DNA of 64,000 bases from Magnetococcales bacterium. GTDB taxonomy: Bacteria; Pseudomonadota; Magnetococcia; Magnetococcales; Magnetaquicoccaceae. The stretch lies in NCBI GenBank assembly GCA_015233035.1, contig JADFYM010000001.1, positions 62,001 through 126,000 on the forward strand. The letters are read 5' to 3'. Positions 1 through 64,000 of this stretch are shown here, in pieces (the first letter of the stretch is position 1; every line of letters starts with the position of its first letter). Both the position numbers and the translations under genes were made by a program. The notes under the pieces were generated by a model. The model saw only the letters and a list, made by a program, of their open reading frames with translations. It ran no database searches and had not been told where the DNA came from.

Positions 1-33
1 AAGGCTTGCTGGTCTCTGGTTCATTCACCATGG

Positions 34-960
34 CTAAAACAACTCGGTCTGATCATCGCTAAAGAAAAACTCATTACCATCCACAGAGAACGTGTCGGCC
101 TCGGCATCGGTTTCCACAAACGGAATGGAGAGCGTCACCGTACACCCCTCCCCCGGTTTGGCGTTGACCAATACCGTACCCTCCATCATGTCAACCACCG
201 CCTTGGTGATACTCAAACCCAACCCATGCCCCTTGTGCGACTTGCGAATGCCGGTTTCCAATTGGGCAAAACGGTCAAAAATACGCCCCAACTGATCGGT
301 ATCCAGACCCACACCCGTGTCCGTTACCGAAAGCACTAGGCGATCATCGACCACACTGATATCCAGATCAATGCGTCCACCCGGATTGTTGAATTCAATG
401 GCATTGGAGAGCAGGTTTTGCACGACCAATTCCAGTTTTTCTGAATCGGACTGGAACAGCAACCGCTCACCCTCCTGCACCACCGGCGCAGAACCGAGCA
501 CCAGCTTTTTGCCCAGAAAATAGACATCCAACCCCTTCGCCCGGATCAGATGGGCAAAATCGTTGACAGCATGGATCAGCAAGGCATGTCCATCCACCGT
601 GGCGGATTGCAGCATGGTCGCCCCATCCTCCAACTCCGCAGCGGCAAAAATATTGCGCAACTGAAAGTCCAGACTGAACGCCTCCGCAAAGATGGAACTG
701 GCAATCTCAATCGTCGTGGCCCGGTCCGCATCATGGGACAACAACTGCTGCGTCAAGCCCAAAATACAGGAGAGTGGATTATTGATCTCATTTTTCATAT
801 GAGAAACAAAATTGCTTTTCACCTGCTCCGAAATTTGCAGCTTCCGGTTGACCTCTTCCAGTCTTCTGCTGACAATTTTCAGATCATACAAAGTTTGTTT
901 TGTATGAAAAAATCTTGTTTTCAACTCATTGAGCAAATCATCGTCACTCAGATCAGCCAC
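34..960 (-). CDS. Histidine-kinase-like protein lacking the phospho-acceptor His
   Basis: A 308-residue soluble protein with no membrane segment or recognisable sensor domain. A helical, probably coiled-coil N-terminus (about 20-50) leads into a HisKA-type helix and a complete HATPase_c domain: N box NLLSNAIEF (about 184), G1 DTGVGLD, F box IFDRF and G2 GHGLGL. In the H box the residue that is normally His is Asn57 (MKNEINNPL against the family pattern MSHEIRTPL; codon AAT at complement 790-792). His54 sits three residues earlier and is not the usual acceptor. ATP binding should be intact but autophosphorylation by the normal route should not. It may be a scaffold, a phosphatase or an allosteric partner of another kinase. 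The start is GTG (complement 958-960) behind AGGGAG. It is divergent from cheR at 1185. The ATPase fold is sure; the function is not. Confidence 0.85.
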   Translation of the reverse strand: MADLSDDDLLNELKTRFFHTKQTLYDLKIVSRRLEEVNRKLQISEQVKSNFVSHMKNEINNPLSCILGLTQQLLSHDADRATTIEIASSIFAEAFSLDFQLRNIFAAAELEDGATMLQSATVDGHALLIHAVNDFAHLIRAKGLDVYFLGKKLVLGSAPVVQEGERLLFQSDSEKLELVVQNLLSNAIEFNNPGGRIDLDISVVDDRLVLSVTDTGVGLDTDQLGRIFDRFAQLETGIRKSHKGHGLGLSITKAVVDMMEGTVLVNAKPGEGCTVTLSIPFVETDAEADTFSVDGNEFFFSDDQTELF

Positions 961-1184
961 ATCGCCACTCCCTCTGTCTGCCTTATGGGAACAAGCCCCC
1001 CACTTACCGCCCTTGATTCTAGCTCCAATCCAGTCAAATCACCACCCCGGTCGTGCATCCATACGCATTTTTTTTGGCCAACGCGCTGGCGTTCTCTGGT
1101 GGTTTTTTCTTTGACTTTACGGTCGAAGAATGTCATGTTTGCAGAGTGCAGCACTGGATTGATGTCAAACGAGCCGCCCATTCC

Positions 1185-2048
1185 ATGAATGATTCCGACA
1201 TTCCCGTTTCCATTACCCTGTCCGACAAGGATTTCCAACGCCTGAGTGTATTCATCGAATCCACGAGTGGTATTCAGATGCCCTTGTCCAAAAAATCCAT
1301 GTTAACGGCGCGGATTCAAAAACGGCTGCGTCTGTTAAAATTGCACTCTTTTACCGAGTATGTGGATTGGGTGCTGGATCCACACGACACAACGCAGGAA
1401 CTGATCCATTTTCTCGATATTGTCACCACGAACAAAACCGATTTTTTCCGGGAACCCAACCATTTCACCTTCATGACGGAAACCGCCATTCCCGCCCTGA
1501 TCCAGAGTGGGGGAGCCGGTACCAGCAGGCCGTTGCGCATCTGGAGTGCCCCCTGTTCCACCGGGGAAGAGCCTTACACCATGGCCATGGTCATCAAAGA
1601 ATTCGCTGCCCAACGCAACAACGGCTTCAAGGCCACCATACTGGGAACAGACCTGTCCACACGTGCCTTGCAACATGCCGAAAATGCCGTGTACGACATG
1701 GACAAAACCGAACCGGTACCACTGCCCCTCAAACGTAAATATATGTTGAAAAGCAAAGATCAAGCCACACCACGGGCACGCATGACACCGGAAATCCGCG
1801 AAATGGTCAAGTTCCAGCACTTAAATTTTATGGATAGCGAATACCATATTCCGCAACCCATGGACATTATCTTCTGTCGCAACTGCCTGATCTATTTTGA
1901 CCGGCCAACAGCAGAAAAAATTGTCAACAAGCTGTGCCGCCACTTGATCCCCGGCGGATACTTTTTTATCGGCCACTCCGAGACACTCAACAAGCTGCAA
2001 GTGCCGGTCGTTCCGGTCGCCCCGACCATATACCAATTGCAAAAATAA
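1185..2048 (+). CDS. cheR: Chemotaxis protein methyltransferase CheR (copy 1)
   Basis: S-adenosylmethionine-dependent methyltransferase of 287 residues that methylates glutamates on chemoreceptors. The N-terminal helical domain is followed by TTNKTDFFREPNHF, the SAM-binding motif CSTGEEPYT, GTDLSTRAL, and the catalytic-fold segments IIFCRNCLIYFD and GGYFFIGHSETL. I chose ATG at 1185 because the CheR domain begins a few residues later and the longer upstream reading frame codes for an unlike Phe-rich leader. It stands alone on the plus strand, divergent from the kinase-like gene and tail to tail with the chemotaxis operon that carries its own cheR. This copy may serve another receptor array or an alternative output pathway, which is inference. 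Eight bases after its stop lies the MITE-like element at 2064. Confidence 0.93.
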   Translation: MNDSDIPVSITLSDKDFQRLSVFIESTSGIQMPLSKKSMLTARIQKRLRLLKLHSFTEYVDWVLDPHDTTQELIHFLDIVTTNKTDFFREPNHFTFMTETAIPALIQSGGAGTSRPLRIWSAPCSTGEEPYTMAMVIKEFAAQRNNGFKATILGTDLSTRALQHAENAVYDMDKTEPVPLPLKRKYMLKSKDQATPRARMTPEIREMVKFQHLNFMDSEYHIPQPMDIIFCRNCLIYFDRPTAEKIVNKLCRHLIPGGYFFIGHSETLNKLQVPVVPVAPTIYQLQK

Positions 2049-2063
2049 TCGGTCGTTCCCTTG

Positions 2064-2298
2064 GGCCTTGATCATCGTTTCGGCCATTCCAGTCAGAACC
2101 CTGGATTCCCGCCTTCGCGGGAATGACGAGCGAATTCCGTGTCATACCGATTCCCGTCATGCCCGCGAAGGCGGGCATCCAGGAGAGTGCGTGGACGGAA
2201 CGATGAATGACGAGCGAATTCCGTGTCATACCGATTCCCGTCATGCCCGCGAAGGCGGGCATCCAGGAGAGTGCGTGGACGGAACGATGATCAAGGCC
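2064..2298. mobile_element. MITE-like element, family 1, copy A
   Basis: Non-coding element of 235 bp. It starts with GGCCTTGATCATCGTTT and ends with the near-perfect inverse (16 of 17 bases). It is flanked exactly by an 8-bp direct repeat TTCCCTTG (2056-2063 and 2299-2306), the mark of a transposition event. The inside holds palindromes of the type ATTCCC-N8-GGGAAT (2105-2124) and an 84-bp unit repeated twice in tandem (2121-2204 and 2205-2288). Without the extra unit the length is 151 bp, exactly that of copy B at 23152. There is no coding capacity, so it would have needed a transposase in trans. It fills the gap between two convergent cheR genes. Confidence 0.85.
2121..2288. repeat. 84-bp tandem duplication inside MITE copy A
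   Basis: Two adjacent copies of an 84-bp unit (2121-2204, 2205-2288) that look identical by eye. Each contains the half-palindrome CGTCATGCCCGCGAAGGCGGGCA. The single-unit version exists at 23152-23302, so the duplication is derived and local. Confidence 0.9.
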
Positions 2299-2326
2299 TT
2301 CCCTTGCTTGAACCGGCATGGCTTGG

Positions 2327-3160
2327 TTACGACGCCGTTTGATATAAAACGGCACGTCCCACCGTAACCTGTTTGAGGCCCGCATCCATCCCCCGCAGCG
2401 ATTCGGAGGCACCGATGGCAAAATAGCCATCGGGACGCACCAGGGCCGTACTCATCCGGTTGCAAATCTGCCGCTTCAAGTCATCGGCAAAATAGATCAA
2501 CACATTGCGACATAAAATGAGATCAAACTGTCCCAGGGGAGCAAAATTATCCTTCAGGTTGAAGGGCTTGAAACGAACCGCCTGGCGGATGGCCGGTATC
2601 ACCTCATAGCATTCACCCTCCTTGGCAAAATAGCGTTCCAAAAACCCTGTACGCATTCCACGCGACATGGCCAACGAATTGTACCGTCCCTGGCGGGCAA
2701 TGGCCAAAGAGGCCGACGAAATATCTGTACCCAGGATATAAAGGGAACTGACATCAAAGTTGGGATCCCGCTTGCGCCCCACGGAATCCAACATCATGGC
2801 CAACGAATAGGCCTCCTGACCCGTTGCCGTGGCAGCAGACCAGACCCGGACCGTCCCCTTGCGTCGGGCTTTTTCCACCAACCGAGGCAAAATTTCATCG
2901 GCCAGTGCGTTAAAAAAGGATTCATCCCGAAACCAAAGCGTTTCATGCGTGGTCAGGACATCAATCACCTGCGCACATAACACGCCGCTGTCCCGCGTCA
3001 ACTTCTGGCAGAATTGGGTAAAATTTTGGCAGCCATGCTGCGCCAGCAGGGGAAACAAACGCCCCTCCACGAGATATTCCTTGCCGGATTGAATGTCAAT
3101 CCCGCTGTGCTCGCGCATAAACTGACTGATAAACTGAAATTCTTCTGGAGTAATCGCCAT
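2327..3160 (-). CDS. cheR: Chemotaxis protein methyltransferase CheR (copy 2)
   Basis: CheR methyltransferase of 277 residues, last gene of the leftward mcp-cheA-cheW-cheB-cheR operon. Features are the helical N-terminal domain, THETLWFRDESFF (the T-x-FFR region), a SAM-binding motif written as SAATATGQEAYS, GTDISSASL, and DLILCRNVLIYFADDLK followed by GYFAIGASESL. The SAM motif is ATGQEAYS rather than the usual STGEEPYS, a variant seen in some CheR paralogues. Start at ATG 3160, with AGGGG five bases upstream; a GTG at 3166 in the same frame is too close to that site. It begins 12 bases after the cheB stop, so it is probably coupled. It is clearly diverged from the cheR at 1185, which argues for separate substrates. 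Confidence 0.93.
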   Translation of the reverse strand: MAITPEEFQFISQFMREHSGIDIQSGKEYLVEGRLFPLLAQHGCQNFTQFCQKLTRDSGVLCAQVIDVLTTHETLWFRDESFFNALADEILPRLVEKARRKGTVRVWSAATATGQEAYSLAMMLDSVGRKRDPNFDVSSLYILGTDISSASLAIARQGRYNSLAMSRGMRTGFLERYFAKEGECYEVIPAIRQAVRFKPFNLKDNFAPLGQFDLILCRNVLIYFADDLKRQICNRMSTALVRPDGYFAIGASESLRGMDAGLKQVTVGRAVLYQTAS

Positions 3161-3172
3161 CCCCACCCCTGA

Positions 3173-4414
3173 CTACCGGCACAGTCCAGCAATATACGCG
3201 CCCATTTGATCCAGCGCGACCGAGGCATCGGACAACCCCATCTCTTCCACTACCCGAGGCATACCATACACAACACACGACTCCTTGGACTGGGTAACAC
3301 AATAGGTTCTGCCGACCCGTTTCAGACCTTTCACACCATTGGCACCATCATTGCCCATGCCGGTTAAAATAACCGCCAGGATCGGCTCGGCAAAAGAGGC
3401 CATGACCGACATGAACAGCACATCGACCGCTGGCCGGCACCCATTCACCTTTGGCCCATCATGCAAAACTGTCCGCAAGAGTGTACCCTGCCGTTTGACC
3501 GAAAGATGTCTGCCCCCTGGAGCCAGGAACACTTTCCCCGGATCAACCGTCTGATCATGTTGGGCCTCCTGTACCGCATGGCCCGTCGACCGGGTGAGTT
3601 GCGCCGCCAGGGAGGTGGTAAACAAGGCAGGCATATGCTGGACGATCAGCACCGGGATGGACAAAGCAGCGGGAATACCACTCAAAACCTGGGTCAAAGC
3701 CGCCGGACCGCCGGTAGAGGAACCAATCAACAACAGAGCGGGTTTTTTATCCCAAGGGCTGCCGGAGGATTGGGGACGCGGACGCTCCACAACACGTCCA
3801 GTCGCCGCCAGCCCAACCCGAGCCGAGACCACCGTTTTGGCCACTCCAGCCGGGGGGTGGAGCGATGTCTGCCCGGTCATCACAACCGGTTGCCAAACTT
3901 TTTCTCCCGCTCCAACGGGTGGCACGTCCACCACATCCTGCACCGGGGGACGCACTGGAGCAGGGGTACGCAGAGGAACCGCTGGCGTCAAACGCCCGCC
4001 TCTTCTGGCCAACAAAACCGACAAGATGGGCCGCAGACTGGCAATCAATGCCCCCTTTGACTCATCAATATCGCTTTCCAACGGCTTGGTGACAAAATCA
4101 AACGCACCCGAGTTGAGGCACTCGACCACAATGTCGGCATTGGTATGCGAGGCACCACTGACCATGACAACGGCAATTTGCGGATATTGTTTTGTAATAT
4201 GATGCAGAGTGGTCAAGCCGTCCATTTCTGGCATTTCCACATCCAACAAAACCACATCCACTGCAATACGGCTCAATTTATCCAACGCGATACGACCATT
4301 GGCGGCAAAATCGACCACCTCGACGCCAGCAATAGCCTCTGCCGATTTGCGCACAATCATACGATAAGTCGTGGTGTCATCGACCACCATGATCTTTAGG
4401 GAGTTACTTGCCAT
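3173..4414 (-). CDS. cheB: Protein-glutamate methylesterase CheB
   Basis: Chemotaxis response regulator of 413 residues that removes methyl groups from receptors (or deamidates them) when phosphorylated by CheA. The receiver domain has the acidic pocket D12-D13, the phospho-acceptor D58 (LLDVEMPEMDG) and K111-like TKPL. A long Pro/Val-rich linker (about 145-220) leads to the CheB catalytic domain with the serine motif GSSTGGP (about 230), the histidine motif QHMP (about 260) and the aspartate motif TGMGNDGANG (about 355), so the triad is complete. ATG start at 4412-4414. It lies between cheW and cheR in the operon. The linker is longer than in enteric CheB, giving 413 rather than about 350 residues. 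Confidence 0.95.
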   Translation of the reverse strand: MASNSLKIMVVDDTTTYRMIVRKSAEAIAGVEVVDFAANGRIALDKLSRIAVDVVLLDVEMPEMDGLTTLHHITKQYPQIAVVMVSGASHTNADIVVECLNSGAFDFVTKPLESDIDESKGALIASLRPILSVLLARRGGRLTPAVPLRTPAPVRPPVQDVVDVPPVGAGEKVWQPVVMTGQTSLHPPAGVAKTVVSARVGLAATGRVVERPRPQSSGSPWDKKPALLLIGSSTGGPAALTQVLSGIPAALSIPVLIVQHMPALFTTSLAAQLTRSTGHAVQEAQHDQTVDPGKVFLAPGGRHLSVKRQGTLLRTVLHDGPKVNGCRPAVDVLFMSVMASFAEPILAVILTGMGNDGANGVKGLKRVGRTYCVTQSKESCVVYGMPRVVEEMGLSDASVALDQMGAYIAGLCR

Positions 4415-4452
4415 GTTCCATCCAATCCATTGGTTATGGATACCTTGTCAAC

Positions 4453-5007
4453 TCAGTGTACACGTGACGCGCCACCTGTCGTCACGTCCGTCGCAAGATG
4501 ATCATCCGAACCAAAAATTTTGGCAATATTAAGAATAACCAAAAGTTCTTTTTCGATCCGAACCACCCCCCGGATGAACGGTGCAGAAATGCCCTTCAGA
4601 TTGGCAGGAGGGGGCAAGATATGATCATCCACCACATTCCGCACATCCCCCAAACGATCCACCACCAGGCCCACCGGATCCTCCCAGGTGCATTGGGTAT
4701 CGGCCAGCCTGCGGCTGATACGCATCACCTCATGATGGGTCTTCATGATGACATTGTACTGTTTTTTGGGTTCTACCACCAGTTCTTTGTCCTGGCCGCT
4801 CTGCCGAACCGGTTCCTCCTGCGACCAGGCAAACCGTCTCTTCAGATCAAACAGGGTGATGATCCGACCGCGAATATTCAACATACCCCGAATATAGTTC
4901 GGCGAACCCGGAATGGGGGTATACTCCATCGATCGATTGATTTCCCGAACCAGGAGAATGTCCACCCCGATATAAATATTGCCCAAGTGAAATGTGCTGA
5001 CCAGCAT
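4453..5007 (-). CDS. cheW: Chemotaxis coupling protein CheW
   Basis: CheW-domain adaptor of 184 residues that links receptors to CheA at the membrane. It shows the typical beta-barrel pattern: FHLGNIYIGVDILLVREI, the IPGSPNYIRGMLNIRGRIITLFDL core, then VGLVVDRLGDVRNV and FIRGVVRIEKELLVILNI. An insertion of about 25 residues (72-97, with QSGQDKELVVEPKKQ) separates the two halves. It lies 40 bases downstream of cheA and 38 bases upstream of cheB, all leftward, so one transcript is likely. It is the only stand-alone CheW in the window. Confidence 0.94.
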   Translation of the reverse strand: MLVSTFHLGNIYIGVDILLVREINRSMEYTPIPGSPNYIRGMLNIRGRIITLFDLKRRFAWSQEEPVRQSGQDKELVVEPKKQYNVIMKTHHEVMRISRRLADTQCTWEDPVGLVVDRLGDVRNVVDDHILPPPANLKGISAPFIRGVVRIEKELLVILNIAKIFGSDDHLATDVTTGGASRVH

Positions 5008-5047
5008 GGGTTGTTACTCCGACAAAGGAAACTTGAGACCACACACG

Positions 5048-8000
5048 TCACACCCGCCGCATGGTCGCCAACATGTTCAGCAAACGAAATTTGTCCGTGG
5101 AGGGAACACACCCCACCATGCCCGCCCGCACACACCGCGTGACCAGATCGGAGGAGATGAACGAAGTGGTCGCTATCACAGGTGTATCCGCGTTCATGGT
5201 GCTGGGAATCTCTTTGGCCAGTTCCAGACCATCCATCACGGGCATATTGATATCCGTCACCACCAGATCATACGGGCTGGTCTTCAGCCGTTGTGAAGCA
5301 CCCAGACCGTCTTCCGCCTGCTCCACCAAAAATCCAGCCTGGGAGAGATAGGTGGCCGTGACAATGCGCAAGAACGGGGTATCATCCACCACCAATGCCC
5401 TGAGTCCGTCATAGTCTGGCTGGGGTTCCGTGGTGGCGGGCATGATGTCCGCCAGTTGGAACAACCGGTTCAGATCGGGGAACAACACCAGACGACCATT
5501 GATGCGCGCGGTGCCAAACAAACCGTCCGCCTGGATCACATGACAATCCAGATCAATGTAGGTCTCCATGGTATCCACAATTTTGGAAAAGACCAACCCC
5601 ACTTGCAGACCCGTAATGGCGGGAATGACCATGCAGAAGGTCTCCTCCCCCGACCCCGAATCGTCCGGGAAACCGTTGCCTTCCAAACCCAATATCCGGT
5701 CGGGATAGATGGTATGAAAGGTGACGTTGTTGTAGTGCATGTAGGATTGATTGTTGATACTCTCCATCCGGCACTGGTTTCTCTGGATCACCTCCACCCG
5801 GCTGACCATGTTGTTGACAATACCCATGACCAGACCACTCTGGGTCTCCAGAAGAATAATATTCTGCTTTTCCCGCAGAGCCGCACGGGCCACCTCTTCC
5901 AGATCGGAGCTGGCCAACTCCAGACTGCTGAAGTTGATCTTGGCCTTCTCCACAATACCGGAATAGTCGATGATCGAGGCCACACTGCCATCCCCCAGGA
6001 TGGTCACCGCCGAGAAACACGTGGTATCTTTGGCATAGGAAGGCAGGGGCTTCACGACAATTTCTTCACTGTCGAGCACATCATCCACCACCAAGCCAAA
6101 GGTGTTGCCACTCACGTTGATCACCATGACATAGATGGCCTGGCTGTAATAACTGATCGAATGCCCAGGCGGACGCCTGCTCCGTTTGGTGCTGGAAGAG
6201 GTCAGTGACGCATTGCCCTCCTCCAACTGGGCGCGCTGTTGCAGCCAACTGTCCAGCCAATGCACCCCGCCCCGTCCATCGGTCATGTGGGTCTCAATAC
6301 CGAGGGTACTGGTCAAGTCCACCAGAGGCAACAGGGTGTGCCGCAAGGACAAAACGGGGGCATCACACACCATTTGAATCTGTTTGGCCAGATCGGTCTC
6401 CGCCACCCGCACAATTTCGATCAAACCAATCTCGGGGATGGCAAAACGCAGCTTGCCCGCCGAAACAATCATGGCGGGAATAATGGCCAGGGTCAACGGC
6501 AATTTAAGGATGATGCGCGTCCCCTTGCCCACCTTGGAGGAGATATGCACCGTGCCGCGCAGCTTCTCAATGTTGGTGCGCACCACATCCATCCCCACGC
6601 CGCGACCGGAGACATCCGAAACCTTTTTGGCCATGGAAAAACCGGGGGCAAAGATCAGGTCCAACAACTCCTCTTCGCTCATTTCATTGCCACGAGCCTC
6701 GGTGATCAACCCCTTTTCCACCGCCTTGGACTTGATCCGTTCGGAGTCAATGCCCGCCCCATCGTCGATCAGGGCAATGTTGACCATGCCATTCTCGTGA
6801 TAGGCGGCCAATTCCACCCGTCCGGCCTCCGGTTTGCCACAGGCCACACGGTCTTTGGGCAACTCGATGGCATGATCCGCCACGTTGCGGATCATGTGGG
6901 TCAAGGGATCGGACAAATGCTCAATCACCGATTTGTCCAATTCCACATCCCCGCCCCGCACTTCCAGATCAATCTTTTTGCCCAACTTGAGGGCCAGGTC
7001 ACGGACAATACGCGGAAATTTGTTGAACACCACATTGACCGGCTGCATCCGGGCCTGCATCACCTTGCCATGGATGCGACTGGTTACCGAATCAATCCCC
7101 TGCACCAGAGACGCCAGGTGAGGCGATTGGGCCACAAAGCCAGCCGTCGCCCGAATCAGTTGATTGCGCGTCAGAACCAACTCGCCTGCCATGTTGATCA
7201 ATTCATCCAGCAGGGCCACACTGACCCGTAACGTCTCCTCCACGGTCGGTTGACCGCTGCTCTTGGCCCGTTCTTCCACCCGCTGCCCCGTCCCACCGCC
7301 GTCCTGTTCTGGACGCGGCTTCAGCAGTCTGGAACTCGGCGTGGTCGATTTGCTGGGCTGCTTGGCTGGTTCCGGCGCACTGGCCTTCACCGGAGCGGCC
7401 ACCGGAGCAGGAGCCGCCTTGGCCATCCCCGCTGGAATGGCCAAGGGTTGAATGGCATTCGGAGACAGTTGCACCAAATCTTGCAGCAAATCGGCGGTCA
7501 GCATGGTGGAGACCAAAAACCGCAAGATGCCATCCGGCAAAGTCGGCACCGATCCCTCGGCACTCAAAGCGGGCTTGATATCAACCACCGTACCGACAGA
7601 ATCAACCAATTGGCTGAATTGATTGACAAAGTCCTTTCTGGCCTGTTCTCCTCCCGGGGGCACATCCACGTTGACCACAAAAAAATGGTGCCCATCCCGC
7701 AGGGCATCGGCCACCATGTTGGGGAAATTTTCCAACACAAAGGGATCACTCACCCCCTTCGGAGCCGCCGCCGTCTCCGCGACACTGGGCGCGACGGGTG
7801 CCGTCGCCTCCTTGGCAGGCACGGCCGCAGGCGGGGCGGCAGGAGCGGCTGCGGGCGCAGCCACCACCACCGGTGCCTTCTCCTGGGCGGGTGGTTCCTT
7901 GGGCGGAGCAACAACGGGAACAGCCAGGCCGGAACGCTCGAGAATGGCTTGAATTTCAGCCACTTCTGCCGAGGCATCCACCGCCTCACTGTTGACCACA

Positions 8001-8317
8001 TCATGCACCATGGTCTTCAATTTGTCCAAACCGGACAACAAACTGCCGGAAATCTCTGTGGTCGGCTCGATGCTCTTGTCCCGCACCTTGCCCAACAGAT
8101 TTTCCATCGTGTGGCTCAGTTTGGAAATGGCCGTCAAGCCGAAGAAACCGGCCGACCCCTTGATGGAATGCACCCCCCGGAACAGACTGTTGATAATTTC
8201 CGGATCGGTTGCAGCACCCCTCTCTTCCAAAATCAGCAAATTGGGCTCAATGTTCTCCAGGTGTTCGGTCGATTCCTGGACAAACATGGCCAATAGTTCT
8301 TCATCTTCCTCCGCCAT
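5048..8317 (-). CDS. cheA: Hybrid chemotaxis kinase CheA with C-terminal receiver
   Basis: Histidine kinase of 1089 residues, long for CheA. Order of domains: Hpt (phospho-acceptor His50 in GVHSIKGSAGFFGL); an Ala/Pro-rich linker (about 135-195); a middle region; the dimerisation helices; a HATPase domain with LTHMIRNVADHAIE (about 470), DDGAGID (about 515) and GRGVGMDVV (about 570); a CheW-like P5 domain (about 620-770, with a Ser/Arg-rich insertion near 700); a second CheW-like region (about 780-945); and a receiver domain (about 960-1085) with phospho-acceptor Asp in TDINMPVMDG. The receiver may act as a phosphate sink or feed back on the kinase. It is transcribed between mcp (31 bases upstream) and cheW. 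All kinase motifs are intact. Confidence 0.94.
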   Translation of the reverse strand: MAEEDEELLAMFVQESTEHLENIEPNLLILEERGAATDPEIINSLFRGVHSIKGSAGFFGLTAISKLSHTMENLLGKVRDKSIEPTTEISGSLLSGLDKLKTMVHDVVNSEAVDASAEVAEIQAILERSGLAVPVVAPPKEPPAQEKAPVVVAAPAAAPAAPPAAVPAKEATAPVAPSVAETAAAPKGVSDPFVLENFPNMVADALRDGHHFFVVNVDVPPGGEQARKDFVNQFSQLVDSVGTVVDIKPALSAEGSVPTLPDGILRFLVSTMLTADLLQDLVQLSPNAIQPLAIPAGMAKAAPAPVAAPVKASAPEPAKQPSKSTTPSSRLLKPRPEQDGGGTGQRVEERAKSSGQPTVEETLRVSVALLDELINMAGELVLTRNQLIRATAGFVAQSPHLASLVQGIDSVTSRIHGKVMQARMQPVNVVFNKFPRIVRDLALKLGKKIDLEVRGGDVELDKSVIEHLSDPLTHMIRNVADHAIELPKDRVACGKPEAGRVELAAYHENGMVNIALIDDGAGIDSERIKSKAVEKGLITEARGNEMSEEELLDLIFAPGFSMAKKVSDVSGRGVGMDVVRTNIEKLRGTVHISSKVGKGTRIILKLPLTLAIIPAMIVSAGKLRFAIPEIGLIEIVRVAETDLAKQIQMVCDAPVLSLRHTLLPLVDLTSTLGIETHMTDGRGGVHWLDSWLQQRAQLEEGNASLTSSSTKRSRRPPGHSISYYSQAIYVMVINVSGNTFGLVVDDVLDSEEIVVKPLPSYAKDTTCFSAVTILGDGSVASIIDYSGIVEKAKINFSSLELASSDLEEVARAALREKQNIILLETQSGLVMGIVNNMVSRVEVIQRNQCRMESINNQSYMHYNNVTFHTIYPDRILGLEGNGFPDDSGSGEETFCMVIPAITGLQVGLVFSKIVDTMETYIDLDCHVIQADGLFGTARINGRLVLFPDLNRLFQLADIMPATTEPQPDYDGLRALVVDDTPFLRIVTATYLSQAGFLVEQAEDGLGASQRLKTSPYDLVVTDINMPVMDGLELAKEIPSTMNADTPVIATTSFISSDLVTRCVRAGMVGCVPSTDKFRLLNMLATMRRV

Positions 8318-8348
8318 TCTCTTGCTCCATCAGAAGACATTGCGTGTT

Positions 8349-10532
8349 TTAAAGTTTCAGTTGGCTCAACGTCTTGTCCAGGTCTGCCGTGATGGCTGTG
8401 ATCATGTCAACCTGTTTTTCCACCGTTCTGCTCGTTTTTTCAATGCCATCCACCGTCCACTTCACCTCCACGATACCCTTCGATACCGTGGCCGCCACCC
8501 GGGAGGTCTCGCCGATATGACGGGATATTTCGGCACTGACAGAGGAGACTTCGACAATGGACTGGGTCATGCCATCCACACCGGAGGAGGCTTCCACCAC
8601 ATTGCGGGTGACTTCGTCGATACCGGAAGAGATCTCTTGCACATTGCGGGAGACCTCACCAATGCCCGTCGAGGCATCCACAACCCGCTTGGTGACCGCC
8701 GCCGTCTCGGCGGAAACCTCCACCATGGAATGCGAAATTTCGGCCACCGTCCGGCTCTGTTCGTCCACCGCCTGCAAAATTTCCCCGTTGGCACCACTCA
8801 ACCGCTTGATGATTTCCCCCACCTGCTGGGTGGCAATACCCGCCGCATTGGTGGTCTCTTGAATCTGGCTGATCTTTTCCGAAATCATGCGGGTGGCTTC
8901 AGAGGTCTGCCGGGCCAACTCCTTGACCTCATTGGCCACCACGGCAAACCCTTTGCCCGCTTCGCCCGCCCCCGCCGCCTCAATGGAGGCATTCAACGCC
9001 AGAATATTGGTCTGTTCCGCGATATTGCTGATCACCGCCACCACTTTGCCAATCTCCTGGGCAGAAACGCCCAGTTTTTGCATGACGCTGAAGGTATCCT
9101 GGGCATTGCGTTTGGCCTCATCCGCCTCGCGGGAGGCACTCTCGCAGCGGGAACGCACCTCCCCGATGGAGGCGGTCAACTGTTCCACCGAAGAGGCCAC
9201 CGTGCTGACACTGCTGCCCGTTCTCTGGGAGGCATCCCGCACCTGCTCCATGTTGCGGCTGGCGCGTTCACCGGACTGGGCCACGGAACTCAGATTAACA
9301 TTGGCCTCCTCTGCGGCGGAAGAGATGGTGTTCATGTTGGCACTGATCTGCTCAGCCGAAGCCGACACCACCTTCATGTTGTCACTCATCCGCTCCGTCG
9401 TGGCCAGGACCGTCTCCAGACTGACACTCATTTCCGTCACCACCCCCGCCGAGGCGGAAGCCTGTGCCGTCAGTTTATCCGTACCACCCGACATTTCCCG
9501 GGCCGCCCCGATCAACTCCTTGGAAGCCTGCGTCAATTTGGTGGTATCCTGCGCAATCTCCCGGAGTATCTCGCTCAGATTTTCGGCCATCTTCTGGATC
9601 GCATGAAACACCCCGCCCTTTTGATGACCCCCGCCACCCAGATTCACCCGCAAATTGCCCTCACCGATGGCATTGGCAATGGCGCGCAGTTCGGACGGCT
9701 CACACCCCCAATTTTTCACGATGGATTGAATCATGACAACAGAAACAATGGCACCCACCGCCAAAGAGACCAAAGAAAAAATCAACGGCCAGACCAGCGA
9801 CGGCTGTTCCCGATGTCCCAGAACATCCTGGGCCAACTTTCTGACCTCTGTCTGGGATTGCTCCAGGGTGCGCTCCATCTCTTTTTTCTTCGCGATCAGT
9901 TTTTCCGCCAGATCGACGGCGTCGGTTTGCCGGCCACCCCGCAGCAATTCAAAGACATAGCCACCCAATTTGGTGAGATCGTTGGTATCCTTCTCGATGG
10001 CTTTAAAATGGTCGCTGATGGTTTGCCACTCTTGCACCCGCTTGTCAGGATGCGCCAAGGCATCCCGCAGCAGATCCTGGCCCTTCCTGACCCCTTCGCC
10101 CACCTGTACACTCAGTCGCTTGAACTCCCCCTCAGCCGTTTGCAGCCCATCTGCCGGAGCGGCGTCCCGCGCTTCCTGGGCACCCCGCCGATCCTCACTC
10201 GCCGGATCCGCACTCCTGCCCAGCCCTTTGTCCACCTTCATATTCGACAACCGGGAACTCTCTTCTTCCGGGCGTTGGGAACCCTCCCTGGCCTTGGCAG
10301 CCACCCCCTTGTACCGGAACGCCCGCTCCCATTGGACGGCTTGTTCCGCCTGGTTGGCGCGAATGCTGGTTAAAATATCCGTCAAGGGGACAACTGTTTC
10401 CGTGATCCCTCGGGCATCCTCGCCACCACCACCTACCCGGAGCATGCTGGTAAGATGGGTAATTGCCAAAATGGCCAACAGCAGACCGGCCAACGCATAA
10501 AGCTGTGTTTTGAATCTCATTGCTCCCAACAT
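8349..10532 (-). CDS. Methyl-accepting chemotaxis protein
   Basis: Transmembrane chemoreceptor of 727 residues and first gene of the che operon. TM1 is about 8-26, a mostly helical polar periplasmic region runs to about 238 (with an Arg/Ala-rich stretch around 85-120), and TM2 is about 239-267. There is no clear HAMP domain. The cytoplasmic hairpin has its tip at about 500-530 ([24 protein letters not shown]). After the tip the descending helix is built of about seven consecutive 14-residue repeats (for example [28 protein letters not shown]), that is, pairs of heptads. The C-terminus (TLSQLKL) lacks an aromatic pentapeptide that would tether CheR or CheB. ATG start with AAGGA seven bases upstream. 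The ligand cannot be told. Confidence 0.93.
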
Positions 10533-10839
10533 TGCGATTCCTTTGCTCGTTATCTGGTTATTAAACCGTTATCCGTCCACTTCGATCCCATCGGCCTTGT
10601 TTGTGGCGTATTGGCCACGAAACGATGGGATAATATCAAGTACACTCTGCAATACGCTAGATGAGCCAAAATAGCAAGGCGACGTGACACAAAAATCCTC
10701 AACCTTGCCTGGGATGTCAAGAGATTCCCGCTTGTTGGCGTTAATTGGGCACTGTACAGGGTGGGCTGCCTGGTGGCATCATGCCGCCGTGGATTTGGTC
10801 CACGACAGACACCCCCACAACAGGCTGACCCCAAACGCC
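10533..10839. other. Intergenic region between mcp and topB
   Basis: A 307-bp gap between divergent genes that must hold the promoters for the leftward che operon and the rightward topB. I see no gene, no repeat family and no convincing -35/-10 pair by eye. Reading frames that cross it have no recognisable protein features. Confidence 0.5.
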
Positions 10840-13044
10840 ATGGCCACACCGCCCACTCTCCTCTATCTCTGTGAAAAACCTTCTCAGGCACGAGACATTG
10901 CCCAGATCCTGGGAGCTACGGCCAAGCGGGAGGGCTATCTGGAAGGGGCCGACTGTCGGGTGACCTGGTGTCTGGGACATCTGCTGGAGATGGTCATGCC
11001 GGACGCCTATCGACCGGAGTGGAAAAACTGGCAGATGGATGCCCTGCCCATTATTCCTGCCCACTGGCAACTGGCGGTCCGGCAGACGGTAGCCAAACAA
11101 TTTGCCGTCATCAAACGGTTGTTGCCTCAAGCCCGGCAGGTCATTATCGCCACCGACGCCGACCGGGAAGGAGAAACCATTGGCCGGGAAGTTTTGACCC
11201 AATGCGGTTACCGGGGCCAGGTTGCCCGCCTGTGGCTGTCGGCACTGGATGATGCCAGTATTCGCAAGGCGTTGCAGACCATCCGACCCGGTCAGCAGAC
11301 CGAACCTTTGTATCAGGCCGGCTTGGGCCGTGCCAGGGCCGACTGGCTGGTGGGGATCAATCTTTCCCGCGCCTATACCCTTCTGGGCCGTACCATCGGC
11401 CATGCCGGGGTGTTGACCGTTGGCCGGGTGCAGACCCCCACCCTGAAACTGGTCGTGGATCGGGATCGACAGATTGAATCTTTTCAACCCCTTCCTTTTT
11501 TTGACCTGTATGTCTATCTGCGGGTGGCCAACGGGGGCTTTCGTGCCCAATGGATCCCCAGCCCGGACGAGGCCGACGCCGAAGGTCGGTGCCTGGAGCG
11601 GGCCAAGGCCGAAGCGGTCGCCAGCCGGGTTCTGGGTGCTGCGGGCAGCATCCAGCGGGCAGAAACCAAGCGGGTGAAAGAACCTCCGCCGCTGCCGCTG
11701 GATCTCTCCACCCTGCAACAGGAGGGTTCCCGCCGCTGGCATATGAGTGCCAGCCGCACGCTGGAGGTGGCCCAATCCCTGTATGAAACCCACAAGGCCA
11801 TCACCTATCCCCGCACCGATTGCCGCCATCTGCCCGCCAGCCAATGGCCGGAGGCTGCCGCCATATTGCACGCCATCGCCCAGGCGGACCCCGCGCTCGC
11901 CCCACTGGTCCAGCAGGCCGATGCCACCCTGCGCTCCCGGGCCTGGGATGACCAAAAGATTACCGCCCACCACGCCATCATTCCAACGGGGGCCCGGTTG
12001 ACGGTGGCCCGTCTGGCCGAAGATGAAATGCGGATCTATGACCGGATTCGTCGCCACTATCTGGCCCAATTTTTTCCGGCTTTTGAATATGATCATACGG
12101 TGATCGACGCCCAGATCGCCCAGGCACTCTTTCGGGCCAGTGGTCGGGTACCCGTCGTGACCGGTTGGCAGCAGGTTTTGCAGGTGGAACCCCAGGAAAA
12201 GGCGAAGGTGGGTGACAAAAAGGCGGCACAACCCCTGCCCCTGGTCAAAAAAGGCGAACCCACCCAGGCAGAGAAGACCCATGTGGCAGAAAAGCGCACC
12301 CAACCCCCGCAGCGGTTTACCGAAGGCACCCTCATTCAGGCCATGAAGCAGGTGGGCAGGGGGGTGGAAAATCCCCGTCTCAAGCAAATCTTGCGGGAGA
12401 CCGCTGGCATCGGCACAGAGGCGACCCGGGCCTCGATTATTGAAAATTTACTGAAGCGACAATTGTTGACCAAAGAGGGCAAAAAAAATCTGCTCAGTAC
12501 CGAGGCGGGTCGGCTGTTGGTCGATCTTCTCCCTCATAGTGTCACGGATCCGGCCACGACCGCCGTCTGGGAGCAGGCCCTGGACGATATTGCCAACGGC
12601 CAGGGTTCCCTGGCGGCGTTCCAGGAAAAGACCGTCCTCTGGGTGACGCGCCTGATTGGCCAGGTCCAGGCCAGGCACCACACCGGCTTGGTTGGCCCAG
12701 TCGCGGGCCAACCCGCCACGCTGGCCCTGGATGCAACGGTGGCCATGGCCGGGTCCGCGACCTTGTGTCCCCGCTGCGGTCGCCCCATGCGGCACCGCCA
12801 GAGTGCACGAGGGGGTTTTTGGGGCTGTTCCGGCTATCCAGAGTGCCGGGAAATTGTGTCGGAACCGTCCAGGAATGCTCCGGCCGCCGTCACCGCCCCG
12901 TCCGGGGCGGGACAGACCTGTCCACAGTGCCAAACAGGCCAGTTGATCAAACGGGTGGCCAGTCAGGGCAAAAGCAAGGGACAGACATTTGTGGGATGCA
13001 ATCGGTTTCCAGAATGTCGCTTTATCCTGTCGGGTAGCGGATAG
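10840..13044 (+). CDS. topB: DNA topoisomerase III (type IA)
   Basis: Type IA topoisomerase of 734 residues that relaxes and decatenates DNA through a 5'-phosphotyrosine link. The N-terminal Toprim domain has LLYLCEKPSQARDIA and the metal site ATDADREGETIG (about 103). The strand-passage core includes LGRARADWLVGINLSRAYT, VGRVQTPTL and the active-site tyrosine in TYPRTDCRHLP (about 322). Unlike minimal TopB it ends in two four-cysteine zinc ribbons (about 642-675 and 693-728; CPRCGRPM..CSGYPEC and CPQCQTG..CNRFPEC), as in TopA. A Lys/Pro/Gln-rich insertion lies near 450-490. ATG at 10840 is chosen because the Toprim strand starts a few residues later; the upstream reading frame is unlike protein. 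No near-consensus ribosome site is seen. The neighbours are unrelated, so it is probably monocistronic. Confidence 0.93.
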   Translation: MATPPTLLYLCEKPSQARDIAQILGATAKREGYLEGADCRVTWCLGHLLEMVMPDAYRPEWKNWQMDALPIIPAHWQLAVRQTVAKQFAVIKRLLPQARQVIIATDADREGETIGREVLTQCGYRGQVARLWLSALDDASIRKALQTIRPGQQTEPLYQAGLGRARADWLVGINLSRAYTLLGRTIGHAGVLTVGRVQTPTLKLVVDRDRQIESFQPLPFFDLYVYLRVANGGFRAQWIPSPDEADAEGRCLERAKAEAVASRVLGAAGSIQRAETKRVKEPPPLPLDLSTLQQEGSRRWHMSASRTLEVAQSLYETHKAITYPRTDCRHLPASQWPEAAAILHAIAQADPALAPLVQQADATLRSRAWDDQKITAHHAIIPTGARLTVARLAEDEMRIYDRIRRHYLAQFFPAFEYDHTVIDAQIAQALFRASGRVPVVTGWQQVLQVEPQEKAKVGDKKAAQPLPLVKKGEPTQAEKTHVAEKRTQPPQRFTEGTLIQAMKQVGRGVENPRLKQILRETAGIGTEATRASIIENLLKRQLLTKEGKKNLLSTEAGRLLVDLLPHSVTDPATTAVWEQALDDIANGQGSLAAFQEKTVLWVTRLIGQVQARHHTGLVGPVAGQPATLALDATVAMAGSATLCPRCGRPMRHRQSARGGFWGCSGYPECREIVSEPSRNAPAAVTAPSGAGQTCPQCQTGQLIKRVASQGKSKGQTFVGCNRFPECRFILSGSG

Positions 13045-13211
13045 CCTCCGCCAGACACATCCGATTCCACCCTGCCCACCTGTTTACCGTTGCTTCCTCC
13101 CCACCGGAAAGCATGTTACAATGTAGCCGTTTTCCTGAAACAAGACATGCACTGGGTGCCTGGGTGGAACCGACCGTCAACCGACTGCCCAGCAAACGAG
13201 GAGCGCACAGC

Positions 13212-13631
13212 ATGAACACCCCTCCTATCGTCCTCTGGAAGCCCCCCTTGAGCGTCGGCGTCGCGGACATCGACGAGGATCACAAAAAATTGCTCAAGAT
13301 GATCAACCGCTTATTCGGATCGGCCTTGTCCCTGGACCCAAGACAGGTATTGCACACCATTCTGGATGAACTGACCGAATATGTGGTGGTCCACTTTGAC
13401 CGGGAAGAGACCTATATGCGCCGCTACGCCTATCCCGAATACGGGATCCATAAACGGGATCACCAACGGTTGCTGGACACCGCCGGACGGTTCAAACAAA
13501 ACAGGGAGTTGGGCCTGTCCATCAACCTCAAGGAAGAGATTGAACACGCCCTCCGTCAGTGGCTGGAGGCCCATATCCAGGAGCATGACAAACGGCTGGG
13601 TGCGTTCTTGAATCAGCAGGGCATCTCATAA
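13212..13631 (+). CDS. Bacteriohemerythrin
   Basis: Small di-iron oxygen-binding protein of 139 residues. All the ligand motifs are present: [28 protein letters not shown] and [10 protein letters not shown], with the expected spacing for a four-helix bundle. Start at ATG 13212 behind GAGGAG. It ends only 20 bases before the likely start of the large hybrid kinase, so the two are probably cotranscribed. A role as an oxygen carrier or as the oxygen-sensing input of that signalling operon is inference. Such proteins are common in motile microaerophiles. Confidence 0.93.
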
Positions 13632-13650
13632 ATTGATCCTCGGCACCCGT

Positions 13651-16600
13651 ATGGTCTTTAACCCTATGCGCCTATTCACCCCCAACAGATTGACCATGCA
13701 GTTGACCGGAATGGTCGCACTGTTGGCCCTGTTGCCCGCCGTCACCCTGGCATTGACCAGCAACCCCCTCCTGGCCGGTGGAGTATGGGGCAGTGGTCTC
13801 CTGCTGACCGCCCTCTGGATCTCCCGCACCATTGCCGAAAAAAAAGAGATCGAATCCGCCTTGCGGGAGAGCGAACGACGCTTGCGGGACATTGTCACCA
13901 ATGCCCATGAGTTGATCTACAGTCTGGACCGCCAGGGGATTGTCCGCTTCATTGCCCCCACGGTGCAGGGATTGCTGGGATACGAGGCCGCGCAATTGCT
14001 CGACCGACCGTTTGCCCATCTGGTGGATTTGGCGGATGTCAACGCCCATCAGGCCGCCTTGCACACCGTCTTGACCAGTCGGGCGGCGGTGCGCGGCCTG
14101 GAATATCGCCTGCGGACGGCCAACGGTCAGGAAAAATGGTTTCGCGGTTCCATCAGCCCGGTCCTGGATGAACAGGGCCAGGTGACATCCCTGGTGGGCA
14201 TTGACTTTGATATTACCGAATTGCGGCGGATCAGTCATCAACTGCAAGAGAATGAAACCCGTCTGCGCACCATCCTGGACAACACCCATGACATTATCCT
14301 CACCCTGCGTCGCGAAGGGATCATCCTGTTCGTCACGCAAAGCATTTTCCGGCAATTGGCCTACAGCCCCGATCAACTCACCGGTCGCCACATCTCTTTT
14401 CTGCTCCACCCGGAGGATCGGGAGACCTTTCTGACAGCTCTGGATGAAACGACCCGGACGGGGCGAAGCCTGATCGACCGGGAATCCCGTTTTCTGGCCC
14501 AGCAGGGCACCATTCACTGGCTGCGCTATTCCATCATACCGGTCGCAGACGAGGGGACTCAGGCACCCGGACTGGTCCTTTCCGCCACCGATGTCACCCA
14601 CCAGAAACAACAGGAAAATCAGGTACGCGCCTCGGAAGAAAAATTTCGCACCCTGTTTGAGGCCACCGGCGAAGGCGTCCTCTTGCTGGGACCGAACGGT
14701 CTGATGGATTGCAACGAGAAAGCGGTGGAACTGTTCGGTTGCCGGAACCGGGCGGATTTGTTGCAACGACCGCTACAGACTTTTTGGCCGGAGACCCAAC
14801 CCAACGGGGAGGCTTCCCGTACTCTGGCCAGTGCCTGGCACAACCAGGCTTTCGCGGACGGCTCCGTCTCCTACGAATGGACCTATCTCCTCGCCGACGG
14901 TCAGGGGACATTGCCCGCCGAGGTGTTGCTCAATGCCCTGGCTCTGGAAGGACAACCGGCCTTGCAGATTGTGGTGCGGGACATTGCCACCCGCAAGGCG
15001 ATGGAGGCCCAGTTGCGCGCCGCCAAAGAGGCCGCCGAGGCCGCCAGTCAGGCCAAGGGGGAGTTCCTGGCCAATATGAGCCACGAAATCCGTACCCCCA
15101 TGAACGCCATCATCGGCTTGAGCCACCTCTGTCTGCAAACCCCGTTGACCACCCGGCAACAGGATTATATGCGCAAGGTGCACAACTCCGCCACCTCCCT
15201 GCTGCGTATCATCAACGATATTCTGGACTTTTCCAAAATCGAAGCCGGACGACTGGACATGGAGTCCATCGACTTCACCCTGGAAGAGGTCCTGGGCAAC
15301 CTGGCCGCCATCGTCTCCCTGAAGGCACAAGAAAAAAGGCTGGAATGTATCGTGGAGACCGCCGTGAATATTCCACCCAGTCTGGTGGGAGACCCCCTGC
15401 GCCTGGGACAAATTTTGCTCAACCTGACCAACAATGCCCTCAAATTTACCGAACAGGGTGAAATCGCTATTATCACTCAAATTGTAGAGAAAAATACCCA
15501 TAGCGTTCGCCTGCAATTTACCGTGCGGGACACCGGTATCGGCATGACTCTGGCACAGCAAGCGGGATTGTTTCAGGCCTTTACCCAGGCTGATTCCTCG
15601 ATCACCCGCAAATTTGGTGGTACCGGGCTGGGGTTGGCCATCTCCAAACGGTTGATTGAAATGATGGGTGGCACCATTCGGGTGGAGAGCACACCCGATG
15701 TGGGTTCCCGGTTCATGTTTGATGTGTGTTTGGGTATTTCCAACCATCAAGTGGAAAAAGGGTTGATCCCCTCACCGGACCTGCGGGGCATGAAAGTGTT
15801 GGTGGCAGACGACAACGAAAGTGCCCGCCATGTCATCGCCGACTATTTGACCTCCTTTACCTTCCGGGTGACGCGGGTGCAAAACGGCAAGGAGGCCATC
15901 ATTGCCGTTCAGGAAGCGGATATTACCGAAGATCCCTTCGACCTGGTGGTCATGGATTACATGATGCCGGAAATGGATGGCATTACCGCCGCCGCCCAAA
16001 TACGCCATGCGTTGCATCTGACCCACCCGCCCGTGGTCATCATGGCGACCGCTTACGGTGAAGCTCCGGTGGTCAAACGGGCCATTGAGGAGGCCGATAT
16101 CGGCGGTTTCCTGGTCAAACCCATCCACCAAAGCCTGCTGTTTGAAACCATTCTGGAGGCCTTTGGCCAGGCCAGACCCCAGCGGACCCCCGCCGGAGGT
16201 ATTCCACATCCCAGCAGTCGGGATTATGCAACGGCACTCGCGGGTGCCCGCATTTTACTGGTCGAGGATAACGAACTCAACCAGCAGGTGGCGCGGGAAT
16301 TGTTGGAAGAGGTCCATATCACCGTGTTGCTGGCTGAAAACGGCAAACAGGCGGTTGATCTGGTGGCCAGTGAAACCCTGGACGGCGTGTTGATGGATCT
16401 GCACATGCCGGTCATGGACGGTCTGACCGCTGCCCGGGAGATTCGCAAAGAGGCATGTTTTGCCAACCTGCCCATTCTCGCCATGACGGCCAATGCCATG
16501 TCCGGTGACCGGGAAATGTGCCTGGCCGCCGGAATGCAGGACCATATTGCCAAGCCGATTGATCCCGGCAAACTGTTTGCCACCCTCGCCCATTGGATCC

Positions 16601-17331
16601 GACCGGTTGTGCCGCCACGACCGCCCGAACCCGTGCCCCAGGAATCGGCGGCGTCCACCCCGCAGGAGATACCCCCTCCTTCCCAGCCAACAGTGATCCC
16701 TCTGCCCGCCATTCCCGGCATTCACACCGAAACCGGTCTGAAATATTTGAATGGCAATCTGCCCGGATATTGGAGTCTGCTGGCCAAATTTCGGGTCAAC
16801 CAGTGTGGTGCCACCGCCGCCATGCGCGCTGCCCTGGAAGCGCAGGATCTATTGACTGCGGAACGCCTGGCCCACACCTTGAAAGGGGTGGCGGCCACCA
16901 TAGGGGCCGATACACTCTGCCAAGTGGCAACCGCACTGGAATCCGCCCTCAAAGACCAGGCAGATGCCGCGCAAATCACACTGCGGTTGCAAGAGACGAC
17001 GGAACAACTGACCGGCATCTGTACCGCCCTGGATCACGCCTTGTCCCAGCAGACCCTCTCTCCCCTCCTCCCGACCCTCACCACCGAGACAGCCGAATCG
17101 ACCCGCCGCCGCGATGCCCTGCTCAGACAGGCTTTCCAGCAGTTGACCCTGTTCGATGCCGCCGTGGATGAGACATTGATGACCTTGCGCACGGATCACC
17201 TCACCCAGGCCATGCTCCGTTGGATGACACAACTGGAGTGTCAAGTCTCTCAATATGACTTTGAAGCAGCGGTGCAAACATTAAAACAATGCGCCGATGA
17301 TCTGGCGGTTGACCTGGAGCAGGAACCATGA
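13651..17331 (+). CDS. PAS hybrid sensor histidine kinase with two receivers and Hpt
   Basis: Membrane-anchored phosphorelay kinase of about 1226 residues. Two hydrophobic segments lie near the N-terminus (about 15-60) with almost no periplasmic loop. Three PAS domains follow (about 75-190, 200-320, 330-445). The HisKA domain has His477 in [13 protein letters not shown], then a full HATPase_c. Receiver 1 ([13 protein letters not shown] about 768), receiver 2 ([12 protein letters not shown] about 915) and a C-terminal Hpt ([14 protein letters not shown] about 1073) complete an internal relay, with a poorly conserved helical tail. The frame is open from a TTG at 13633; ATG 13651 is preferred, but ATG 13666 is possible and no strong ribosome site decides. 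The stop overlaps the start of the next gene by 4 bases (ATGA). The signal is unknown; the neighbouring hemerythrin hints at oxygen. Confidence 0.92.
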
Positions 17332-18446
17332 AATCCACCATCCTGGTTGTGGATGACACACCGGAAAATATTGATATATTAAAAGGGGCGTTAACCCCCC
17401 TTTACACGGTCAGACCGGCTCCCAGCGGTCGCATTGCCTTGATCGCCGCTGATATTCAGCCCCGCCCCGACTTGATCCTGCTGGATATCATGATGCCGGG
17501 GATGGATGGCTATGCCGTTTGTCGCCAACTGAAGGCCCGTGCAGAGACGCGGGATATACCCATCATTTTTGTCACCGCCAAAACCTCTGAGGCCGATGAA
17601 TTGCTGGGCTTGCAACTGGGCGCGGTGGATTATATTACCAAACCCTTCCGGGTGCCCATTGTCCAATCCCGGATCAAAACCCACCTGGCCCTGCGCGCCG
17701 CCACGCAAAAACTGGCGGAACAAAACCGGATGCTCGTGGATGAACGCCAGGTCATCGAAAGCATTTTGCTCAAGATGCGGCAGGCCGATCTGTTCCACGA
17801 ACAACACCTGCGATTCATCGTCTCTCCTGTGGAAACCACAGCGGGCGATCTGCTGCTCTCCACGGTGACGCCCGATGGCAGACAATTGATCTTGCTGGGT
17901 GATTTTACTGGTCACGGCCTGTCTGCCGCCATTGGTGGTCCTTTGGTCGCCTATATTCTGCATGATTTGGCCGAGCGCAACGCCTCATCGCTGGCCATCT
18001 TCACCGTCATCAATGACCAACTGTGTGCCAGACTGCCCACCGGGCTGTTTTTTGCCGCCGCGCTGATTGAGATTGCCCCTGATCGACACAGTGGGTTATT
18101 ATGGAACGCCGGGTTGCCAGATTGTCTGGTGTTGCGTCAGGGCGTGGTACAGGCCACATTGCCTTCCGTCTTGCCGCCGCTTGGCATTGTCGGTGCACTG
18201 GATATCGCTGCGGCCATGGCACCACTCACCTTCCTGACCGGAGACCGGTTGTACGCCTTTTCCGATGGGATCATTGAGGCACAGTCCCCGGCAGGTGACC
18301 TGTTTGGTTATGAACGCCTGCAGCCATTTTTGCTGATGGCCAGTCAAGGGACACAACCATTGGCTCAGCTCATGACGCTCCTGGCCTCCTATACGGGTGC
18401 GACCACCTTTGAGGATGATATTACCTTGGTAGAGGTTCAGCTGTGA
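17328..18446 (+). CDS. Response regulator with PP2C/SpoIIE-type phosphatase output
   Basis: Two-domain protein of 372 residues. The receiver (D52 region, [11 protein letters not shown], and the Lys motif ITKPF) is joined by a coiled linker (about 120-155) to a PP2C-type serine phosphatase domain with the metal-binding acidic motifs [21 protein letters not shown] and EDDITLVEV. Such RsbU-like proteins dephosphorylate anti-sigma-factor antagonists in partner-switching pathways; no antagonist or anti-sigma gene is seen here. It starts inside the stop of the hybrid kinase (ATGA overlap) and runs into the next gene, so the kinase upstream is the obvious phosphodonor. Confidence 0.93.
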
Positions 18447-19555
18447 TGCAGACACAAAATGGAAAATCTATGGTAAAAAAAGGCACCGTCTTGGTGGTTG
18501 ATGACCAACCGGAACATATTGATGTGGTCAAAGCAGCCCTGGAACAACATTTTACTATTAAAATTGCCACCAACGGGGAATTGGGCTTGCGTCTGGCGGG
18601 CCAGGGCACGACGGACTTGATCTTGTCGGATATCATGATGCCCGGCATGGATGGCTTTGAACTGTGTCGTCAGCTCAAGGCCAATCCGGTTACCCGTGAG
18701 ATTCCCCTCGTCTTTTTGACGGCCAAGCACAATTTTGATGATGAAACATTGGGCCTGGGTCTGGGCGCGATGGACTTTATTCGCAAGCCAAGCAATCCGG
18801 CCGTCGTGCTGGCGCGCGTGACCAATCTGGTGGAACTTTACCGTACCCGGCAGGAATTGGTACGACAGAATAAAGAACTGGTCCACACACTGCATTTGCG
18901 TGAAGATATGGAACGTCTGGCCAGACATGACCTGAAAGGGCCCCTGGCTGGCATTATCGGCCTCCCGGAACTGCTGCTGGAAGATACCAACCTGACAGAT
19001 GAACAAAAAGAATTGATCCAGGTGATTGAAACAAACGGATACACCATGCTGGAGATGATCAACAACTCCCTGGATCTGTTTAAAATGGAGACGGGCAGTT
19101 ATCCACTGCAACCCGAGCAGTTTGATTTGATGGGGGTGCTGAAGAGAATTACCAGCGATCTGAGCCGGCACAGACTGTCCCAGAATATTTATATTGACCA
19201 TCCCCCGACCGAGGAGGTTTTTTTTGTTGTGGGTGAAAAACTGCTCTGCTATTCGATGTTTCACAACCTGGTTCTCAATGCCATCCAGGCCTCCGAGGCA
19301 CAGGGGGACATTCGTATCGAACTGGCGACCGATCAGGCCACCCGCAAGATTGTCATCACGAACCCAGGCGAGGTGCCCGCCGCGACCCGCAACCATTTTT
19401 TTGCCAAATATGTGACCTATGGCAAGAGAGGCGGTACCGGGCTGGGAACCTATTCCGCCTGGCTGTCCGCCAAAACCCAGGGGGGAGCCATTGAGTTGGA
19501 CACCAGTCGGCCCGGTTTTACTTCGGTCACGGTTTGGTTGCCGGGACCGAAATAG
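18446..19555 (+). CDS. Response regulator-histidine kinase hybrid (REC-HisKA-HATPase)
   Basis: Soluble protein of 369 residues with a receiver first (D about 62 in [11 protein letters not shown]; conserved Lys in IRKPS) and then a kinase core. The H box is RHDLKGPLAGIIGL (His about 160), the N box is HNLVLNAIQAS, and the ATP lid is the NPGEVP...GKRGGTGLGTYSAW type common in stress-type hybrid kinases. ATG at 18446 overlaps the preceding stop by one base (TGATG); a GTG one codon earlier is possible. Its 3' end overlaps the convergent antitoxin gene by 29 bases. Receiver-first kinases usually integrate one phosphorelay into another, so a role downstream of the 13651 kinase is likely. Confidence 0.92.
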   Translation: MQTQNGKSMVKKGTVLVVDDQPEHIDVVKAALEQHFTIKIATNGELGLRLAGQGTTDLILSDIMMPGMDGFELCRQLKANPVTREIPLVFLTAKHNFDDETLGLGLGAMDFIRKPSNPAVVLARVTNLVELYRTRQELVRQNKELVHTLHLREDMERLARHDLKGPLAGIIGLPELLLEDTNLTDEQKELIQVIETNGYTMLEMINNSLDLFKMETGSYPLQPEQFDLMGVLKRITSDLSRHRLSQNIYIDHPPTEEVFFVVGEKLLCYSMFHNLVLNAIQASEAQGDIRIELATDQATRKIVITNPGEVPAATRNHFFAKYVTYGKRGGTGLGTYSAWLSAKTQGGAIELDTSRPGFTSVTVWLPGPK

Positions 19556-19868
19556 AGTCCATCACCCGTTTGACCTGACCCGCAGAGACCGTGGCCGCAT
19601 GTTCCAGTTTGCTGAGGTATGCCTGGGAAACATTCATCCGACGGGCCAATTCAACCTGCTTGATACCGGCCTTTATCCGGGCCAGGGCGACCGGATTTTG
19701 CACAAAATCGGCTGGATCAAATGGCTCATAGTCGCCTTCCTGCCCCTTCTGTAGTGCCAGGTCGGACAGTTCTTCCTCAATCTGCTGCCGCAGTGCCCGG
19801 TAAACCCCCACAGGCAGCAGCACATATTCATCCTGACCGTCCGTATCTTTAATGATTTGCAAGTTCAT
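19527..19868 (-). CDS. XRE-family antitoxin
   Basis: Helix-turn-helix protein of 113 residues. The C-terminal half (about 65-110) is a Cro/CI-type HTH (ARIKAGIKQVELARRMNVSQAYLSKLEHA). The N-terminal half has the Phd/HigA-like start DEYVLLPVGVYRALR. Its start overlaps the stop of the toxin gene by 4 bases (ATGA). It should neutralise the toxin and repress the pair. Its last 29 bases overlap the end of the convergent kinase gene. Confidence 0.88.
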   Translation of the reverse strand: MNLQIIKDTDGQDEYVLLPVGVYRALRQQIEEELSDLALQKGQEGDYEPFDPADFVQNPVALARIKAGIKQVELARRMNVSQAYLSKLEHAATVSAGQVKRVMDSISVPATKP

Positions 19869-20125
19869 TTGTACACATCTCCTCTGGACCGAACGCGCTC
19901 CACAGTGATAATCCGCAGTTCGTCTTGTCTATCATAGACAACCCGCCAACCACCCACCCGAAGCCGCCAAAACGGACTGTTGATCAATGGCTTCACATCC
20001 AAAGAGGCATCGTCTGGATCACGACCCAGTTCCATGATTTTCTCAGTAATGCGCAGACGATCATTGACCGGAAGCGTTTGCAGCTTGCGCTTGGCTTCGC
20101 GTCGGATTTGAATTTGGTAGCCCAT
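19865..20125 (-). CDS. RelE/ParE-family toxin
   Basis: A basic 86-residue protein of the RelE/ParE fold: YQIQIRREAKRKLQTLP, then the strand-rich end WRLRVGGWRVVYDRQDELRIITVERVRSRGDVY. RelE-type members cleave mRNA on the ribosome and ParE-type members inhibit gyrase; the C-terminal Arg/Tyr pattern favours RelE. The start chosen is ATG 20125; a longer frame to 20161 has no family similarity. Toxin-first order with an XRE antitoxin is like higBA and several relE pairs. Confidence 0.88.
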   Translation of the reverse strand: MGYQIQIRREAKRKLQTLPVNDRLRITEKIMELGRDPDDASLDVKPLINSPFWRLRVGGWRVVYDRQDELRIITVERVRSRGDVYK

Positions 20126-20189
20126 GGTTACATTTATAACCCAGCACAGGTTATAACGCAATCAAAAACAACCTCATCCTGCGCATCTC

Positions 20190-20792
20190 TCACGCCGGGG
20201 GCGGCGAATCTGCCTCAGGCTCACGCCGCAGAGTTTGCACCTTGACCGCTTTGGGTGTGGTGACGCAGGCCTCCCGACACAAGGCACAGCCGATACAAAG
20301 GGAGGCCACGATTGTGGGACGGGGCCCTGCCCAATGGATGGCACCAGGAATGGGACAGACTGAACCACAGGCCCCGCATTCCGGTCCCTGATATGGCAGA
20401 CACAACCCCGGATCTATGGTCACCTGGGCCAGGCGTGGCAGGGGTGGCCCGGCACCCGTCTCTACAGCAGGCCGTTGCAGGGCACTGGGCTCGCAGACTT
20501 GCACACACGGCCAATCGGAACACAGATGGCAGCCGTGCGTCAACAGGTCCATGGCCGGTGTCGCCGCCGCCCGCACCCCCACCCGCAACGGCAGGGCAAA
20601 CAAAACCCCATGGGGGCAAGCCTGAATGCACCGGTCGCAACGGGTACATGAGAGCAGAAAGGCCATCTCCCGCTGGGCATAGGGGGGCCGAAACCAGCCA
20701 GCAGACCGCTGTTCCACCCCACTTTCCACCCCGTTGACCACGGTTTGCAGTGCTTTTTGCAACCCCAGGCGAAAAAAATGGCGACGCTCCAT
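20190..20792 (-). CDS. NapF-like polyferredoxin
   Basis: Iron-sulfur protein of 200 residues with about four [4Fe-4S]-type Cys groups: CTRCDRCIQACP, CHLCSDWPCVQVCEP, CGACGSVCP and CIGCALCREACV. The N-terminus MERRHFFRLGL is like NapF/NapG. There is an RR pair but no hydrophobic TAT core, so it is probably cytoplasmic like NapF. ATG overlaps the stop of the membrane protein upstream (TAATG). It is likely to exchange electrons with that membrane partner or assist NapA maturation; the exact assignment within the NapF/NapG group is uncertain. Confidence 0.82.
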   Translation of the reverse strand: MERRHFFRLGLQKALQTVVNGVESGVEQRSAGWFRPPYAQREMAFLLSCTRCDRCIQACPHGVLFALPLRVGVRAAATPAMDLLTHGCHLCSDWPCVQVCEPSALQRPAVETGAGPPLPRLAQVTIDPGLCLPYQGPECGACGSVCPIPGAIHWAGPRPTIVASLCIGCALCREACVTTPKAVKVQTLRREPEADSPPPA

Positions 20793-22366
20793 TACAACCT
20801 CATGACCATGTTCTGGACCACCAACCAGAGATTCAAACCCGTACATCCCCCCAAAAAGAGCAGCAGAGGCAGCAGGATGCGCCGCTGCCGACCCAACACC
20901 CCAATCCGCTGGCGCACAATGGCAACCGCCAACCCATAACCCAACAAAAACAACCCTCCCTGACACACATACAGCCAGGATTCCGGGATCAGCAACGTCA
21001 TCATGCGCCACTGCTGTTCCATGGCGGTCATGGGCAAGGTGCCGCTGCCAAAGGGGTTGAGCATTACCTGCGAGATACCGGCACTCTCCCGGACCAGATG
21101 GCTCAGGTTATGCGCCAGGTGGTAGGCAAAAGCGACGGGCAGGACGGCAAACGAACAGAGGGCAAACACCCGGCGAAAAGGAAGCCTGGTCCCGGCCAGG
21201 CGGTGCGTGACCGCCACCGCCAGGGTATAGAGCAACACCGGCACGACCAGACAGACGCCCATGCCCAACGAAAAAGCGAGGAGCCACCCCCCCCGGTTGC
21301 CCACCAGAGTACTCAAAAAGGGAATCATGGCGCATTGGGACGCTTCCCAGGCGGGCAGCATGGTCAGCCCATGAAAAGTGGTGAGAGCGAGCAACAGCAC
21401 CATAAACCAGGCCTCATCCCAATGGGGACGTGCCCCGACCGCCGCCTCGGTGGCCATGGGACGCAGTCGCCAGGCAATATTGTGCTCCGGGCAACTCAAG
21501 AGGCAGGCCCCGCAGGAGAGACAATAGGTGTTCTGGGTCAGGCGACCCATGGTCAAAAAGGTCGGACAGGGTTCCATCTCCTGGGATCCATGATAGCATT
21601 CCAGAGTGGTGCAGCTGCGGCACCGGTCCGGTTGCACCGGACGCAGTTCCAGGGGGGCCAATTGGGCATAAAAACCGATGGTGCGGCCGATGGGACAGGC
21701 ATAGCGACAAAAAGACTTGCGCTCGAACAGGGCCTGGCTGGTGGTGGTCAGCACCACCATCAGCAGGGCCAGCAGGGCGGTGGCCTCAGGATTGGCAGGG
21801 AGCCCCACCCCCAATTCCAGCCAGGTCAGGCCGATCAACAAGACCAATGCGGGCCAGACGGTACGCAAGGGGGCGGGCAGACGCCAGCCCAGGCCATGGT
21901 CCGTCTCACCCCGTCGCCACCAGTGCCGCCGGTTCAACCAGACGGCAAGGGCATCCCATGGACAGATGGCGCACCACGCCGAACCCAGCCAAAAGACCGA
22001 GAGAATGACCAGAGTCCACCACAAGATCCAGGTGAATGTAGTGGCAAAGTTGCGTTCCGGCCAGGGTACCCCCCACAAGCCCGCCGCCATGACCAACAGC
22101 AGGACAGCCGTGGTGATCAGGCGCAGGACCACCAGTGGCCAAGGCGAGGCGGTCAAAAATGTCTGCAACGGGCCCAGCAACGGCAGGCGTTGCAGCGGCC
22201 AAAAACGCGCTGGACGGGTGGCCGGGGGCTTGGCGAGCAAGGCATAACCGGCGATCAGGCAGACGCCCACCAGGATTGCCCACCCCCACGTCGGGGGCAT
22301 ACCGGGATGAATCATGAGATGGGCATCATCCGGCAGACAATAGGTGCTTTGGGTCACGGCTGGCAT
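20792..22366 (-). CDS. NapH/CcoG-like membrane iron-sulfur protein
   Basis: Polytopic membrane protein of 524 residues with about ten hydrophobic segments. It carries the NapH-type motifs WCAICPWDAL and FCRYACPIGRTIGF (CxxCP type), then a Cys-rich loop (CRSCTTLEC...) and CLSCGACLLSCP. Unlike NapH (about 290-340 residues) it has an extra C-terminal membrane half with several His residues (HRLAG, YHLAHNLSHLV). That could be a quinone or heme site, but this is speculation. It lies between a FixH-like gene (6 bases) and the NapF-like gene (1-base overlap), so the three form one unit. A second quinol-linked electron entry beside napH at 24025 is a reasonable reading. Confidence 0.8.
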   Translation of the reverse strand: MPAVTQSTYCLPDDAHLMIHPGMPPTWGWAILVGVCLIAGYALLAKPPATRPARFWPLQRLPLLGPLQTFLTASPWPLVVLRLITTAVLLLVMAAGLWGVPWPERNFATTFTWILWWTLVILSVFWLGSAWCAICPWDALAVWLNRRHWWRRGETDHGLGWRLPAPLRTVWPALVLLIGLTWLELGVGLPANPEATALLALLMVVLTTTSQALFERKSFCRYACPIGRTIGFYAQLAPLELRPVQPDRCRSCTTLECYHGSQEMEPCPTFLTMGRLTQNTYCLSCGACLLSCPEHNIAWRLRPMATEAAVGARPHWDEAWFMVLLLALTTFHGLTMLPAWEASQCAMIPFLSTLVGNRGGWLLAFSLGMGVCLVVPVLLYTLAVAVTHRLAGTRLPFRRVFALCSFAVLPVAFAYHLAHNLSHLVRESAGISQVMLNPFGSGTLPMTAMEQQWRMMTLLIPESWLYVCQGGLFLLGYGLAVAIVRQRIGVLGRQRRILLPLLLFLGGCTGLNLWLVVQNMVMRL

Positions 22367-22372
22367 GGCGGA

Positions 22373-22930
22373 TCAGGCCAGCGAACGGGGTATGGAACGG
22401 CGGCGTTTCTGGATGGCCACCCAGCCCAGCACCCCCCCCATGATCCCGATTGCCAACAGCAGTGGCCATAGCGTGGTGCGCTCGCCAATGCGGATGGGCA
22501 AATCGACGATATAAGGCTCGTTGTTGGCGGTAAATTCAGCGGTCAGGATATAATCCGACTCTTCGTTGAAGACCACAATCTGCCGATAAATATTGTCTGT
22601 GGGTATCTGGGTGCCCAACGCCTCCCGCCGCTGGTCGCCAAACCAGGTATCGTCGCGGACAAAAAAGTGGACCGGTTCGCTGAGGGGGGCATGGGTATCC
22701 AGATGGGTGGCATAGAGCTTGACCCGGCTCTCCTCCCCCGCTTTGGGAAAGGCGGGATAGAGCATCATGTTGACGGTATAGTGGCCGATCAATGTTTCCA
22801 CCAGAATGGCGGGCGGAGTACGGGAGTCCTCGTTCCAGATATAGGCGGGGCGTCCCAGAACATGGTGGGCCCAGGCTGTGTTGCTGGCCAACAGCAGCAG
22901 CAGGCTCAACAAGAGTTTGGCAACGTTCAT
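22373..22930 (-). CDS. Periplasmic single-anchor protein, possibly FixH-like
   Basis: A 185-residue exported protein. It has a signal peptide (about 1-22, cleavage near NTAWA-HH), a beta-rich periplasmic domain, and a C-terminal membrane anchor (about 152-172, LWPLLLAIGIMGGVLGWVA) with a short basic tail RRRS. The segment FTANNEPYIVDLPIRIGE resembles FixH-type domains. The His-His and Met-Met motifs (AHHVLG, VNMMLYP) near the mature N-terminus might bind copper. Start at ATG 22930 behind AGGGAG; longer frames run into the hairpin repeat. It heads the three-gene unit with the membrane ferredoxin proteins. Family identity is tentative. Confidence 0.75.
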   Translation of the reverse strand: MNVAKLLLSLLLLLASNTAWAHHVLGRPAYIWNEDSRTPPAILVETLIGHYTVNMMLYPAFPKAGEESRVKLYATHLDTHAPLSEPVHFFVRDDTWFGDQRREALGTQIPTDNIYRQIVVFNEESDYILTAEFTANNEPYIVDLPIRIGERTTLWPLLLAIGIMGGVLGWVAIQKRRRSIPRSLA

Positions 22931-23045
22931 CACCAACAAGCTCCCTGTAAAAGGATTTTGCTGATCGTTCCGGCCATTGCCGGGGAGAGCGGTGCACCGT
23001 CCCCCCCCAGATTCCCCACCCTGTTTCCTGATATAAAGATATTGC

Positions 23046-23117
23046 GGGTCCAGGGGGATCATCCCCCTGGTGGGGTCCAGGGGCAAAGCCCCTGGTGGGG
23101 TTGGGGGCAAAGCCCCC
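23046..23117 (+). repeat. Modular hairpin repeat, copy 1
   Basis: Three short palindromic stems (CAGGGGGATCATCCCCCTG, AGGGGCAAAGCCCCT, GGGGGCAAAGCCCCC) joined by the constant linker GGTGGGGT(CC). The same architecture recurs at 25779, 26205, 44595, 48641 and 60765 in both orientations. Confidence 0.9.
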
Positions 23118-23151
23118 ATGAGCCACAACAATCATCCAAGGTCTCAAAACG

Positions 23152-23302
23152 GGCCTTGATCATCGTTTCGGCCATTCCAGCCAGAACCCTGGATTCCCGC
23201 CTTCGCGGGAATGACGAGCGAATTTCGTGTCATACCCATTCCCATCATGCCCGCGAAGGCGGGCATCCAGGAGAGTTCGTGGACGAAACGACGATCAAGG
23301 CC
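23152..23302. mobile_element. MITE-like element, family 1, copy B
   Basis: A 151-bp non-coding element with terminal inverted repeats GGCCTTGATCATCGTTT / AAACGACGATCAAGGCC (16 of 17 matching) and internal palindromes as in copy A at 2064. It is flanked by 8-bp near-direct repeats TCAAAACG (23144-23151) and TCAAAAAG (23303-23310). The right-hand target copy contains the napG stop codon. It is the single-unit form of the family. Confidence 0.83.
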
Positions 23303-24025
23303 TCAAAAAGGCACCACCCCCGGTCGCGGCGTCTCTCCCGCCTCCGGTTGTGCCGGTACGCCATGCCCTGTCACACCCGCAGACGGGTTGACTGCCGGTG
23401 GCAAGGCACTCTCAGGAATAATCGCTGCCGGGGCATATTGAACCAGCGAACGCTCTGCGATGCGAATGGGCCGACTGGGATGGGGGCATACCTCCACGCA
23501 CACTCCGCATCCCACACATCCTTTAAGCACCACCGGTCGATAAAAGTTGGCAAAGACAAAGGTGATGGCCTCTTTGCCGACGGGGCAGACATTGGCGCAG
23601 GCACCACACACCCCGCGATCCACCCAGGGATAGCAGGCCGAACGGTCAATCTGGGCAATACCCATGGCCACTTCCCGTTTGGGGGTAGCGGTCAGGGCGT
23701 TGGTGGGACAGACTTCCATGCACCGCCCGGAGAGGATACACCCTTTTTTGGCGGGATTGATATACGGGGTGTTGACCTTGTTGCCCCCTTCCCGACCATA
23801 AAACCGAATGGCCTGCACCGGACAGACCTCGCCACACAAGCCACAGCCGATGCAGGCCTCTATAAAGGCGTTGTCATCCCGCAGGGCACCGGGAGGACGC
23901 AGATGGGTATGCGGTGCGGCAAGGGCCTCTGGGGTCATCACCCTGGCCAGACCATAGGGGGTCGCGGCACCGGCCACCAGGGCCGCTGTCGCGGTCAACT
24001 GTTGCAAAAAGGTGCGCCGTTCCAT
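23303..24025 (-). CDS. napG: Ferredoxin-type protein NapG
   Basis: Exported iron-sulfur protein of 240 residues. It starts MERRTFLQQLTATAALVAGAA, a twin-arginine-like signal, followed by four [4Fe-4S] motifs: CIGCGLCGEVCP, CILSGRCMEVCP (the second Cys of the usual CxxC is replaced by Ser-Gly), CGACANVCPVG and CVGCGVCVEVCP. A Pro-rich tail follows. NapG passes electrons from the membrane NapH quinol oxidase towards the periplasmic nitrate reductase. Its ATG overlaps the napH stop by one base. The stop codon lies in the target-site repeat of the MITE inserted just downstream. Confidence 0.87.
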   Translation of the reverse strand: MERRTFLQQLTATAALVAGAATPYGLARVMTPEALAAPHTHLRPPGALRDDNAFIEACIGCGLCGEVCPVQAIRFYGREGGNKVNTPYINPAKKGCILSGRCMEVCPTNALTATPKREVAMGIAQIDRSACYPWVDRGVCGACANVCPVGKEAITFVFANFYRPVVLKGCVGCGVCVEVCPHPSRPIRIAERSLVQYAPAAIIPESALPPAVNPSAGVTGHGVPAQPEAGETPRPGVVPF

Positions 24026-25059
24026 CAGGCCACCTCTCCTTTGGCGGTCACACGGACCGCTGCCCGCCGGTGGGCAGGCCCCTGGTGGCCTGGTCCCTGA
24101 TCCGGCTGGTCCTGGATCCGGAGACGGAAAGTCAAGGCACGAGGAGGACAAACGGCCATGCAGGCCGTGCAATTATTGCATTCCTGGCCGAACGCATCCC
24201 GCATGGGGCGCAGGGCAAACGGGCACACCTTGTCGCACAGGGTACAGTCGTTGCAACGGTTGACCAGGCGTTGGATACGCACCAGGCGGTAGCGTCCCAG
24301 CAGGGCATAGAGGGCACCCCCCGGACACAGATAACGGCAAAATCCCCGCCTGGCCACCAACAGATCAAACAGCAGCGTGAGCAAAAAGAAGGTGGTACCG
24401 GCACCCACCCCATTGGCCGTCACCCAATACTGGATTTCCCGACCCACAATGAGGGGGGGATAGATGGCCGAAAAGACCACCGTTCCCAGGGCGGTGGACA
24501 AGCCCACCCCCACCGCCAACACCCCATATTTCAACCGCAGATCCATGCGCCTCCCCTGGGCGAGAATGCCGAGCCGGACGAGGCGGTGGCGCACGGCATC
24601 ATTGATCTCGTACAGCAGGGTCGCCGGACAGATCCAGCCGCAATAAAATCGCCCCAGCAACAGGGTCAATCCCACGGGCAGAAGGGCCGTCAGCAGAAAC
24701 GGCCAGTATAGTTTGAACTGGGCGGCCACTTGCCCCACGACCGCCAGGGGATCGGACAGTTTCAGGCCGAACAGAGTCCCGGACCAGGTATTGCCCTTGA
24801 TCATGTTCAGATTATTCGCCGGATCCGAGCGGGCGATGGGCGCGGTGAGCCACTCCATGACATCATAAATGCGTCGTTCATGGGGGGTCAGCAAATCATA
24901 AGCATGACCCGCCACAAAATTTTGATAAAGGCTGATGTAAGGCAGCAGAATCAGCAGGCAAAACACCAACAGGAGCACCAACCGGCGTACTGTGTTGAGG
25001 TGTCGCCACAAAAAAAAAGGCACGGGAGAATCCGGTTGCTTTTGCACGTGTTGTTCCAT
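24025..25059 (-). CDS. napH: Quinol dehydrogenase membrane component NapH
   Basis: Membrane protein of 344 residues with TM segments at about 24-44, 118-137, 178-200 and 218-240. It has the NapH signature FYCGWICPATLLYEIND and FCRYLCPGGALYALLG, then two cytoplasmic [4Fe-4S] motifs CNDCTLCDKVCP and CNNCTACMAVCP. It oxidises membrane quinol and hands electrons to NapG. It lies between a TAT ferredoxin gene (18 bases upstream) and napG (1-base overlap). The Arg/Gln/Gly-rich tail after the second cluster is poorly conserved. Confidence 0.9.
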   Translation of the reverse strand: MEQHVQKQPDSPVPFFLWRHLNTVRRLVLLLVFCLLILLPYISLYQNFVAGHAYDLLTPHERRIYDVMEWLTAPIARSDPANNLNMIKGNTWSGTLFGLKLSDPLAVVGQVAAQFKLYWPFLLTALLPVGLTLLLGRFYCGWICPATLLYEINDAVRHRLVRLGILAQGRRMDLRLKYGVLAVGVGLSTALGTVVFSAIYPPLIVGREIQYWVTANGVGAGTTFFLLTLLFDLLVARRGFCRYLCPGGALYALLGRYRLVRIQRLVNRCNDCTLCDKVCPFALRPMRDAFGQECNNCTACMAVCPPRALTFRLRIQDQPDQGPGHQGPAHRRAAVRVTAKGEVA

Positions 25060-25077
25060 CCGTCACACCTGTTGCCA

Positions 25078-25668
25078 TCAAACCGGGAGAGAAGTCTGCC
25101 GATGGGGGAAAATACGAATGGCCTGGGGCATTTGCAGGCACGACCTTTCGCACAAACCACACCCCACACAGGCCTCCAGAACGGTGGGCTGTTCCAGCAG
25201 ACCCACCTTGAGTGCCACATCCGGCAAGGGGCAGGCTCGATAACAGACACCGCAGGTCTTGCCCTGGTAGGAGAGACACAGTTGTTGATCGACCACCGCC
25301 TGGCCCATGTGAACCTGGGCGATAATCGCCTCGGCCTCCCGGGCAATCCGGGGAATGGCTCCAGAAGGACAGATTTCGCCGCACTTCATGCACAGAATGC
25401 ACGCCTGCTCACGGGGAATGATGAACGGCGTATCCAGGGAATAAGGGCCATTTTCCAGGCCAAAATAACGAATGGCCTGATTGGGACAGACTTGACCACA
25501 CTGTCCGCAACGAATGCACTGGGTGAGAAATCGCTCCTCCGGTCCCGCACCGGGGGGGCGGAGATAGCGCAGGTTGCGGGTGGCGGTGGGTACGGCACCT
25601 GCTGGATCCACGCCCAATGAGACCAATAAAAGGGCGAGTGTTTGCAGAAAAGTACGCCTTCTTTGCAC
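25078..25668 (-). CDS. TAT-exported NapG/NapF-type ferredoxin
   Basis: Iron-sulfur protein of about 196 residues with an RRRTFLQTLALLL twin-arginine-like leader and four Cys groups: CIRCGQCGQVCP, CILCMKCGEICP, CGVCYRACPLP and CVGCGLCERSC. I chose the GTG at 25668 with GGGGAG nine bases upstream; a TTG at 25707 is the outer limit. It is a paralogue of NapG two genes downstream, so the operon carries two similar exported ferredoxins. It could be NapG-like or the MauM/NapG sister; the family cannot be settled by eye. Confidence 0.82.
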   Translation of the reverse strand: MQRRRTFLQTLALLLVSLGVDPAGAVPTATRNLRYLRPPGAGPEERFLTQCIRCGQCGQVCPNQAIRYFGLENGPYSLDTPFIIPREQACILCMKCGEICPSGAIPRIAREAEAIIAQVHMGQAVVDQQLCLSYQGKTCGVCYRACPLPDVALKVGLLEQPTVLEACVGCGLCERSCLQMPQAIRIFPHRQTSLPV

Positions 25669-25778
25669 CTCGGTTTTCTCCCCATGGCGCGTCCAGTGAT
25701 TTGACAAAAGGGCAGAGACAACTGGGAAGGCGGCTTTCCCCTATTTCATCACATACATCGCAAAAAGCTATTATTCAT

Positions 25779-25855
25779 GGGGGTCCGGGGGAGATTATCT
25801 CCCCCGGTGGGGTCCAGGGGCAACGCCCCTGGTGGGGTCCGGGGCGAAGCCCCGG
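25779..25855 (+). repeat. Modular hairpin repeat, copy 2
   Basis: Stems GGGGGAGATTATCTCCCCC, AGGGGCAACGCCCCT and CCGGGGCGAAGCCCCGG separated by GGTGGGGTCC. Same orientation as copy 1. The loops differ between copies while the stems stay paired. Confidence 0.9.
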
Positions 25856-25897
25856 AAAAACAAGACCCTGGTGACGGAGTCAACAAAATGTTGCTAC

Positions 25898-26167
25898 TAT
25901 AACTGTGCGCGGTCATCAACAACACGTCCTGTCCCGTCATGCCCGCGCAAGGGGAATCCATCTGGCCTGTTGACCCTCCTGGATTCCCGCCTGCGCGGGA
26001 ATGACGCAGCCGCCCCATCCAGACAGGCGAAACGTTGTCCTGGATTCCCGCCTGCGCGGGAATGACGATGTCTGGGGTGCCACCTGGTGGCATAGGATAA
26101 AATCCCTGAATTTCCACCGGCACTGAAATTATTTTACTCATCGTCAATTGCAACCGTGCGCAGTATA
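25898..26167. mobile_element. MITE-like element, family 2, copy C
   Basis: About 270 bp bounded by imperfect inverted repeats (TATAACTGTGCGCGGTCAT at 25898; its inverse ends at 26167 in CCGTGCGCAGTATA). It contains two exact ATTCCCGCCTGCGCGGGAAT palindromes (25984-26003, 26044-26063). Relative of copy D at 44641. No coding content. Confidence 0.7.
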
Positions 26168-26204
26168 CGTCTTTTTTGATTCGTAGCCTTTTGATGCCCC
26201 AATT

Positions 26205-26253
26205 CGGGGCTTCGCCCCGGACCCCACCAGGGGGATAATCCCCCTGGACCCCT
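26205..26253 (-). repeat. Modular hairpin repeat, copy 3 (two stems)
   Basis: CGGGGCTTCGCCCCG and CAGGGGGATAATCCCCCTG joined by GGACCCCAC, i.e. the reverse orientation of copies 1 and 2, with one stem missing. It sits about 65 bp downstream of the napA stop and could end or stabilise that transcript. Confidence 0.85.
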
Positions 26254-26319
26254 GCCAATATGAACAACCTTTTGAGATGTGTGTAACGGAATGGGTCTAC
26301 CCGCCGCCCCAGAAGAGGG

Positions 26320-29049
26320 TTAGACCTTTTCCACCCGACACGCCAGTTTTTTAAAATCCACCTGCCCGGACACCGCATCCCAGATACGACTGGAGGTGGC
26401 ATTGACCAGCCACTTGTTTTTCTTTGGATCGGCACTGTCCGCCACCGACAGATTCCAGGGACTGAACAGATACCCCCGTGGCACACTGTTGCGGGACGGC
26501 TTGATCAGGCTGTTGGTCCCCACCTGTGCCCTGGCCTGAAACTGCCCGCGCCGGGTGATCAGGTTGACCAGATCTCCATCATGGATGCCCAGCATGGCGG
26601 CATCGTCCGGGTGCATTTCGACATACTGCTCCGGCACCAGACGACGACAAGTGGGGCTGCGGTTGGATTTGGCCGTGTGAAAATGCTCGTATACCACGCC
26701 CAGCCCCAGCCACATGGGATATTTATCCTTGGGCACCTGATCCCAGATCTTGTTACGAAAGGCCTCATCCGGCAGGTCCGGCGTCATCGCCTTGTCCCGC
26801 GCCTCCTGGATAAGATCCAGATGGTCGATGGTGAACAGATTCTTGTCGCCATCCTTGCGCCCGAATTCCATCAGTTTGGCCGTCAACTCGGCCCGATTGG
26901 AATAATCCATGTTACACAGCTTGAACTGCATTTTCCCGTCAGGACGGCGGAACATGCCGTAAGGCTTGTTGTCCCATTTGCCTTCCTGGCCCATGTAACG
27001 CCGCTGGGCACCCCCCGCCTTGGCAATTTCGTAGGTCGGAGCCGGCCACTGCATCCCCCGCGTCTTGCCGTCAATGCTGCGAATCTGGTCGTAAGGCGCA
27101 ATACCATCGCGCTGCATGACCTCCAACATGCCGCTCAGGTCACTGTCGGAACCCTTGGAGGCCTTGAGAAAGGCAATCAGAATCTCCTCGGCATTATATT
27201 CCCCGGTCTTGGGATCCCGCTGCCAGGGGAAAATCTTTTTGCCATCCAAACCCAACAGTTCGGCAATGTGACGCCCTTTGTCGATCACCATATCCATGTC
27301 CGGTCGGCACCCCTTGGGGCCCTTGGCCGCCTGATCCACCACATGCAGACGACGCTCGGAGTTGATATAAACCCCTTGCACCTCCCCCCAGGTCGAAGCA
27401 GGCAAGATTACATCGGCAAAGAGATTATTGGGCGCATGACGATAGATCTCCTGGGCAATGACAAAGGCTTTGGTCAGAGCGGGACGCACCAGATTGTTGG
27501 TGTCCGGCAGATCAATGTGGGTGGCATAGATCAAAAACATGGCCTTGACCTCGCCCTTTTGCGCCCGTTCCATCATGCCGACGGCAAACCCCGGATTTTT
27601 GGCCTGAGCCGCCGTCTTGAGATTTTCTTCGGGTACATTCCAGGCCTGGGCCATGTGGGCGCGGTGTTTTTCGTTATCCAGACCTTCATTGAACGGCAAC
27701 CGACCGGTAAGCCCCCCTGTCAGACGCTCCCCCATGGCATTGGGCTGGCCAGTCATGGAAAAGGGCCCACAACCCGGTTTTCCCAGGTTGCCGGTCATGG
27801 CCATCAGGTTGATAATGGAAATAATATTGTGCTGACCATGGATATGCTGATTGTAGCCAATCCCCCACATGATGATCACCCCGCCCTGCTCCTTGCCTGC
27901 CTTCTTGCGCTCCAACCGTTTGCGGGTGGCGTTGGCAAAGAGCGTGGCTACCTGGCGGATCGTTTCTGGAGAGACCGGATGATTGGCACCACCCATGAAC
28001 TGTTGCACCTGCTCGGGGCTGTACCGTTCCAGCACACCGTCGGTATATTCCTTCCAGCCATTGGTATGCGCTTTCATGAATTCCCAATCGATCACGTCCG
28101 GGTGTTCCTTGAGCAGGACATGGGCCAGGGCATTGAGAAAGGCAATATCCCCGTTGAGAATGGGTACATGGACGGTGTTTTTGGGATTGATGTCCATATA
28201 GCCTTGCGCGGTGCCGGTGCGACGCGGGTCCACCACCACGGTGGGAATGTCGGCCCGTTTTTTATGATCGGCAATGCGCCAGAAAACAATGGGGTGAGAT
28301 TCACGGGCGTTGTGACCAAAGTGCATGAACATGTCTGACAGTTCGATATCATCATAGCACAAGGGGGGCGTATCGGACCCCAGGGTGGCAAAATAGCCCG
28401 TCACAGCCGAGGTCATGCACATGCGGGCATTGGCCTCAATGGTATTGGAACCCAGCACCCCTTTCAGAAACAGATTTTCCAGATACTGGCCCTCCAGGGT
28501 CAACTGGCCGGAGCCATACAGGCCAATGGAGTTGCCGGTATATTTTTTGGCAAAGTGGGCAATTTTGTGGGCAATCATCTCCCCAACGGCTTCGTAGGGA
28601 ACACGGTCCCACAGGGCATCGTCAAAGGCTCCTTTGCTCCGGGAGACAAATTCCAGATCGCCATGACCAGGCTTGCTCCACTCGGCCCACACATCCTTGC
28701 GGACATAACAATCCCCTTCCAGACGATCCACATAGATCGGCTCGGCAGCGGTCAGTCCCTTGATGCACTGCAACCCCTTGTTGGTGGGATGATCCCGGTC
28801 GGGTTGCATGGAGACAATCTTGCCGTTTTCGGTCTGGATGATGGTCCCGCAGCCCACACCGCAGTACGGACAGGCCGCAAAAGAGCTTTTCTGGGTGGAG
28901 GACTGGACCTCCTTGGCTTCTGGTGCCGAAGCGGCCTCCACCAGTTCTGGATTGTTCAGCAACAGGCTGCCCGCCGCAGTGGCCATCGCCATGGTACCAC
29001 TCCCCTGCAAAAAAGCCCGTCGGCCCAAGCTCATTCGATCGCGCTGCAT
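26320..29049 (-). CDS. napA: Periplasmic nitrate reductase catalytic subunit NapA
   Basis: Molybdenum bis-MGD enzyme of 909 residues reducing nitrate to nitrite in the periplasm. A twin-arginine leader (SLGRRAFLQGSGTMAMATAAG) precedes the [4Fe-4S] motif CPYCGVGCG...CIKG. The molybdenum-ligand cysteine lies in NARMCMTSAVTGY (about 215). The family segments YGSGQLTLEGQY, HPIVFWRI, GQPNAMGER and the C-terminal molydopterin-binding domain with SPWNLS are present. ATG 29049 with AGGGAGG six bases upstream is the clear start. Downstream of a di-heme cytochrome c gene (60 bases) and upstream of napGH-type genes. No napB, napC or napD was found in the window. A close relative such as assimilatory NasA is less likely given the TAT signal and neighbours. 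Confidence 0.9.
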   Translation of the reverse strand: MQRDRMSLGRRAFLQGSGTMAMATAAGSLLLNNPELVEAASAPEAKEVQSSTQKSSFAACPYCGVGCGTIIQTENGKIVSMQPDRDHPTNKGLQCIKGLTAAEPIYVDRLEGDCYVRKDVWAEWSKPGHGDLEFVSRSKGAFDDALWDRVPYEAVGEMIAHKIAHFAKKYTGNSIGLYGSGQLTLEGQYLENLFLKGVLGSNTIEANARMCMTSAVTGYFATLGSDTPPLCYDDIELSDMFMHFGHNARESHPIVFWRIADHKKRADIPTVVVDPRRTGTAQGYMDINPKNTVHVPILNGDIAFLNALAHVLLKEHPDVIDWEFMKAHTNGWKEYTDGVLERYSPEQVQQFMGGANHPVSPETIRQVATLFANATRKRLERKKAGKEQGGVIIMWGIGYNQHIHGQHNIISIINLMAMTGNLGKPGCGPFSMTGQPNAMGERLTGGLTGRLPFNEGLDNEKHRAHMAQAWNVPEENLKTAAQAKNPGFAVGMMERAQKGEVKAMFLIYATHIDLPDTNNLVRPALTKAFVIAQEIYRHAPNNLFADVILPASTWGEVQGVYINSERRLHVVDQAAKGPKGCRPDMDMVIDKGRHIAELLGLDGKKIFPWQRDPKTGEYNAEEILIAFLKASKGSDSDLSGMLEVMQRDGIAPYDQIRSIDGKTRGMQWPAPTYEIAKAGGAQRRYMGQEGKWDNKPYGMFRRPDGKMQFKLCNMDYSNRAELTAKLMEFGRKDGDKNLFTIDHLDLIQEARDKAMTPDLPDEAFRNKIWDQVPKDKYPMWLGLGVVYEHFHTAKSNRSPTCRRLVPEQYVEMHPDDAAMLGIHDGDLVNLITRRGQFQARAQVGTNSLIKPSRNSVPRGYLFSPWNLSVADSADPKKNKWLVNATSSRIWDAVSGQVDFKKLACRVEKV

Positions 29050-29109
29050 GATGCCCTCCCTGTATTTTGTCAATTTTTATCTGGTTGTATGGACCAACCG
29101 GCGTTTTTC

Positions 29110-29838
29110 CTAATTCCGCAGGGATCGCAAATAAGCGACCAGCCCATCAACCTCCTCATTGGTCAGGTTGGCCAAACCGCCCGGACCGGAAAAACCGCGC
29201 ATGGGGGTGTTGGAACGGCCATGCAGGATGATATACCGGATAAAGCCTGCGGAGGCCTTGCTCAGGAAACCGGGTTTGCCAATGGCCGTACCGGAACCCG
29301 AACTTTCATAGCCTTCCCCATTGGGACCATGACAACCCGCGCAAATCTGGGCAAACAACCGTTTACCCAGATGCGGATCACCCATGCCGGGTGGGCTGGC
29401 ATCCAACTGATCGCCGATAACCGATGCCTGGCTGTAGGAACGGAGATAACCGATAATGTCCTGAATATCGCTGGCTTTTAATATTTCGCCGAACGGGGGC
29501 ATGGGCGTGGGCGCACGACCCTCGCGGATGGTTGCGGTCAAAAAGCGATCCGATGCGGCCGTCAACAATTCCGGGTTGGTGAGGGAAGGGGCAAACCCCG
29601 GTTTTCCGCGGCCTTCCTCCTGGTGACAGGCCTCGCAATTTTCCTTGAAGAGGGTTTTGCCGTGTTGGACATCCGCTGTGGCAGCACGCGCCACAGTACC
29701 CCCCGGCACCCCGCCTGGAGGGGGTGTGGTGGTCGTCTTGCTCTTCTCCGGTGCCTCCGCCTGGACGCCCCCGACATGACCGGACAGGCAAAGCGTGGCG
29801 GCAAACAGCCCTATAATCACCTTGATTGGATAGTGCAT
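29110..29838 (-). CDS. Di-heme cytochrome c, probable NapA redox partner
   Basis: Exported cytochrome of 242 residues: signal peptide (about 1-27, cleavage near GVQA-EA), a Thr/Pro-rich linker, then two class I cytochrome c domains. Heme sites are CEACH and CAGCH; likely Met ligands lie in PTPMPPF and TPMRGF. Start at ATG 29838 with GAGGGATAAGGG upstream. It is the first gene before napA, so it may replace NapB as electron donor; it has no NapB-like features. The two domains are unequal and seem to be an old duplication. Confidence 0.9.
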   Translation of the reverse strand: MHYPIKVIIGLFAATLCLSGHVGGVQAEAPEKSKTTTTPPPGGVPGGTVARAATADVQHGKTLFKENCEACHQEEGRGKPGFAPSLTNPELLTAASDRFLTATIREGRAPTPMPPFGEILKASDIQDIIGYLRSYSQASVIGDQLDASPPGMGDPHLGKRLFAQICAGCHGPNGEGYESSGSGTAIGKPGFLSKASAGFIRYIILHGRSNTPMRGFSGPGGLANLTNEEVDGLVAYLRSLRN

Positions 29839-30006
29839 ACCCTTATCCCTCCGCAAAAATGTTCCAATGGGGACGACGACCAGACCTTCGGTACGGTAAA
29901 CCATTCTGCGGAAGCATACAAGCGGGATGCGGGAGAAAAATTAACCTGGATCAAGGGTTTCCAGATTTTCTTTTGCAGCGGGCCGCACAAGACTGGCAAT
30001 ACGGAA

Positions 30007-33000
30007 TTATATCCAGTCCGCCACAAACCGGGTAAAGACCGTCGCCTCAAGCGGACGACTGATCCAATAGCCCTGCAATTCGTCACAACCAATACTTTGC
30101 AGAAAATCCCGTTGCCGTTGATTTTCCACCCCTTCCGCCACCACCCGCAGGCGGAGACTCTTGGCCAGGGAGACAATGGCGGACACAATCGCCGCATCGT
30201 CCGAACCCACGATCAGATCACGGACAAAGGATTGGTCAATCTTGAGACTGTTGAGAGGAAACTTTTTCAGATAACTCAAAGAGGAATAACCGGTGCCAAA
30301 ATCGTCCATGGCAAGACTCAAACCCATCTCCCGCAATCGCTTCAGGATGGCAATCGCCTGCCGCTCATCCTGCATCATCATGCTTTCGGTCACCTCCAGT
30401 TCCAGAAATTCTGCGGGCAGACCCGTTTCGTCCAGAATGGTCTGAATGGAGGTATGGAGATCCTTGTCCTGGAACTGCCGCCCGGACAGATTGACCGCCA
30501 CCCGCAAGGAGGCCTGGCTGGCATCCAACAACCCTTTGTTATAGACACAGGCCATGCGCAAAATTTCCTGCCCCAAAGGCACGATGAGGCCGGTCTCTTC
30601 GGCGAAAGGAATAAAATCCAGGGGCGGCACCAGGACACCATTCGCCTGCCGCCAACGGACCAGGGCTTCCATGCCGACAATATGCCCGGAGAGCACGTCT
30701 ACCTTCGGCTGATAATGCAGCAAAAATTCCTTGTTTTGCAGCCCGGCATGAAAATGGGTCTCCAGCATGGCCCGTTTGGCCGACTGGGCGTTCATTCCCG
30801 GTTCAAAAAACCGATAGGTGCCTCGACCACTCTCTTTGGCGTGATACATGGCCACATCGGCATTCCGGGTGATGAGGTCATAGTTGTTGCCATCGTCTGG
30901 AAAAATGGCAATGCCAACACTGGCCCCTATGTTGGCCTGATGACCATCCAGTTCCACCGGATTGGCGATGGCAGCAATAATTTTCTGGGCCACCGTGGCC
31001 GCTTCGTCCCCGTGCTGCAAATCTGTCAGGATAACCGTAAATTCATCCCCCCCCAACCGTGCCACCGTATCCGAGGCGCGCACACAAACCAGCAACCTTT
31101 TGGCAACCTCCACCAACAACCGGTCCCCGGCCGCGTGTCCTTGGGTATCGTTTACCTGCTTGAATCGATCCAGATCGATAAAAAATATGGCTCCCCGGGT
31201 GCGGTGACGATTGGCCCATTCGATGGCACGCCCCGCCCGATCCTTGAACAACATGCGGTTGGGCAACCGGGTCAGCGGATCGTAGAAGGCCAATTGCTCC
31301 AGCCGTTCCTCCGTCATCTTGATATGGCTGATGTCGGAAAAAATACCGACAAAATGAGTCGTTTGACCCGTTCCATCCTTGACGGCGTTGATGGTGAGCC
31401 ATTTGGGATAGACATCCCCATTCTTGCGGCGATCCCAGACCTCGCCAGACCACTGCCCCTGGGTGGTAATGGCCGCCCACATCTCCTGATAAAACTCGGG
31501 ACCGTGTCGCCCCGACTTGCCAATCCGGGGGTTGGCACCCAACACCTCCTCCCGTTGAAAACCCGTAATCTGCGAATAGGCCTGATTGACATCCACAATC
31601 ACACCATCGACCTGCGTAATCACAATCGCCTCACTGGCGTGCGCAAACACTTTGGCGGCCAACCGCAAGCCGCTCTCGGCCTGTTTTTGTCTTTCCAGGC
31701 TGTCGATCAACTGCCGATTGGCTCCCTGCAGTTCTTGAGTGCGCTCCAGCACCCGCTGTTCCAATTCGTCATAGGCCGCCTGCAAGGCCTCCTTGGCCGT
31801 TTTTCGCTCTGTGATGTCATGCAAAATGCCGGTAAAAAACACCTGGCCACCCGAATGGAACGTCCCCACCGCAATCTCCAGGGGAAAATGTTCACCATTC
31901 TTGCCTACCCCCTCCACCTCACGGGTATGACCAATGACCCGTCCCACCCCGGAGGTCAAATAGGCGCGCAGATAGCCATCATGGGCCTGCCGATGCGGCG
32001 CGGGCATGAGCAGGCCCACAGGACGGTCGATCAATTCCCCGGACTGGTAACCAAACATGTGTTCGACGGCGGCATTGGCCGAATGGATGATGCCGTTGGC
32101 ATCAATCGTTAAAATGCCATCCACGGCCGACTCGACAATCGCCTGCGTCTTGTGCTCACTCTCCTGCACCTGCTCAAACGCCCGCCGGTTGAGTCGATAG
32201 GAACTGATGACAAAATGAGAGCCCCACAACCAGACCAGGAGGGTTCCCACCCAGACCAGATCACGATTGCGCGTCGTGTTCTCCAGACGCTCGGTCAGGA
32301 TACGCAACAATTCTGTCCGCACACCGTCGGTACACGCCTGGGAAACCTGTATGGCTTGCGTGCCCAATGAAAAATAGCGCGCCATCGTCTCCCCATGCGT
32401 TGTTCTCCGCAACAAGGAGGCACTGACATCCAGAAAATTTTGCACGGTGGGATGGAGACGATCCTGGAAACAGGCAAACAGATCTTGCAACGGCGGAACA
32501 TAGGCCAGGATGGTGTGCTGATCGTGTCGCACCTCTTCCCAATGACTCCTGACATCCCCCAACCGTTCCTCAAAGCGCAACCGGTCGACATCGGACAACA
32601 CCGACTGGGTCAACAAACCACTCCCCAAGCCCCTGACCCGAGCAATGGTTTCCTCCAACTCCGGCAACCCCGTGCCCACCAAGTTGATCAGGAAAGTGGA
32701 TTGCAGATCTTCATCCAGCACCAGGTGGGAACGAATCAAGACCTTGCGCCGGAGGTCCACCACCCGGTTGATCAGATGTGTCTGTTTTTCGAAGACTGTC
32801 TGCGCCGACTGGAACGCGGCAACAGGGTGCACAATGCCGCCCAACCAACCCTCCAGCCGTTGCAAATCCGCCGCCATTTGGAAGGGATCCCCGGCCAAAT
32901 CCCGGCGCATGAGGGCCAGCGCGTCCGCCAACGATGCTTCCAACGCCCGCAAACTGCCCGTCGGTTCCGCACCACCGCCCGACCCGCTGGCCCCCTGTTG

Positions 33001-33216
33001 CAAAGCCATCTGGTTGAGCCCCCGCATCTGTTGCAGAAGGGTGACCATGCCGTTCAATTGCTGAATGTCTGCCAGGCCCCGCAACTCGTTCCGAATAAAA
33101 TCAATCGCCGAGCCCTGCTGTGTCAACACGGCCCCAACAGACGGAATAATCAGCAAGGTAGGCAAAAGAATAGCGACGAGGTAACGCCAAAAGCGCACCT
33201 GGGGAATGATGTGCAT
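30007..33216 (-). CDS. Membrane PAS-GGDEF-EAL cyclic-di-GMP enzyme
   Basis: Protein of 1069 residues. Two TM segments (about 10-30 and near 345-365) enclose a large helical periplasmic sensor. Two PAS domains follow (about 385-500 and 515-640), then GGDEF (about 720; RLGGDEF, with the inhibitory RxxD motif RASD just upstream) and EAL (about 848; MEALVRW, later DDFGTGYSSL and LKIDQSFV). Both catalytic motifs are intact, so it could make or break down c-di-GMP depending on the signal. Start at ATG 33216 behind GAAGGA. It stands alone between the cytochrome gene and a small zinc protein. A link to motility is plausible but inferred. Confidence 0.93.
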   Translation of the reverse strand: MHIIPQVRFWRYLVAILLPTLLIIPSVGAVLTQQGSAIDFIRNELRGLADIQQLNGMVTLLQQMRGLNQMALQQGASGSGGGAEPTGSLRALEASLADALALMRRDLAGDPFQMAADLQRLEGWLGGIVHPVAAFQSAQTVFEKQTHLINRVVDLRRKVLIRSHLVLDEDLQSTFLINLVGTGLPELEETIARVRGLGSGLLTQSVLSDVDRLRFEERLGDVRSHWEEVRHDQHTILAYVPPLQDLFACFQDRLHPTVQNFLDVSASLLRRTTHGETMARYFSLGTQAIQVSQACTDGVRTELLRILTERLENTTRNRDLVWVGTLLVWLWGSHFVISSYRLNRRAFEQVQESEHKTQAIVESAVDGILTIDANGIIHSANAAVEHMFGYQSGELIDRPVGLLMPAPHRQAHDGYLRAYLTSGVGRVIGHTREVEGVGKNGEHFPLEIAVGTFHSGGQVFFTGILHDITERKTAKEALQAAYDELEQRVLERTQELQGANRQLIDSLERQKQAESGLRLAAKVFAHASEAIVITQVDGVIVDVNQAYSQITGFQREEVLGANPRIGKSGRHGPEFYQEMWAAITTQGQWSGEVWDRRKNGDVYPKWLTINAVKDGTGQTTHFVGIFSDISHIKMTEERLEQLAFYDPLTRLPNRMLFKDRAGRAIEWANRHRTRGAIFFIDLDRFKQVNDTQGHAAGDRLLVEVAKRLLVCVRASDTVARLGGDEFTVILTDLQHGDEAATVAQKIIAAIANPVELDGHQANIGASVGIAIFPDDGNNYDLITRNADVAMYHAKESGRGTYRFFEPGMNAQSAKRAMLETHFHAGLQNKEFLLHYQPKVDVLSGHIVGMEALVRWRQANGVLVPPLDFIPFAEETGLIVPLGQEILRMACVYNKGLLDASQASLRVAVNLSGRQFQDKDLHTSIQTILDETGLPAEFLELEVTESMMMQDERQAIAILKRLREMGLSLAMDDFGTGYSSLSYLKKFPLNSLKIDQSFVRDLIVGSDDAAIVSAIVSLAKSLRLRVVAEGVENQRQRDFLQSIGCDELQGYWISRPLEATVFTRFVADWI

Positions 33217-33309
33217 CTTAATCCTTCTCCCGCGACATCGGCCCCCTCCTGGACACGCATCGGCACACGGACCGCCCAGAAAAAAGACCGGAGCCAAGCG
33301 AACCTGCCG

Positions 33310-33615
33310 TTACCTGGTTTTGAACAGTGCCTCGGCGGCTTGTCGTGATGTATCGACCGGTTTTCTGGGACGCGGATTGGAAGAAGGGGGAACAGCCTTG
33401 AAAAAATCACAAAAGTTAGCCTGATCCTTTTCAACTACCCGTTCCGCCTGAATCTCACGACACTCGTTATAGCACAAAGGGTCATACAAAAAACAATTTT
33501 TACAGACTCGGGTATCCCGGTGACAACTCGGACACTCATCTTGCCGACCGAAAAGTTCAACAGCAAGAGACTCGCTACAATTCCAACAAGTTCCTGTACG
33601 ATTGACGCGCATCAT
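33310..33615 (-). CDS. Small Cys-rich putative zinc-binding protein
   Basis: Conserved-looking protein of 100-101 residues with several Cys pairs: CWNC (about 10), CPSC (about 29), CKNC (about 38), CYNEC (about 48) and a late C near FCDFF. The first four could form a zinc ribbon. The acidic/basic middle (REIQAERVVEKDQANFC) and Pro-rich tail are less ordered. Two ATG codons (33615 and 33612) are possible. I do not know a named function. The gene lies 94 bases upstream of the GGDEF-EAL gene on the same strand, so cotranscription is possible. Confidence 0.7.
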   Translation of the reverse strand: MMRVNRTGTCWNCSESLAVELFGRQDECPSCHRDTRVCKNCFLYDPLCYNECREIQAERVVEKDQANFCDFFKAVPPSSNPRPRKPVDTSRQAAEALFKTR

Positions 33616-33908
33616 CCGATTTTCCGCTTTCGTTGGGTGGGTTATGGGTATGGAGGGGTCGAGAGACAAAACAGTCTCACCCCGTTCGCATCAATCTACT
33701 CCATTCTCACCCATTTTGAAAAAGAAAATTACGACCACGGGCCCTAATCTGGCCATGATCTTCATTTTGACCACCGGTCGCGCCAAAATTTGCCAAACAA
33801 CCCACCCTGTTGGTCACAACACACCATGGCAATAGGCAGAAAAATCAGGTATCCTTTGAGTGTCTTTTTTCGCCAACCAATCGAGAATATCTGTCAGGGG
33901 ATTGCCTT
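33616..33908. other. Intergenic region between divergent genes
   Basis: A 293-bp gap with no repeat family and no gene. It must hold promoters for the leftward zinc protein and the rightward PEGA/SPOR gene. It is visibly more AT-rich than its surroundings. No clear promoter pair was recognised by eye. Confidence 0.4.
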
Positions 33909-35432
33909 GTGTTGACTTCTGTATATAAAAATCAATTGGTTATGTTGTGTATAACCCTCTTTTTCTCCCTGTTTTGGCCGGCGGGCCACAGGCTTTGGGC
34001 GGCGGAAGACCCCCACGCAACCGACGGACGGGCCGCAGACACCACCCCACGCCACTTTACGCTGCTTCTGGAACCCTCGGAGGCCAAGGTGGAAATTTTA
34101 AACCTGAAGACCCCGTATCAGCCCAACATACTCCTGAAGCCAGGCCGTTACCATATTGTCGTCTCCGCTGCCGGTCACGAAACCGAAAAGGGTTTTATTG
34201 ATATCACCGACCAGGATTGGATTGGCAAGGTGGTACTCCGTCCCCTGAACACACCCGCCCAGAAGGAAGAGACGGACGAGACCCATACAGCGGCCCGTCT
34301 GGATGAAGAGTGGCGCAAAGTCAAACAGGAACAAACCAACCTGGAACAGATGCGTCGTGCTCTCACACAGGAGAAGGAAAAACTCGATCTGTCCAGGAAA
34401 GAACTGGACACGGCCAAACAGGCTTGGGAGACGACCAGGAAAGAGTGGGACGAGAAACATGCCGCCTGCCCGGCCCAGACAGAGGCTCCACCAGGCGCGA
34501 GCAATAAACCGGCTGCCGACAACACGCCAACAGTGGACAACAAGCCAGCGGTGGACAACAAGCCAACAGTAGACAACAAGCCAGCGGTGGACAACAAGCC
34601 AGCGGCGGACAATGTACCGGTTGCCAACAAGCCCGTCGTAGAAAACAGGCGTGATCTGCCCATACCCACCCCATCCCCGCAAGTCGCGCCCAAGAGCAAA
34701 GCCAAGGCGGCCCCTCTTGCGGGTGAGACGACCACCCAGCAGGCCAAGACCGGGAATGAGGCCGCACCTCCCGCCAGCGAAACCGCTGCCGAACCGCCGC
34801 AGAGCGCGACCAAGGGCAAGGGCAAAACGACTGAGCCGCAGGATGAGATGCCCCCGCAACCAGCCATGACCGGGAACGAGACTGCGCCTCCTGCCAGTGC
34901 AACCACGACCGGGAGCACATCCCCATCGGTCGCCCAGCGGACTACGGCTGAGAATGGCGCAACGGCCGCTGCTACACCATCGACACCCGAAAGTGCCGCT
35001 CCCAAAGAGGAGGCCACTCCCAATGAACAGGTGGCAACCTTGCTGGCCGATGCGGTCCGTTATTTGAAACAGGCACGCCCCCCCCAAAGCGCACCGCCCC
35101 CCGAAGGCGCGGAGGCCTTGCGCAAATTACAGCAGGCACAACGACTGGATCCCCACAACCCGGCCGTCGAACAGGCACTGCAATGGTATGCCAAGCGATA
35201 TATTGCCTATACAGGCCTGTTCAAGCAGAAGGAAAAAGCCGACGAGATGGTGCATCAGATCCAGTCATTGGGTATCGCTGTGTTCGAGCAACCCATGATC
35301 GTCAAAGACGAGCCTACCCTGCGCATCTGCATCGGTCCCTTCCTGACCCAGGAAGAGGCCGAAAGGGATCTGAAACGCCTGCGGGAAGAGCGGGGAATAA
35401 AGGACGCCATCTTGCGGATTTATAAACAGTAG
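33909..35432 (+). CDS. Exported PEGA/SPOR-domain protein with low-complexity repeats
   Basis: Envelope protein of 507 residues. The signal peptide (about 1-32, ending RLWA-AE) is followed by a PEGA-like domain (about 40-100), a coiled coil (about 120-175), a 6-residue repeat VDNKP(A/T) in about five copies (34531-34620), and a longer Ala/Thr/Pro/Glu-rich stretch with two TGNE(A/T)APPAS motifs. A helical TPR-like segment and a C-terminal SPOR domain (about 445-507, GPFLTQEEAERDLKRL) follow. SPOR domains bind denuded peptidoglycan at division sites. GTG at 33909 with AGGGG eight bases upstream is preferred; ATG 33942 would remove part of the signal. It is monocistronic and ends at a terminator hairpin. 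Confidence 0.85.
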   Translation: MLTSVYKNQLVMLCITLFFSLFWPAGHRLWAAEDPHATDGRAADTTPRHFTLLLEPSEAKVEILNLKTPYQPNILLKPGRYHIVVSAAGHETEKGFIDITDQDWIGKVVLRPLNTPAQKEETDETHTAARLDEEWRKVKQEQTNLEQMRRALTQEKEKLDLSRKELDTAKQAWETTRKEWDEKHAACPAQTEAPPGASNKPAADNTPTVDNKPAVDNKPTVDNKPAVDNKPAADNVPVANKPVVENRRDLPIPTPSPQVAPKSKAKAAPLAGETTTQQAKTGNEAAPPASETAAEPPQSATKGKGKTTEPQDEMPPQPAMTGNETAPPASATTTGSTSPSVAQRTTAENGATAAATPSTPESAAPKEEATPNEQVATLLADAVRYLKQARPPQSAPPPEGAEALRKLQQAQRLDPHNPAVEQALQWYAKRYIAYTGLFKQKEKADEMVHQIQSLGIAVFEQPMIVKDEPTLRICIGPFLTQEEAERDLKRLREERGIKDAILRIYKQ

Positions 35433-35469
35433 TGGCGTGACAGAGCGGAGGGGTTGCGGGAGACCCCTT

Positions 35470-35517
35470 CTGGGGAGGCAGAAAATCGCCTCCCCAGACC
35501 CCTCCACCCTTTTTTTT
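35470..35517 (+). terminator. Rho-independent terminator, also a dispersed repeat
   Basis: Ten-base-pair stem CTGGGGAGGC / GCCTCCCCAG with an 8-base loop, then GACCCCTCCACCC and eight T residues (35510-35517). It lies after the PEGA/SPOR gene on the plus strand. The same sequence occurs inverted at 60835-60882, so it is a member of a repeat family serving as a terminator here. Confidence 0.8.
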
Positions 35518-35520
35518 GGA

Positions 35521-36744
35521 CTATTTTTTCAAAATCTTCGGCACAATCGGGGCACGCAACCGGAACGTCTCCGGCATTCGCGACCCCAACAACGGTTGCA
35601 GATACAATTGAAAGGCATCCGTCACATCGGTGCCGGAGTCGCTGATAAATTCGTTGGGCATGACCTTGGTCTTGCCTGCCACGGCAACCAGCGGATCCAG
35701 CCGATATTCCACCGAATAATTGCCCACCCGATGGATGGTCACCGAGCCGCTGGCCCCATGCCATAAGGCAAACTGACAGGCCTTCTCGCCCACCTCACGG
35801 GCCTCGCGTTGATCCACATCGGACGCCACCCCCAGAAAAGAACGTTGCACATAGCCAAAGGTATCGCCCCGCACCCGCTTGATGCCCAGATTTTGCTTGA
35901 TACTGTCAGTCAGGAGATCCGCCAGGGCACCCGTCCCGGAAAGCTGAATGTTGCCATGGGCATCCCGTTCCAACTGCCCGACCTGCCGCGCCAGCGTGGT
36001 CAGGATGGGAGAACCGGAGGCATCGTGAATCCCTTCGGAGACCGCCACGACACAGCGACCATACCGGTCATACACCCTTTTGACATCGGCCAGAAAAGGC
36101 TCGATGGCAAAATTGCGCTCTGGCATATAAATCAAATGCGGCCCATCATCGCGCGATTTGCGGCCCAGGGCGGAAGCCGCCGTGAGAAAACCCGCATGGC
36201 GTCCCATGACCACCCCCACATACACACCAGGCAGTGCCCGATTGTCCAGATTGAGACCAGAAAACGCATTAATGACAAATCGAGCCGCCGAGGGATAACC
36301 GGGAGTATGATCATTGATCACCAGATCGTTATCAATGGTTTTTGGAATATGAATGGTGATCAGTTCATACTGTTCCTTTTGCGCAAACTCCTGGACAATG
36401 CGGAGGGTGTCCGAACTGTCGTTGCCGCCGATATAGAAGAAACAGCGCACATTGTGCACCATCAGCACCTTGAGAATTTCGGCGCAATAGGCTTGATCGG
36501 GCTTTTCCCGGGTCGAGCCCAGGGCCGACCCCGGTGTGGCCGCCACCCGTTCCAGGTTATGCGTCGTCTCCTGGGTCAGGTCCAGAAAATCTTCGTTGAC
36601 AATGCCCTTGACGCCGTACAAGGCACCATATACCCGTTCCACCAGGGGAAATTTTCTGGCCTCCAGTACTGCCCCCACCAGAGATTGGTTGATCACAGCC
36701 GTTGGGCCTCCTCCCTGGGCAACCAATACCTTCCCTGCTTTCAT
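35521..36744 (-). CDS. pfp: Pyrophosphate-dependent 6-phosphofructokinase
   Basis: Phosphofructokinase-family enzyme of 407 residues phosphorylating fructose 6-phosphate. Motifs: QGGGPTAVINQSL, YGVKGIV, GGNDSSDT (the Asp at the site that selects PPi over ATP), PKTIDND (with the PPi-type Lys) and GVVMGRHAGF. These two residues indicate the PPi-dependent class, which works reversibly. Start at ATG 36744 with GGGGAGAAG upstream. It follows the CHAT/STAND gene by 71 bases on the same strand and meets the PEGA/SPOR gene tail to tail. Substrate choice beyond fructose 6-phosphate (for example sedoheptulose 7-phosphate) cannot be excluded. Confidence 0.92.
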   Translation of the reverse strand: MKAGKVLVAQGGGPTAVINQSLVGAVLEARKFPLVERVYGALYGVKGIVNEDFLDLTQETTHNLERVAATPGSALGSTREKPDQAYCAEILKVLMVHNVRCFFYIGGNDSSDTLRIVQEFAQKEQYELITIHIPKTIDNDLVINDHTPGYPSAARFVINAFSGLNLDNRALPGVYVGVVMGRHAGFLTAASALGRKSRDDGPHLIYMPERNFAIEPFLADVKRVYDRYGRCVVAVSEGIHDASGSPILTTLARQVGQLERDAHGNIQLSGTGALADLLTDSIKQNLGIKRVRGDTFGYVQRSFLGVASDVDQREAREVGEKACQFALWHGASGSVTIHRVGNYSVEYRLDPLVAVAGKTKVMPNEFISDSGTDVTDAFQLYLQPLLGSRMPETFRLRAPIVPKILKK

Positions 36745-36815
36745 GATACGCTTCTCCCCTGCCAATCGTTGGTTGATCCTGTGCCCCCGCCATGCCCACA
36801 TGGCAGACGGCTGGT

Positions 36816-39800
36816 TTAAATTGTCCCGGTCCTGCTGCCAAAAGCCTGCACAATCAGGGACTGCCCACGGTCTTTGCCATAATCCGCCCAGACTTCCTCC
36901 AAGATGACCTGCGCCGTGGCCTGGTCCAGGCCCAGAGCGGTGGCCGCCAGTTCATGAAACAGGACCAGGGCATGTTCCGCATCGGGATCACCCAGTGCCT
37001 GCGCAATCCGCTGGCACAATCCCAAAAAGCGCAAGCTGGCCAACTCATTGCCCTTGGCCTTGGCCAACCGCCCCAGTTGAAAAAAGGTGACCGCTTCGCC
37101 TTTCTGGTTGTTGGTCGCCCGCTTGATGGCCAGAGAACGCAGAAAACCGGTCAATGCCTGGTCAAAAAGCTCTTCACCCAGATCCATGATGGCCAAACGA
37201 TGGTACAATTGTGCCTCCACAGCGGCACGATCGCCCTCCGTGCCGAGCAACTGCAAAGCCTCCTGGAAATGACGCCGGGCCGCCACAATATTGCCCACCC
37301 GCCAGAGCAGTTCACCCGTCCAGGGCAACAATCTGGCCACACCGGTTTGGTCATTCAAGGCACGGCACAGCATCAAAGCCTCCTCCAGATGGTTTTGCGC
37401 CACCGCCATGTCCGCCTGTTGCAACCCCCAGAACCCCAAATGGGCGTGGCAGACGGCCTGACCGGAATGGTCCCCCACCCGCTGGTTGATGGCCAGGGCT
37501 CTGAGCAGCTTCTCCTTGGCCTCTTCCGGGTTGTGCTGAATCTCCAGTGAGGCCAAATCAAACAGGGCCAGGGCATTTTCCCGGGGGAACAGGGCCTCCC
37601 CAAACGTCAATACCCGTTCGAGCAACTGGCGCGCCTCCGCCTGACCGTTGCGGCGCAACACGGCCATGGCCGTCAGATATAACGGACGGGGATGCTCCCG
37701 AATGGCCAGCAAAGCCCGATTGAGTCGCTCCTGTTCCCATAAAAAACCGTGCCGGGATAAAAAATCACTGACCGGACCGGCACACTCCAATATTCCGGCA
37801 AACCGTTCGTGCTGCCGACTGGTACTACAGTGGAGCAAATGGCCAACCGCTTCCAGGGCGAGATCCAACCAGGAGAGACCCAGGGCATCCTGCCGATTGC
37901 CAGCCGCCACAGCAAACAAATATTCACCCGCACAGGTCTGTTGTTCATCGGTACCGACCGGCTGTTGGTCGGCATCCAGAACATCACGCACGACAGGATG
38001 CAGAGACCACAAGGGATCGGTACCAGGCAGCGTATACGATTGTGCCAACCCCGTTTGCTCCAGAACCTGCAGCAAAGACTCCTGTTGGGCAACCGTGTTG
38101 TGCGTCACGGCACAATAACCGGCCACGGGGACCGGATAATGAAAGGTCGCCATGGCCGTCACCTGCGCCCGTGTGGCCGCATCCAGGGCACGGACAGCGG
38201 CCAACTGCGCAACCGTGCTGTCCCGACCGGGCGATAGAATCACCTCGCGAAAGAGGGTGGACGATGGGGTCACCTCCGCCACCACCGGAAAAATCTGGCT
38301 GGTGAGCACAACCCGGGACAGGCCCGCTGGCTGACGCAGCAGATCTGTCCAGAAGCCTGCCAGGGCGGCTTCCAGAAAATGACCTGTGGCCGGGTCCAGA
38401 CTGTTGTCCAACCCATCCAACACCAACACACAGGCCAACTGACGACGCATGACAGCGACCATCACCCGTAACCGCTCTTCAATTCCCAGCAGGGGATTAC
38501 AGACAACCTCCGCCTCAGCGGGCCGGTCATGCTGCACCAGGACGGTGGCAAATGCAGCCAGGAGACGGCCGGTACTCAAGGGTTGGCAGGGGGTGGCCGC
38601 CAGGGCCAAGGGCACCCAACCGCTTTGCCCCAACAACTGGGCCACACCCGAAGCCAAACGGGTTTTGCCACTTCCGGCCAGCCCACGCAACAGGACAACC
38701 TGCAATCGCCCGGCCTGCATCTCCGGCAACAACAATGGGATCTCCCCGTAAACCGGGTCATCGGGCCGAACAAAGCCGCCGGTCAAGCCGGCCAACGGCG
38801 AAAGCGCGACAGGAGGAGAAATGGATTGCATAAACATGGCCGTCGAACAGGTGTTGAACAGGAGTGTCCGGTTGGATCGGGCATACAAAACGGGCAATAC
38901 CCAAGCCGGATATCCCGTTCGCACACGACCAGGCTGGATGGCGCACCGTGCCCGGCGCACCGCCTGATCAAGCGTGGCACCACCCTGCAAATTATGCAGG
39001 AATACATGAAAAAAATCACTGGAAAAAGGATCCGTCAGCAAACCCGGCCAGGCCAACGCCCAGGCAACCCCCTGCCCCACCCACCCCTGACACAAAGCCG
39101 CCACAGCGGCTATCGGAGGCGGACGGTTTGGTTCCCGTCCCGCCAGTATGACCAGATGGACACCACTGTCCAGCAAAATTTCTGTCGCCATCTCCCGGGC
39201 AGAACGAATATCGGCCTGACCCGCTTCGTCCACAAAGCCGAAAAAGCCCTGTTCGCCACTGATCAGCACCGGCCCGGTCAAATAAAGCACCTGCGGCTGA
39301 AACTGCTGCAACCGTTGTTGCAGTGCGGCAACAGTCGCGGTCTGCAGTACCGCACACTGCACCGGGGGGCGACAACCCGTCCCCCAGGATACCCATTGGC
39401 TGAAATCCCTGTCCACCGCCTGGTTGAAACCGTCAGGGGCCGACGCCATGAACAATATTTTCAGGGGCGCGGCAACGCGCATTGCGCCTGAGAGCTGGGG
39501 CAACGCACCATCACCCAGCGACCGACGGCGGAGGGCAACCCGTTCATCCAATCCCAGCAGAACACCATCCGGCCATTGCAGCACCTCCCAGGGGAGATTC
39601 AACACCTCGGGAGAATTGGCCACAATCGTCAACACCACCGCTTGCTGACGGGCAAGGATCGGTTCCAGCTCAAACCAGAACGGTGCCAACCACAGATGGA
39701 ACAGTTCCACTCCGACAGAGTCGAGCAGGAGTTGTTGGCGCGTTGTGTCATGACTGGCGGGCAACCGGGCGGCTTCCCCTTCTCCCTCCTGCCACCCGTG

Positions 39801-39962
39801 CCGAAAACCATCCACCAGAAAATGGACCGCCTGATAGGCCGGGGTGGAACAGGTGTGACAGACACGGGGGCACCCATCCTGCACCCAGGTGACCTGAAAG
39901 GGTCGCCCCTGACCCTGGGTACGCACAATGATCAGTTCCAGAGAGAGGGGGGCAGCCATCAT
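36816..39962 (-). CDS. CHAT-STAND NTPase-TPR protein with degenerate CHAT site
   Basis: Large soluble protein of 1048 residues. The N-terminal part is a CHAT-like caspase-fold domain (about 120-370): LPWEVLQWPDGVLLGL, and later DQAVRRARCAI and YPAWVLPVLY. The His region reads QVLYLTGPVLI (about 224) where active CHAT proteins have H-x-x-G-H-G, and the Cys region reads LVILAGREP (about 272) instead of L-x-A-C, so the dyad is missing. A STAND/NACHT-type P-loop follows (Walker A RGLAGSGKT about 430; Walker B VLVLDGLDN about 510), then a helical stretch and about six TPR-type repeats (about 740-1030). It starts ATGA-overlapped with the MTA deaminase stop. Such proteins are often signal-sensing switches in immunity or cell death; here a binding or regulatory role is more likely. 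Confidence 0.8.
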   Translation of the reverse strand: MMAAPLSLELIIVRTQGQGRPFQVTWVQDGCPRVCHTCSTPAYQAVHFLVDGFRHGWQEGEGEAARLPASHDTTRQQLLLDSVGVELFHLWLAPFWFELEPILARQQAVVLTIVANSPEVLNLPWEVLQWPDGVLLGLDERVALRRRSLGDGALPQLSGAMRVAAPLKILFMASAPDGFNQAVDRDFSQWVSWGTGCRPPVQCAVLQTATVAALQQRLQQFQPQVLYLTGPVLISGEQGFFGFVDEAGQADIRSAREMATEILLDSGVHLVILAGREPNRPPPIAAVAALCQGWVGQGVAWALAWPGLLTDPFSSDFFHVFLHNLQGGATLDQAVRRARCAIQPGRVRTGYPAWVLPVLYARSNRTLLFNTCSTAMFMQSISPPVALSPLAGLTGGFVRPDDPVYGEIPLLLPEMQAGRLQVVLLRGLAGSGKTRLASGVAQLLGQSGWVPLALAATPCQPLSTGRLLAAFATVLVQHDRPAEAEVVCNPLLGIEERLRVMVAVMRRQLACVLVLDGLDNSLDPATGHFLEAALAGFWTDLLRQPAGLSRVVLTSQIFPVVAEVTPSSTLFREVILSPGRDSTVAQLAAVRALDAATRAQVTAMATFHYPVPVAGYCAVTHNTVAQQESLLQVLEQTGLAQSYTLPGTDPLWSLHPVVRDVLDADQQPVGTDEQQTCAGEYLFAVAAGNRQDALGLSWLDLALEAVGHLLHCSTSRQHERFAGILECAGPVSDFLSRHGFLWEQERLNRALLAIREHPRPLYLTAMAVLRRNGQAEARQLLERVLTFGEALFPRENALALFDLASLEIQHNPEEAKEKLLRALAINQRVGDHSGQAVCHAHLGFWGLQQADMAVAQNHLEEALMLCRALNDQTGVARLLPWTGELLWRVGNIVAARRHFQEALQLLGTEGDRAAVEAQLYHRLAIMDLGEELFDQALTGFLRSLAIKRATNNQKGEAVTFFQLGRLAKAKGNELASLRFLGLCQRIAQALGDPDAEHALVLFHELAATALGLDQATAQVILEEVWADYGKDRGQSLIVQAFGSRTGTI

Positions 39963-41239
39963 CGATTTTGCCAGGCATCGGACACTTGACACACCCGTTG
40001 CATCCGGGCATTGACTTCGTGGCGAATCTCTTCCTCATCCTCGACCCGACGGTTGCGCATCAACACCCGTCCGGCCACAATCGCGGTGTCCACCACATGA
40101 CCCGTGGCGGCATAGACCAGATGGGAGACAAAATGGTGGTGCGGCGTCATCTCTGGCACCGCATGGCGCAAGAGCAAAAAATCCGCCTTTTCCCCCACGG
40201 CCACTCGACCGCTCTGGCCAAAAATGGGGGCCTGGCAACCCGTCGCCAAAGCCCAGGCCGCCTCGGCGGGCAACACCGTGGGATCCTGTTCGGCATGTTT
40301 TTGAATCAAGGCCAGCATTTTCATGTTCTGGAACATATCCAGTGTATTATTGGAAGCGGCCCCATCGGTGCCCAGGGCGATGGGAATCTGCCGGGCGGCG
40401 GCCTTGCGATAGGGAAACACCCCACCCACCGCCAATTTCATATTGGAAACCGGATTGGTCACCACGGTGGCCCCCCGCTGGGCAATCAAGTCCAACTCGT
40501 TGTCATCCAGATGCACCGCATGGGCCAGCACCATATTGGCATGCAGCAGCCCCTGTTGATCCAGATAGACGGCGGGACGCACGCCATGGGTGCGCAAACA
40601 TTGTTCCACTTCGTGCTGGGTCTCGGCCAGATGAATCTGGACGGGCAGATCATGCCGGGCGGCAAACGCGCTCACCCAACGCAAACTGTGGGCACTGACC
40701 GTATAGATGGCGTGCGGCGTCAGCGAAAACCGCACCCGATCCGAATAGCCCTTGACCTCTGCGCAGAGCTTTTCGGCCAGGTACTGGCATTCTCTCGCCT
40801 GCTTTTCCCCTTCCACATCAATCATGACGGCACCCAAAGCGGCCCGCAGTCCACTGTGCTCCACCGCGCGGGCCACCCCATGAAAATGCCAATACATGTC
40901 GGCAAAACAGAGGGTGCCGGAACGAATCATTTCCAGACACGCCAGGCGGGTTCCCCAGTAGACATCCTCTTCGGTCAACCGGGCTTCGGCTGGCCAGATC
41001 CGGGTTTGCAGCCACTCCATCAGGGGCATATCATCCCCAAACCCGCGCAACAACGTCATGGCGGCATGGCTGTGACCATTGACAAAGCCCGGCACCACCG
41101 CCATCCCCTCTGCGTCCAGCCGTTCTGCCTCCGGTGGGGGCAACAGATCCGTACCCATGGCCACAATCCGACCCGCTTCCACCTGTATCTGCGTCAATCC
41201 CTGCTCTGGCAACCAGGCATTTTGAATATGCAGTGTCAT
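39959..41239 (-). CDS. mtaD: 5-methylthioadenosine/S-adenosylhomocysteine deaminase
   Basis: Amidohydrolase of 426 residues of the TRZ/ATZ group. The metal site is complete: NGHSHAAM, QIHLAET, LAHAVHL and LGTDGAASNNTLDM. It deaminates 5-methylthioadenosine to methylthioinosine (and may use SAH). It overlaps the preceding phosphorylase gene by 4 bases and the following CHAT/STAND gene by 4 bases. The pair with the phosphorylase matches the MTA -> MTI -> hypoxanthine route known from Pseudomonas, an alternative to direct MTA phosphorolysis. Confidence 0.9.
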   Translation of the reverse strand: MTLHIQNAWLPEQGLTQIQVEAGRIVAMGTDLLPPPEAERLDAEGMAVVPGFVNGHSHAAMTLLRGFGDDMPLMEWLQTRIWPAEARLTEEDVYWGTRLACLEMIRSGTLCFADMYWHFHGVARAVEHSGLRAALGAVMIDVEGEKQARECQYLAEKLCAEVKGYSDRVRFSLTPHAIYTVSAHSLRWVSAFAARHDLPVQIHLAETQHEVEQCLRTHGVRPAVYLDQQGLLHANMVLAHAVHLDDNELDLIAQRGATVVTNPVSNMKLAVGGVFPYRKAAARQIPIALGTDGAASNNTLDMFQNMKMLALIQKHAEQDPTVLPAEAAWALATGCQAPIFGQSGRVAVGEKADFLLLRHAVPEMTPHHHFVSHLVYAATGHVVDTAIVAGRVLMRNRRVEDEEEIRHEVNARMQRVCQVSDAWQNR

Positions 41240-41952
41240 ATGACCAGCTCCTCGAGCAAAACCTGGATGGTGTGCAACAACAACGCCTTGTTGGCCTGGA
41301 CCTGGGCCTGGAATGCGGCATAGGAGAGTTTTTCCGCGCGGAGGCCATTGGCAAAATTATCCACCATGCACAAGGCCGCATACGGCAGATCCAACTCGCC
41401 AGCCAGAATACATTCCGAGGCGATGGTCATGCCGACCAGATGGACATGCGGAGCCAGCAGACGAATTTCGGTCGGTGTTTCAAAGCGTGGCCCCAGGGTC
41501 TGCCAGTAAATGCCGTGGGAGCGTGGAGGGGGCAGAACGGTCTGTTGCCAGCTTTCCAGAAGATGCGCGCGCCACTGCGGATGAAATTCCGGCACTCGAT
41601 GGCCGCGCTGGTCATCGAAATAGGAGATGCCCAGATGGGGGGCATAAAAATCATCCGGGACAACCAGAGTGCCGGGTGACAGGTCAAGACGCAGACTGCC
41701 CACCGAACCAACCGCCAGCACCCGTTCCGCCCCGGCTTGTTGCAAAGCGTAGAGGTTGGCGTGATGGTTGATGCGGTGCGGCGGGGTATAGTCTGCCCAT
41801 CCATGTCGTTGCAAAAACAGGAGACCCGCCTGCTCCAACAGGGTAACGACACCGTAAGGGGTGGTCACCTCCACCGGTGTGGCGTGACGGAACGGGGTGG
41901 ATTCCAGCAGACTCGTTCCCCCGATCAAAGCCAGACGCGACGATCTCGTCAC
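41236..41952 (-). CDS. S-methyl-5'-thioinosine / MTA phosphorylase
   Basis: Purine nucleoside phosphorylase family 2 enzyme of 238 residues, cleaving a thio-nucleoside with phosphate to a base and methylthioribose 1-phosphate. Motifs: ALIGGTSLLE, LQRHGWADYTPPHRINHHANLYAL, GSVGSLR, GPRFETPTEIR and VGMTIASECILAGEL. Coupling to an MTA deaminase gene makes methylthioinosine the probable substrate. GTG start at 41952 with AGGAG nine bases upstream, inside the end of bamE; the stop overlaps the deaminase ATG. Substrate choice is inferred from the neighbour. Confidence 0.87.
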   Translation of the reverse strand: MTRSSRLALIGGTSLLESTPFRHATPVEVTTPYGVVTLLEQAGLLFLQRHGWADYTPPHRINHHANLYALQQAGAERVLAVGSVGSLRLDLSPGTLVVPDDFYAPHLGISYFDDQRGHRVPEFHPQWRAHLLESWQQTVLPPPRSHGIYWQTLGPRFETPTEIRLLAPHVHLVGMTIASECILAGELDLPYAALCMVDNFANGLRAEKLSYAAFQAQVQANKALLLHTIQVLLEELVI

Positions 41953-41958
41953 AACCGG

Positions 41959-42669
41959 TTACTCCTTCCCGGACGACCAGAATCGCCACCAGGGATTGGC
42001 ATTCGGCTGTTTATCGGTCGAACCTTCCGGTGCTGTCGGTGCGGGAGCGGTCGTCTGTGGGGCAGGCGTTACCGGCTTGGCTGGCTGATCAGTGGGACGT
42101 GCCGGTTCCGGTTCCGCTTTGCCCGATGACCAGAACCGCCACCAGGGATTGGTCCCCGGCCGATTTTCCGTCGCCCCTTGTACCCCGGACGAGGGGTTGG
42201 TTGTGAACGCAGCCGGTGTCATGGTGTCTGCCGGTTGCCCCCCTGTGGCGGGCCGGGCATAGGCACCATCCCAAAGCCAGGCAAACCAGCTTTGGGAGTT
42301 GTGCGCCTCGGGCAGGGATTGCGGATCGAGCAGTTCCTGGTCAAAATTGTGCTGAATATTCTTGACGACACCCCGTTCATCAAACGTGATTTCCACCCGG
42401 TTGATCACCCGGGCAAAGGTGCGTTGTATATTCTTGAACTGGCGATCCTGCACATAAATCCAGCGATCCTTGCGCAAACTGTTGACAATGGTGGGCACAC
42501 CGAGCAAATCCTTTACCTGCGCCCGGGTTGTCACCCCGACTTGTATTTGGGCCACATTTTTGGGATTCAGCATCGAGCCTTTCTCGTATACCACCGCCTG
42601 GCAAGCGGTCAAGGCGAGAAACAGAGGCAGCAGAATTGCCAGGAAAAAAATTCGGGTCCATTTGACCAT
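41959..42669 (-). CDS. bamE: BamE/SmpA-family outer-membrane lipoprotein
   Basis: Outer-membrane lipoprotein of 236 residues: hydrophobic leader then lipobox LTAC (Cys23), then the BamE fold (VAQIQVGVTTRAQVKDLLGVPT; WIYVQDRQ; ITFDERGVVKNI). BamE helps the BAM complex insert beta-barrel proteins. The C-terminal half is unusual: a Pro/Ala/Thr-rich linker with two copies of NPWWRFWSSGK, one near 155 and one at the very end. Usual BamE is 110-160 residues. ATG 42669 with a weak GGAA. It leads the four-gene operon with the two MTA salvage genes and the CHAT/STAND gene. It is divergent from the bc1 chaperone gene. Confidence 0.88.
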   Translation of the reverse strand: MVKWTRIFFLAILLPLFLALTACQAVVYEKGSMLNPKNVAQIQVGVTTRAQVKDLLGVPTIVNSLRKDRWIYVQDRQFKNIQRTFARVINRVEITFDERGVVKNIQHNFDQELLDPQSLPEAHNSQSWFAWLWDGAYARPATGGQPADTMTPAAFTTNPSSGVQGATENRPGTNPWWRFWSSGKAEPEPARPTDQPAKPVTPAPQTTAPAPTAPEGSTDKQPNANPWWRFWSSGKE

Positions 42670-42791
42670 CGTGGTTCCATATCGGATAGAGTGATAATCT
42701 GGCAGCGCAATCGCAAGCCAATGCCCTCTGCTGAGAGGCAGAGACGGTTTACGGCTATGATAACCTTTGACGAGACGAGAGCAAAGTTTCC

Positions 42792-43394
42792 ATGTCACGC
42801 TTGAGCAGAATATCTCCCAAAAAATGGTGGACGTTCCTGGCGCACATGGGCGGATCCTGGGCCCGTTCGGCAGACAAACGACGGCAAACACGGGCCTTGC
42901 GCGCCCAGGTGCAGATCTGGCACGACCGCATCGTTGACCGCGTCCTGCAGGTCACCGCCAACGGGCATTTGGACCTTGCGGACACCTTCAGCCTGCGTTT
43001 TGATGTCATGGTGTTCCTGGTATCCGCTGTGTTACGCCATCTGCACCGTATCGAAGGATCCCAGGAATCGTCCCAAATGCTGTGGGACATCACCTTTGCA
43101 GGGCTGGAAGAGAGTTTGTATGCCCGGGGTGTTTCCGATCTGCGCATGGCAAAGCGGATGCGCACAGTATTGCAAAACGCGACCGGGCGGCGCGATGCCT
43201 ATCTGGCGGCCTGGGCCGACCCGGCGTCACCCGAGGCCATTCGGGTGGTCATTGCCCGCAATGTGTTCAATGGCACCGCCAGTACCGATCCACGCATTGA
43301 CATTCTGCTGGGCAATCTGCCAGGATTTGCGGCGTCCGTTCTGGAACCGCCCAAACCGATTGCCACCACCGTTAAACAAGGAGATACCGCATGA
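42792..43394 (+). CDS. Ubiquinol-cytochrome c chaperone family protein
   Basis: Helical protein of 200 residues like the CBP3/UQCC1 family, which assists assembly of the cytochrome bc1 complex. The core TFSLRFDVMVFLVSAVLRHL and MLWDITFAGLEESLYARGVSDLRMAKRM fits the family pattern. The gene commonly lies beside bamE in Alphaproteobacteria, as here (divergent, 122-bp gap). It overlaps pgk by 4 bases. The basic N-terminus is not a signal peptide. Confidence 0.82.
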   Translation: MSRLSRISPKKWWTFLAHMGGSWARSADKRRQTRALRAQVQIWHDRIVDRVLQVTANGHLDLADTFSLRFDVMVFLVSAVLRHLHRIEGSQESSQMLWDITFAGLEESLYARGVSDLRMAKRMRTVLQNATGRRDAYLAAWADPASPEAIRVVIARNVFNGTASTDPRIDILLGNLPGFAASVLEPPKPIATTVKQGDTA

Positions 43395-44575
43395 AAAAAA
43401 TGACCATCGAACAGATTGATCTGGCCGGAAAGCGGGTTTTTATCCGGGTTGATTTCAATGTACCCATGACCGGGGAGGGTCACATTCGGGAAGAGACGCG
43501 CATTGTTGCGGCCCTGCCAACGATTCGCCTGGCCTTGGCCAAGGGCGGGCGGGTGATTCTTGCCTCCCATTTTGGTCGCCCGGAAGGCAAGGTCATGCCG
43601 GAATATTCTCTCCGACCGGTGGCGGAACGTCTCGCGCAACTCCTTGGTCAGGCGGTACCTTTGGCACCGGATTGTGTGGGTGCCGAGGTGGAACAGTTGG
43701 TGGAAGCTTTGCAACCCGGTGAGATTCTGATGCTGGAAAATGTGCGCTTTCATGCGGGTGAGACCAAAAACAATCCCCAACTGGCCGATGCCTTCGCCCG
43801 TTTGGCGGATGTGGTGGTCAACGACGCCTTTGGAGCCGCCCATCGGGCCCATGCCTCCAATGTGGGGATTGCCCAGCGGGTATCGCCCGCCGTGGCCGGG
43901 CTGCTGATGGCCGCCGAAATCGATTATTTCAACAAGGCGGTCCGTCATCCCCAACGTCCGGTGGCAGCCATACTCGGCGGTTCCAAGGTTTCCACCAAGA
44001 TTGCGGTGATCGAATCCTTGCTGGACAAGGTGGACCATATCCTGATCGGCGGGGCCATGGCTTTCACTTTTTTCAAGGCACGGGGTTATACCGTGGGGGC
44101 CTCGCTGGTGGAAGAGGAGATGCTGGAGGTGGCGCGGCGCACCGAGCGGGTGGCCAGGGAACGGGGGGTGGTGTTGTGGTTGCCGGTGGATGCCGTCATC
44201 GCCGAGTCACTCCACTCGGAAAAGACGCAAACGGTCTCGGTGGAGCAGATCCCGGCAGGCTGGATGGGGTTGGATATTGGGCCCGAGACGGTGCGTCTGT
44301 TTGAGCGTGCCTTGCGGTCGGTGCAGACCATTCTCTGGAATGGTCCCATGGGGGTTTTCGAAAAACCGGCCTTTGCCCACGGCACCGTGGCGTTGGCCCG
44401 CTGTGTGGCCAACAGCAGCGCGCTTTCTGTCGCCGGGGGCGGCGATACCGATGCCGCACTGCGGCAGGCGGGGGTGGCCGAGCACATCTCGTTCATCTCC
44501 ACCGGCGGGGGAGCCTTTATGGAATTGCTGGAAGGCAAGGAATTGCCGGGGATTGCGGTGTTGACGGATGGGTAG
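43391..44575 (+). CDS. pgk: Phosphoglycerate kinase
   Basis: Glycolytic enzyme of 394 residues, moving phosphate between 1,3-bisphosphoglycerate and ADP. Diagnostic motifs are RVDFNVPM, ASHFGRPEGK, LLENVRFHAGE-type LENVRFH, NDAFGAAHRAHAS, LGGSKVSTKI, WNGPMGVFE and GGGDTDAAL near the C-terminus. It starts within the stop of the bc1 chaperone gene (4-base overlap), so it is translationally coupled. A hairpin repeat and a MITE follow its stop. Confidence 0.96.
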   Translation: MKKMTIEQIDLAGKRVFIRVDFNVPMTGEGHIREETRIVAALPTIRLALAKGGRVILASHFGRPEGKVMPEYSLRPVAERLAQLLGQAVPLAPDCVGAEVEQLVEALQPGEILMLENVRFHAGETKNNPQLADAFARLADVVVNDAFGAAHRAHASNVGIAQRVSPAVAGLLMAAEIDYFNKAVRHPQRPVAAILGGSKVSTKIAVIESLLDKVDHILIGGAMAFTFFKARGYTVGASLVEEEMLEVARRTERVARERGVVLWLPVDAVIAESLHSEKTQTVSVEQIPAGWMGLDIGPETVRLFERALRSVQTILWNGPMGVFEKPAFAHGTVALARCVANSSALSVAGGGDTDAALRQAGVAEHISFISTGGGAFMELLEGKELPGIAVLTDG

Positions 44576-44594
44576 GGGTTGCACGCAGTGAGGG

Positions 44595-44633
44595 CGGGTC
44601 CAGGGGAATCGTCCCCCTGGTGGGGTTCGGGAC
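44595..44633 (+). repeat. Modular hairpin repeat, copy 4 (one stem and linker)
   Basis: One stem (CAGGGGAATCGTCCCCCTG, imperfect) plus the linker GGTGGGGTTC and a degraded second stem. It adjoins MITE family 2 copy D, as copies 2 and 3 adjoin copy C. Confidence 0.8.
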
Positions 44634-44640
44634 GGGGAGA

Positions 44641-44780
44641 TATACTGCACGCGGTCATAAGTAGCATTTCCTGTTCCGTCATTCCCGCGCAGGCGGGAAT
44701 CCATTGGGCTTGTTGGACCTCCTGGATTCCCGCCTGCGCGGGAATGACGATACGTGTCAATTGTGACCGTGCGCAGTATA
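44641..44780. mobile_element. MITE-like element, family 2, copy D
   Basis: A 140-bp element with 20-bp terminal inverted repeats TATACTGCACGCGGTCATAA / TTGTGACCGTGCGCAGTATA (17 of 20 matching). Two ATTCCC-N8-GGGAAT palindromes lie inside (44681-44700, 44726-44745). The termini end in TATA, so a TA-type target duplication is possible but cannot be told from the inverted repeat. It lies between the pgk stop and the end of the permease gene. Confidence 0.78.
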
Positions 44781-44809
44781 ATCTCCCCCACCCCCCCCAT
44801 AAAAACCTA

Positions 44810-46816
44810 CTACGACCGCCCAATTTTATCCCGCACCACCATCCGCCCATCGCCATGCAGCAGATCGGAGGGGGCAGTATTGCGACGCAAGGGAAGCCGA
44901 AACAGCAGCACAAGCGTCACCACAAACACCGCCAGAAAGACCTCCCCCATGGTCAGGAGAATGGGTTGCCAGGGCAGGGGCAAAATTTCAAAATCATACC
45001 CCGGTGGCAGCAAATCCTGATAATGGGTGATGATGCCCTTGAAACCATCATCCAGCAACAGCCGCAACAATGGAATAAACACAAACACCGCCACCGCCCC
45101 CCCCACGGCGGTCGCCAGCACCATTTGCCAAACCAGCTTGGCATAGATACCCATCCAGGTAAAACCCCGGCTGAGCAGAATGCCATAATGGTGCCGTCGA
45201 TGTCCCACCAGCGTGCCGACCTGGGCCAACAACAAGGCGGACAAAAACAGCCCAAAGGTCAGCGCGTAGGCGGGCACCATGGTGGACAGCAGGTCACTGA
45301 GCAGATTGAACCGATTCAGGGCATCCCGATACATGGTCTGAATGCTCAGGGCGTGTACCCCATCCGGGGTGCGCAGGGCCAACAATTCCTGGATGCCCCG
45401 ACTCAGATGGGTCGGGTCCGGGACATAGACATGAATCGCCGCGAGCGAGGCCCCGTCACTGGTGACATCCCACGGCACAAACAAAGGTGCCGCCGCCGTA
45501 TTGGGCTTGGCCTCTTCGGGACACAACATGCCCCGCAAGGCGTTGGAACGGGGCAAACGCTGGCATGGCACCCATAAACGATTGTTGGTGTCATGGTTGA
45601 GCGTGTCCCATATCTCGTGTACGTTTTGCCCGCCTGTCTCGTAGCGGGAGAGCGGCGACAACGGTTTGTTCTCCACTTTGAGGGGACGCAAATCACCAGC
45701 GGACGGACTGGGACAAACATCCTCTTTGACCTTGGGCAGATCGGTCAAACCCGTGGCAGCGACCGCCGTATGCACACACCGTTCATACGCCGTCAGTGTC
45801 TCCCTGGGAAAAGAATGTGAGGTCAACCACCGATAGTGGTCCGGGTCGCCCCGGCCCTGCGTGAGCGGATCATAGCGCAAGTCGGGAAAATGATAGGCCG
45901 CCAGCAAGGCATGATAGGTGGACAATGGAAACAAAAAGGCCACCTGTTCCATGCTGGGAATATGGTGTACCCAGCGCACACGAAACGGGACCAACTCTTC
46001 CCGACTGCCCACGGTCACCTTCAGCCACAATGTATTCAACGCATTTTTCAACTCTCCTTGTGGCAGTTTGGCCGGGAGTCGGCGCAATTTTTTCTGCTGC
46101 AAGATCGGTTGAATCGCCTCTCGATAGGCCGCATAGTCAAACTGGTTGGCAAACAGCGATTCGCTCAGGACAATCGACAGGGGCAATCCCTGCCATCCCT
46201 CTCCCTTCTCCCCGGCGTCCCGGTTGTCCCCCGCAGACAACGGTTCTTTTTCCTCCTCCCTGGAGGCAGTGGTCTCTTTGTCCTGGCTCTCTCCCGACGC
46301 AGCCGCAGTTGAGGCCGCAGGCTGGGCCTGGTTGGCCCCCAGATTCCATAAAGGATCGTCGGCATAAACGGCCCAACCTACCCAGGGCACCCCAGAGGTC
46401 CAGACCCCTTCCACGGGCAGACGTACCTGCGGGCTGTTGTCCCCCAGGCGTCGATACGGATGCACGGTGATGCCGAACGACTCACCGGGCACATTTTTTT
46501 CCATCTCCTTCAAGCGATCCAACAGATTGCTCTGGATCCCCTCATGGTTTTCCCAGTGGGCGGTGACCCAAATCGGCACCCCGTAGGGTCGCAGGGTGCC
46601 GAGAATGGCATCCGTGAAGCGATCCACCAGACCAGCCCTGGTTCCCACCAGCAGCAGGGCCATGCTGATCACCAACGCCAGCAGGAGGGTCAGCCAAAAA
46701 AAATCGCGGCCCCCACTGACACAACCAAACCGGCCACACACAAAGGAACGCCAATAGGCGCGGCTCCCCATGACGGCCCAAACGGGAATAATTCGGCGAG
46801 ATCTTGTCTTTTCCAT
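44810..46816 (-). CDS. FtsX/MacB-type ABC transporter permease
   Basis: Membrane protein of 668 residues in the FtsX/LolC/MacB mould: TM1 about 40-60, a very large periplasmic domain (about 65-500) with an acidic low-complexity stretch near 165-205, then three TM segments (about 515-540, 560-590, 620-645). It is presumably the partner of the ABC ATPase at 48721. The pair are separated by the DUF4276/ATPase genes. Such permeases pass cytoplasmic ATP energy to periplasmic proteins rather than transport through the membrane. ATG 46816; ribosome site weak. The substrate is unknown. Confidence 0.82.
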   Translation of the reverse strand: MEKTRSRRIIPVWAVMGSRAYWRSFVCGRFGCVSGGRDFFWLTLLLALVISMALLLVGTRAGLVDRFTDAILGTLRPYGVPIWVTAHWENHEGIQSNLLDRLKEMEKNVPGESFGITVHPYRRLGDNSPQVRLPVEGVWTSGVPWVGWAVYADDPLWNLGANQAQPAASTAAASGESQDKETTASREEEKEPLSAGDNRDAGEKGEGWQGLPLSIVLSESLFANQFDYAAYREAIQPILQQKKLRRLPAKLPQGELKNALNTLWLKVTVGSREELVPFRVRWVHHIPSMEQVAFLFPLSTYHALLAAYHFPDLRYDPLTQGRGDPDHYRWLTSHSFPRETLTAYERCVHTAVAATGLTDLPKVKEDVCPSPSAGDLRPLKVENKPLSPLSRYETGGQNVHEIWDTLNHDTNNRLWVPCQRLPRSNALRGMLCPEEAKPNTAAAPLFVPWDVTSDGASLAAIHVYVPDPTHLSRGIQELLALRTPDGVHALSIQTMYRDALNRFNLLSDLLSTMVPAYALTFGLFLSALLLAQVGTLVGHRRHHYGILLSRGFTWMGIYAKLVWQMVLATAVGGAVAVFVFIPLLRLLLDDGFKGIITHYQDLLPPGYDFEILPLPWQPILLTMGEVFLAVFVVTLVLLFRLPLRRNTAPSDLLHGDGRMVVRDKIGRS

Positions 46817-46827
46817 GTCTTTATTTA

Positions 46828-47499
46828 TCAGGGAGAGGCCAGTGATTTAAGATGATTGATCCATTGATTGAACAAGGGGCATTGGGCCAGGATGGTCTCC
46901 AGGCCGATTTCAAGGGCTGCCAGAGGACCATGTCGAGGCTTGTCATACGGGGAGAAAAGCTTCTCAATACGCTTGCTGGGGGCCGTATGGGGGCTGTCAT
47001 TGATCGCCTCTGGAGAATCGAAACCATTCCGAATGGTGCGAAAATCGCTGGCCAGATCCCGCTGGCCAATCCCTCGCGCCAATCCGTCCGGGTCACTGAA
47101 CAACAACCCCTCAAATTCATGCATTTGCACATAAGGGATAAAACGGTACCAGGAAGATTCCCCCAACTCTGCCTTGATTTTCTCGGTCAGCGCGTCGATA
47201 ATACACATATATTTGTCGGATACAACCGTTTTTTGTTGCGCATTTTTCTTTCCCGGAAAATCAGGATGCAACCCATAGAAGTCAAAAAATGTGGTACAAT
47301 ACGCTGTACTATCTCCCAGTAACAACTTGCGCAGATCAGCATACAGCCGATCAAATTGAATATTTCCACCCTGGTGTCCTGGTCTGCCAATCAACTTGGC
47401 GATCAAATCAATGCCCTCATGGACAAAGTGTTCTTTCAGCAATTCATTGACGAACATTGTCTCTGTCCGTCCTTCACAAATAATGTAGATTCGAATCAT
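46828..47499 (-). CDS. DUF4276-family protein
   Basis: A 223-residue protein with the DUF4276 landmarks: N-terminal strand and IICEGRTETMFV (about 5-16), a middle TTFFDFYGLHPDFPGK, YVQMHEFEGLLFSD (about 120), then a helical tail. The acidic motifs (CEGRTE, D-x-Y-G, HEFE) resemble a TOPRIM-like nuclease core; this is a structural guess. It overlaps the ATPase gene upstream by 4 bases (ATGA), so the two work together. Base composition is more AT-rich than the neighbours, which suggests transfer. Confidence 0.83.
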   Translation of the reverse strand: MIRIYIICEGRTETMFVNELLKEHFVHEGIDLIAKLIGRPGHQGGNIQFDRLYADLRKLLLGDSTAYCTTFFDFYGLHPDFPGKKNAQQKTVVSDKYMCIIDALTEKIKAELGESSWYRFIPYVQMHEFEGLLFSDPDGLARGIGQRDLASDFRTIRNGFDSPEAINDSPHTAPSKRIEKLFSPYDKPRHGPLAALEIGLETILAQCPLFNQWINHLKSLASP

Positions 47500-48596
47500 G
47501 AACGGGGACTCTCATCCAAGATCTTTTTCGCCCACAGTTCACCCACCGAATATTCCTCCAACCAGGAAGCAAAGGCTTCCTCTTTGTGTCGCGTAAGGCG
47601 TGTTACGCCTTGTTTCCGTTCCACGATGATCAGGCTATCAATCGAAAATTCGTTTACCAGAAAAACGGACTGGGTGGCCACAATCACCTGCATGCGTTTG
47701 GAAGCGGAACGCAGCAGGGAACCCAACAGGGCGATGGCATGAGGATGAAGCCCCAACTCAGGCTCGTCAATAATGATGGTAGAGGGCGGATCCGGTTGCA
47801 GCAGTGCCGTTGCCAAACAGATAAAGCGCAACGCACCATCGGAAATTTGGCTGGGCCATAAAGTATAGTCACTCGCCTTTTGCTGCCACAATAACCGTAT
47901 CTGTTGCTCACCTGAAGGCAGATCTCTGGGTGTAAGGATAAAGTCATCAAAAAACGGAACCGCCAGACAAACAGTCTTGCGAATTTGTTGATAAATATCT
48001 GGAAATTCCTCTTTCAGCCGATACAAAAACGCAGCGAGATTTGATGCGTCGGGACGCAAGCGTTCATCGTCATGCAACGCTCCCCAACGCTTCACACCCG
48101 CCGTTTCGCTGGTGTCATGGAAATGAAAGATCGTCCATCGCGAGATGGAACGGTAGCAATACTCTGCGACAACATCATGTGTTCGTTCAATTTTTAACTG
48201 CGATTCGCCATGCCCATTACCCAGGTTTGGTCGGGTTGGCCCCTGGAGTGGGCCTTTGCAATAAAGCTGTTCGGTGGCAAAAACAAACCCACCCTCCACG
48301 GTTGGTTCAAGAACTGCCTCGTAGCCATTTAATCCGAACCGGATGCTGAACTCAAACTGGGACGTCTGTTTTACACCGAAGGTTACGATGCGATCCGCTC
48401 CACCCTGTTTGGTCGTCCACAACTGCAAACGCTGTTCGATCAACTCTCTCAACATGATGAAAAAAGAAATAAAATTACTCTTTCCCGCCCCGTTGGAGCC
48501 AATCAAAACATTCAGGTTGCCCAACACCAATGAATCCAGTCCCTGGATGGACTTGAAACCCTTGATGGAAAGTGTCGAAATGGGATGGTTGTTCAT
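47496..48596 (-). CDS. AAA ATPase of a two-gene module (AAA_21-like)
   Basis: SMC-like ATPase of 366 residues: Walker A LIGSNGAGKSNF (about 31-41), signature region SQISDGALRFICLATALL, Walker B TIIIDEPELGLHPHA (about 268-282) and switch His/Gln region IVATQSV. No coiled-coil arm. Coupled to the DUF4276 gene. ATPase + TOPRIM-like pairs are a common design of anti-phage systems (Gabija, PARIS, some Abi pairs), which makes defence a fair inference, not a demonstration. It starts at ATG 48596; the hairpin repeat at 48641 lies just upstream. Confidence 0.85.
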   Translation of the reverse strand: MNNHPISTLSIKGFKSIQGLDSLVLGNLNVLIGSNGAGKSNFISFFIMLRELIEQRLQLWTTKQGGADRIVTFGVKQTSQFEFSIRFGLNGYEAVLEPTVEGGFVFATEQLYCKGPLQGPTRPNLGNGHGESQLKIERTHDVVAEYCYRSISRWTIFHFHDTSETAGVKRWGALHDDERLRPDASNLAAFLYRLKEEFPDIYQQIRKTVCLAVPFFDDFILTPRDLPSGEQQIRLLWQQKASDYTLWPSQISDGALRFICLATALLQPDPPSTIIIDEPELGLHPHAIALLGSLLRSASKRMQVIVATQSVFLVNEFSIDSLIIVERKQGVTRLTRHKEEAFASWLEEYSVGELWAKKILDESPRS

Positions 48597-48640
48597 GTTG
48601 ACCTGCCTGGGTGGAATGTCTCTTCAGGGCGCACCGTTTT

Positions 48641-48715
48641 CGGGGCTTCGCCCCGGACCCCACCAGGGGCTTTGTCCCTGGACCCCACCAGGGGGATGAT
48701 CCCCCTGGACCCCCA
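48641..48715 (-). repeat. Modular hairpin repeat, copy 5 (three stems)
   Basis: CGGGGCTTCGCCCCG, CAGGGGCTTTGTCCCTG and CAGGGGGATGATCCCCCTG joined by GGACCCCACC, reverse orientation. It lies between the ABC ATPase and the AAA gene, exactly where the transporter operon is interrupted. Confidence 0.9.
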
Positions 48716-48720
48716 TATGT

Positions 48721-49527
48721 TCAAGCCCCACGCGCCGCCGCCTCCACCGCCGCCTCCTTTTTGCCCCCCTTCAGGCGCAAAAGGCAACGGTTGTTGGCCA
48801 CCATCAACCAATGGCTGACCCGTGGGTCAATCGCATCCGAACGATGATGCGTCACCCAGATCACCATGCGATCCCCCTTCGCCAACCAACGGTCCACCAG
48901 GGACATCACCTCCTGCCGGGTATCCGCATCCAGATTGCCCGTCGGTTCATCGGCAAACAATACATACGGATCATGAATCATGGCCTGCGCGAGAGCCACC
49001 CGCTGAAATTGTCCGCCCGACAACTCGTTGGGAAACCGTTCCAGAAATTCTTCGGGCGAGGTATCCTCAATGCGTACCCCATCCTCATCCCGCAACAAAA
49101 CCCGATCCATCGCCGCATGAACCCGCCGATCCATCTCCGCATTGGAAAAGCCACCCAGCAACTCCAGCGGATAACGCAAATTTTCCCGCACCCGCAGATA
49201 CGGGGTCAGCGTACTGCTTTGATAGGCAAACCCGAAACATTGTCGCCGAATCTGGGTCAGATTCAAGGTGGACTCTTCCCGATCCAACCCCTTGGGCCCC
49301 CAAACGGCCCGTTGACCATCGGGAAAGGTCCAACGGACAATCCCCTCAGTGGGCCGTTTGAGAAAGGTCAACAGATAAAGCAAGGTGCTCTTGCCACTGC
49401 CACTGCGGCCCAGCACAGGCAGACGACCCGAGATCTGGTCGCTGTCCAGCTTCAACCCACCCACCAGCAGGCTGAAAGCATTGCCCCACGTCACCGTGGC
49501 GGTCCGTATCTGCACCCCCCAACTCAT
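48721..49527 (-). CDS. ABC transporter ATPase (LolD/MacB type)
   Basis: ATP-binding protein of 268 residues: Walker A LGRSGSGKST (about 40-48), Q-loop region FAYQSSTL, signature LSGGQFQRVALAQ, Walker B YVLFADEPTGNLDA and switch His WVTHH. This is the pattern of ATPases that drive FtsX-type permeases. Its ATG overlaps the VWA gene stop by 4 bases. The cognate permease is probably 44810-46816. Its C-terminus is Ala/Lys-rich. Confidence 0.9.
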   Translation of the reverse strand: MSWGVQIRTATVTWGNAFSLLVGGLKLDSDQISGRLPVLGRSGSGKSTLLYLLTFLKRPTEGIVRWTFPDGQRAVWGPKGLDREESTLNLTQIRRQCFGFAYQSSTLTPYLRVRENLRYPLELLGGFSNAEMDRRVHAAMDRVLLRDEDGVRIEDTSPEEFLERFPNELSGGQFQRVALAQAMIHDPYVLFADEPTGNLDADTRQEVMSLVDRWLAKGDRMVIWVTHHRSDAIDPRVSHWLMVANNRCLLRLKGGKKEAAVEAAARGA

Positions 49528-52172
49528 GGCAGAAATTCCTGGGGAATCCAGTAACCCCGCCGCCCCCCCAACGTATGGGCATAATGGTAGGACTTGTCCG
49601 GTCCCAAGGATTCACGCTGAATCGCCCCCTCCACCTTGAGCAGGGCACGCCCGTTGGGTGTGGCATCGGGACAACTGCGGGCCTGATAGGGCGCGGCCTG
49701 GAAGACCGGCTTGGAAAAATCCCGCTCGATGACTTCCAATATTTCCTTCGATTTGATCGCCCAGAGAGCCAGACGGCGCAGTTCACACACCGGCACGGCC
49801 AATATGGGTTGGCCCTTGCTGTCGGACAGCGGTTTTTTCTCCTTGTCCAGCACGATCAACCGCCCATCCTTGTTGCGTTCCACCTCTTCCGCCGACAGCG
49901 CATTGACATTATAGCTCAACAAAGGCGAGTGCCGCCGCACAGGCAGACCACCTCGGCGTTGGGCATATTCCGCCGGTGTCTCGCCCGCCACATCAATCGG
50001 TGGCCGACGAATTTCCTGCTGCAACCCCAGGACCATGGCACTGATCAGGGCACGCCGCAGTTGCGTCTCCGGCAGATCAAAATAGCCTTCAAACCCACGG
50101 AGAATACGGATCCAGGACGAGAGTTCCCCGCTGTTGATCCACAACTCTTCCACCACCTTGTCATCCGCCTCGATATAAGCAATCTGGGTCGTGTCATACA
50201 CCCGTTTTTCACACTGGTCCCCCAACTCGCCACAGGCCCCCTGCTTGAGAATGTGCCAGTAGACCCCCGGAATATCGACCCGTTCCCGGCGCAGACGTTC
50301 GATGACCGCACTCAACGCCGCCCCACCCCGCACGTCCAGGATAATCTCATTGATCAACTCCGAACTGCCCAGCTTTTCGACCGTCTGCACCATGCGGGAG
50401 ACCAGGGCATGATTGTCTGCCGTCATCTGGCCCAACTGGAAAAAATGTTCGGTCGTCTTGCTGGAAGCGGGCAGACTGTTGGTCAACAGATAATTGGCCT
50501 GCGTGGCAAACAACTCATACGCCCCCTTGTAGGCTCCCGGATTTTTGGCCTGCTTGACCAGAAAGGGGGTACGGATAAAGAAGGGGATAATATTGTTGGT
50601 CTTGCCCGCCGCCACATCGCCTCCCCGCAGCAGTTGGGCCAAGGTATCGGCTTTGACAGGGTGCTTGTATTTGGGACCACGGATCGGGTGGTTTTCCTTG
50701 TAGCCACTGTCCCCGATCATGAAGAGCAATTTGAGATGATCCGGGCAGGCAGACATATCCTTCTTTAACGCCTGCTCCAACCCGCCAAAACTGTTTTCTT
50801 CATAGTCATCCTCATCGTCGCTGGTGACATGCACCTTGGCGATGGCCGCCTGAAACTGTTCCAAAGCTTTTTGTTGCTGATCGGCATCCATCTGACAGGT
50901 ATCCGGGAAAGGCACCCCCTCGCCGATGCCATCCCCCAACCCACCGGGGACGCGATTGTCGGCATAGCTGTCCCGATACACCCGGAAACCAAACCGGAAC
51001 TGAGTCTCCCGGAAACCCTGGGTATCTTTCAGGGAGTGAATGATCTCCTGAATGACGCCACGCTGTGCGTCCGTGCCACGCACGGCATCGATGGATTGCT
51101 CCATGCTGGCGGTGGCATCCAGCAGAAAAAAGATATCCACCTGTTTTTTGGTGCTGAGCGATTGAACCTGCGGCATCACCTCCTTGGCCAAGGAGGGTGC
51201 GATGGCTACCGTATCGGCATCGATCCGCCGTGCCACCAGACCGGGACGGGCCAGTGCCACCTTGTAAAAACGCCGCCCGGTGGCCGTGGTCGTACCGGTG
51301 GCCAATTCGGTGGGCGAGACATTTTCCCCTCGGGCATTGAGCAGATCCAGCACGGGAATCCGCAACGGCGACTGAAACCAGGCCGACCCCCCCTCCACCG
51401 GTTGACAGGTTTTTTGATCCTGGCTCAACGCATCGCTCAACCGTTCATACGTGCAGATGGTCCCGTTACCCTTGCCATCCGGGGCATGCAAATCTTCCCG
51501 TGGCCGAAGGCTGAAGGCATTGTTCCAGATAAACCCATCTTTTTTGGCCGCCCAACCCAGCAGCACATCGTCTTCCTCCAGACGAAAACGGTCGCCCAGC
51601 AGCACGGCACGATCCGTCTGGTCGAAGACAAAATACATGTGAAACCGGGAGGCCCCCTCCCGACAATTGTCCCGCCCCCCGCTGCACTCCTTGAGTTCGG
51701 GATCCTGAAACACCTGCACGGTGGGCTCTTTGTTCTCGTTGGTCCGGGCGACCGTATCGGTCTTGATAAAAAATTTCATCTCCAGGCCGGATTCGCTCTT
51801 GATGGGCGTGTTGCGGCAGAGCAGATCGCTTTTCCGCACCCAGCCAACAGTCGGTTCTTTCTTTTTGAACCGATGCGAGTGAATCTTGACACGATCTTTG
51901 GCCTCCTCGGTGAGATCCATCTGTTGATTGAACTCCAGGGTACCCTCCGACTGCGTCGCGCTGGCATCCGCAAAAATTGGGGCATCCTGCCGGGCCGACC
52001 GGGCGACCCCGACCCACTTCAGACGACCGTTTTCATAAAAACGCGAAAAATCTAACTTGGCACAACTGCCAGATGACTCCTCTTCCCCCCAGACCGGGGC
52101 AACCGGCAGGAGAGACAGTAAACACAATACGACCAAAATGCGAACGGTCAGACGACAATCCATGGGTGTCAT
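49524..52172 (-). CDS. Exported VWA-domain protein of an ABC/FGE system
   Basis: A periplasmic protein of about 882 residues. The signal peptide (about 1-32, ends VWG-EE) is followed by SH3-like beta regions (about 45-120 and 190-250) and a von Willebrand A domain with the metal site DIFFLLDATASM (about 345-358; Thr replaces the first Ser of D-x-S-x-S) and LLFMIGDSGY. A long C-terminal part (about 560-882) is unrecognised and contains several Cys pairs. ATG at 52172 (GTG 52178 also possible). It lies 101 bases downstream of the FGE-like gene and overlaps the ATPase gene by 4 bases. Probably the mechanically driven partner of the ABC pair. No homologue with a known function is recalled. Confidence 0.8.
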   Translation of the reverse strand: MTPMDCRLTVRILVVLCLLSLLPVAPVWGEEESSGSCAKLDFSRFYENGRLKWVGVARSARQDAPIFADASATQSEGTLEFNQQMDLTEEAKDRVKIHSHRFKKKEPTVGWVRKSDLLCRNTPIKSESGLEMKFFIKTDTVARTNENKEPTVQVFQDPELKECSGGRDNCREGASRFHMYFVFDQTDRAVLLGDRFRLEEDDVLLGWAAKKDGFIWNNAFSLRPREDLHAPDGKGNGTICTYERLSDALSQDQKTCQPVEGGSAWFQSPLRIPVLDLLNARGENVSPTELATGTTTATGRRFYKVALARPGLVARRIDADTVAIAPSLAKEVMPQVQSLSTKKQVDIFFLLDATASMEQSIDAVRGTDAQRGVIQEIIHSLKDTQGFRETQFRFGFRVYRDSYADNRVPGGLGDGIGEGVPFPDTCQMDADQQQKALEQFQAAIAKVHVTSDDEDDYEENSFGGLEQALKKDMSACPDHLKLLFMIGDSGYKENHPIRGPKYKHPVKADTLAQLLRGGDVAAGKTNNIIPFFIRTPFLVKQAKNPGAYKGAYELFATQANYLLTNSLPASSKTTEHFFQLGQMTADNHALVSRMVQTVEKLGSSELINEIILDVRGGAALSAVIERLRRERVDIPGVYWHILKQGACGELGDQCEKRVYDTTQIAYIEADDKVVEELWINSGELSSWIRILRGFEGYFDLPETQLRRALISAMVLGLQQEIRRPPIDVAGETPAEYAQRRGGLPVRRHSPLLSYNVNALSAEEVERNKDGRLIVLDKEKKPLSDSKGQPILAVPVCELRRLALWAIKSKEILEVIERDFSKPVFQAAPYQARSCPDATPNGRALLKVEGAIQRESLGPDKSYHYAHTLGGRRGYWIPQEFLP

Positions 52173-52273
52173 TCTCACGGTAAGGCATCCCTCTCTCAAT
52201 TTAAGGATGGGAACAAAATGGCGAGCGGTCTTGCATACCACCCGGTGCAGAATATTGGGTTTTGCAAATTTAT

Positions 52274-53275
52274 TCAATGGTTGGTTTTCTCTGTCTGGTC
52301 GCCCTTCTGTGGATCGATCGGGGCAGAGTGCAACACCATGCGAAACCCGGCCACCGAAAACATGCCGGGCATACAGATGGGCTGGTTGCTCTGGGAATCA
52401 GCCCCCCAGTCCTCTTCACCCACCAGATAATATCCCACGGCACACGGGGAACGGGTCCACTCGCTGCCGCCCTGGAGCAATGATTTCAAAGGTGTACGGT
52501 CAAACGCATCACTGGGTTTGGGTAACGGCGCGCCTGAATTGTACAGATGAATGAGCGCGGCAAGCCACTCCTCGCGCGAGGGCACATCGTAGTGACAACC
52601 CGTTTTTTGCTGCAACCACTGGGCAAAATCCAGGGCGGCTTCATGAGAGATGCCCTTGACGGCAGGCGTGCTGGTCTCGCCCCGATTCCAGAACATGCCC
52701 AGATGAGAAACCAGGCGTTCCTTCTCCTCCCCGGCGGGCATGACATCGATGGAATCCGCATATTGCTTGAACAAGGCCTGGGTCACGGGCTGGTCTTGTA
52801 ACCAAAAGGGTGCCTCCACGACAATGGTTTCCGCAGCGTGGGCATGGGTGAAGGGGTACAAGCCGGAGGTGGGGGTCGGCAAGGGATAGCTCCCCACGGG
52901 AATCGGCAGCAGAGTGAAAGCCGTTTGCGCCTGTTCCGCCAGCAGACAGGCCTGGCCAAGGTTTTTGTCTGGTTGTTGTTTGGGTGACGGCTGGCCGGGA
53001 GAGGAGAGCCAAGTCCCGATCTGGGCCATTTTCGTTGCCACAACGGACCAACCCGATCGCACCGCAGGCCAACCCAGAACCAACAAGACAATGAGCAAAA
53101 TCGGGAGCAACCAGACGAGGGGACGACGGGAGGTCTCTCTTTTCGGGGCTGGGGCGGACACCCGCTTGACCCGGACAGCGGCGGGATAGGCCGATCGGAC
53201 CCCATACGCACGGCGCGATGTTTTCGCAAAGGGATTGAACCGCGCTACCCAGTGTAAAAAATGGCTGATGTTCAC
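52274..53275 (-). CDS. Membrane-anchored FGE-sulfatase (SUMF1-like) domain protein
   Basis: A 333-residue protein with a basic cytoplasmic N-terminus, one TM segment (about 53-72, PLVWLLPILLIVLLVLGWPA) and an extracytoplasmic domain of the formylglycine-generating-enzyme fold: FWLQDQPVTQALFKQYA, PAVKGISHEAALDFAQWL, YDVPSREEWLAA, GGSEWTRSP and VAGFRMVLHS. The catalytic Cys pair of true FGE is not obvious, so it may be a binding module. Start at GTG 53275 with GGGGGAG seven bases upstream; no ATG fits. It is the first gene of the leftward FGE-VWA-ABC unit and divergent from trmJ. Confidence 0.78.
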   Translation of the reverse strand: MNISHFLHWVARFNPFAKTSRRAYGVRSAYPAAVRVKRVSAPAPKRETSRRPLVWLLPILLIVLLVLGWPAVRSGWSVVATKMAQIGTWLSSPGQPSPKQQPDKNLGQACLLAEQAQTAFTLLPIPVGSYPLPTPTSGLYPFTHAHAAETIVVEAPFWLQDQPVTQALFKQYADSIDVMPAGEEKERLVSHLGMFWNRGETSTPAVKGISHEAALDFAQWLQQKTGCHYDVPSREEWLAALIHLYNSGAPLPKPSDAFDRTPLKSLLQGGSEWTRSPCAVGYYLVGEEDWGADSQSNQPICMPGMFSVAGFRMVLHSAPIDPQKGDQTEKTNH

Positions 53276-53477
53276 TCTGTTTCTCCCCCAAGGTGGTCGA
53301 CCGGAGGATGGACGCAGGGCACAACGCCCCGGCCCAGTGCCAGACACTTGACCATCCCATGATGAACCGCGTACAGTCCAGAACGTGTTAACCGACCACC
53401 CTGATTGCCATTGTGCCGGTCCATGCGTGGGCAGACAATGGCTCAAGATACCTCTTTTTCCCGGACATGGCCGAATC

Positions 53478-54224
53478 ATGCAAATAGCGCGCCGACACAT
53501 TGTGGTCATTCTGGACCGACCGGCCCATGCGGGCAATATTGGGGCGACCGCCCGTGCCATGGGCAATATGGGTTTGTCCCGTCTGCGTCTGGTCAACCCG
53601 AGACAATTTCCCCATGAGGATGCGGTGCAGTTTGCCACGGGCTACACAGAGGTGCTGGATCAGGCCGAAATTTTTCCTGATCTGGCCAGTGCGGTGGCCG
53701 ATCTCAATTTCCTGGTGGCCACCAGCAACCGTCCCCGGGGGCAACGGCATACCGTCTGCACGCCGCGCCAACTGGCCCAGGAGTTGCCGACCATTCTGGC
53801 CTGGCCGGGCACCGAGGTGGGGCTGTTGTTCGGCACCGAGCGCACCGGTTTGGAGACCATCGATCTGGAACGGGCGGACCGGATATGCAACATTCCCACC
53901 CAGGGCGGCACGGGCTCGCTCAATCTGGGTCAGGCGGTCCTGGTGGTATTGTATGAGATCATGCTGGGCTTGGCTGAGGGCGAGACGTTCGCCTTTGATC
54001 CGGTCCGGGAGGGAGAGCGGGCCAATGCCCTGGAGATGGAGCGATTTTTTGACCATTTGCGCGAGGTGTTGCTTGCCATTGGCTTTCTGCGTAGTGAGCA
54101 AAACCGCCATATCATGGGCAGCATCAGGGCCCTGTTTCACCGCGCCGCCCTGGATCGGCGCGAGGTATCCATCTTGCGCGGCATTTTGAACGAGGTGACG
54201 GCCTTTCGGCAGCGGCAGGGGTAG
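53478..54224 (+). CDS. trmJ: tRNA (cytidine/uridine-2'-O-)-methyltransferase TrmJ
   Basis: SpoU-class (SPOUT) methyltransferase of 248 residues that methylates the 2'-OH of position 32 of tRNA. It has the three SPOUT motifs: LDRPAHAGNIGATARAMGN, LLFGTERTGL and IPTQGGTGSLNLGQAVLVVLYE. The C-terminal helices are the TrmJ type. ATG 53478 is taken because the domain starts at once; no ribosome site stands out, and a longer frame to 53385 has no similarity. Confidence 0.92.
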   Translation: MQIARRHIVVILDRPAHAGNIGATARAMGNMGLSRLRLVNPRQFPHEDAVQFATGYTEVLDQAEIFPDLASAVADLNFLVATSNRPRGQRHTVCTPRQLAQELPTILAWPGTEVGLLFGTERTGLETIDLERADRICNIPTQGGTGSLNLGQAVLVVLYEIMLGLAEGETFAFDPVREGERANALEMERFFDHLREVLLAIGFLRSEQNRHIMGSIRALFHRAALDRREVSILRGILNEVTAFRQRQG

Positions 54225-54360
54225 CCAGTGCATTGTTCGAGGCCCAGGACCAGGAAAAACCGGACCGATAATCATCCCTCGCCAAACCAAGGCCACCTAT
54301 GTACGATGGGAATATTCAAAAGTATATGAAGGTGTTTGGAGTGTTGTGATGGGAGAATCC

Positions 54361-56094
54361 ATGCGTATAACACGCCTGACCTTGAAAAATTTCAAGAGCA
54401 TCAAGGAACAGGTATACGATTTCGGGCAGTTTGATCTGCTGGTTGGCCGCAACAACAGTGGCAAAAGCACGGTGTTGCAATCCTTGGCTATTTGGCAGTT
54501 CTGCGTGGATCTGTTTCACCAATCCAAACGAAGCGGTTCCAAGGGCATTCAGGTAGTGTTGCCCAACTTTACGGCCCTGCCGTTGCCGGAATTCAACCTG
54601 CTTTGGAAGGACAGGACAGATCGGTTCTGGCCTGAAATCGATGGCAAAAAAAAACAAGAATATATCCAGATCCAGATTCTGGTGCGATGGCAATACGGCA
54701 ATGGCGGAGAGGCGGAGTTCGGCGTTGACCTGCGGTATCAATCGCCCCAAACTCTTTATGCCATCCCCTCTGATGGATGGGAACCTTTTCGCGAGTATGA
54801 AACCCGTGGAATGCCTAAAATTGTCTATATTCCACCCTATTCCGGTCTGGAACCTGCCGAGAAGCGGCTGGACGTTGCACCCATTCGTCAGCAGGTGGGC
54901 AAAGGGCAACCGGGCAGTGTGTTACGCAACCTGTTGTTGAGTGTCTCTCCTCCCGTTGGTCAAGAAGGGGATGGCCGTGCCACCAAACGCCACCCACCCT
55001 CTCAGGATTGGCAGGAATTGGCCAGGATGATCAAACTGTGGTTTTCGATGGAGATTCACGAACCGATCTATGATGCGTCCAGAGATGTGCATATTCGGGT
55101 CGAGTACAAACAGAACGACAAGAACTATGACATCATCGCCGGGGGGAGCGGTTTTCATCAAACATTGACCTTGCTGGCTTTCCTGTACGGTTATCGACCC
55201 ACCACGATGCTGATCGATGAACCAGATGCCCATTTGCACGCCAATCTGCAACGCGAACTGCTCGATTATTTCAAACAAAAATCCAATGAAACAGGGATGC
55301 AATGCCTGATTGCCACCCATGCGGAAGAGTTTTTGCGCGGCGTGGATGCCAGCCAGATTGTCTCCCTGCTGGATCAGGTACCCAGGCGCATTGAGTCCAC
55401 GCCACAAGTGGTGCGGGCACTGGCGGATGTCTCCAATGAGGAGATTGATCGGCTCCGGCAGTTTCCTTGTATCCTGTATGTGGAAGGTGCCAGCGACGAG
55501 CGTATTCTGCGTGCCTGGGCCGATTCATGTGCTGCTCAAAGCGTTATAAGTAAATCATTTTTCAAGAAGATGGGTGGCGGCAATAAAAAAGAAATGAACG
55601 AGATGGCCAACAAGCACTATGAGGCATTGCGTCAGATCATCCCGGATATGTCGCGAGTGGTGCTTTTTGATTATGACAGTAACGATAGCTTCCACCCCGG
55701 CATGGATAATCCTGCTCTGGCAGAATGGGGGCGCAAAAATATCGAAAACTATCTGCTGGTGCCGGATGCCTGGCGACGGGCAGCCCATAAAAAGGCGGGA
55801 CCGTTATTTGCCGCGCCTTTTTTGGCGGTGATCGATCACTTTTTTATGGAACAAAATTTGACCTTGCCCCCCAACAAAACCTGGCGGAATGTGACCGCGA
55901 ATATATTTCAGGTCGTGGATGGCAAGCGCATCCTGTTTGAAGACGACGACTCGCTTTTCCATCAATTGCAGGATGCAGACCCATCGGTGACTTTTCTTCG
56001 AGAAGATATTGCCTTGGGCATGGAAGCCGACGAAATTCACGATGATGTGCATCGTTTCATCGACAAACTGGCAAAACTGGCTGGAACCTCCTGA
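54361..56094 (+). CDS. OLD-like ATPase-TOPRIM endonuclease
   Basis: A protein of about 577 residues of the OLD/RecF-like group. Walker A GRNNSGKST (about 30), Walker B TMLIDEPDAHLH (about 283), switch His IATHAEEF, then a TOPRIM-like half with ILYVEGASDERIL (about 373) and VVLFDYDSNDSF (about 436). OLD proteins cut DNA and defend against phages. ATG 54361 with GGGAG six bases upstream; ATG 54349 is an alternative. It is followed after 36 bases by a KAP NTPase, and is lower in GC than trmJ, as is common for transferred defence genes. Confidence 0.88.
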   Translation: MRITRLTLKNFKSIKEQVYDFGQFDLLVGRNNSGKSTVLQSLAIWQFCVDLFHQSKRSGSKGIQVVLPNFTALPLPEFNLLWKDRTDRFWPEIDGKKKQEYIQIQILVRWQYGNGGEAEFGVDLRYQSPQTLYAIPSDGWEPFREYETRGMPKIVYIPPYSGLEPAEKRLDVAPIRQQVGKGQPGSVLRNLLLSVSPPVGQEGDGRATKRHPPSQDWQELARMIKLWFSMEIHEPIYDASRDVHIRVEYKQNDKNYDIIAGGSGFHQTLTLLAFLYGYRPTTMLIDEPDAHLHANLQRELLDYFKQKSNETGMQCLIATHAEEFLRGVDASQIVSLLDQVPRRIESTPQVVRALADVSNEEIDRLRQFPCILYVEGASDERILRAWADSCAAQSVISKSFFKKMGGGNKKEMNEMANKHYEALRQIIPDMSRVVLFDYDSNDSFHPGMDNPALAEWGRKNIENYLLVPDAWRRAAHKKAGPLFAAPFLAVIDHFFMEQNLTLPPNKTWRNVTANIFQVVDGKRILFEDDDSLFHQLQDADPSVTFLREDIALGMEADEIHDDVHRFIDKLAKLAGTS

Positions 56095-56130
56095 TGGTAG
56101 TATTGGAAAAATCAACCCCAAGGATGCCTC

Positions 56131-57459
56131 ATGGAAAACAAAAACACCACGCCGCTGCATGTGCGACCCAAGAAGCATAACCCGGAAAAACCGTTCGATG
56201 GCGACCTCTTCAACCGCCAAAAATTAGCCGAGCAACTCACCGGCATGGTCGAGCGCATGGCCGATGGTTGTGTGTTCGCCATTGACGCACCGTGGGGCGA
56301 GGGCAAGACATGGTTTGGCGAAAACTGGGTTTCCAAGTTGCGTGCGGACGGTTTTTCCGTGGTGTTTATCGATGCGTTCAGGCAGGACTACGTCGAGGAT
56401 CCCTTTTTAATGGTCTGCTCGGAAATTTTGGCTGCATTCAAGGGAGGTGAGGCCAGGAACAAGCTCACTGATGCAGGAAAAATGGTCGTCAAGAGGCTCC
56501 TGCCAATCACCGCCAAGTTAGCAGTGCGTTTTGTCGGACACAGGCTGCTCGGTTCAGTCGATATGACGGAAGAGTTCCGTAAAACGGTCGAGGAGATCGA
56601 AAAAGGCGCGGAGAATGCCCTTGAAACACAACTGGCCAAGCGTCTTACCGACCATGCCGAAGACACAAGCAGCGTCGAGGGATTCGCAAAAGTTCTCGAG
56701 GAACAGGCCAAGAGCCTCAAGAAACCCCTGGTGGTCGTCATTGACGAACTGGATCGCTGCCGTCCCGATTTCGCGGTGCGGACGGTGGAGCGCATCAAGC
56801 ATTTTTTCGATGTGCCCGGCGTGGTGTTCGTGCTGCTTGTGAACCGTCCCCAACTCGAAGCCGCTATACAGGGCGTCTATGGGACTGAAGTGGACGCAAA
56901 GACGTATCTGGGCAAGTTCGTCCAATTCTGGCTACGCCTGCCCAAAAACCGCCCCAACGCATTGAGCGTTCTGGATAATAACTTAACTTACTGCAAAGAG
57001 TTGGCTCGCCGGTTCGGCCTGGATAAAACACCGGAGCACAGTGGTTTCCTGGAGGTATTTGCTAACCTGGCGAGTCTGAAGGGGCTTTCGCTGCGCGATC
57101 TCGAACGCGGGTATACGTTATACTCACTGGCTCAACCTGTCAGCAACGCAAGTGCTTTTTTCGGGTGGGCAATCTATCTGAAACTTGTCCGGCCAGATGT
57201 CCATGCTGGAATCCTCGCCGGGGAGCCTGCGGCCCACGAATCCGCCAGGGAGGTACTTGCCACTATGATCGAAACGGCACCGGGCTTGCCATTACTAACA
57301 GCCCTAGACGATTTGCATAGATCCCTGGTCGATGAGGACAACCCCTCGCTTTCCGAGCAAACGAAAAGCATCTTTATGCAATGCGGCAGTTGGGGCATTG
57401 TGCCTGCCCGATTCCTGCCATGGCTCTACGGCAAGATCGATCTGCACGTGGGAAACTGA
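56131..57459 (+). CDS. KAP-family P-loop NTPase
   Basis: A protein of 442 residues with Walker A APWGEGKTWF (about 53-62), Walker B VVVIDELDRCRPD (about 202-214) and the KAP landmarks FIDAFRQDYVEDPF and VFVLLVNRPQLEAAI, all typical of the KAP STAND-like NTPases. A helical region near 110-180 could be the membrane-association insert. KAP proteins occur in many defence clusters. ATG 56131 with AAGGA eight bases upstream. It is probably cotranscribed with the OLD-like gene; whether they act together is unproven. Confidence 0.87.
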   Translation: MENKNTTPLHVRPKKHNPEKPFDGDLFNRQKLAEQLTGMVERMADGCVFAIDAPWGEGKTWFGENWVSKLRADGFSVVFIDAFRQDYVEDPFLMVCSEILAAFKGGEARNKLTDAGKMVVKRLLPITAKLAVRFVGHRLLGSVDMTEEFRKTVEEIEKGAENALETQLAKRLTDHAEDTSSVEGFAKVLEEQAKSLKKPLVVVIDELDRCRPDFAVRTVERIKHFFDVPGVVFVLLVNRPQLEAAIQGVYGTEVDAKTYLGKFVQFWLRLPKNRPNALSVLDNNLTYCKELARRFGLDKTPEHSGFLEVFANLASLKGLSLRDLERGYTLYSLAQPVSNASAFFGWAIYLKLVRPDVHAGILAGEPAAHESAREVLATMIETAPGLPLLTALDDLHRSLVDEDNPSLSEQTKSIFMQCGSWGIVPARFLPWLYGKIDLHVGN

Positions 57460-57717
57460 GCGCGCAACTTCGGAAATTTCGCCGCAATCGGTCAGGCTCG
57501 AAAACGGGCGCAACCCAGAATGGACACCCCCTGCATTCCCCCAAAACACCCCGAAAAATCGAAAAGAAAGGGTTGCCCCGTGCCCGATCCAGCCCCCTCT
57601 GGATCACATCCCCCCGTTGCTGAAATGCGATCACCCTGACGAACAATCGTTGACGAATTGGTCAGATAAAGGGATACTGTCCGTCCGGGAAAAAACTCGA
57701 TCGGTTAGGAGTGTGTC
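57460..57717. other. Intergenic region before hflK
   Basis: A 258-bp stretch with no repeat family and no gene. It probably holds the hflK promoter; none was picked out by eye. It marks the right edge of the defence-like pair. Confidence 0.4.
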
Positions 57718-58803
57718 ATGGCTTGGAATGATGGTGGTGGTGGACCCCAGGGACCATGGGGAACGGGGTCTGTGCCGCCGCAACCACCCGACATAGATAA
57801 AATTATCGAACTGCTGCGCGAAAAATTGGGCGGCAAAATGTCGGGCGGGCGGTTTTGGCCTTTTTTCGGGGGCGTCGTCCTGGTGTTGTGGATGGCCACC
57901 GGCATCTATCTGGTGGCACCCGACGAAAAGGGCATTGTGGTGCGCTTCGGTCGCTATGTGGAAACGACCGATTCGGGGCCCCACTTCCACCTGCCCTACC
58001 CGATAGAGGCCGCCTATACCCCCAAAGTCACCCAGGTGCAACGGGTCGAAATCGGCTATCGCACCCGTGGTCGTACCTCCGTGGCCGTGGCGGAAGAGTC
58101 TTTGATGCTGACGGGTGATGAAAATATTATCGACATCAACATGAGCGTACAATATCGCATCGAAGAAAATGGTGCCGCCAACTATTTGTTCAATATCAGA
58201 AATCCCAGCAGCGATCCCCATATGCTCGTGCGCAACGCCGCCGAGGCCTCCATTCGCCAGGTGATCGGACGCAACAGCATCGATACCGCCTTGACCACCG
58301 GCAAGGAAAAGATTCAGGCGGATACCAAACAGACCATGCAGGCCATCCTCGATAATTATCGCAGCGGGTTGCGCATCGTCGCCGTGCAGTTGCAACAGGT
58401 GGCCCCCCCGGAAGAGGTGGTCCATGCCTTCAAGGATGTGGCCAGTGCTCGCGAAGATCGGGAACGGGCCATCAACGAGGCCGAGGGCTATGCCAACGAT
58501 ATTTTGCCCAAGGCCAAGGGCGAGGCCGCCAAACAGGTGCAAGAGGCCGAGGCCTACAAAACAGCCCGAGTGACCAGAGCCGAAGGGGAGGTGCATCGCT
58601 TTTTGTCCCTGCTGGCCGAATACAACAAGGCCAAAGAGGTGACACGTACCCGTCTCTATCTGGAAACCATGGAAAAAATTCTGCCTGACATCAATAAACT
58701 GGTTGTCCAACCGGGTGGAAGTCAGGGGGTGTTGCCCTATCTGCCCCTGAATGGCAAAACCCTGCCTGCTGCTGAACCGGCCCCCAAGGGAGCAACGCCA
58801 TGA
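57718..58803 (+). CDS. hflK: HflK, membrane protease modulator
   Basis: SPFH/band-7 membrane protein of 361 residues that with HflC forms a cage around FtsH and controls its proteolysis. A Gly-rich N-terminus (MAWNDGGGGPQGPWG), one TM segment (about 45-65), then the SPFH domain (VAPDEKGIVVRFGRYVETTDSGPHFHLPYP) and a long coiled C-terminus rich in Ala/Glu (REDRERAINEAEGYANDILPKAKGEA). It overlaps hflC by 4 bases. Confidence 0.95.
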   Translation: MAWNDGGGGPQGPWGTGSVPPQPPDIDKIIELLREKLGGKMSGGRFWPFFGGVVLVLWMATGIYLVAPDEKGIVVRFGRYVETTDSGPHFHLPYPIEAAYTPKVTQVQRVEIGYRTRGRTSVAVAEESLMLTGDENIIDINMSVQYRIEENGAANYLFNIRNPSSDPHMLVRNAAEASIRQVIGRNSIDTALTTGKEKIQADTKQTMQAILDNYRSGLRIVAVQLQQVAPPEEVVHAFKDVASAREDRERAINEAEGYANDILPKAKGEAAKQVQEAEAYKTARVTRAEGEVHRFLSLLAEYNKAKEVTRTRLYLETMEKILPDINKLVVQPGGSQGVLPYLPLNGKTLPAAEPAPKGATP

Positions 58804-59738
58804 AACAAAACCATCTGGTCAAAGGGTTGGTGGTGTTGGTCCTTGCCGTCCTGGTGTTGATTTCCCAAGCGGTGTTTACCGTGCATCAGGTGGAACAGGT
58901 CTTGATCGTGCAGTTGGGCAAGCCCATCCGGCCCATCACCGAACCGGGTTTGCACTTCAAGATTCCATTCATGCAGGAGGTCTTCTCCTTCGAGAGACGA
59001 CTGTTGATCTTTGATCAGGATCCCCAGGAGGTGTTGTCCTCGGACAAGAAAAATCTCAAGGTGGACAACTATGCCCTGTGGCGTATCATCGATCCCCTGA
59101 AATATTTCCAGACGGTGCGCAACGAGGACGGTGCCACCTCCCGTTTGAGTGATATCATCTATTCCAATCTGCGTGAGGTCTTGGGCCAGTATACCATGAT
59201 GGAGATTGTGGCTGGCTCGCGGGCCGATCTGGTGACCCGCATCCGAGATCAGGCCAGTCTGCAAGCGGCCCAGTATGGCATTGAGATTGTGGACGTGCGC
59301 ATCCAGCGGACCGATTTGCCCCCGGAAAACTCCAAGGCTGTCTTTCGTCGCATGCAGACCGAACGGGAACGGCAGGCCAAAACCTATCGCGCCCAGGGAG
59401 AAGAAGAGGCAGTCAAGATTCGCTCCCAGGCCGCCCGTGAGCGTGAGGTGCTGTTGGCAACCGCCTACAAAGAGGCCCAGGAGCTGCGCGGACAGGGCGA
59501 TGCCGACGCCACCCGCATCTATGCCGAGGCCTATCGTCAGGATCCCGAATTTTTTGAATTCAAGCGGATGCTGGATACGTATGAAAAGGTCTTTGCCAAA
59601 GAGACGACCATCATTCTGGAGCCAACCGGATTTTTCCGCTATCTCCAGGATGTGGATTTTCCTGAGAAGGGCGGTGCAGGCACCCCCCGGTCGGATGGAG
59701 CCACCCCCCGGCAGGATGGTATAAGCCACAGTGAATGA
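58800..59738 (+). CDS. hflC: HflC, membrane protease modulator
   Basis: SPFH-family partner of HflK, 312 residues. A short cytoplasmic N-terminus, TM segment (about 8-28), then VEQVLIVQLGKPIRPITEPGLHFKIPF, the SPFH core, and a coiled C-terminus with RMQTERERQAKTYRAQGEEEA. ATG overlaps the hflK stop. The tail carries an unusual near-repeat (GTPRSDGATPRQDG) absent from typical HflC. Overlaps the DUF2065 gene by 8 bases. Confidence 0.95.
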   Translation: MKQNHLVKGLVVLVLAVLVLISQAVFTVHQVEQVLIVQLGKPIRPITEPGLHFKIPFMQEVFSFERRLLIFDQDPQEVLSSDKKNLKVDNYALWRIIDPLKYFQTVRNEDGATSRLSDIIYSNLREVLGQYTMMEIVAGSRADLVTRIRDQASLQAAQYGIEIVDVRIQRTDLPPENSKAVFRRMQTERERQAKTYRAQGEEEAVKIRSQAAREREVLLATAYKEAQELRGQGDADATRIYAEAYRQDPEFFEFKRMLDTYEKVFAKETTIILEPTGFFRYLQDVDFPEKGGAGTPRSDGATPRQDGISHSE

Positions 59739-59916
59739 TTTTTTGACAGCCATCGGCCTGGTGATGATTCTGGAAGGGATTCCCTACTTTGCCGTTCCAG
59801 AACAGATGCGTCGCATGGTGATCCATGTAGCCGAACTGCCCGATGGTTTTTTGCGCAAGACGGGACTTGTTCTCATGTGTGCGGGTCTGTTGTTGGTCTA
59901 TTGGGTCAGAGGATGA
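59731..59916 (+). CDS. DUF2065-family small membrane protein
   Basis: A 61-residue protein with two hydrophobic segments (about 5-20 and 43-58) and the family signature VMILEGIPYFAVPEQMRRM. It commonly follows hflC. GTG start at 59731 inside the end of hflC. Function unknown. Confidence 0.88.
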   Translation: MNDFLTAIGLVMILEGIPYFAVPEQMRRMVIHVAELPDGFLRKTGLVLMCAGLLLVYWVRG

Positions 59917-59919
59917 GGC

Positions 59920-60525
59920 GTGACAGACACCCATGACATAGCCGAAAACAACCTCCCCGATGGGTCGGCAGCGGACGATGCGGCCCTGCGCGCCCAGGAG
60001 AAGCAAAATTTAAGCGAAGCAGGGATTGACTTGGAGGGGGTTCGTCGGTTATTTAAGCAATTCCGTGGTTTCGTTGCCACGGCCCAACTGACGGGATTGT
60101 CGTCCGAGGTCAAACCCGAGGCAGAGGCCGATGTGGCCCTGACCGCCACGTTCAACGAACGTCTGTTGCGGGTGCAAGGCGAAGTGGTCTGTCAGGTACA
60201 ACGGGCTTGTGCGCGTTGCCTGACCGATTTTTCCACCCGGCTGCTGGCCGAAGTGGATCGGTTGTTTGTGCCGGGTCCAGACCCGGCGGAACCCGACAGT
60301 CAACAGGAGATGGTCGCCGAGTTGACCTACCTGCCGGGTTATCGTCTTGCCATCGCGGCTGTGGTGGAAGAGGAGTTGTTGCTGGCCTTGCCCATGATCC
60401 CCCTGTGTCACCCGGAGTGTCTGGGACTGTGTCCCCAGTGTGGTGTGGATCTGAACAAAGAAAAATGTCTCTGTGTGGAAACAGCAACGGAAGGACCGTT
60501 CGCTGTATTGAAAAATTTAAAATGA
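59920..60525 (+). CDS. DUF177/YceD-family protein
   Basis: A 201-residue protein with the conserved VQRACARCLTDF and a C-terminal Cys group (CHPECLGLCPQCGVDLN) that resembles a zinc site. The family is almost always upstream of rpmF and is linked to 23S rRNA or ribosome assembly. GTG start at 59920. Four bases follow the DUF2065 stop. Confidence 0.9.
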   Translation: MTDTHDIAENNLPDGSAADDAALRAQEKQNLSEAGIDLEGVRRLFKQFRGFVATAQLTGLSSEVKPEAEADVALTATFNERLLRVQGEVVCQVQRACARCLTDFSTRLLAEVDRLFVPGPDPAEPDSQQEMVAELTYLPGYRLAIAAVVEEELLLALPMIPLCHPECLGLCPQCGVDLNKEKCLCVETATEGPFAVLKNLK

Positions 60526-60546
60526 TGGGATATCGGGAGAAAGAAA

Positions 60547-60726
60547 ATGGCTGTACCCAAGAAAAAAAGTTCCTCCTCGCGCGGTGGCCAGCGTCGGTCG
60601 CATGATGCCATTCAAGCCCCGCATTTGGCCGTCTGTGCCAACTGTCAGGAAATGCGTCCCTCTCATCGTGTCTGCCCCAAATGTGGCTGGTATGACGGTC
60701 GCGAGGTTGTTCGGATAGAAGAATAG
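60547..60726 (+). CDS. rpmF: Large ribosomal subunit protein bL32
   Basis: Ribosomal protein of 59 residues read directly from the sequence: MAVPKKKSSSSRGGQRRSHD at the start, then the zinc pairs CANC and CPKC, ending in VVRIEE. ATG 60547 follows GGGAGAAAGAAA. Placement between DUF177 and plsX is the standard order. It is 21 bases after DUF177. Confidence 0.96.
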   Translation: MAVPKKKSSSSRGGQRRSHDAIQAPHLAVCANCQEMRPSHRVCPKCGWYDGREVVRIEE

Positions 60727-60764
60727 TGGCTCAGCCAGGCTGATTGGACAATGCGAGTCCCTTA

Positions 60765-60821
60765 TTGGGGGCTTTGCCCCCAAACCCCCACCAGGAGGGG
60801 ATAATCCCCTCCTGGACCTCC
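60765..60821 (-). repeat. Modular hairpin repeat, copy 6 (two stems)
   Basis: GGGGGCTTTGCCCCC and CAGGAGGGGATAATCCCCTCCTG joined by AAACCCCCAC, reverse orientation. The second stem is longer than in other copies, with compensatory changes on both sides. It sits between rpmF and plsX. Confidence 0.88.
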
Positions 60822-60834
60822 TTAATAATGATTG

Positions 60835-60882
60835 AAAAAAAAGGGTGGAGGGGTCTGGGGAGGCGGTTCTCCGCCTCCCCAG
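60835..60882 (-). terminator. Inverted copy of the hairpin/T-run element
   Basis: Stem CTGGGGAGGCGG / CCGCCTCCCCAG (60855-60882), with the A8 run at 60835-60842 that reads as T8 on the minus strand. It matches the element at 35470-35517 over about 45 bases. In this place it would stop leftward transcription, not the rpmF-plsX transcript, so it is more likely a repeat insertion than a terminator for these genes. Confidence 0.65.
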
Positions 60883-60954
60883 CAGAGGCAACCAATCAGC
60901 CCGGTTGGTCTCCAACAGTCACCCATTCATTCCTTTATTCGAGGTCATCCACCC

Positions 60955-62037
60955 ATGATTATCCGCATTGCACTGGACGCCATGGGGGGGGACAATGCCC
61001 CCCAATCGGTGGTTGATGGTGCGTTGCGTGCCATTGCGGCAGGCAGCCAGGCGGAATTCACCTTGGTTGGTCGCGAAGAGGTTATCCGGGCAGAGTTGGA
61101 ACGGGTCGGCGCGAAGCATGATTTTCGCATCCAGGTCGCCTCCCAGGTTGTGGGCATGGGCGAAAAACCGGCACAGGCCATGCGCAGCAAGAAGGACTCG
61201 TCGCTCCGGGTGGGAGCCAATCTGGTCAAGGAAGGCCGCGTGGATGCGTTTGTCTCGTCCGGAAATACGGGGGCATTGATGGCTACAGCCCGCTTTGTCC
61301 TCAAGACCCTGCCCGGCATCGACCGACCGGCCATCGCCTCGCTCATGCCTTCCATCACGGGTCAGGTCTTGATGTTGGACCTGGGAGCCAATGTGGATTG
61401 CACCGCAGACCATCTGTGTCAGTTTGCCTTGATGGGTGAAGTCTTTGCCTCTTCTGTACTGAATCGGGACAATCCCAAGGTGGGATTGCTCAATATTGGT
61501 TCCGAGGAGGAGAAGGGTAACGAAGTGGTCAAAGTGGCGGGTGAACGGCTCAAAAAGATCAGCCGTTGCTTTGTCGGTAATGTCGAGGCAACCGGCATCT
61601 TTCAGGGCAAGGTGGATGTGGTGGTATGCGACGGTTTTGTGGGCAACGTCAGTCTCAAGACAGCCGAAGGGGTAGCCAGCATGTTGGTCCATTTCTTGAG
61701 GGAGGCCTTCAACCATTCGTGGTTGGCCAAACTGGGATATCTGCTGGTACGACCCGCTTTCAAGCGTTTTCGGGATCGGTTTGATCCACGGGTATATAAT
61801 GGTGCCATGCTGTTGGGGTTGAATGGGGTGGTGGTCAAAAGTCATGGATCGGCGGACGGCTTTGCCTTTTTTCATGCGATCAAGGCGGCTGAAGAGTTGG
61901 TGACCAACCGTGTCAATGAAAAAACCCAAGCGATTGCCTTGAAAATGCAGGCGATGGCCCAGCTGGATGGCAATAACCAACGCGATAACGACAGCCGGGA
62001 TACAACAGTGGCAACCAACGGAGACGTACACGGGTGA
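60955..62037 (+). CDS. plsX: Phosphate acyltransferase PlsX
   Basis: A 360-residue enzyme of phospholipid synthesis that makes acyl phosphate from acyl-ACP. Starts [22 protein letters not shown]; later [38 protein letters not shown] and [16 protein letters not shown] 60955 is the family start. The C-terminus carries an extra Asn/Asp-rich tail (about 335-360). It overlaps fabH by 4 bases. Confidence 0.95.
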
Positions 62038-63023
62038 CCATTCGCGTTGCGCGTATTATCGGGAGTGGATCCTATCTGCCGGAACGGACATTGACCAACG
62101 CCGAACTGGCCAGCAGCCTGGATACCACGGATGAGTGGATTCGTTCCCGGACCGGCATTGCCGAGCGGCGGATCGCCGCGCCAGGGGAATGGACCTCGGA
62201 TCTGGCGGTCTTGGCTGCCGAGCGGGCCTTGGCTTATGCAGGTATCGCGGCGGATAGCCTGGATTTTATTCTGGTCGCTACGACCACGCCTGACCTGATT
62301 TTTCCCGCGACGGCCACCATCGTTCAGCGCAAGCTGGGGGCCACGCGGCGGCAAGTGCCTGCATTTGATATTCAGGCCGTGTGTGCCGGCTTTATCTATG
62401 CGTTATCCATGGCGGACAGCCTGATCCGTTCCGGGGCGGCACGGCGTGTGCTGGTTATTGGCGCGGAGACCATGAGCCGGATCATGGACTGGCGTGACCG
62501 CGCCACGTGCATCCTGTTTGGTGATGGGGCCGGTGCCGTCATACTGGAAAGCTGTGCGGAGCCGGGTCGAGGCATTTTGTCCACCCACCTCCATGCCGAT
62601 GGTTCCTACGAGGAGTTGCTGCGCACCGACGGGGGACTTTCCCGCGGACTGCTGGTCGATGCCGCCTCCGGACGTGGTTTTACCCACATGCGGGGCAACG
62701 AGGTATTCAAGCAGGCTGTCAAGGCACTGGAAGGATTGGTCGATGAAACCCTCACCGCCAACGGCCTGGAAAAATCCCAGATTGACTGGCTGGTGCCGCA
62801 TCAGGCCAATATTCGCATCATCCACAGCACCGCCAAACGGCTGGGCATGGCAATGGATCGGGTGGTGATGACGATAGACCGGCACGGCAACACCTCGGCG
62901 GCCAGTGTACCACTGGCCCTGGATGAGGCGGTGCGTGACGGACGCATCCAGCCTGGTCAATTGCTGTTGTTGGAGGCCTTTGGGGGTGGGTTCACCTGGG
63001 GTTCTGCCCTGGTGCGGTGGTAA
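62034..63023 (+). CDS. fabH: Beta-ketoacyl-ACP synthase III
   Basis: Condensing enzyme of 329 residues that starts fatty acid chains from acetyl-CoA and malonyl-ACP. The Cys-His-Asn triad is present: [24 protein letters not shown] and [13 protein letters not shown] start (62034) overlaps the plsX stop. It is the end of the block hflK...fabH; ihfA, which often follows, is not here, because the next genes run leftward. Confidence 0.96.
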
Positions 63024-63078
63024 CCTGGGGACGGGCGGACAGGTGCCGCCAAGCCCCAAGCCTGTTGCTGTTTATCCT

Positions 63079-63585
63079 TTATGTCCGAGCAAATTCCGCA
63101 ATCAACAGGCCGCCCAACTCCTGCGCCTGTTCCACCGTCAAATGTTTGATCACTTCCATGCAAATGGAGTGATAAAACAGCATGAACCCAGAAAACATTT
63201 TATAGTCATGCAGATAATATCTTGTTGTCACATAGAACAGTTCCAGAGGCATATCAAATTTCAAGAAATTTTCCTGTAATTTCTTGAATATATATTCCGG
63301 AAACCAACCTGCAAACGAAAACGAGCGATCACTGCCTTCGGGTGCTGGCCTGCCATCCACGTCCACATCCTTTCTGGATATGATCAACTCACCATCCATC
63401 AGGGTGATTTTCCCCATTGCATCGCTGGTGGAGAAAACAAATCTGTTATCCTTCAACGATTTTACAAAACCTTCCAATCCATACAACTCTCTGAGAATGA
63501 GAAACAAGGCTTCATGCGGTTCTGCACCCTCTATGATGCGCATGATATTTTCTTTGTTTGCATAAAAAGGTTGTTGTACTTCCAT
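63079..63585 (-). CDS. Hypothetical protein
   Basis: A 168-residue soluble protein I do not recognise. It is mixed alpha/beta, with acidic loops (VDVDGRPAPEGSD), an aromatic middle (FSFAGWFPEYIFKKL, ELFYVTTRYYLHDYKMF) and no membrane segment. ATG 63585 with GGGGAG eight bases upstream. More AT-rich than fabH. It may share a transcript with the small gene upstream at 63867. Confidence 0.72.
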   Translation of the reverse strand: MEVQQPFYANKENIMRIIEGAEPHEALFLILRELYGLEGFVKSLKDNRFVFSTSDAMGKITLMDGELIISRKDVDVDGRPAPEGSDRSFSFAGWFPEYIFKKLQENFLKFDMPLELFYVTTRYYLHDYKMFSGFMLFYHSICMEVIKHLTVEQAQELGGLLIAEFART

Positions 63586-63666
63586 TTGATTGACTCCCCA
63601 TCGGTATATTCTTAACTGGTACCAGGCAATCGGCCCTTAGATTTTTTGTATACGTGTATGCAGAGA

Positions 63667-63867
63667 TTACTGGCTGCTGTTGCGAACCATCCAGACGGCA
63701 AATGTCTGCATGGCTCCACGCAATGTGTTGGCTTCCGGGGAGGCCAATAACCGTTGCATATCCAGGTCCAGGTTAAAATCGGTTGCCAACTCCTGCACCA
63801 AGTGTTCCAAGGTCCCCTGGACCGTTTGGCAGGATTCATTCAGAATTTCGTCAATGGCACATGGCAT
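63667..63867 (-). CDS. Small hypothetical protein
   Basis: A 66-residue protein, mostly helical (PCAIDEILNESCQTVQGTL...ANTLRGAMQTFAVWM). No family recognised. ATG 63867 with GGGAG about ten bases upstream; a longer frame begins at 63900. 81 bases upstream of the 63585 start on the same strand. Confidence 0.5.
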   Translation of the reverse strand: MPCAIDEILNESCQTVQGTLEHLVQELATDFNLDLDMQRLLASPEANTLRGAMQTFAVWMVRNSSQ

Positions 63868-64000
63868 CGCAAACAGACTCCCTGGAAAAAGACCACCCAA
63901 AACGGGATGACTTTATAGGAACTCACTGCTAAAATAAAGCGAAATCTACGACTGGGCCGATGCTTTTTTAGGCTGTGCGCATTGTGTGGGTCACCCACCA

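Follow-up and report, generated by a model that had tools for sequence, protein, structure and literature searches.

The locus raises the question of what a leftward unit of four genes, encoding a membrane-anchored FGE/SUMF1-like protein, an exported VWA protein, an ABC ATPase, and an FtsX-type permease, contributes to the cell envelope. The unit lies in a 64,000-nucleotide stretch of DNA (the window) from the genome of a magnetotactic-type bacterium of the Magnetococcales; VWA proteins 82-84% identical to its own are encoded in Magnetococcales MAGs and in Candidatus Magnetaquicoccus. All four reading frames described in the first-pass annotation are found on the minus strand, with the permease gene falling outside the interval 48721-53275 originally given for the unit (Table 1). 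The unit adjoins a divergent TrmJ gene, and the start of the ABC gene overlaps the stop of the VWA gene by 4 bases (49524-49527). T6SS threonine phosphorylation loci encode TagR, an FGE-like protein, TagT, an ABC ATPase, TagS, a permease, and PpkA, which combines a kinase with a periplasmic VWA part and serves Pseudomonas to detect attack and to turn on its T6SS. The four genes of the window probably constitute an envelope sensing module of the TagRST/PpkA-ectodomain type without a kinase, a reading drawn from the homology of the VWA protein to PpkA, the PpkA-TagT-TagS gene order, and an FGE-like first gene, TagR being FGE-like too.

Table 1. Genes of the envelope unit and the insert that interrupts it (positions in the window).
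Feature	Position	Strand	Remark
FGE/SUMF1-like protein, 333 aa	52274..53275	-	upstream of the VWA gene in 21/21 Magnetococcales loci with enough flank
Exported VWA protein, 882 aa	49524..52172	-	homologue of the PpkA periplasmic part, by sequence
ABC ATPase, 268 aa	48721..49527	-	TagT-like position
Type VII (LolC/MacB/FtsX-class) permease, 668 aa, class from predicted fold	44810..46816	-	TagS-like position
Insert between ABC and permease genes, outside the system	46828..48596	-	HEC-01A/HEC-01B candidate defence pair

The conservation of the unit was assessed across genomes that are mostly MAGs. VWA homologues are present in 43 of 48 Magnetococcales genomes, the window's own included, and three of the five genomes without one are less than 80% complete; G025 and G026, more than 90% complete, also lack the gene. 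The order FGE-VWA-ABC-permease is kept in all 19 Magnetococcales loci read in detail; in loci with enough flank, the FGE gene is found in 21 of 21, the ABC gene in 22 of 22, and the permease gene in 21 of 22, one permease remaining undetected. The VWA-ABC-permease core also occurs outside Magnetococcales, in 14-15 of 18 assessable loci, encompassing Thiomargarita, Parabeggiatoa, other Thiotrichaceae, Rhodobacterales, a Rhodospirillaceae MAG, and others. Because the same order recurs across Magnetococcales, the unit is no product of chance, and its four genes form a single conserved envelope system. Rare co-occurrence of the four homologues had been named beforehand as the sign against such a system, and the outcome is the opposite, with the order conserved across Magnetococcales. 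An accidental adjacency of four unrelated envelope genes could draw on two observations: the FGE gene is the least conserved of the unit, with 26-48% identity to its window counterpart where VWA shows 55-83% within Magnetococcales, and the Rhodobacterales versions have no linked FGE. The conserved arrangement nevertheless refutes this reading, since every Magnetococcales family sampled keeps the order and Thiotrichaceae and Alphaproteobacteria keep its VWA-ABC-permease part; its probability is negligible.

The interruption between the ABC and permease genes consists of an AAA ATPase (47496-48596), matching HEC-01A (E 2.4e-137), and a DUF4276 protein (46828-47499), matching HEC-01B (E 1.2e-77); together they make up a HEC-01-type candidate defence pair. 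No relatives of either gene are found by tblastn in 19 Magnetococcales loci, and the pair occurs in the window genome only. Missing in the relatives and matching HEC-01, the pair was ruled out as a part of the system. The four genes were likewise rejected as a defence system, the FGE-like protein, the VWA protein, and the permease having no PADLOC match. A second window-specific insert, at 54346-57459 between TrmJ and a conserved gene at 57718, carries an AAA15-type ATPase (54346-56094) and a KAP NTPase matching PDC-S20 (E 1.8e-74), so that defence-like genes have been gained at both sites beside the operon.

The VWA protein begins with an ATG at 52172 and a signal peptide-like start, and contains 14 cysteines, 12 of them in the mature part; the set of cysteines kept throughout the family is consistent with a VWA protein of the periplasm that is rich in disulfides. 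Its Pfam score is below the cut-off, at 17.9 of the 27 bits needed, and its predicted structure (mean pLDDT 79) shows a VWA fold matching integrin I/VWA domains with E-values of about 2e-5 to 2e-4. The metal-site motif is DATAS, of the DxTxS type. No Pkinase match is found along its 882 residues.

The T6SS loci used for comparison were drawn from Pseudomonas-type genomes, the assignment to Pseudomonas being made by gene content. In five of these loci, an ABC gene comes after a gene whose product combines Pkinase and VWA domains, and the three read gene by gene continue with an FtsX-like permease gene and an FGE-like gene, then a lipoprotein-like gene. In these three, phosphatase-like and TagF-like genes lie in front of the kinase-VWA gene. 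A profile of window-type VWA proteins (A13), containing no PpkA-side sequence, aligns with PpkA of the five loci at an hhalign E-value of 2e-9, and adding a Gluconobacter protein as a bridge on the PpkA side gives 2.7e-15 over 298 columns. The alignment starts about 170 residues before the VWA domain, and the pattern D-x-T-x-S-M in the metal site is common to the window VWA family and PpkA. The five PpkA proteins score 33-35 bits with a VWA sub-profile, which has no match in 13 ordinary VWA-domain loci; two Pseudomonas-type genomes of this set account for 11 of these loci and the window genome for 2. The C-terminal third of the window VWA protein has no match to PpkA; a shared ...P..LP C-terminus, noticed by eye, was dropped, the C-terminal profile giving no support. 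A stronger hhalign match between profiles A5 and A7 (E 3.4e-17, 506 columns) was set aside and the comparison repeated without the Gluconobacter protein, because A5 included this PpkA-ectodomain orthologue and the match was inflated by it; an earlier hmmsearch has the same bias.

These profile comparisons make the window VWA protein a homologue of the PpkA periplasmic region. In a tree built by a quick method and with long branches, PpkA and the Gluconobacter protein fall on one side and the window VWA family on the other, with support of 100 for both sides. The separation into two branches implies that the divergence is old and that function may have drifted. The system had been described in the first-pass annotation as one without a known name, a description that is not borne out: the VWA protein is a PpkA-ectodomain relative, the ABC and permease genes are ordered as in PpkA-TagT-TagS, and the partner protein is FGE-like, as is TagR.

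The ABC ATPase carries the motifs GRSGSGKS (Walker A), LSGGQ, ADEPT, and THH, and its best models are FtsE, DevA, and LolD. Its 103 bits to the FtsE and LolD models are far below the equivalog cut-offs of 265 (FtsE) and 308 (LolD), and its match to TagT, at most 67 bits, is below even this score. The permease contains TM1 at about residues 46-64, a periplasmic domain at about 65-510, and TM2-4 at about 519-637, and its Pfam FtsX domain, like the FGE domain of the first protein, is recognised below threshold only. In the predicted structure (mean pLDDT 73), helices 37-72 and 494-640 flank the periplasmic domain, and the model matches LolC/LolE, MacB, FtsX, and BceB with a best E-value of 1.6e-7 and modest TM-scores of 0.2-0.4 by query length. 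The fold is closest to LolC/E and MacB. The permease resembles TagS weakly (hmmsearch E 2e-4, hhalign probability 21%) and in the C-terminal FtsX part only, and a plasmid search with the permease alone gave no match. Judged by the modelled fold, the pair belongs to the type VII ABC class of FtsEX, LolCDE, and MacB; the assignment of this class in the first-pass annotation is borne out by the fold and the conserved gene set, which together make it natural to read the VWA protein as the target of an ATP-driven permease.

The same evidence, with a LolC/E- and MacB-like permease fold and an ATPase scoring best with FtsE, DevA, and LolD models, feeds the main rival to the sensing module, namely an envelope machine in which the ATPase and permease work mechanically on the VWA protein, as in LolCDE, MacAB, and FtsEX-EnvC. 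The VWA protein would then bind or remodel an outer-membrane, peptidoglycan, or pilus component, with the FGE-like domain as scaffold. The relationship of the VWA protein to a signalling ectodomain stands against this rival, which we regard as unlikely but well above the level of a formality.

The FGE-like protein starts with a GTG at 53275 and has one TM, at residues 54-72, with the FGE domain C-terminal to it. It scores 22.4 bits against Pfam PF03781, just below the cut-off of 23.3, and its family profile matches formylglycine-generating enzymes and relatives in the PDB with E-values from 5e-8 to 1e-5; by sequence it retains the N-terminal half of the FGE fold. True FGEs use a C-x4-C cysteine pair. 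This pair is absent from the window protein, whose cysteines are 110, 227, 278, and 301 only. The suggestion that the FGE-like domain decorates the VWA protein therefore appears unlikely from the missing pair, and a study of Pseudomonas reports an interaction of TagR with the C-terminal portion of PpkA, where the VWA domain lies (PMC3224232). The FGE-like profile has no significant match to TagR, and a TagR-like role is proposed for the protein. A stand-alone modification system, in which the FGE-like domain would modify the VWA protein and an ABC exporter would move it or its product, takes its appeal from the adjacency of an FGE-like gene to a gene for an exported protein; it is highly improbable, with only C278 and C301 kept in the half of the domain where the C-x4-C pair is absent, a VWA protein whose own signal peptide makes an ABC exporter unnecessary, and a permease class that is not a protein exporter.

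Relatives in other settings extend the range of the sensing module. On the Gluconobacter albidus plasmid pGS1191_1 (L080:879-12686), the order is srfB-srfC-unknown gene-VWA-ABC-permease-FGE (SUMF1-family), with no kinase. All three parts of the PpkA ectodomain are matched by the plasmid's VWA protein (E 2e-30 to 9e-43, 37% identity), which begins with a signal peptide-like stretch; the permease matches TagS (E 4e-41) and the FGE-like protein matches TagR (E 8e-47), which makes the three clear kinase-free orthologues. The kinase is dispensable, since a kinase-free PpkA-ectodomain orthologue is encoded with TagS and TagR in an srfB/srfC operon. Genes of the threonine phosphorylation pathway near srfB/srfC without T6SS machinery were described in oral Deltaproteobacteria in 2013 (PMC3608642).

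A protein here called X precedes the core in Rhodobacterales and the Rhodospirillaceae MAG, where the core lies among Tad genes for a CpaF/TadA-type ATPase, RcpC/CpaB, TadE, and T2SSF (L122, L123, L124, L131, L133, and L134); protein X, at L124:5539-7716 in one example, is about 500-970 aa long, has no Pfam match in those scanned, and recurs in Thiotrichaceae. The second Tad ATPase of L124 (15676-17610) seemed by eye to contain an FHA domain, but this was not retained, having no Pfam or PDB support. Some alphaproteobacterial relatives lie directly before the CpaF/TadA-type ATPase gene in these Tad-pilus loci, a placement that favours mechanical work on an envelope component. Conversely, the gene upstream of X-VWA-ABC-permease in Thiomargarita (L114:1519-3312) encodes a fusion of the FGE partner with a Ser/Thr kinase domain, which speaks for signalling. 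VWA genes are duplicated in tandem in Thiotrichaceae operons (L120:7916-11652, L128:6096-10661, and L138). In the version on a Sagittula stellata plasmid (L079:9417-17341), an additional gene for a 1068-aa protein separates FGE from VWA, and a MotA/TolQ/ExbB-family gene lies downstream.

Output partners were sought within Magnetococcales. TssK is absent from the window genome and the sampled Magnetococcales and present in 88 of 399 Pseudomonadota in the same search. Protein X is not found in the 51 genomes of the Magnetococcales search, and the Tad marker RcpC has no match above the cut-off in Magnetococcales and one sub-threshold match (G013), the positive controls being detected; SrfB has no match above the cut-off there, its positive control also being detected. 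X as a missing part, and Tad or srf as a partner in Magnetococcales, were accordingly rejected, and the lack of RcpC above the cut-off in this order also weighs against the mechanical rival. No kinase, T6SS, or phosphatase gene lies beside the window operon, an arrangement that lends that rival some support. The window genome contains nine kinase-domain matches, none linked to the operon, at least two of which are kinase-FGE fusions by eye.

As a working model of the sensing module, the ABC ATPase and the permease, assigned to type VII by fold, would form an inner-membrane complex in which ATP binding and hydrolysis move the periplasmic domain without transport, by analogy with LolCDE, MacB, and FtsEX. 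The soluble, disulfide-rich VWA protein would act as the periplasmic receptor, its homology to PpkA being the firm part and the gripping of a partner by its metal site a conjecture. The membrane-anchored FGE-like protein, lacking the cysteine pair, would bind the VWA protein, much as TagR reportedly interacts with PpkA, and would not modify it. Pseudomonas TagQRST is triggered by membrane perturbation and responds to attack by a T6SS or T4SS as well as to polymyxin B, EDTA, and extracellular DNA; its sensing and hand-over of the signal to PpkA are described as poorly characterised (PMC11323562). With these triggers as a guide, an envelope insult or contact may shift the complex, and the ATPase may reset or propagate its state. 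Because no kinase is carried by the VWA protein, the output would have to pass through a separate partner, possibly one unlinked Ser/Thr kinase or an envelope machine.

TagQRST has been called restricted to Pseudomonas (PMC6082577). The occurrence of a PpkA-related sensor without a kinase or T6SS suggests a portable part serving other outputs. A broader proposal, which we advance tentatively as having somewhat less than an even chance, is that the TagRST/PpkA-ectodomain set is one branch of an older, portable envelope-contact sensor and not a T6SS accessory, with outputs differing between a fused kinase and T6SS in Pseudomonas, Tad pili in Rhodobacterales, srfBC in Gluconobacter, and a kinase-free output in Magnetococcales and Thiotrichaceae. 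Kinase-free relatives in T6SS-less bacteria separate sensing from the kinase and the weapon, and can therefore reveal what the VWA protein, the FGE-like protein, and the ABC pair do alone. The Tad-linked and srf-linked versions suggest other machines under the same kind of sensor, and the Gluconobacter set may bear on srfABC function. No description of the kinase-free family or of its Tad-linked form was found in the literature searched, most subscription journals lying outside its scope.

With FGE/SUMF1 and PvdO, the window FGE-like protein shares the N-terminal half of the FGE fold, by sequence, but not the catalytic C-x4-C pair. LolCDE, MacAB, FtsEX-EnvC, and YbbAP resemble the window pair in permease topology and fold and in an FtsE/LolD-like ATPase, whereas none of them has VWA and FGE-like partners, and the window ATPase falls short of an equivalog-level match to FtsEX or LolCDE proper. 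The Tad-associated X-VWA-ABC-permease loci differ in that Magnetococcales lack X, and RcpC above the cut-off. The srf-linked tagQRST/ppkA neighbourhoods (PMC3608642; L080) share a TagRST-type set without an adjacent T6SS, and the Gluconobacter locus is also kinase-free; however, their partners are srfB/srfC, and the Gluconobacter set counts as a true PpkA/TagS/TagR relative, the window family forming a separate branch.

The threonine phosphorylation pathway (TPP; TagQRST-PpkA-PppA-Fha, H1-T6SS type) combines likeness and difference. Three features are alike: a VWA protein that is a homologue of the PpkA periplasmic region, with the DxTxS motif and the pre-VWA region; an ABC gene and then an FtsX-type permease gene directly after the VWA gene, the HEC-01 pair preceding the permease gene in the window genome; and an FGE-like periplasmic protein encoded beside the VWA-ABC-permease set in both, although the window protein gives no significant profile match to TagR itself. 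Conversely, the window VWA protein has no fused kinase, the operon has no PppA or TagF neighbour, the window genome and the sampled Magnetococcales have no T6SS, the permease is half as long again (668 against about 400 aa), and the FGE-like protein is anchored in the inner membrane and encoded first; by sequence, the permease matches TagS in its last part only and the ATPase scores lower with TagT than with FtsE and LolD models, so that TagS-like and TagT-like describe gene position. Membership of the TPP fails because the VWA protein carries no kinase and T6SS is lacking; distinct from such membership, the window set is, as its sequences indicate, a homologous receptor within the same gene set and order.
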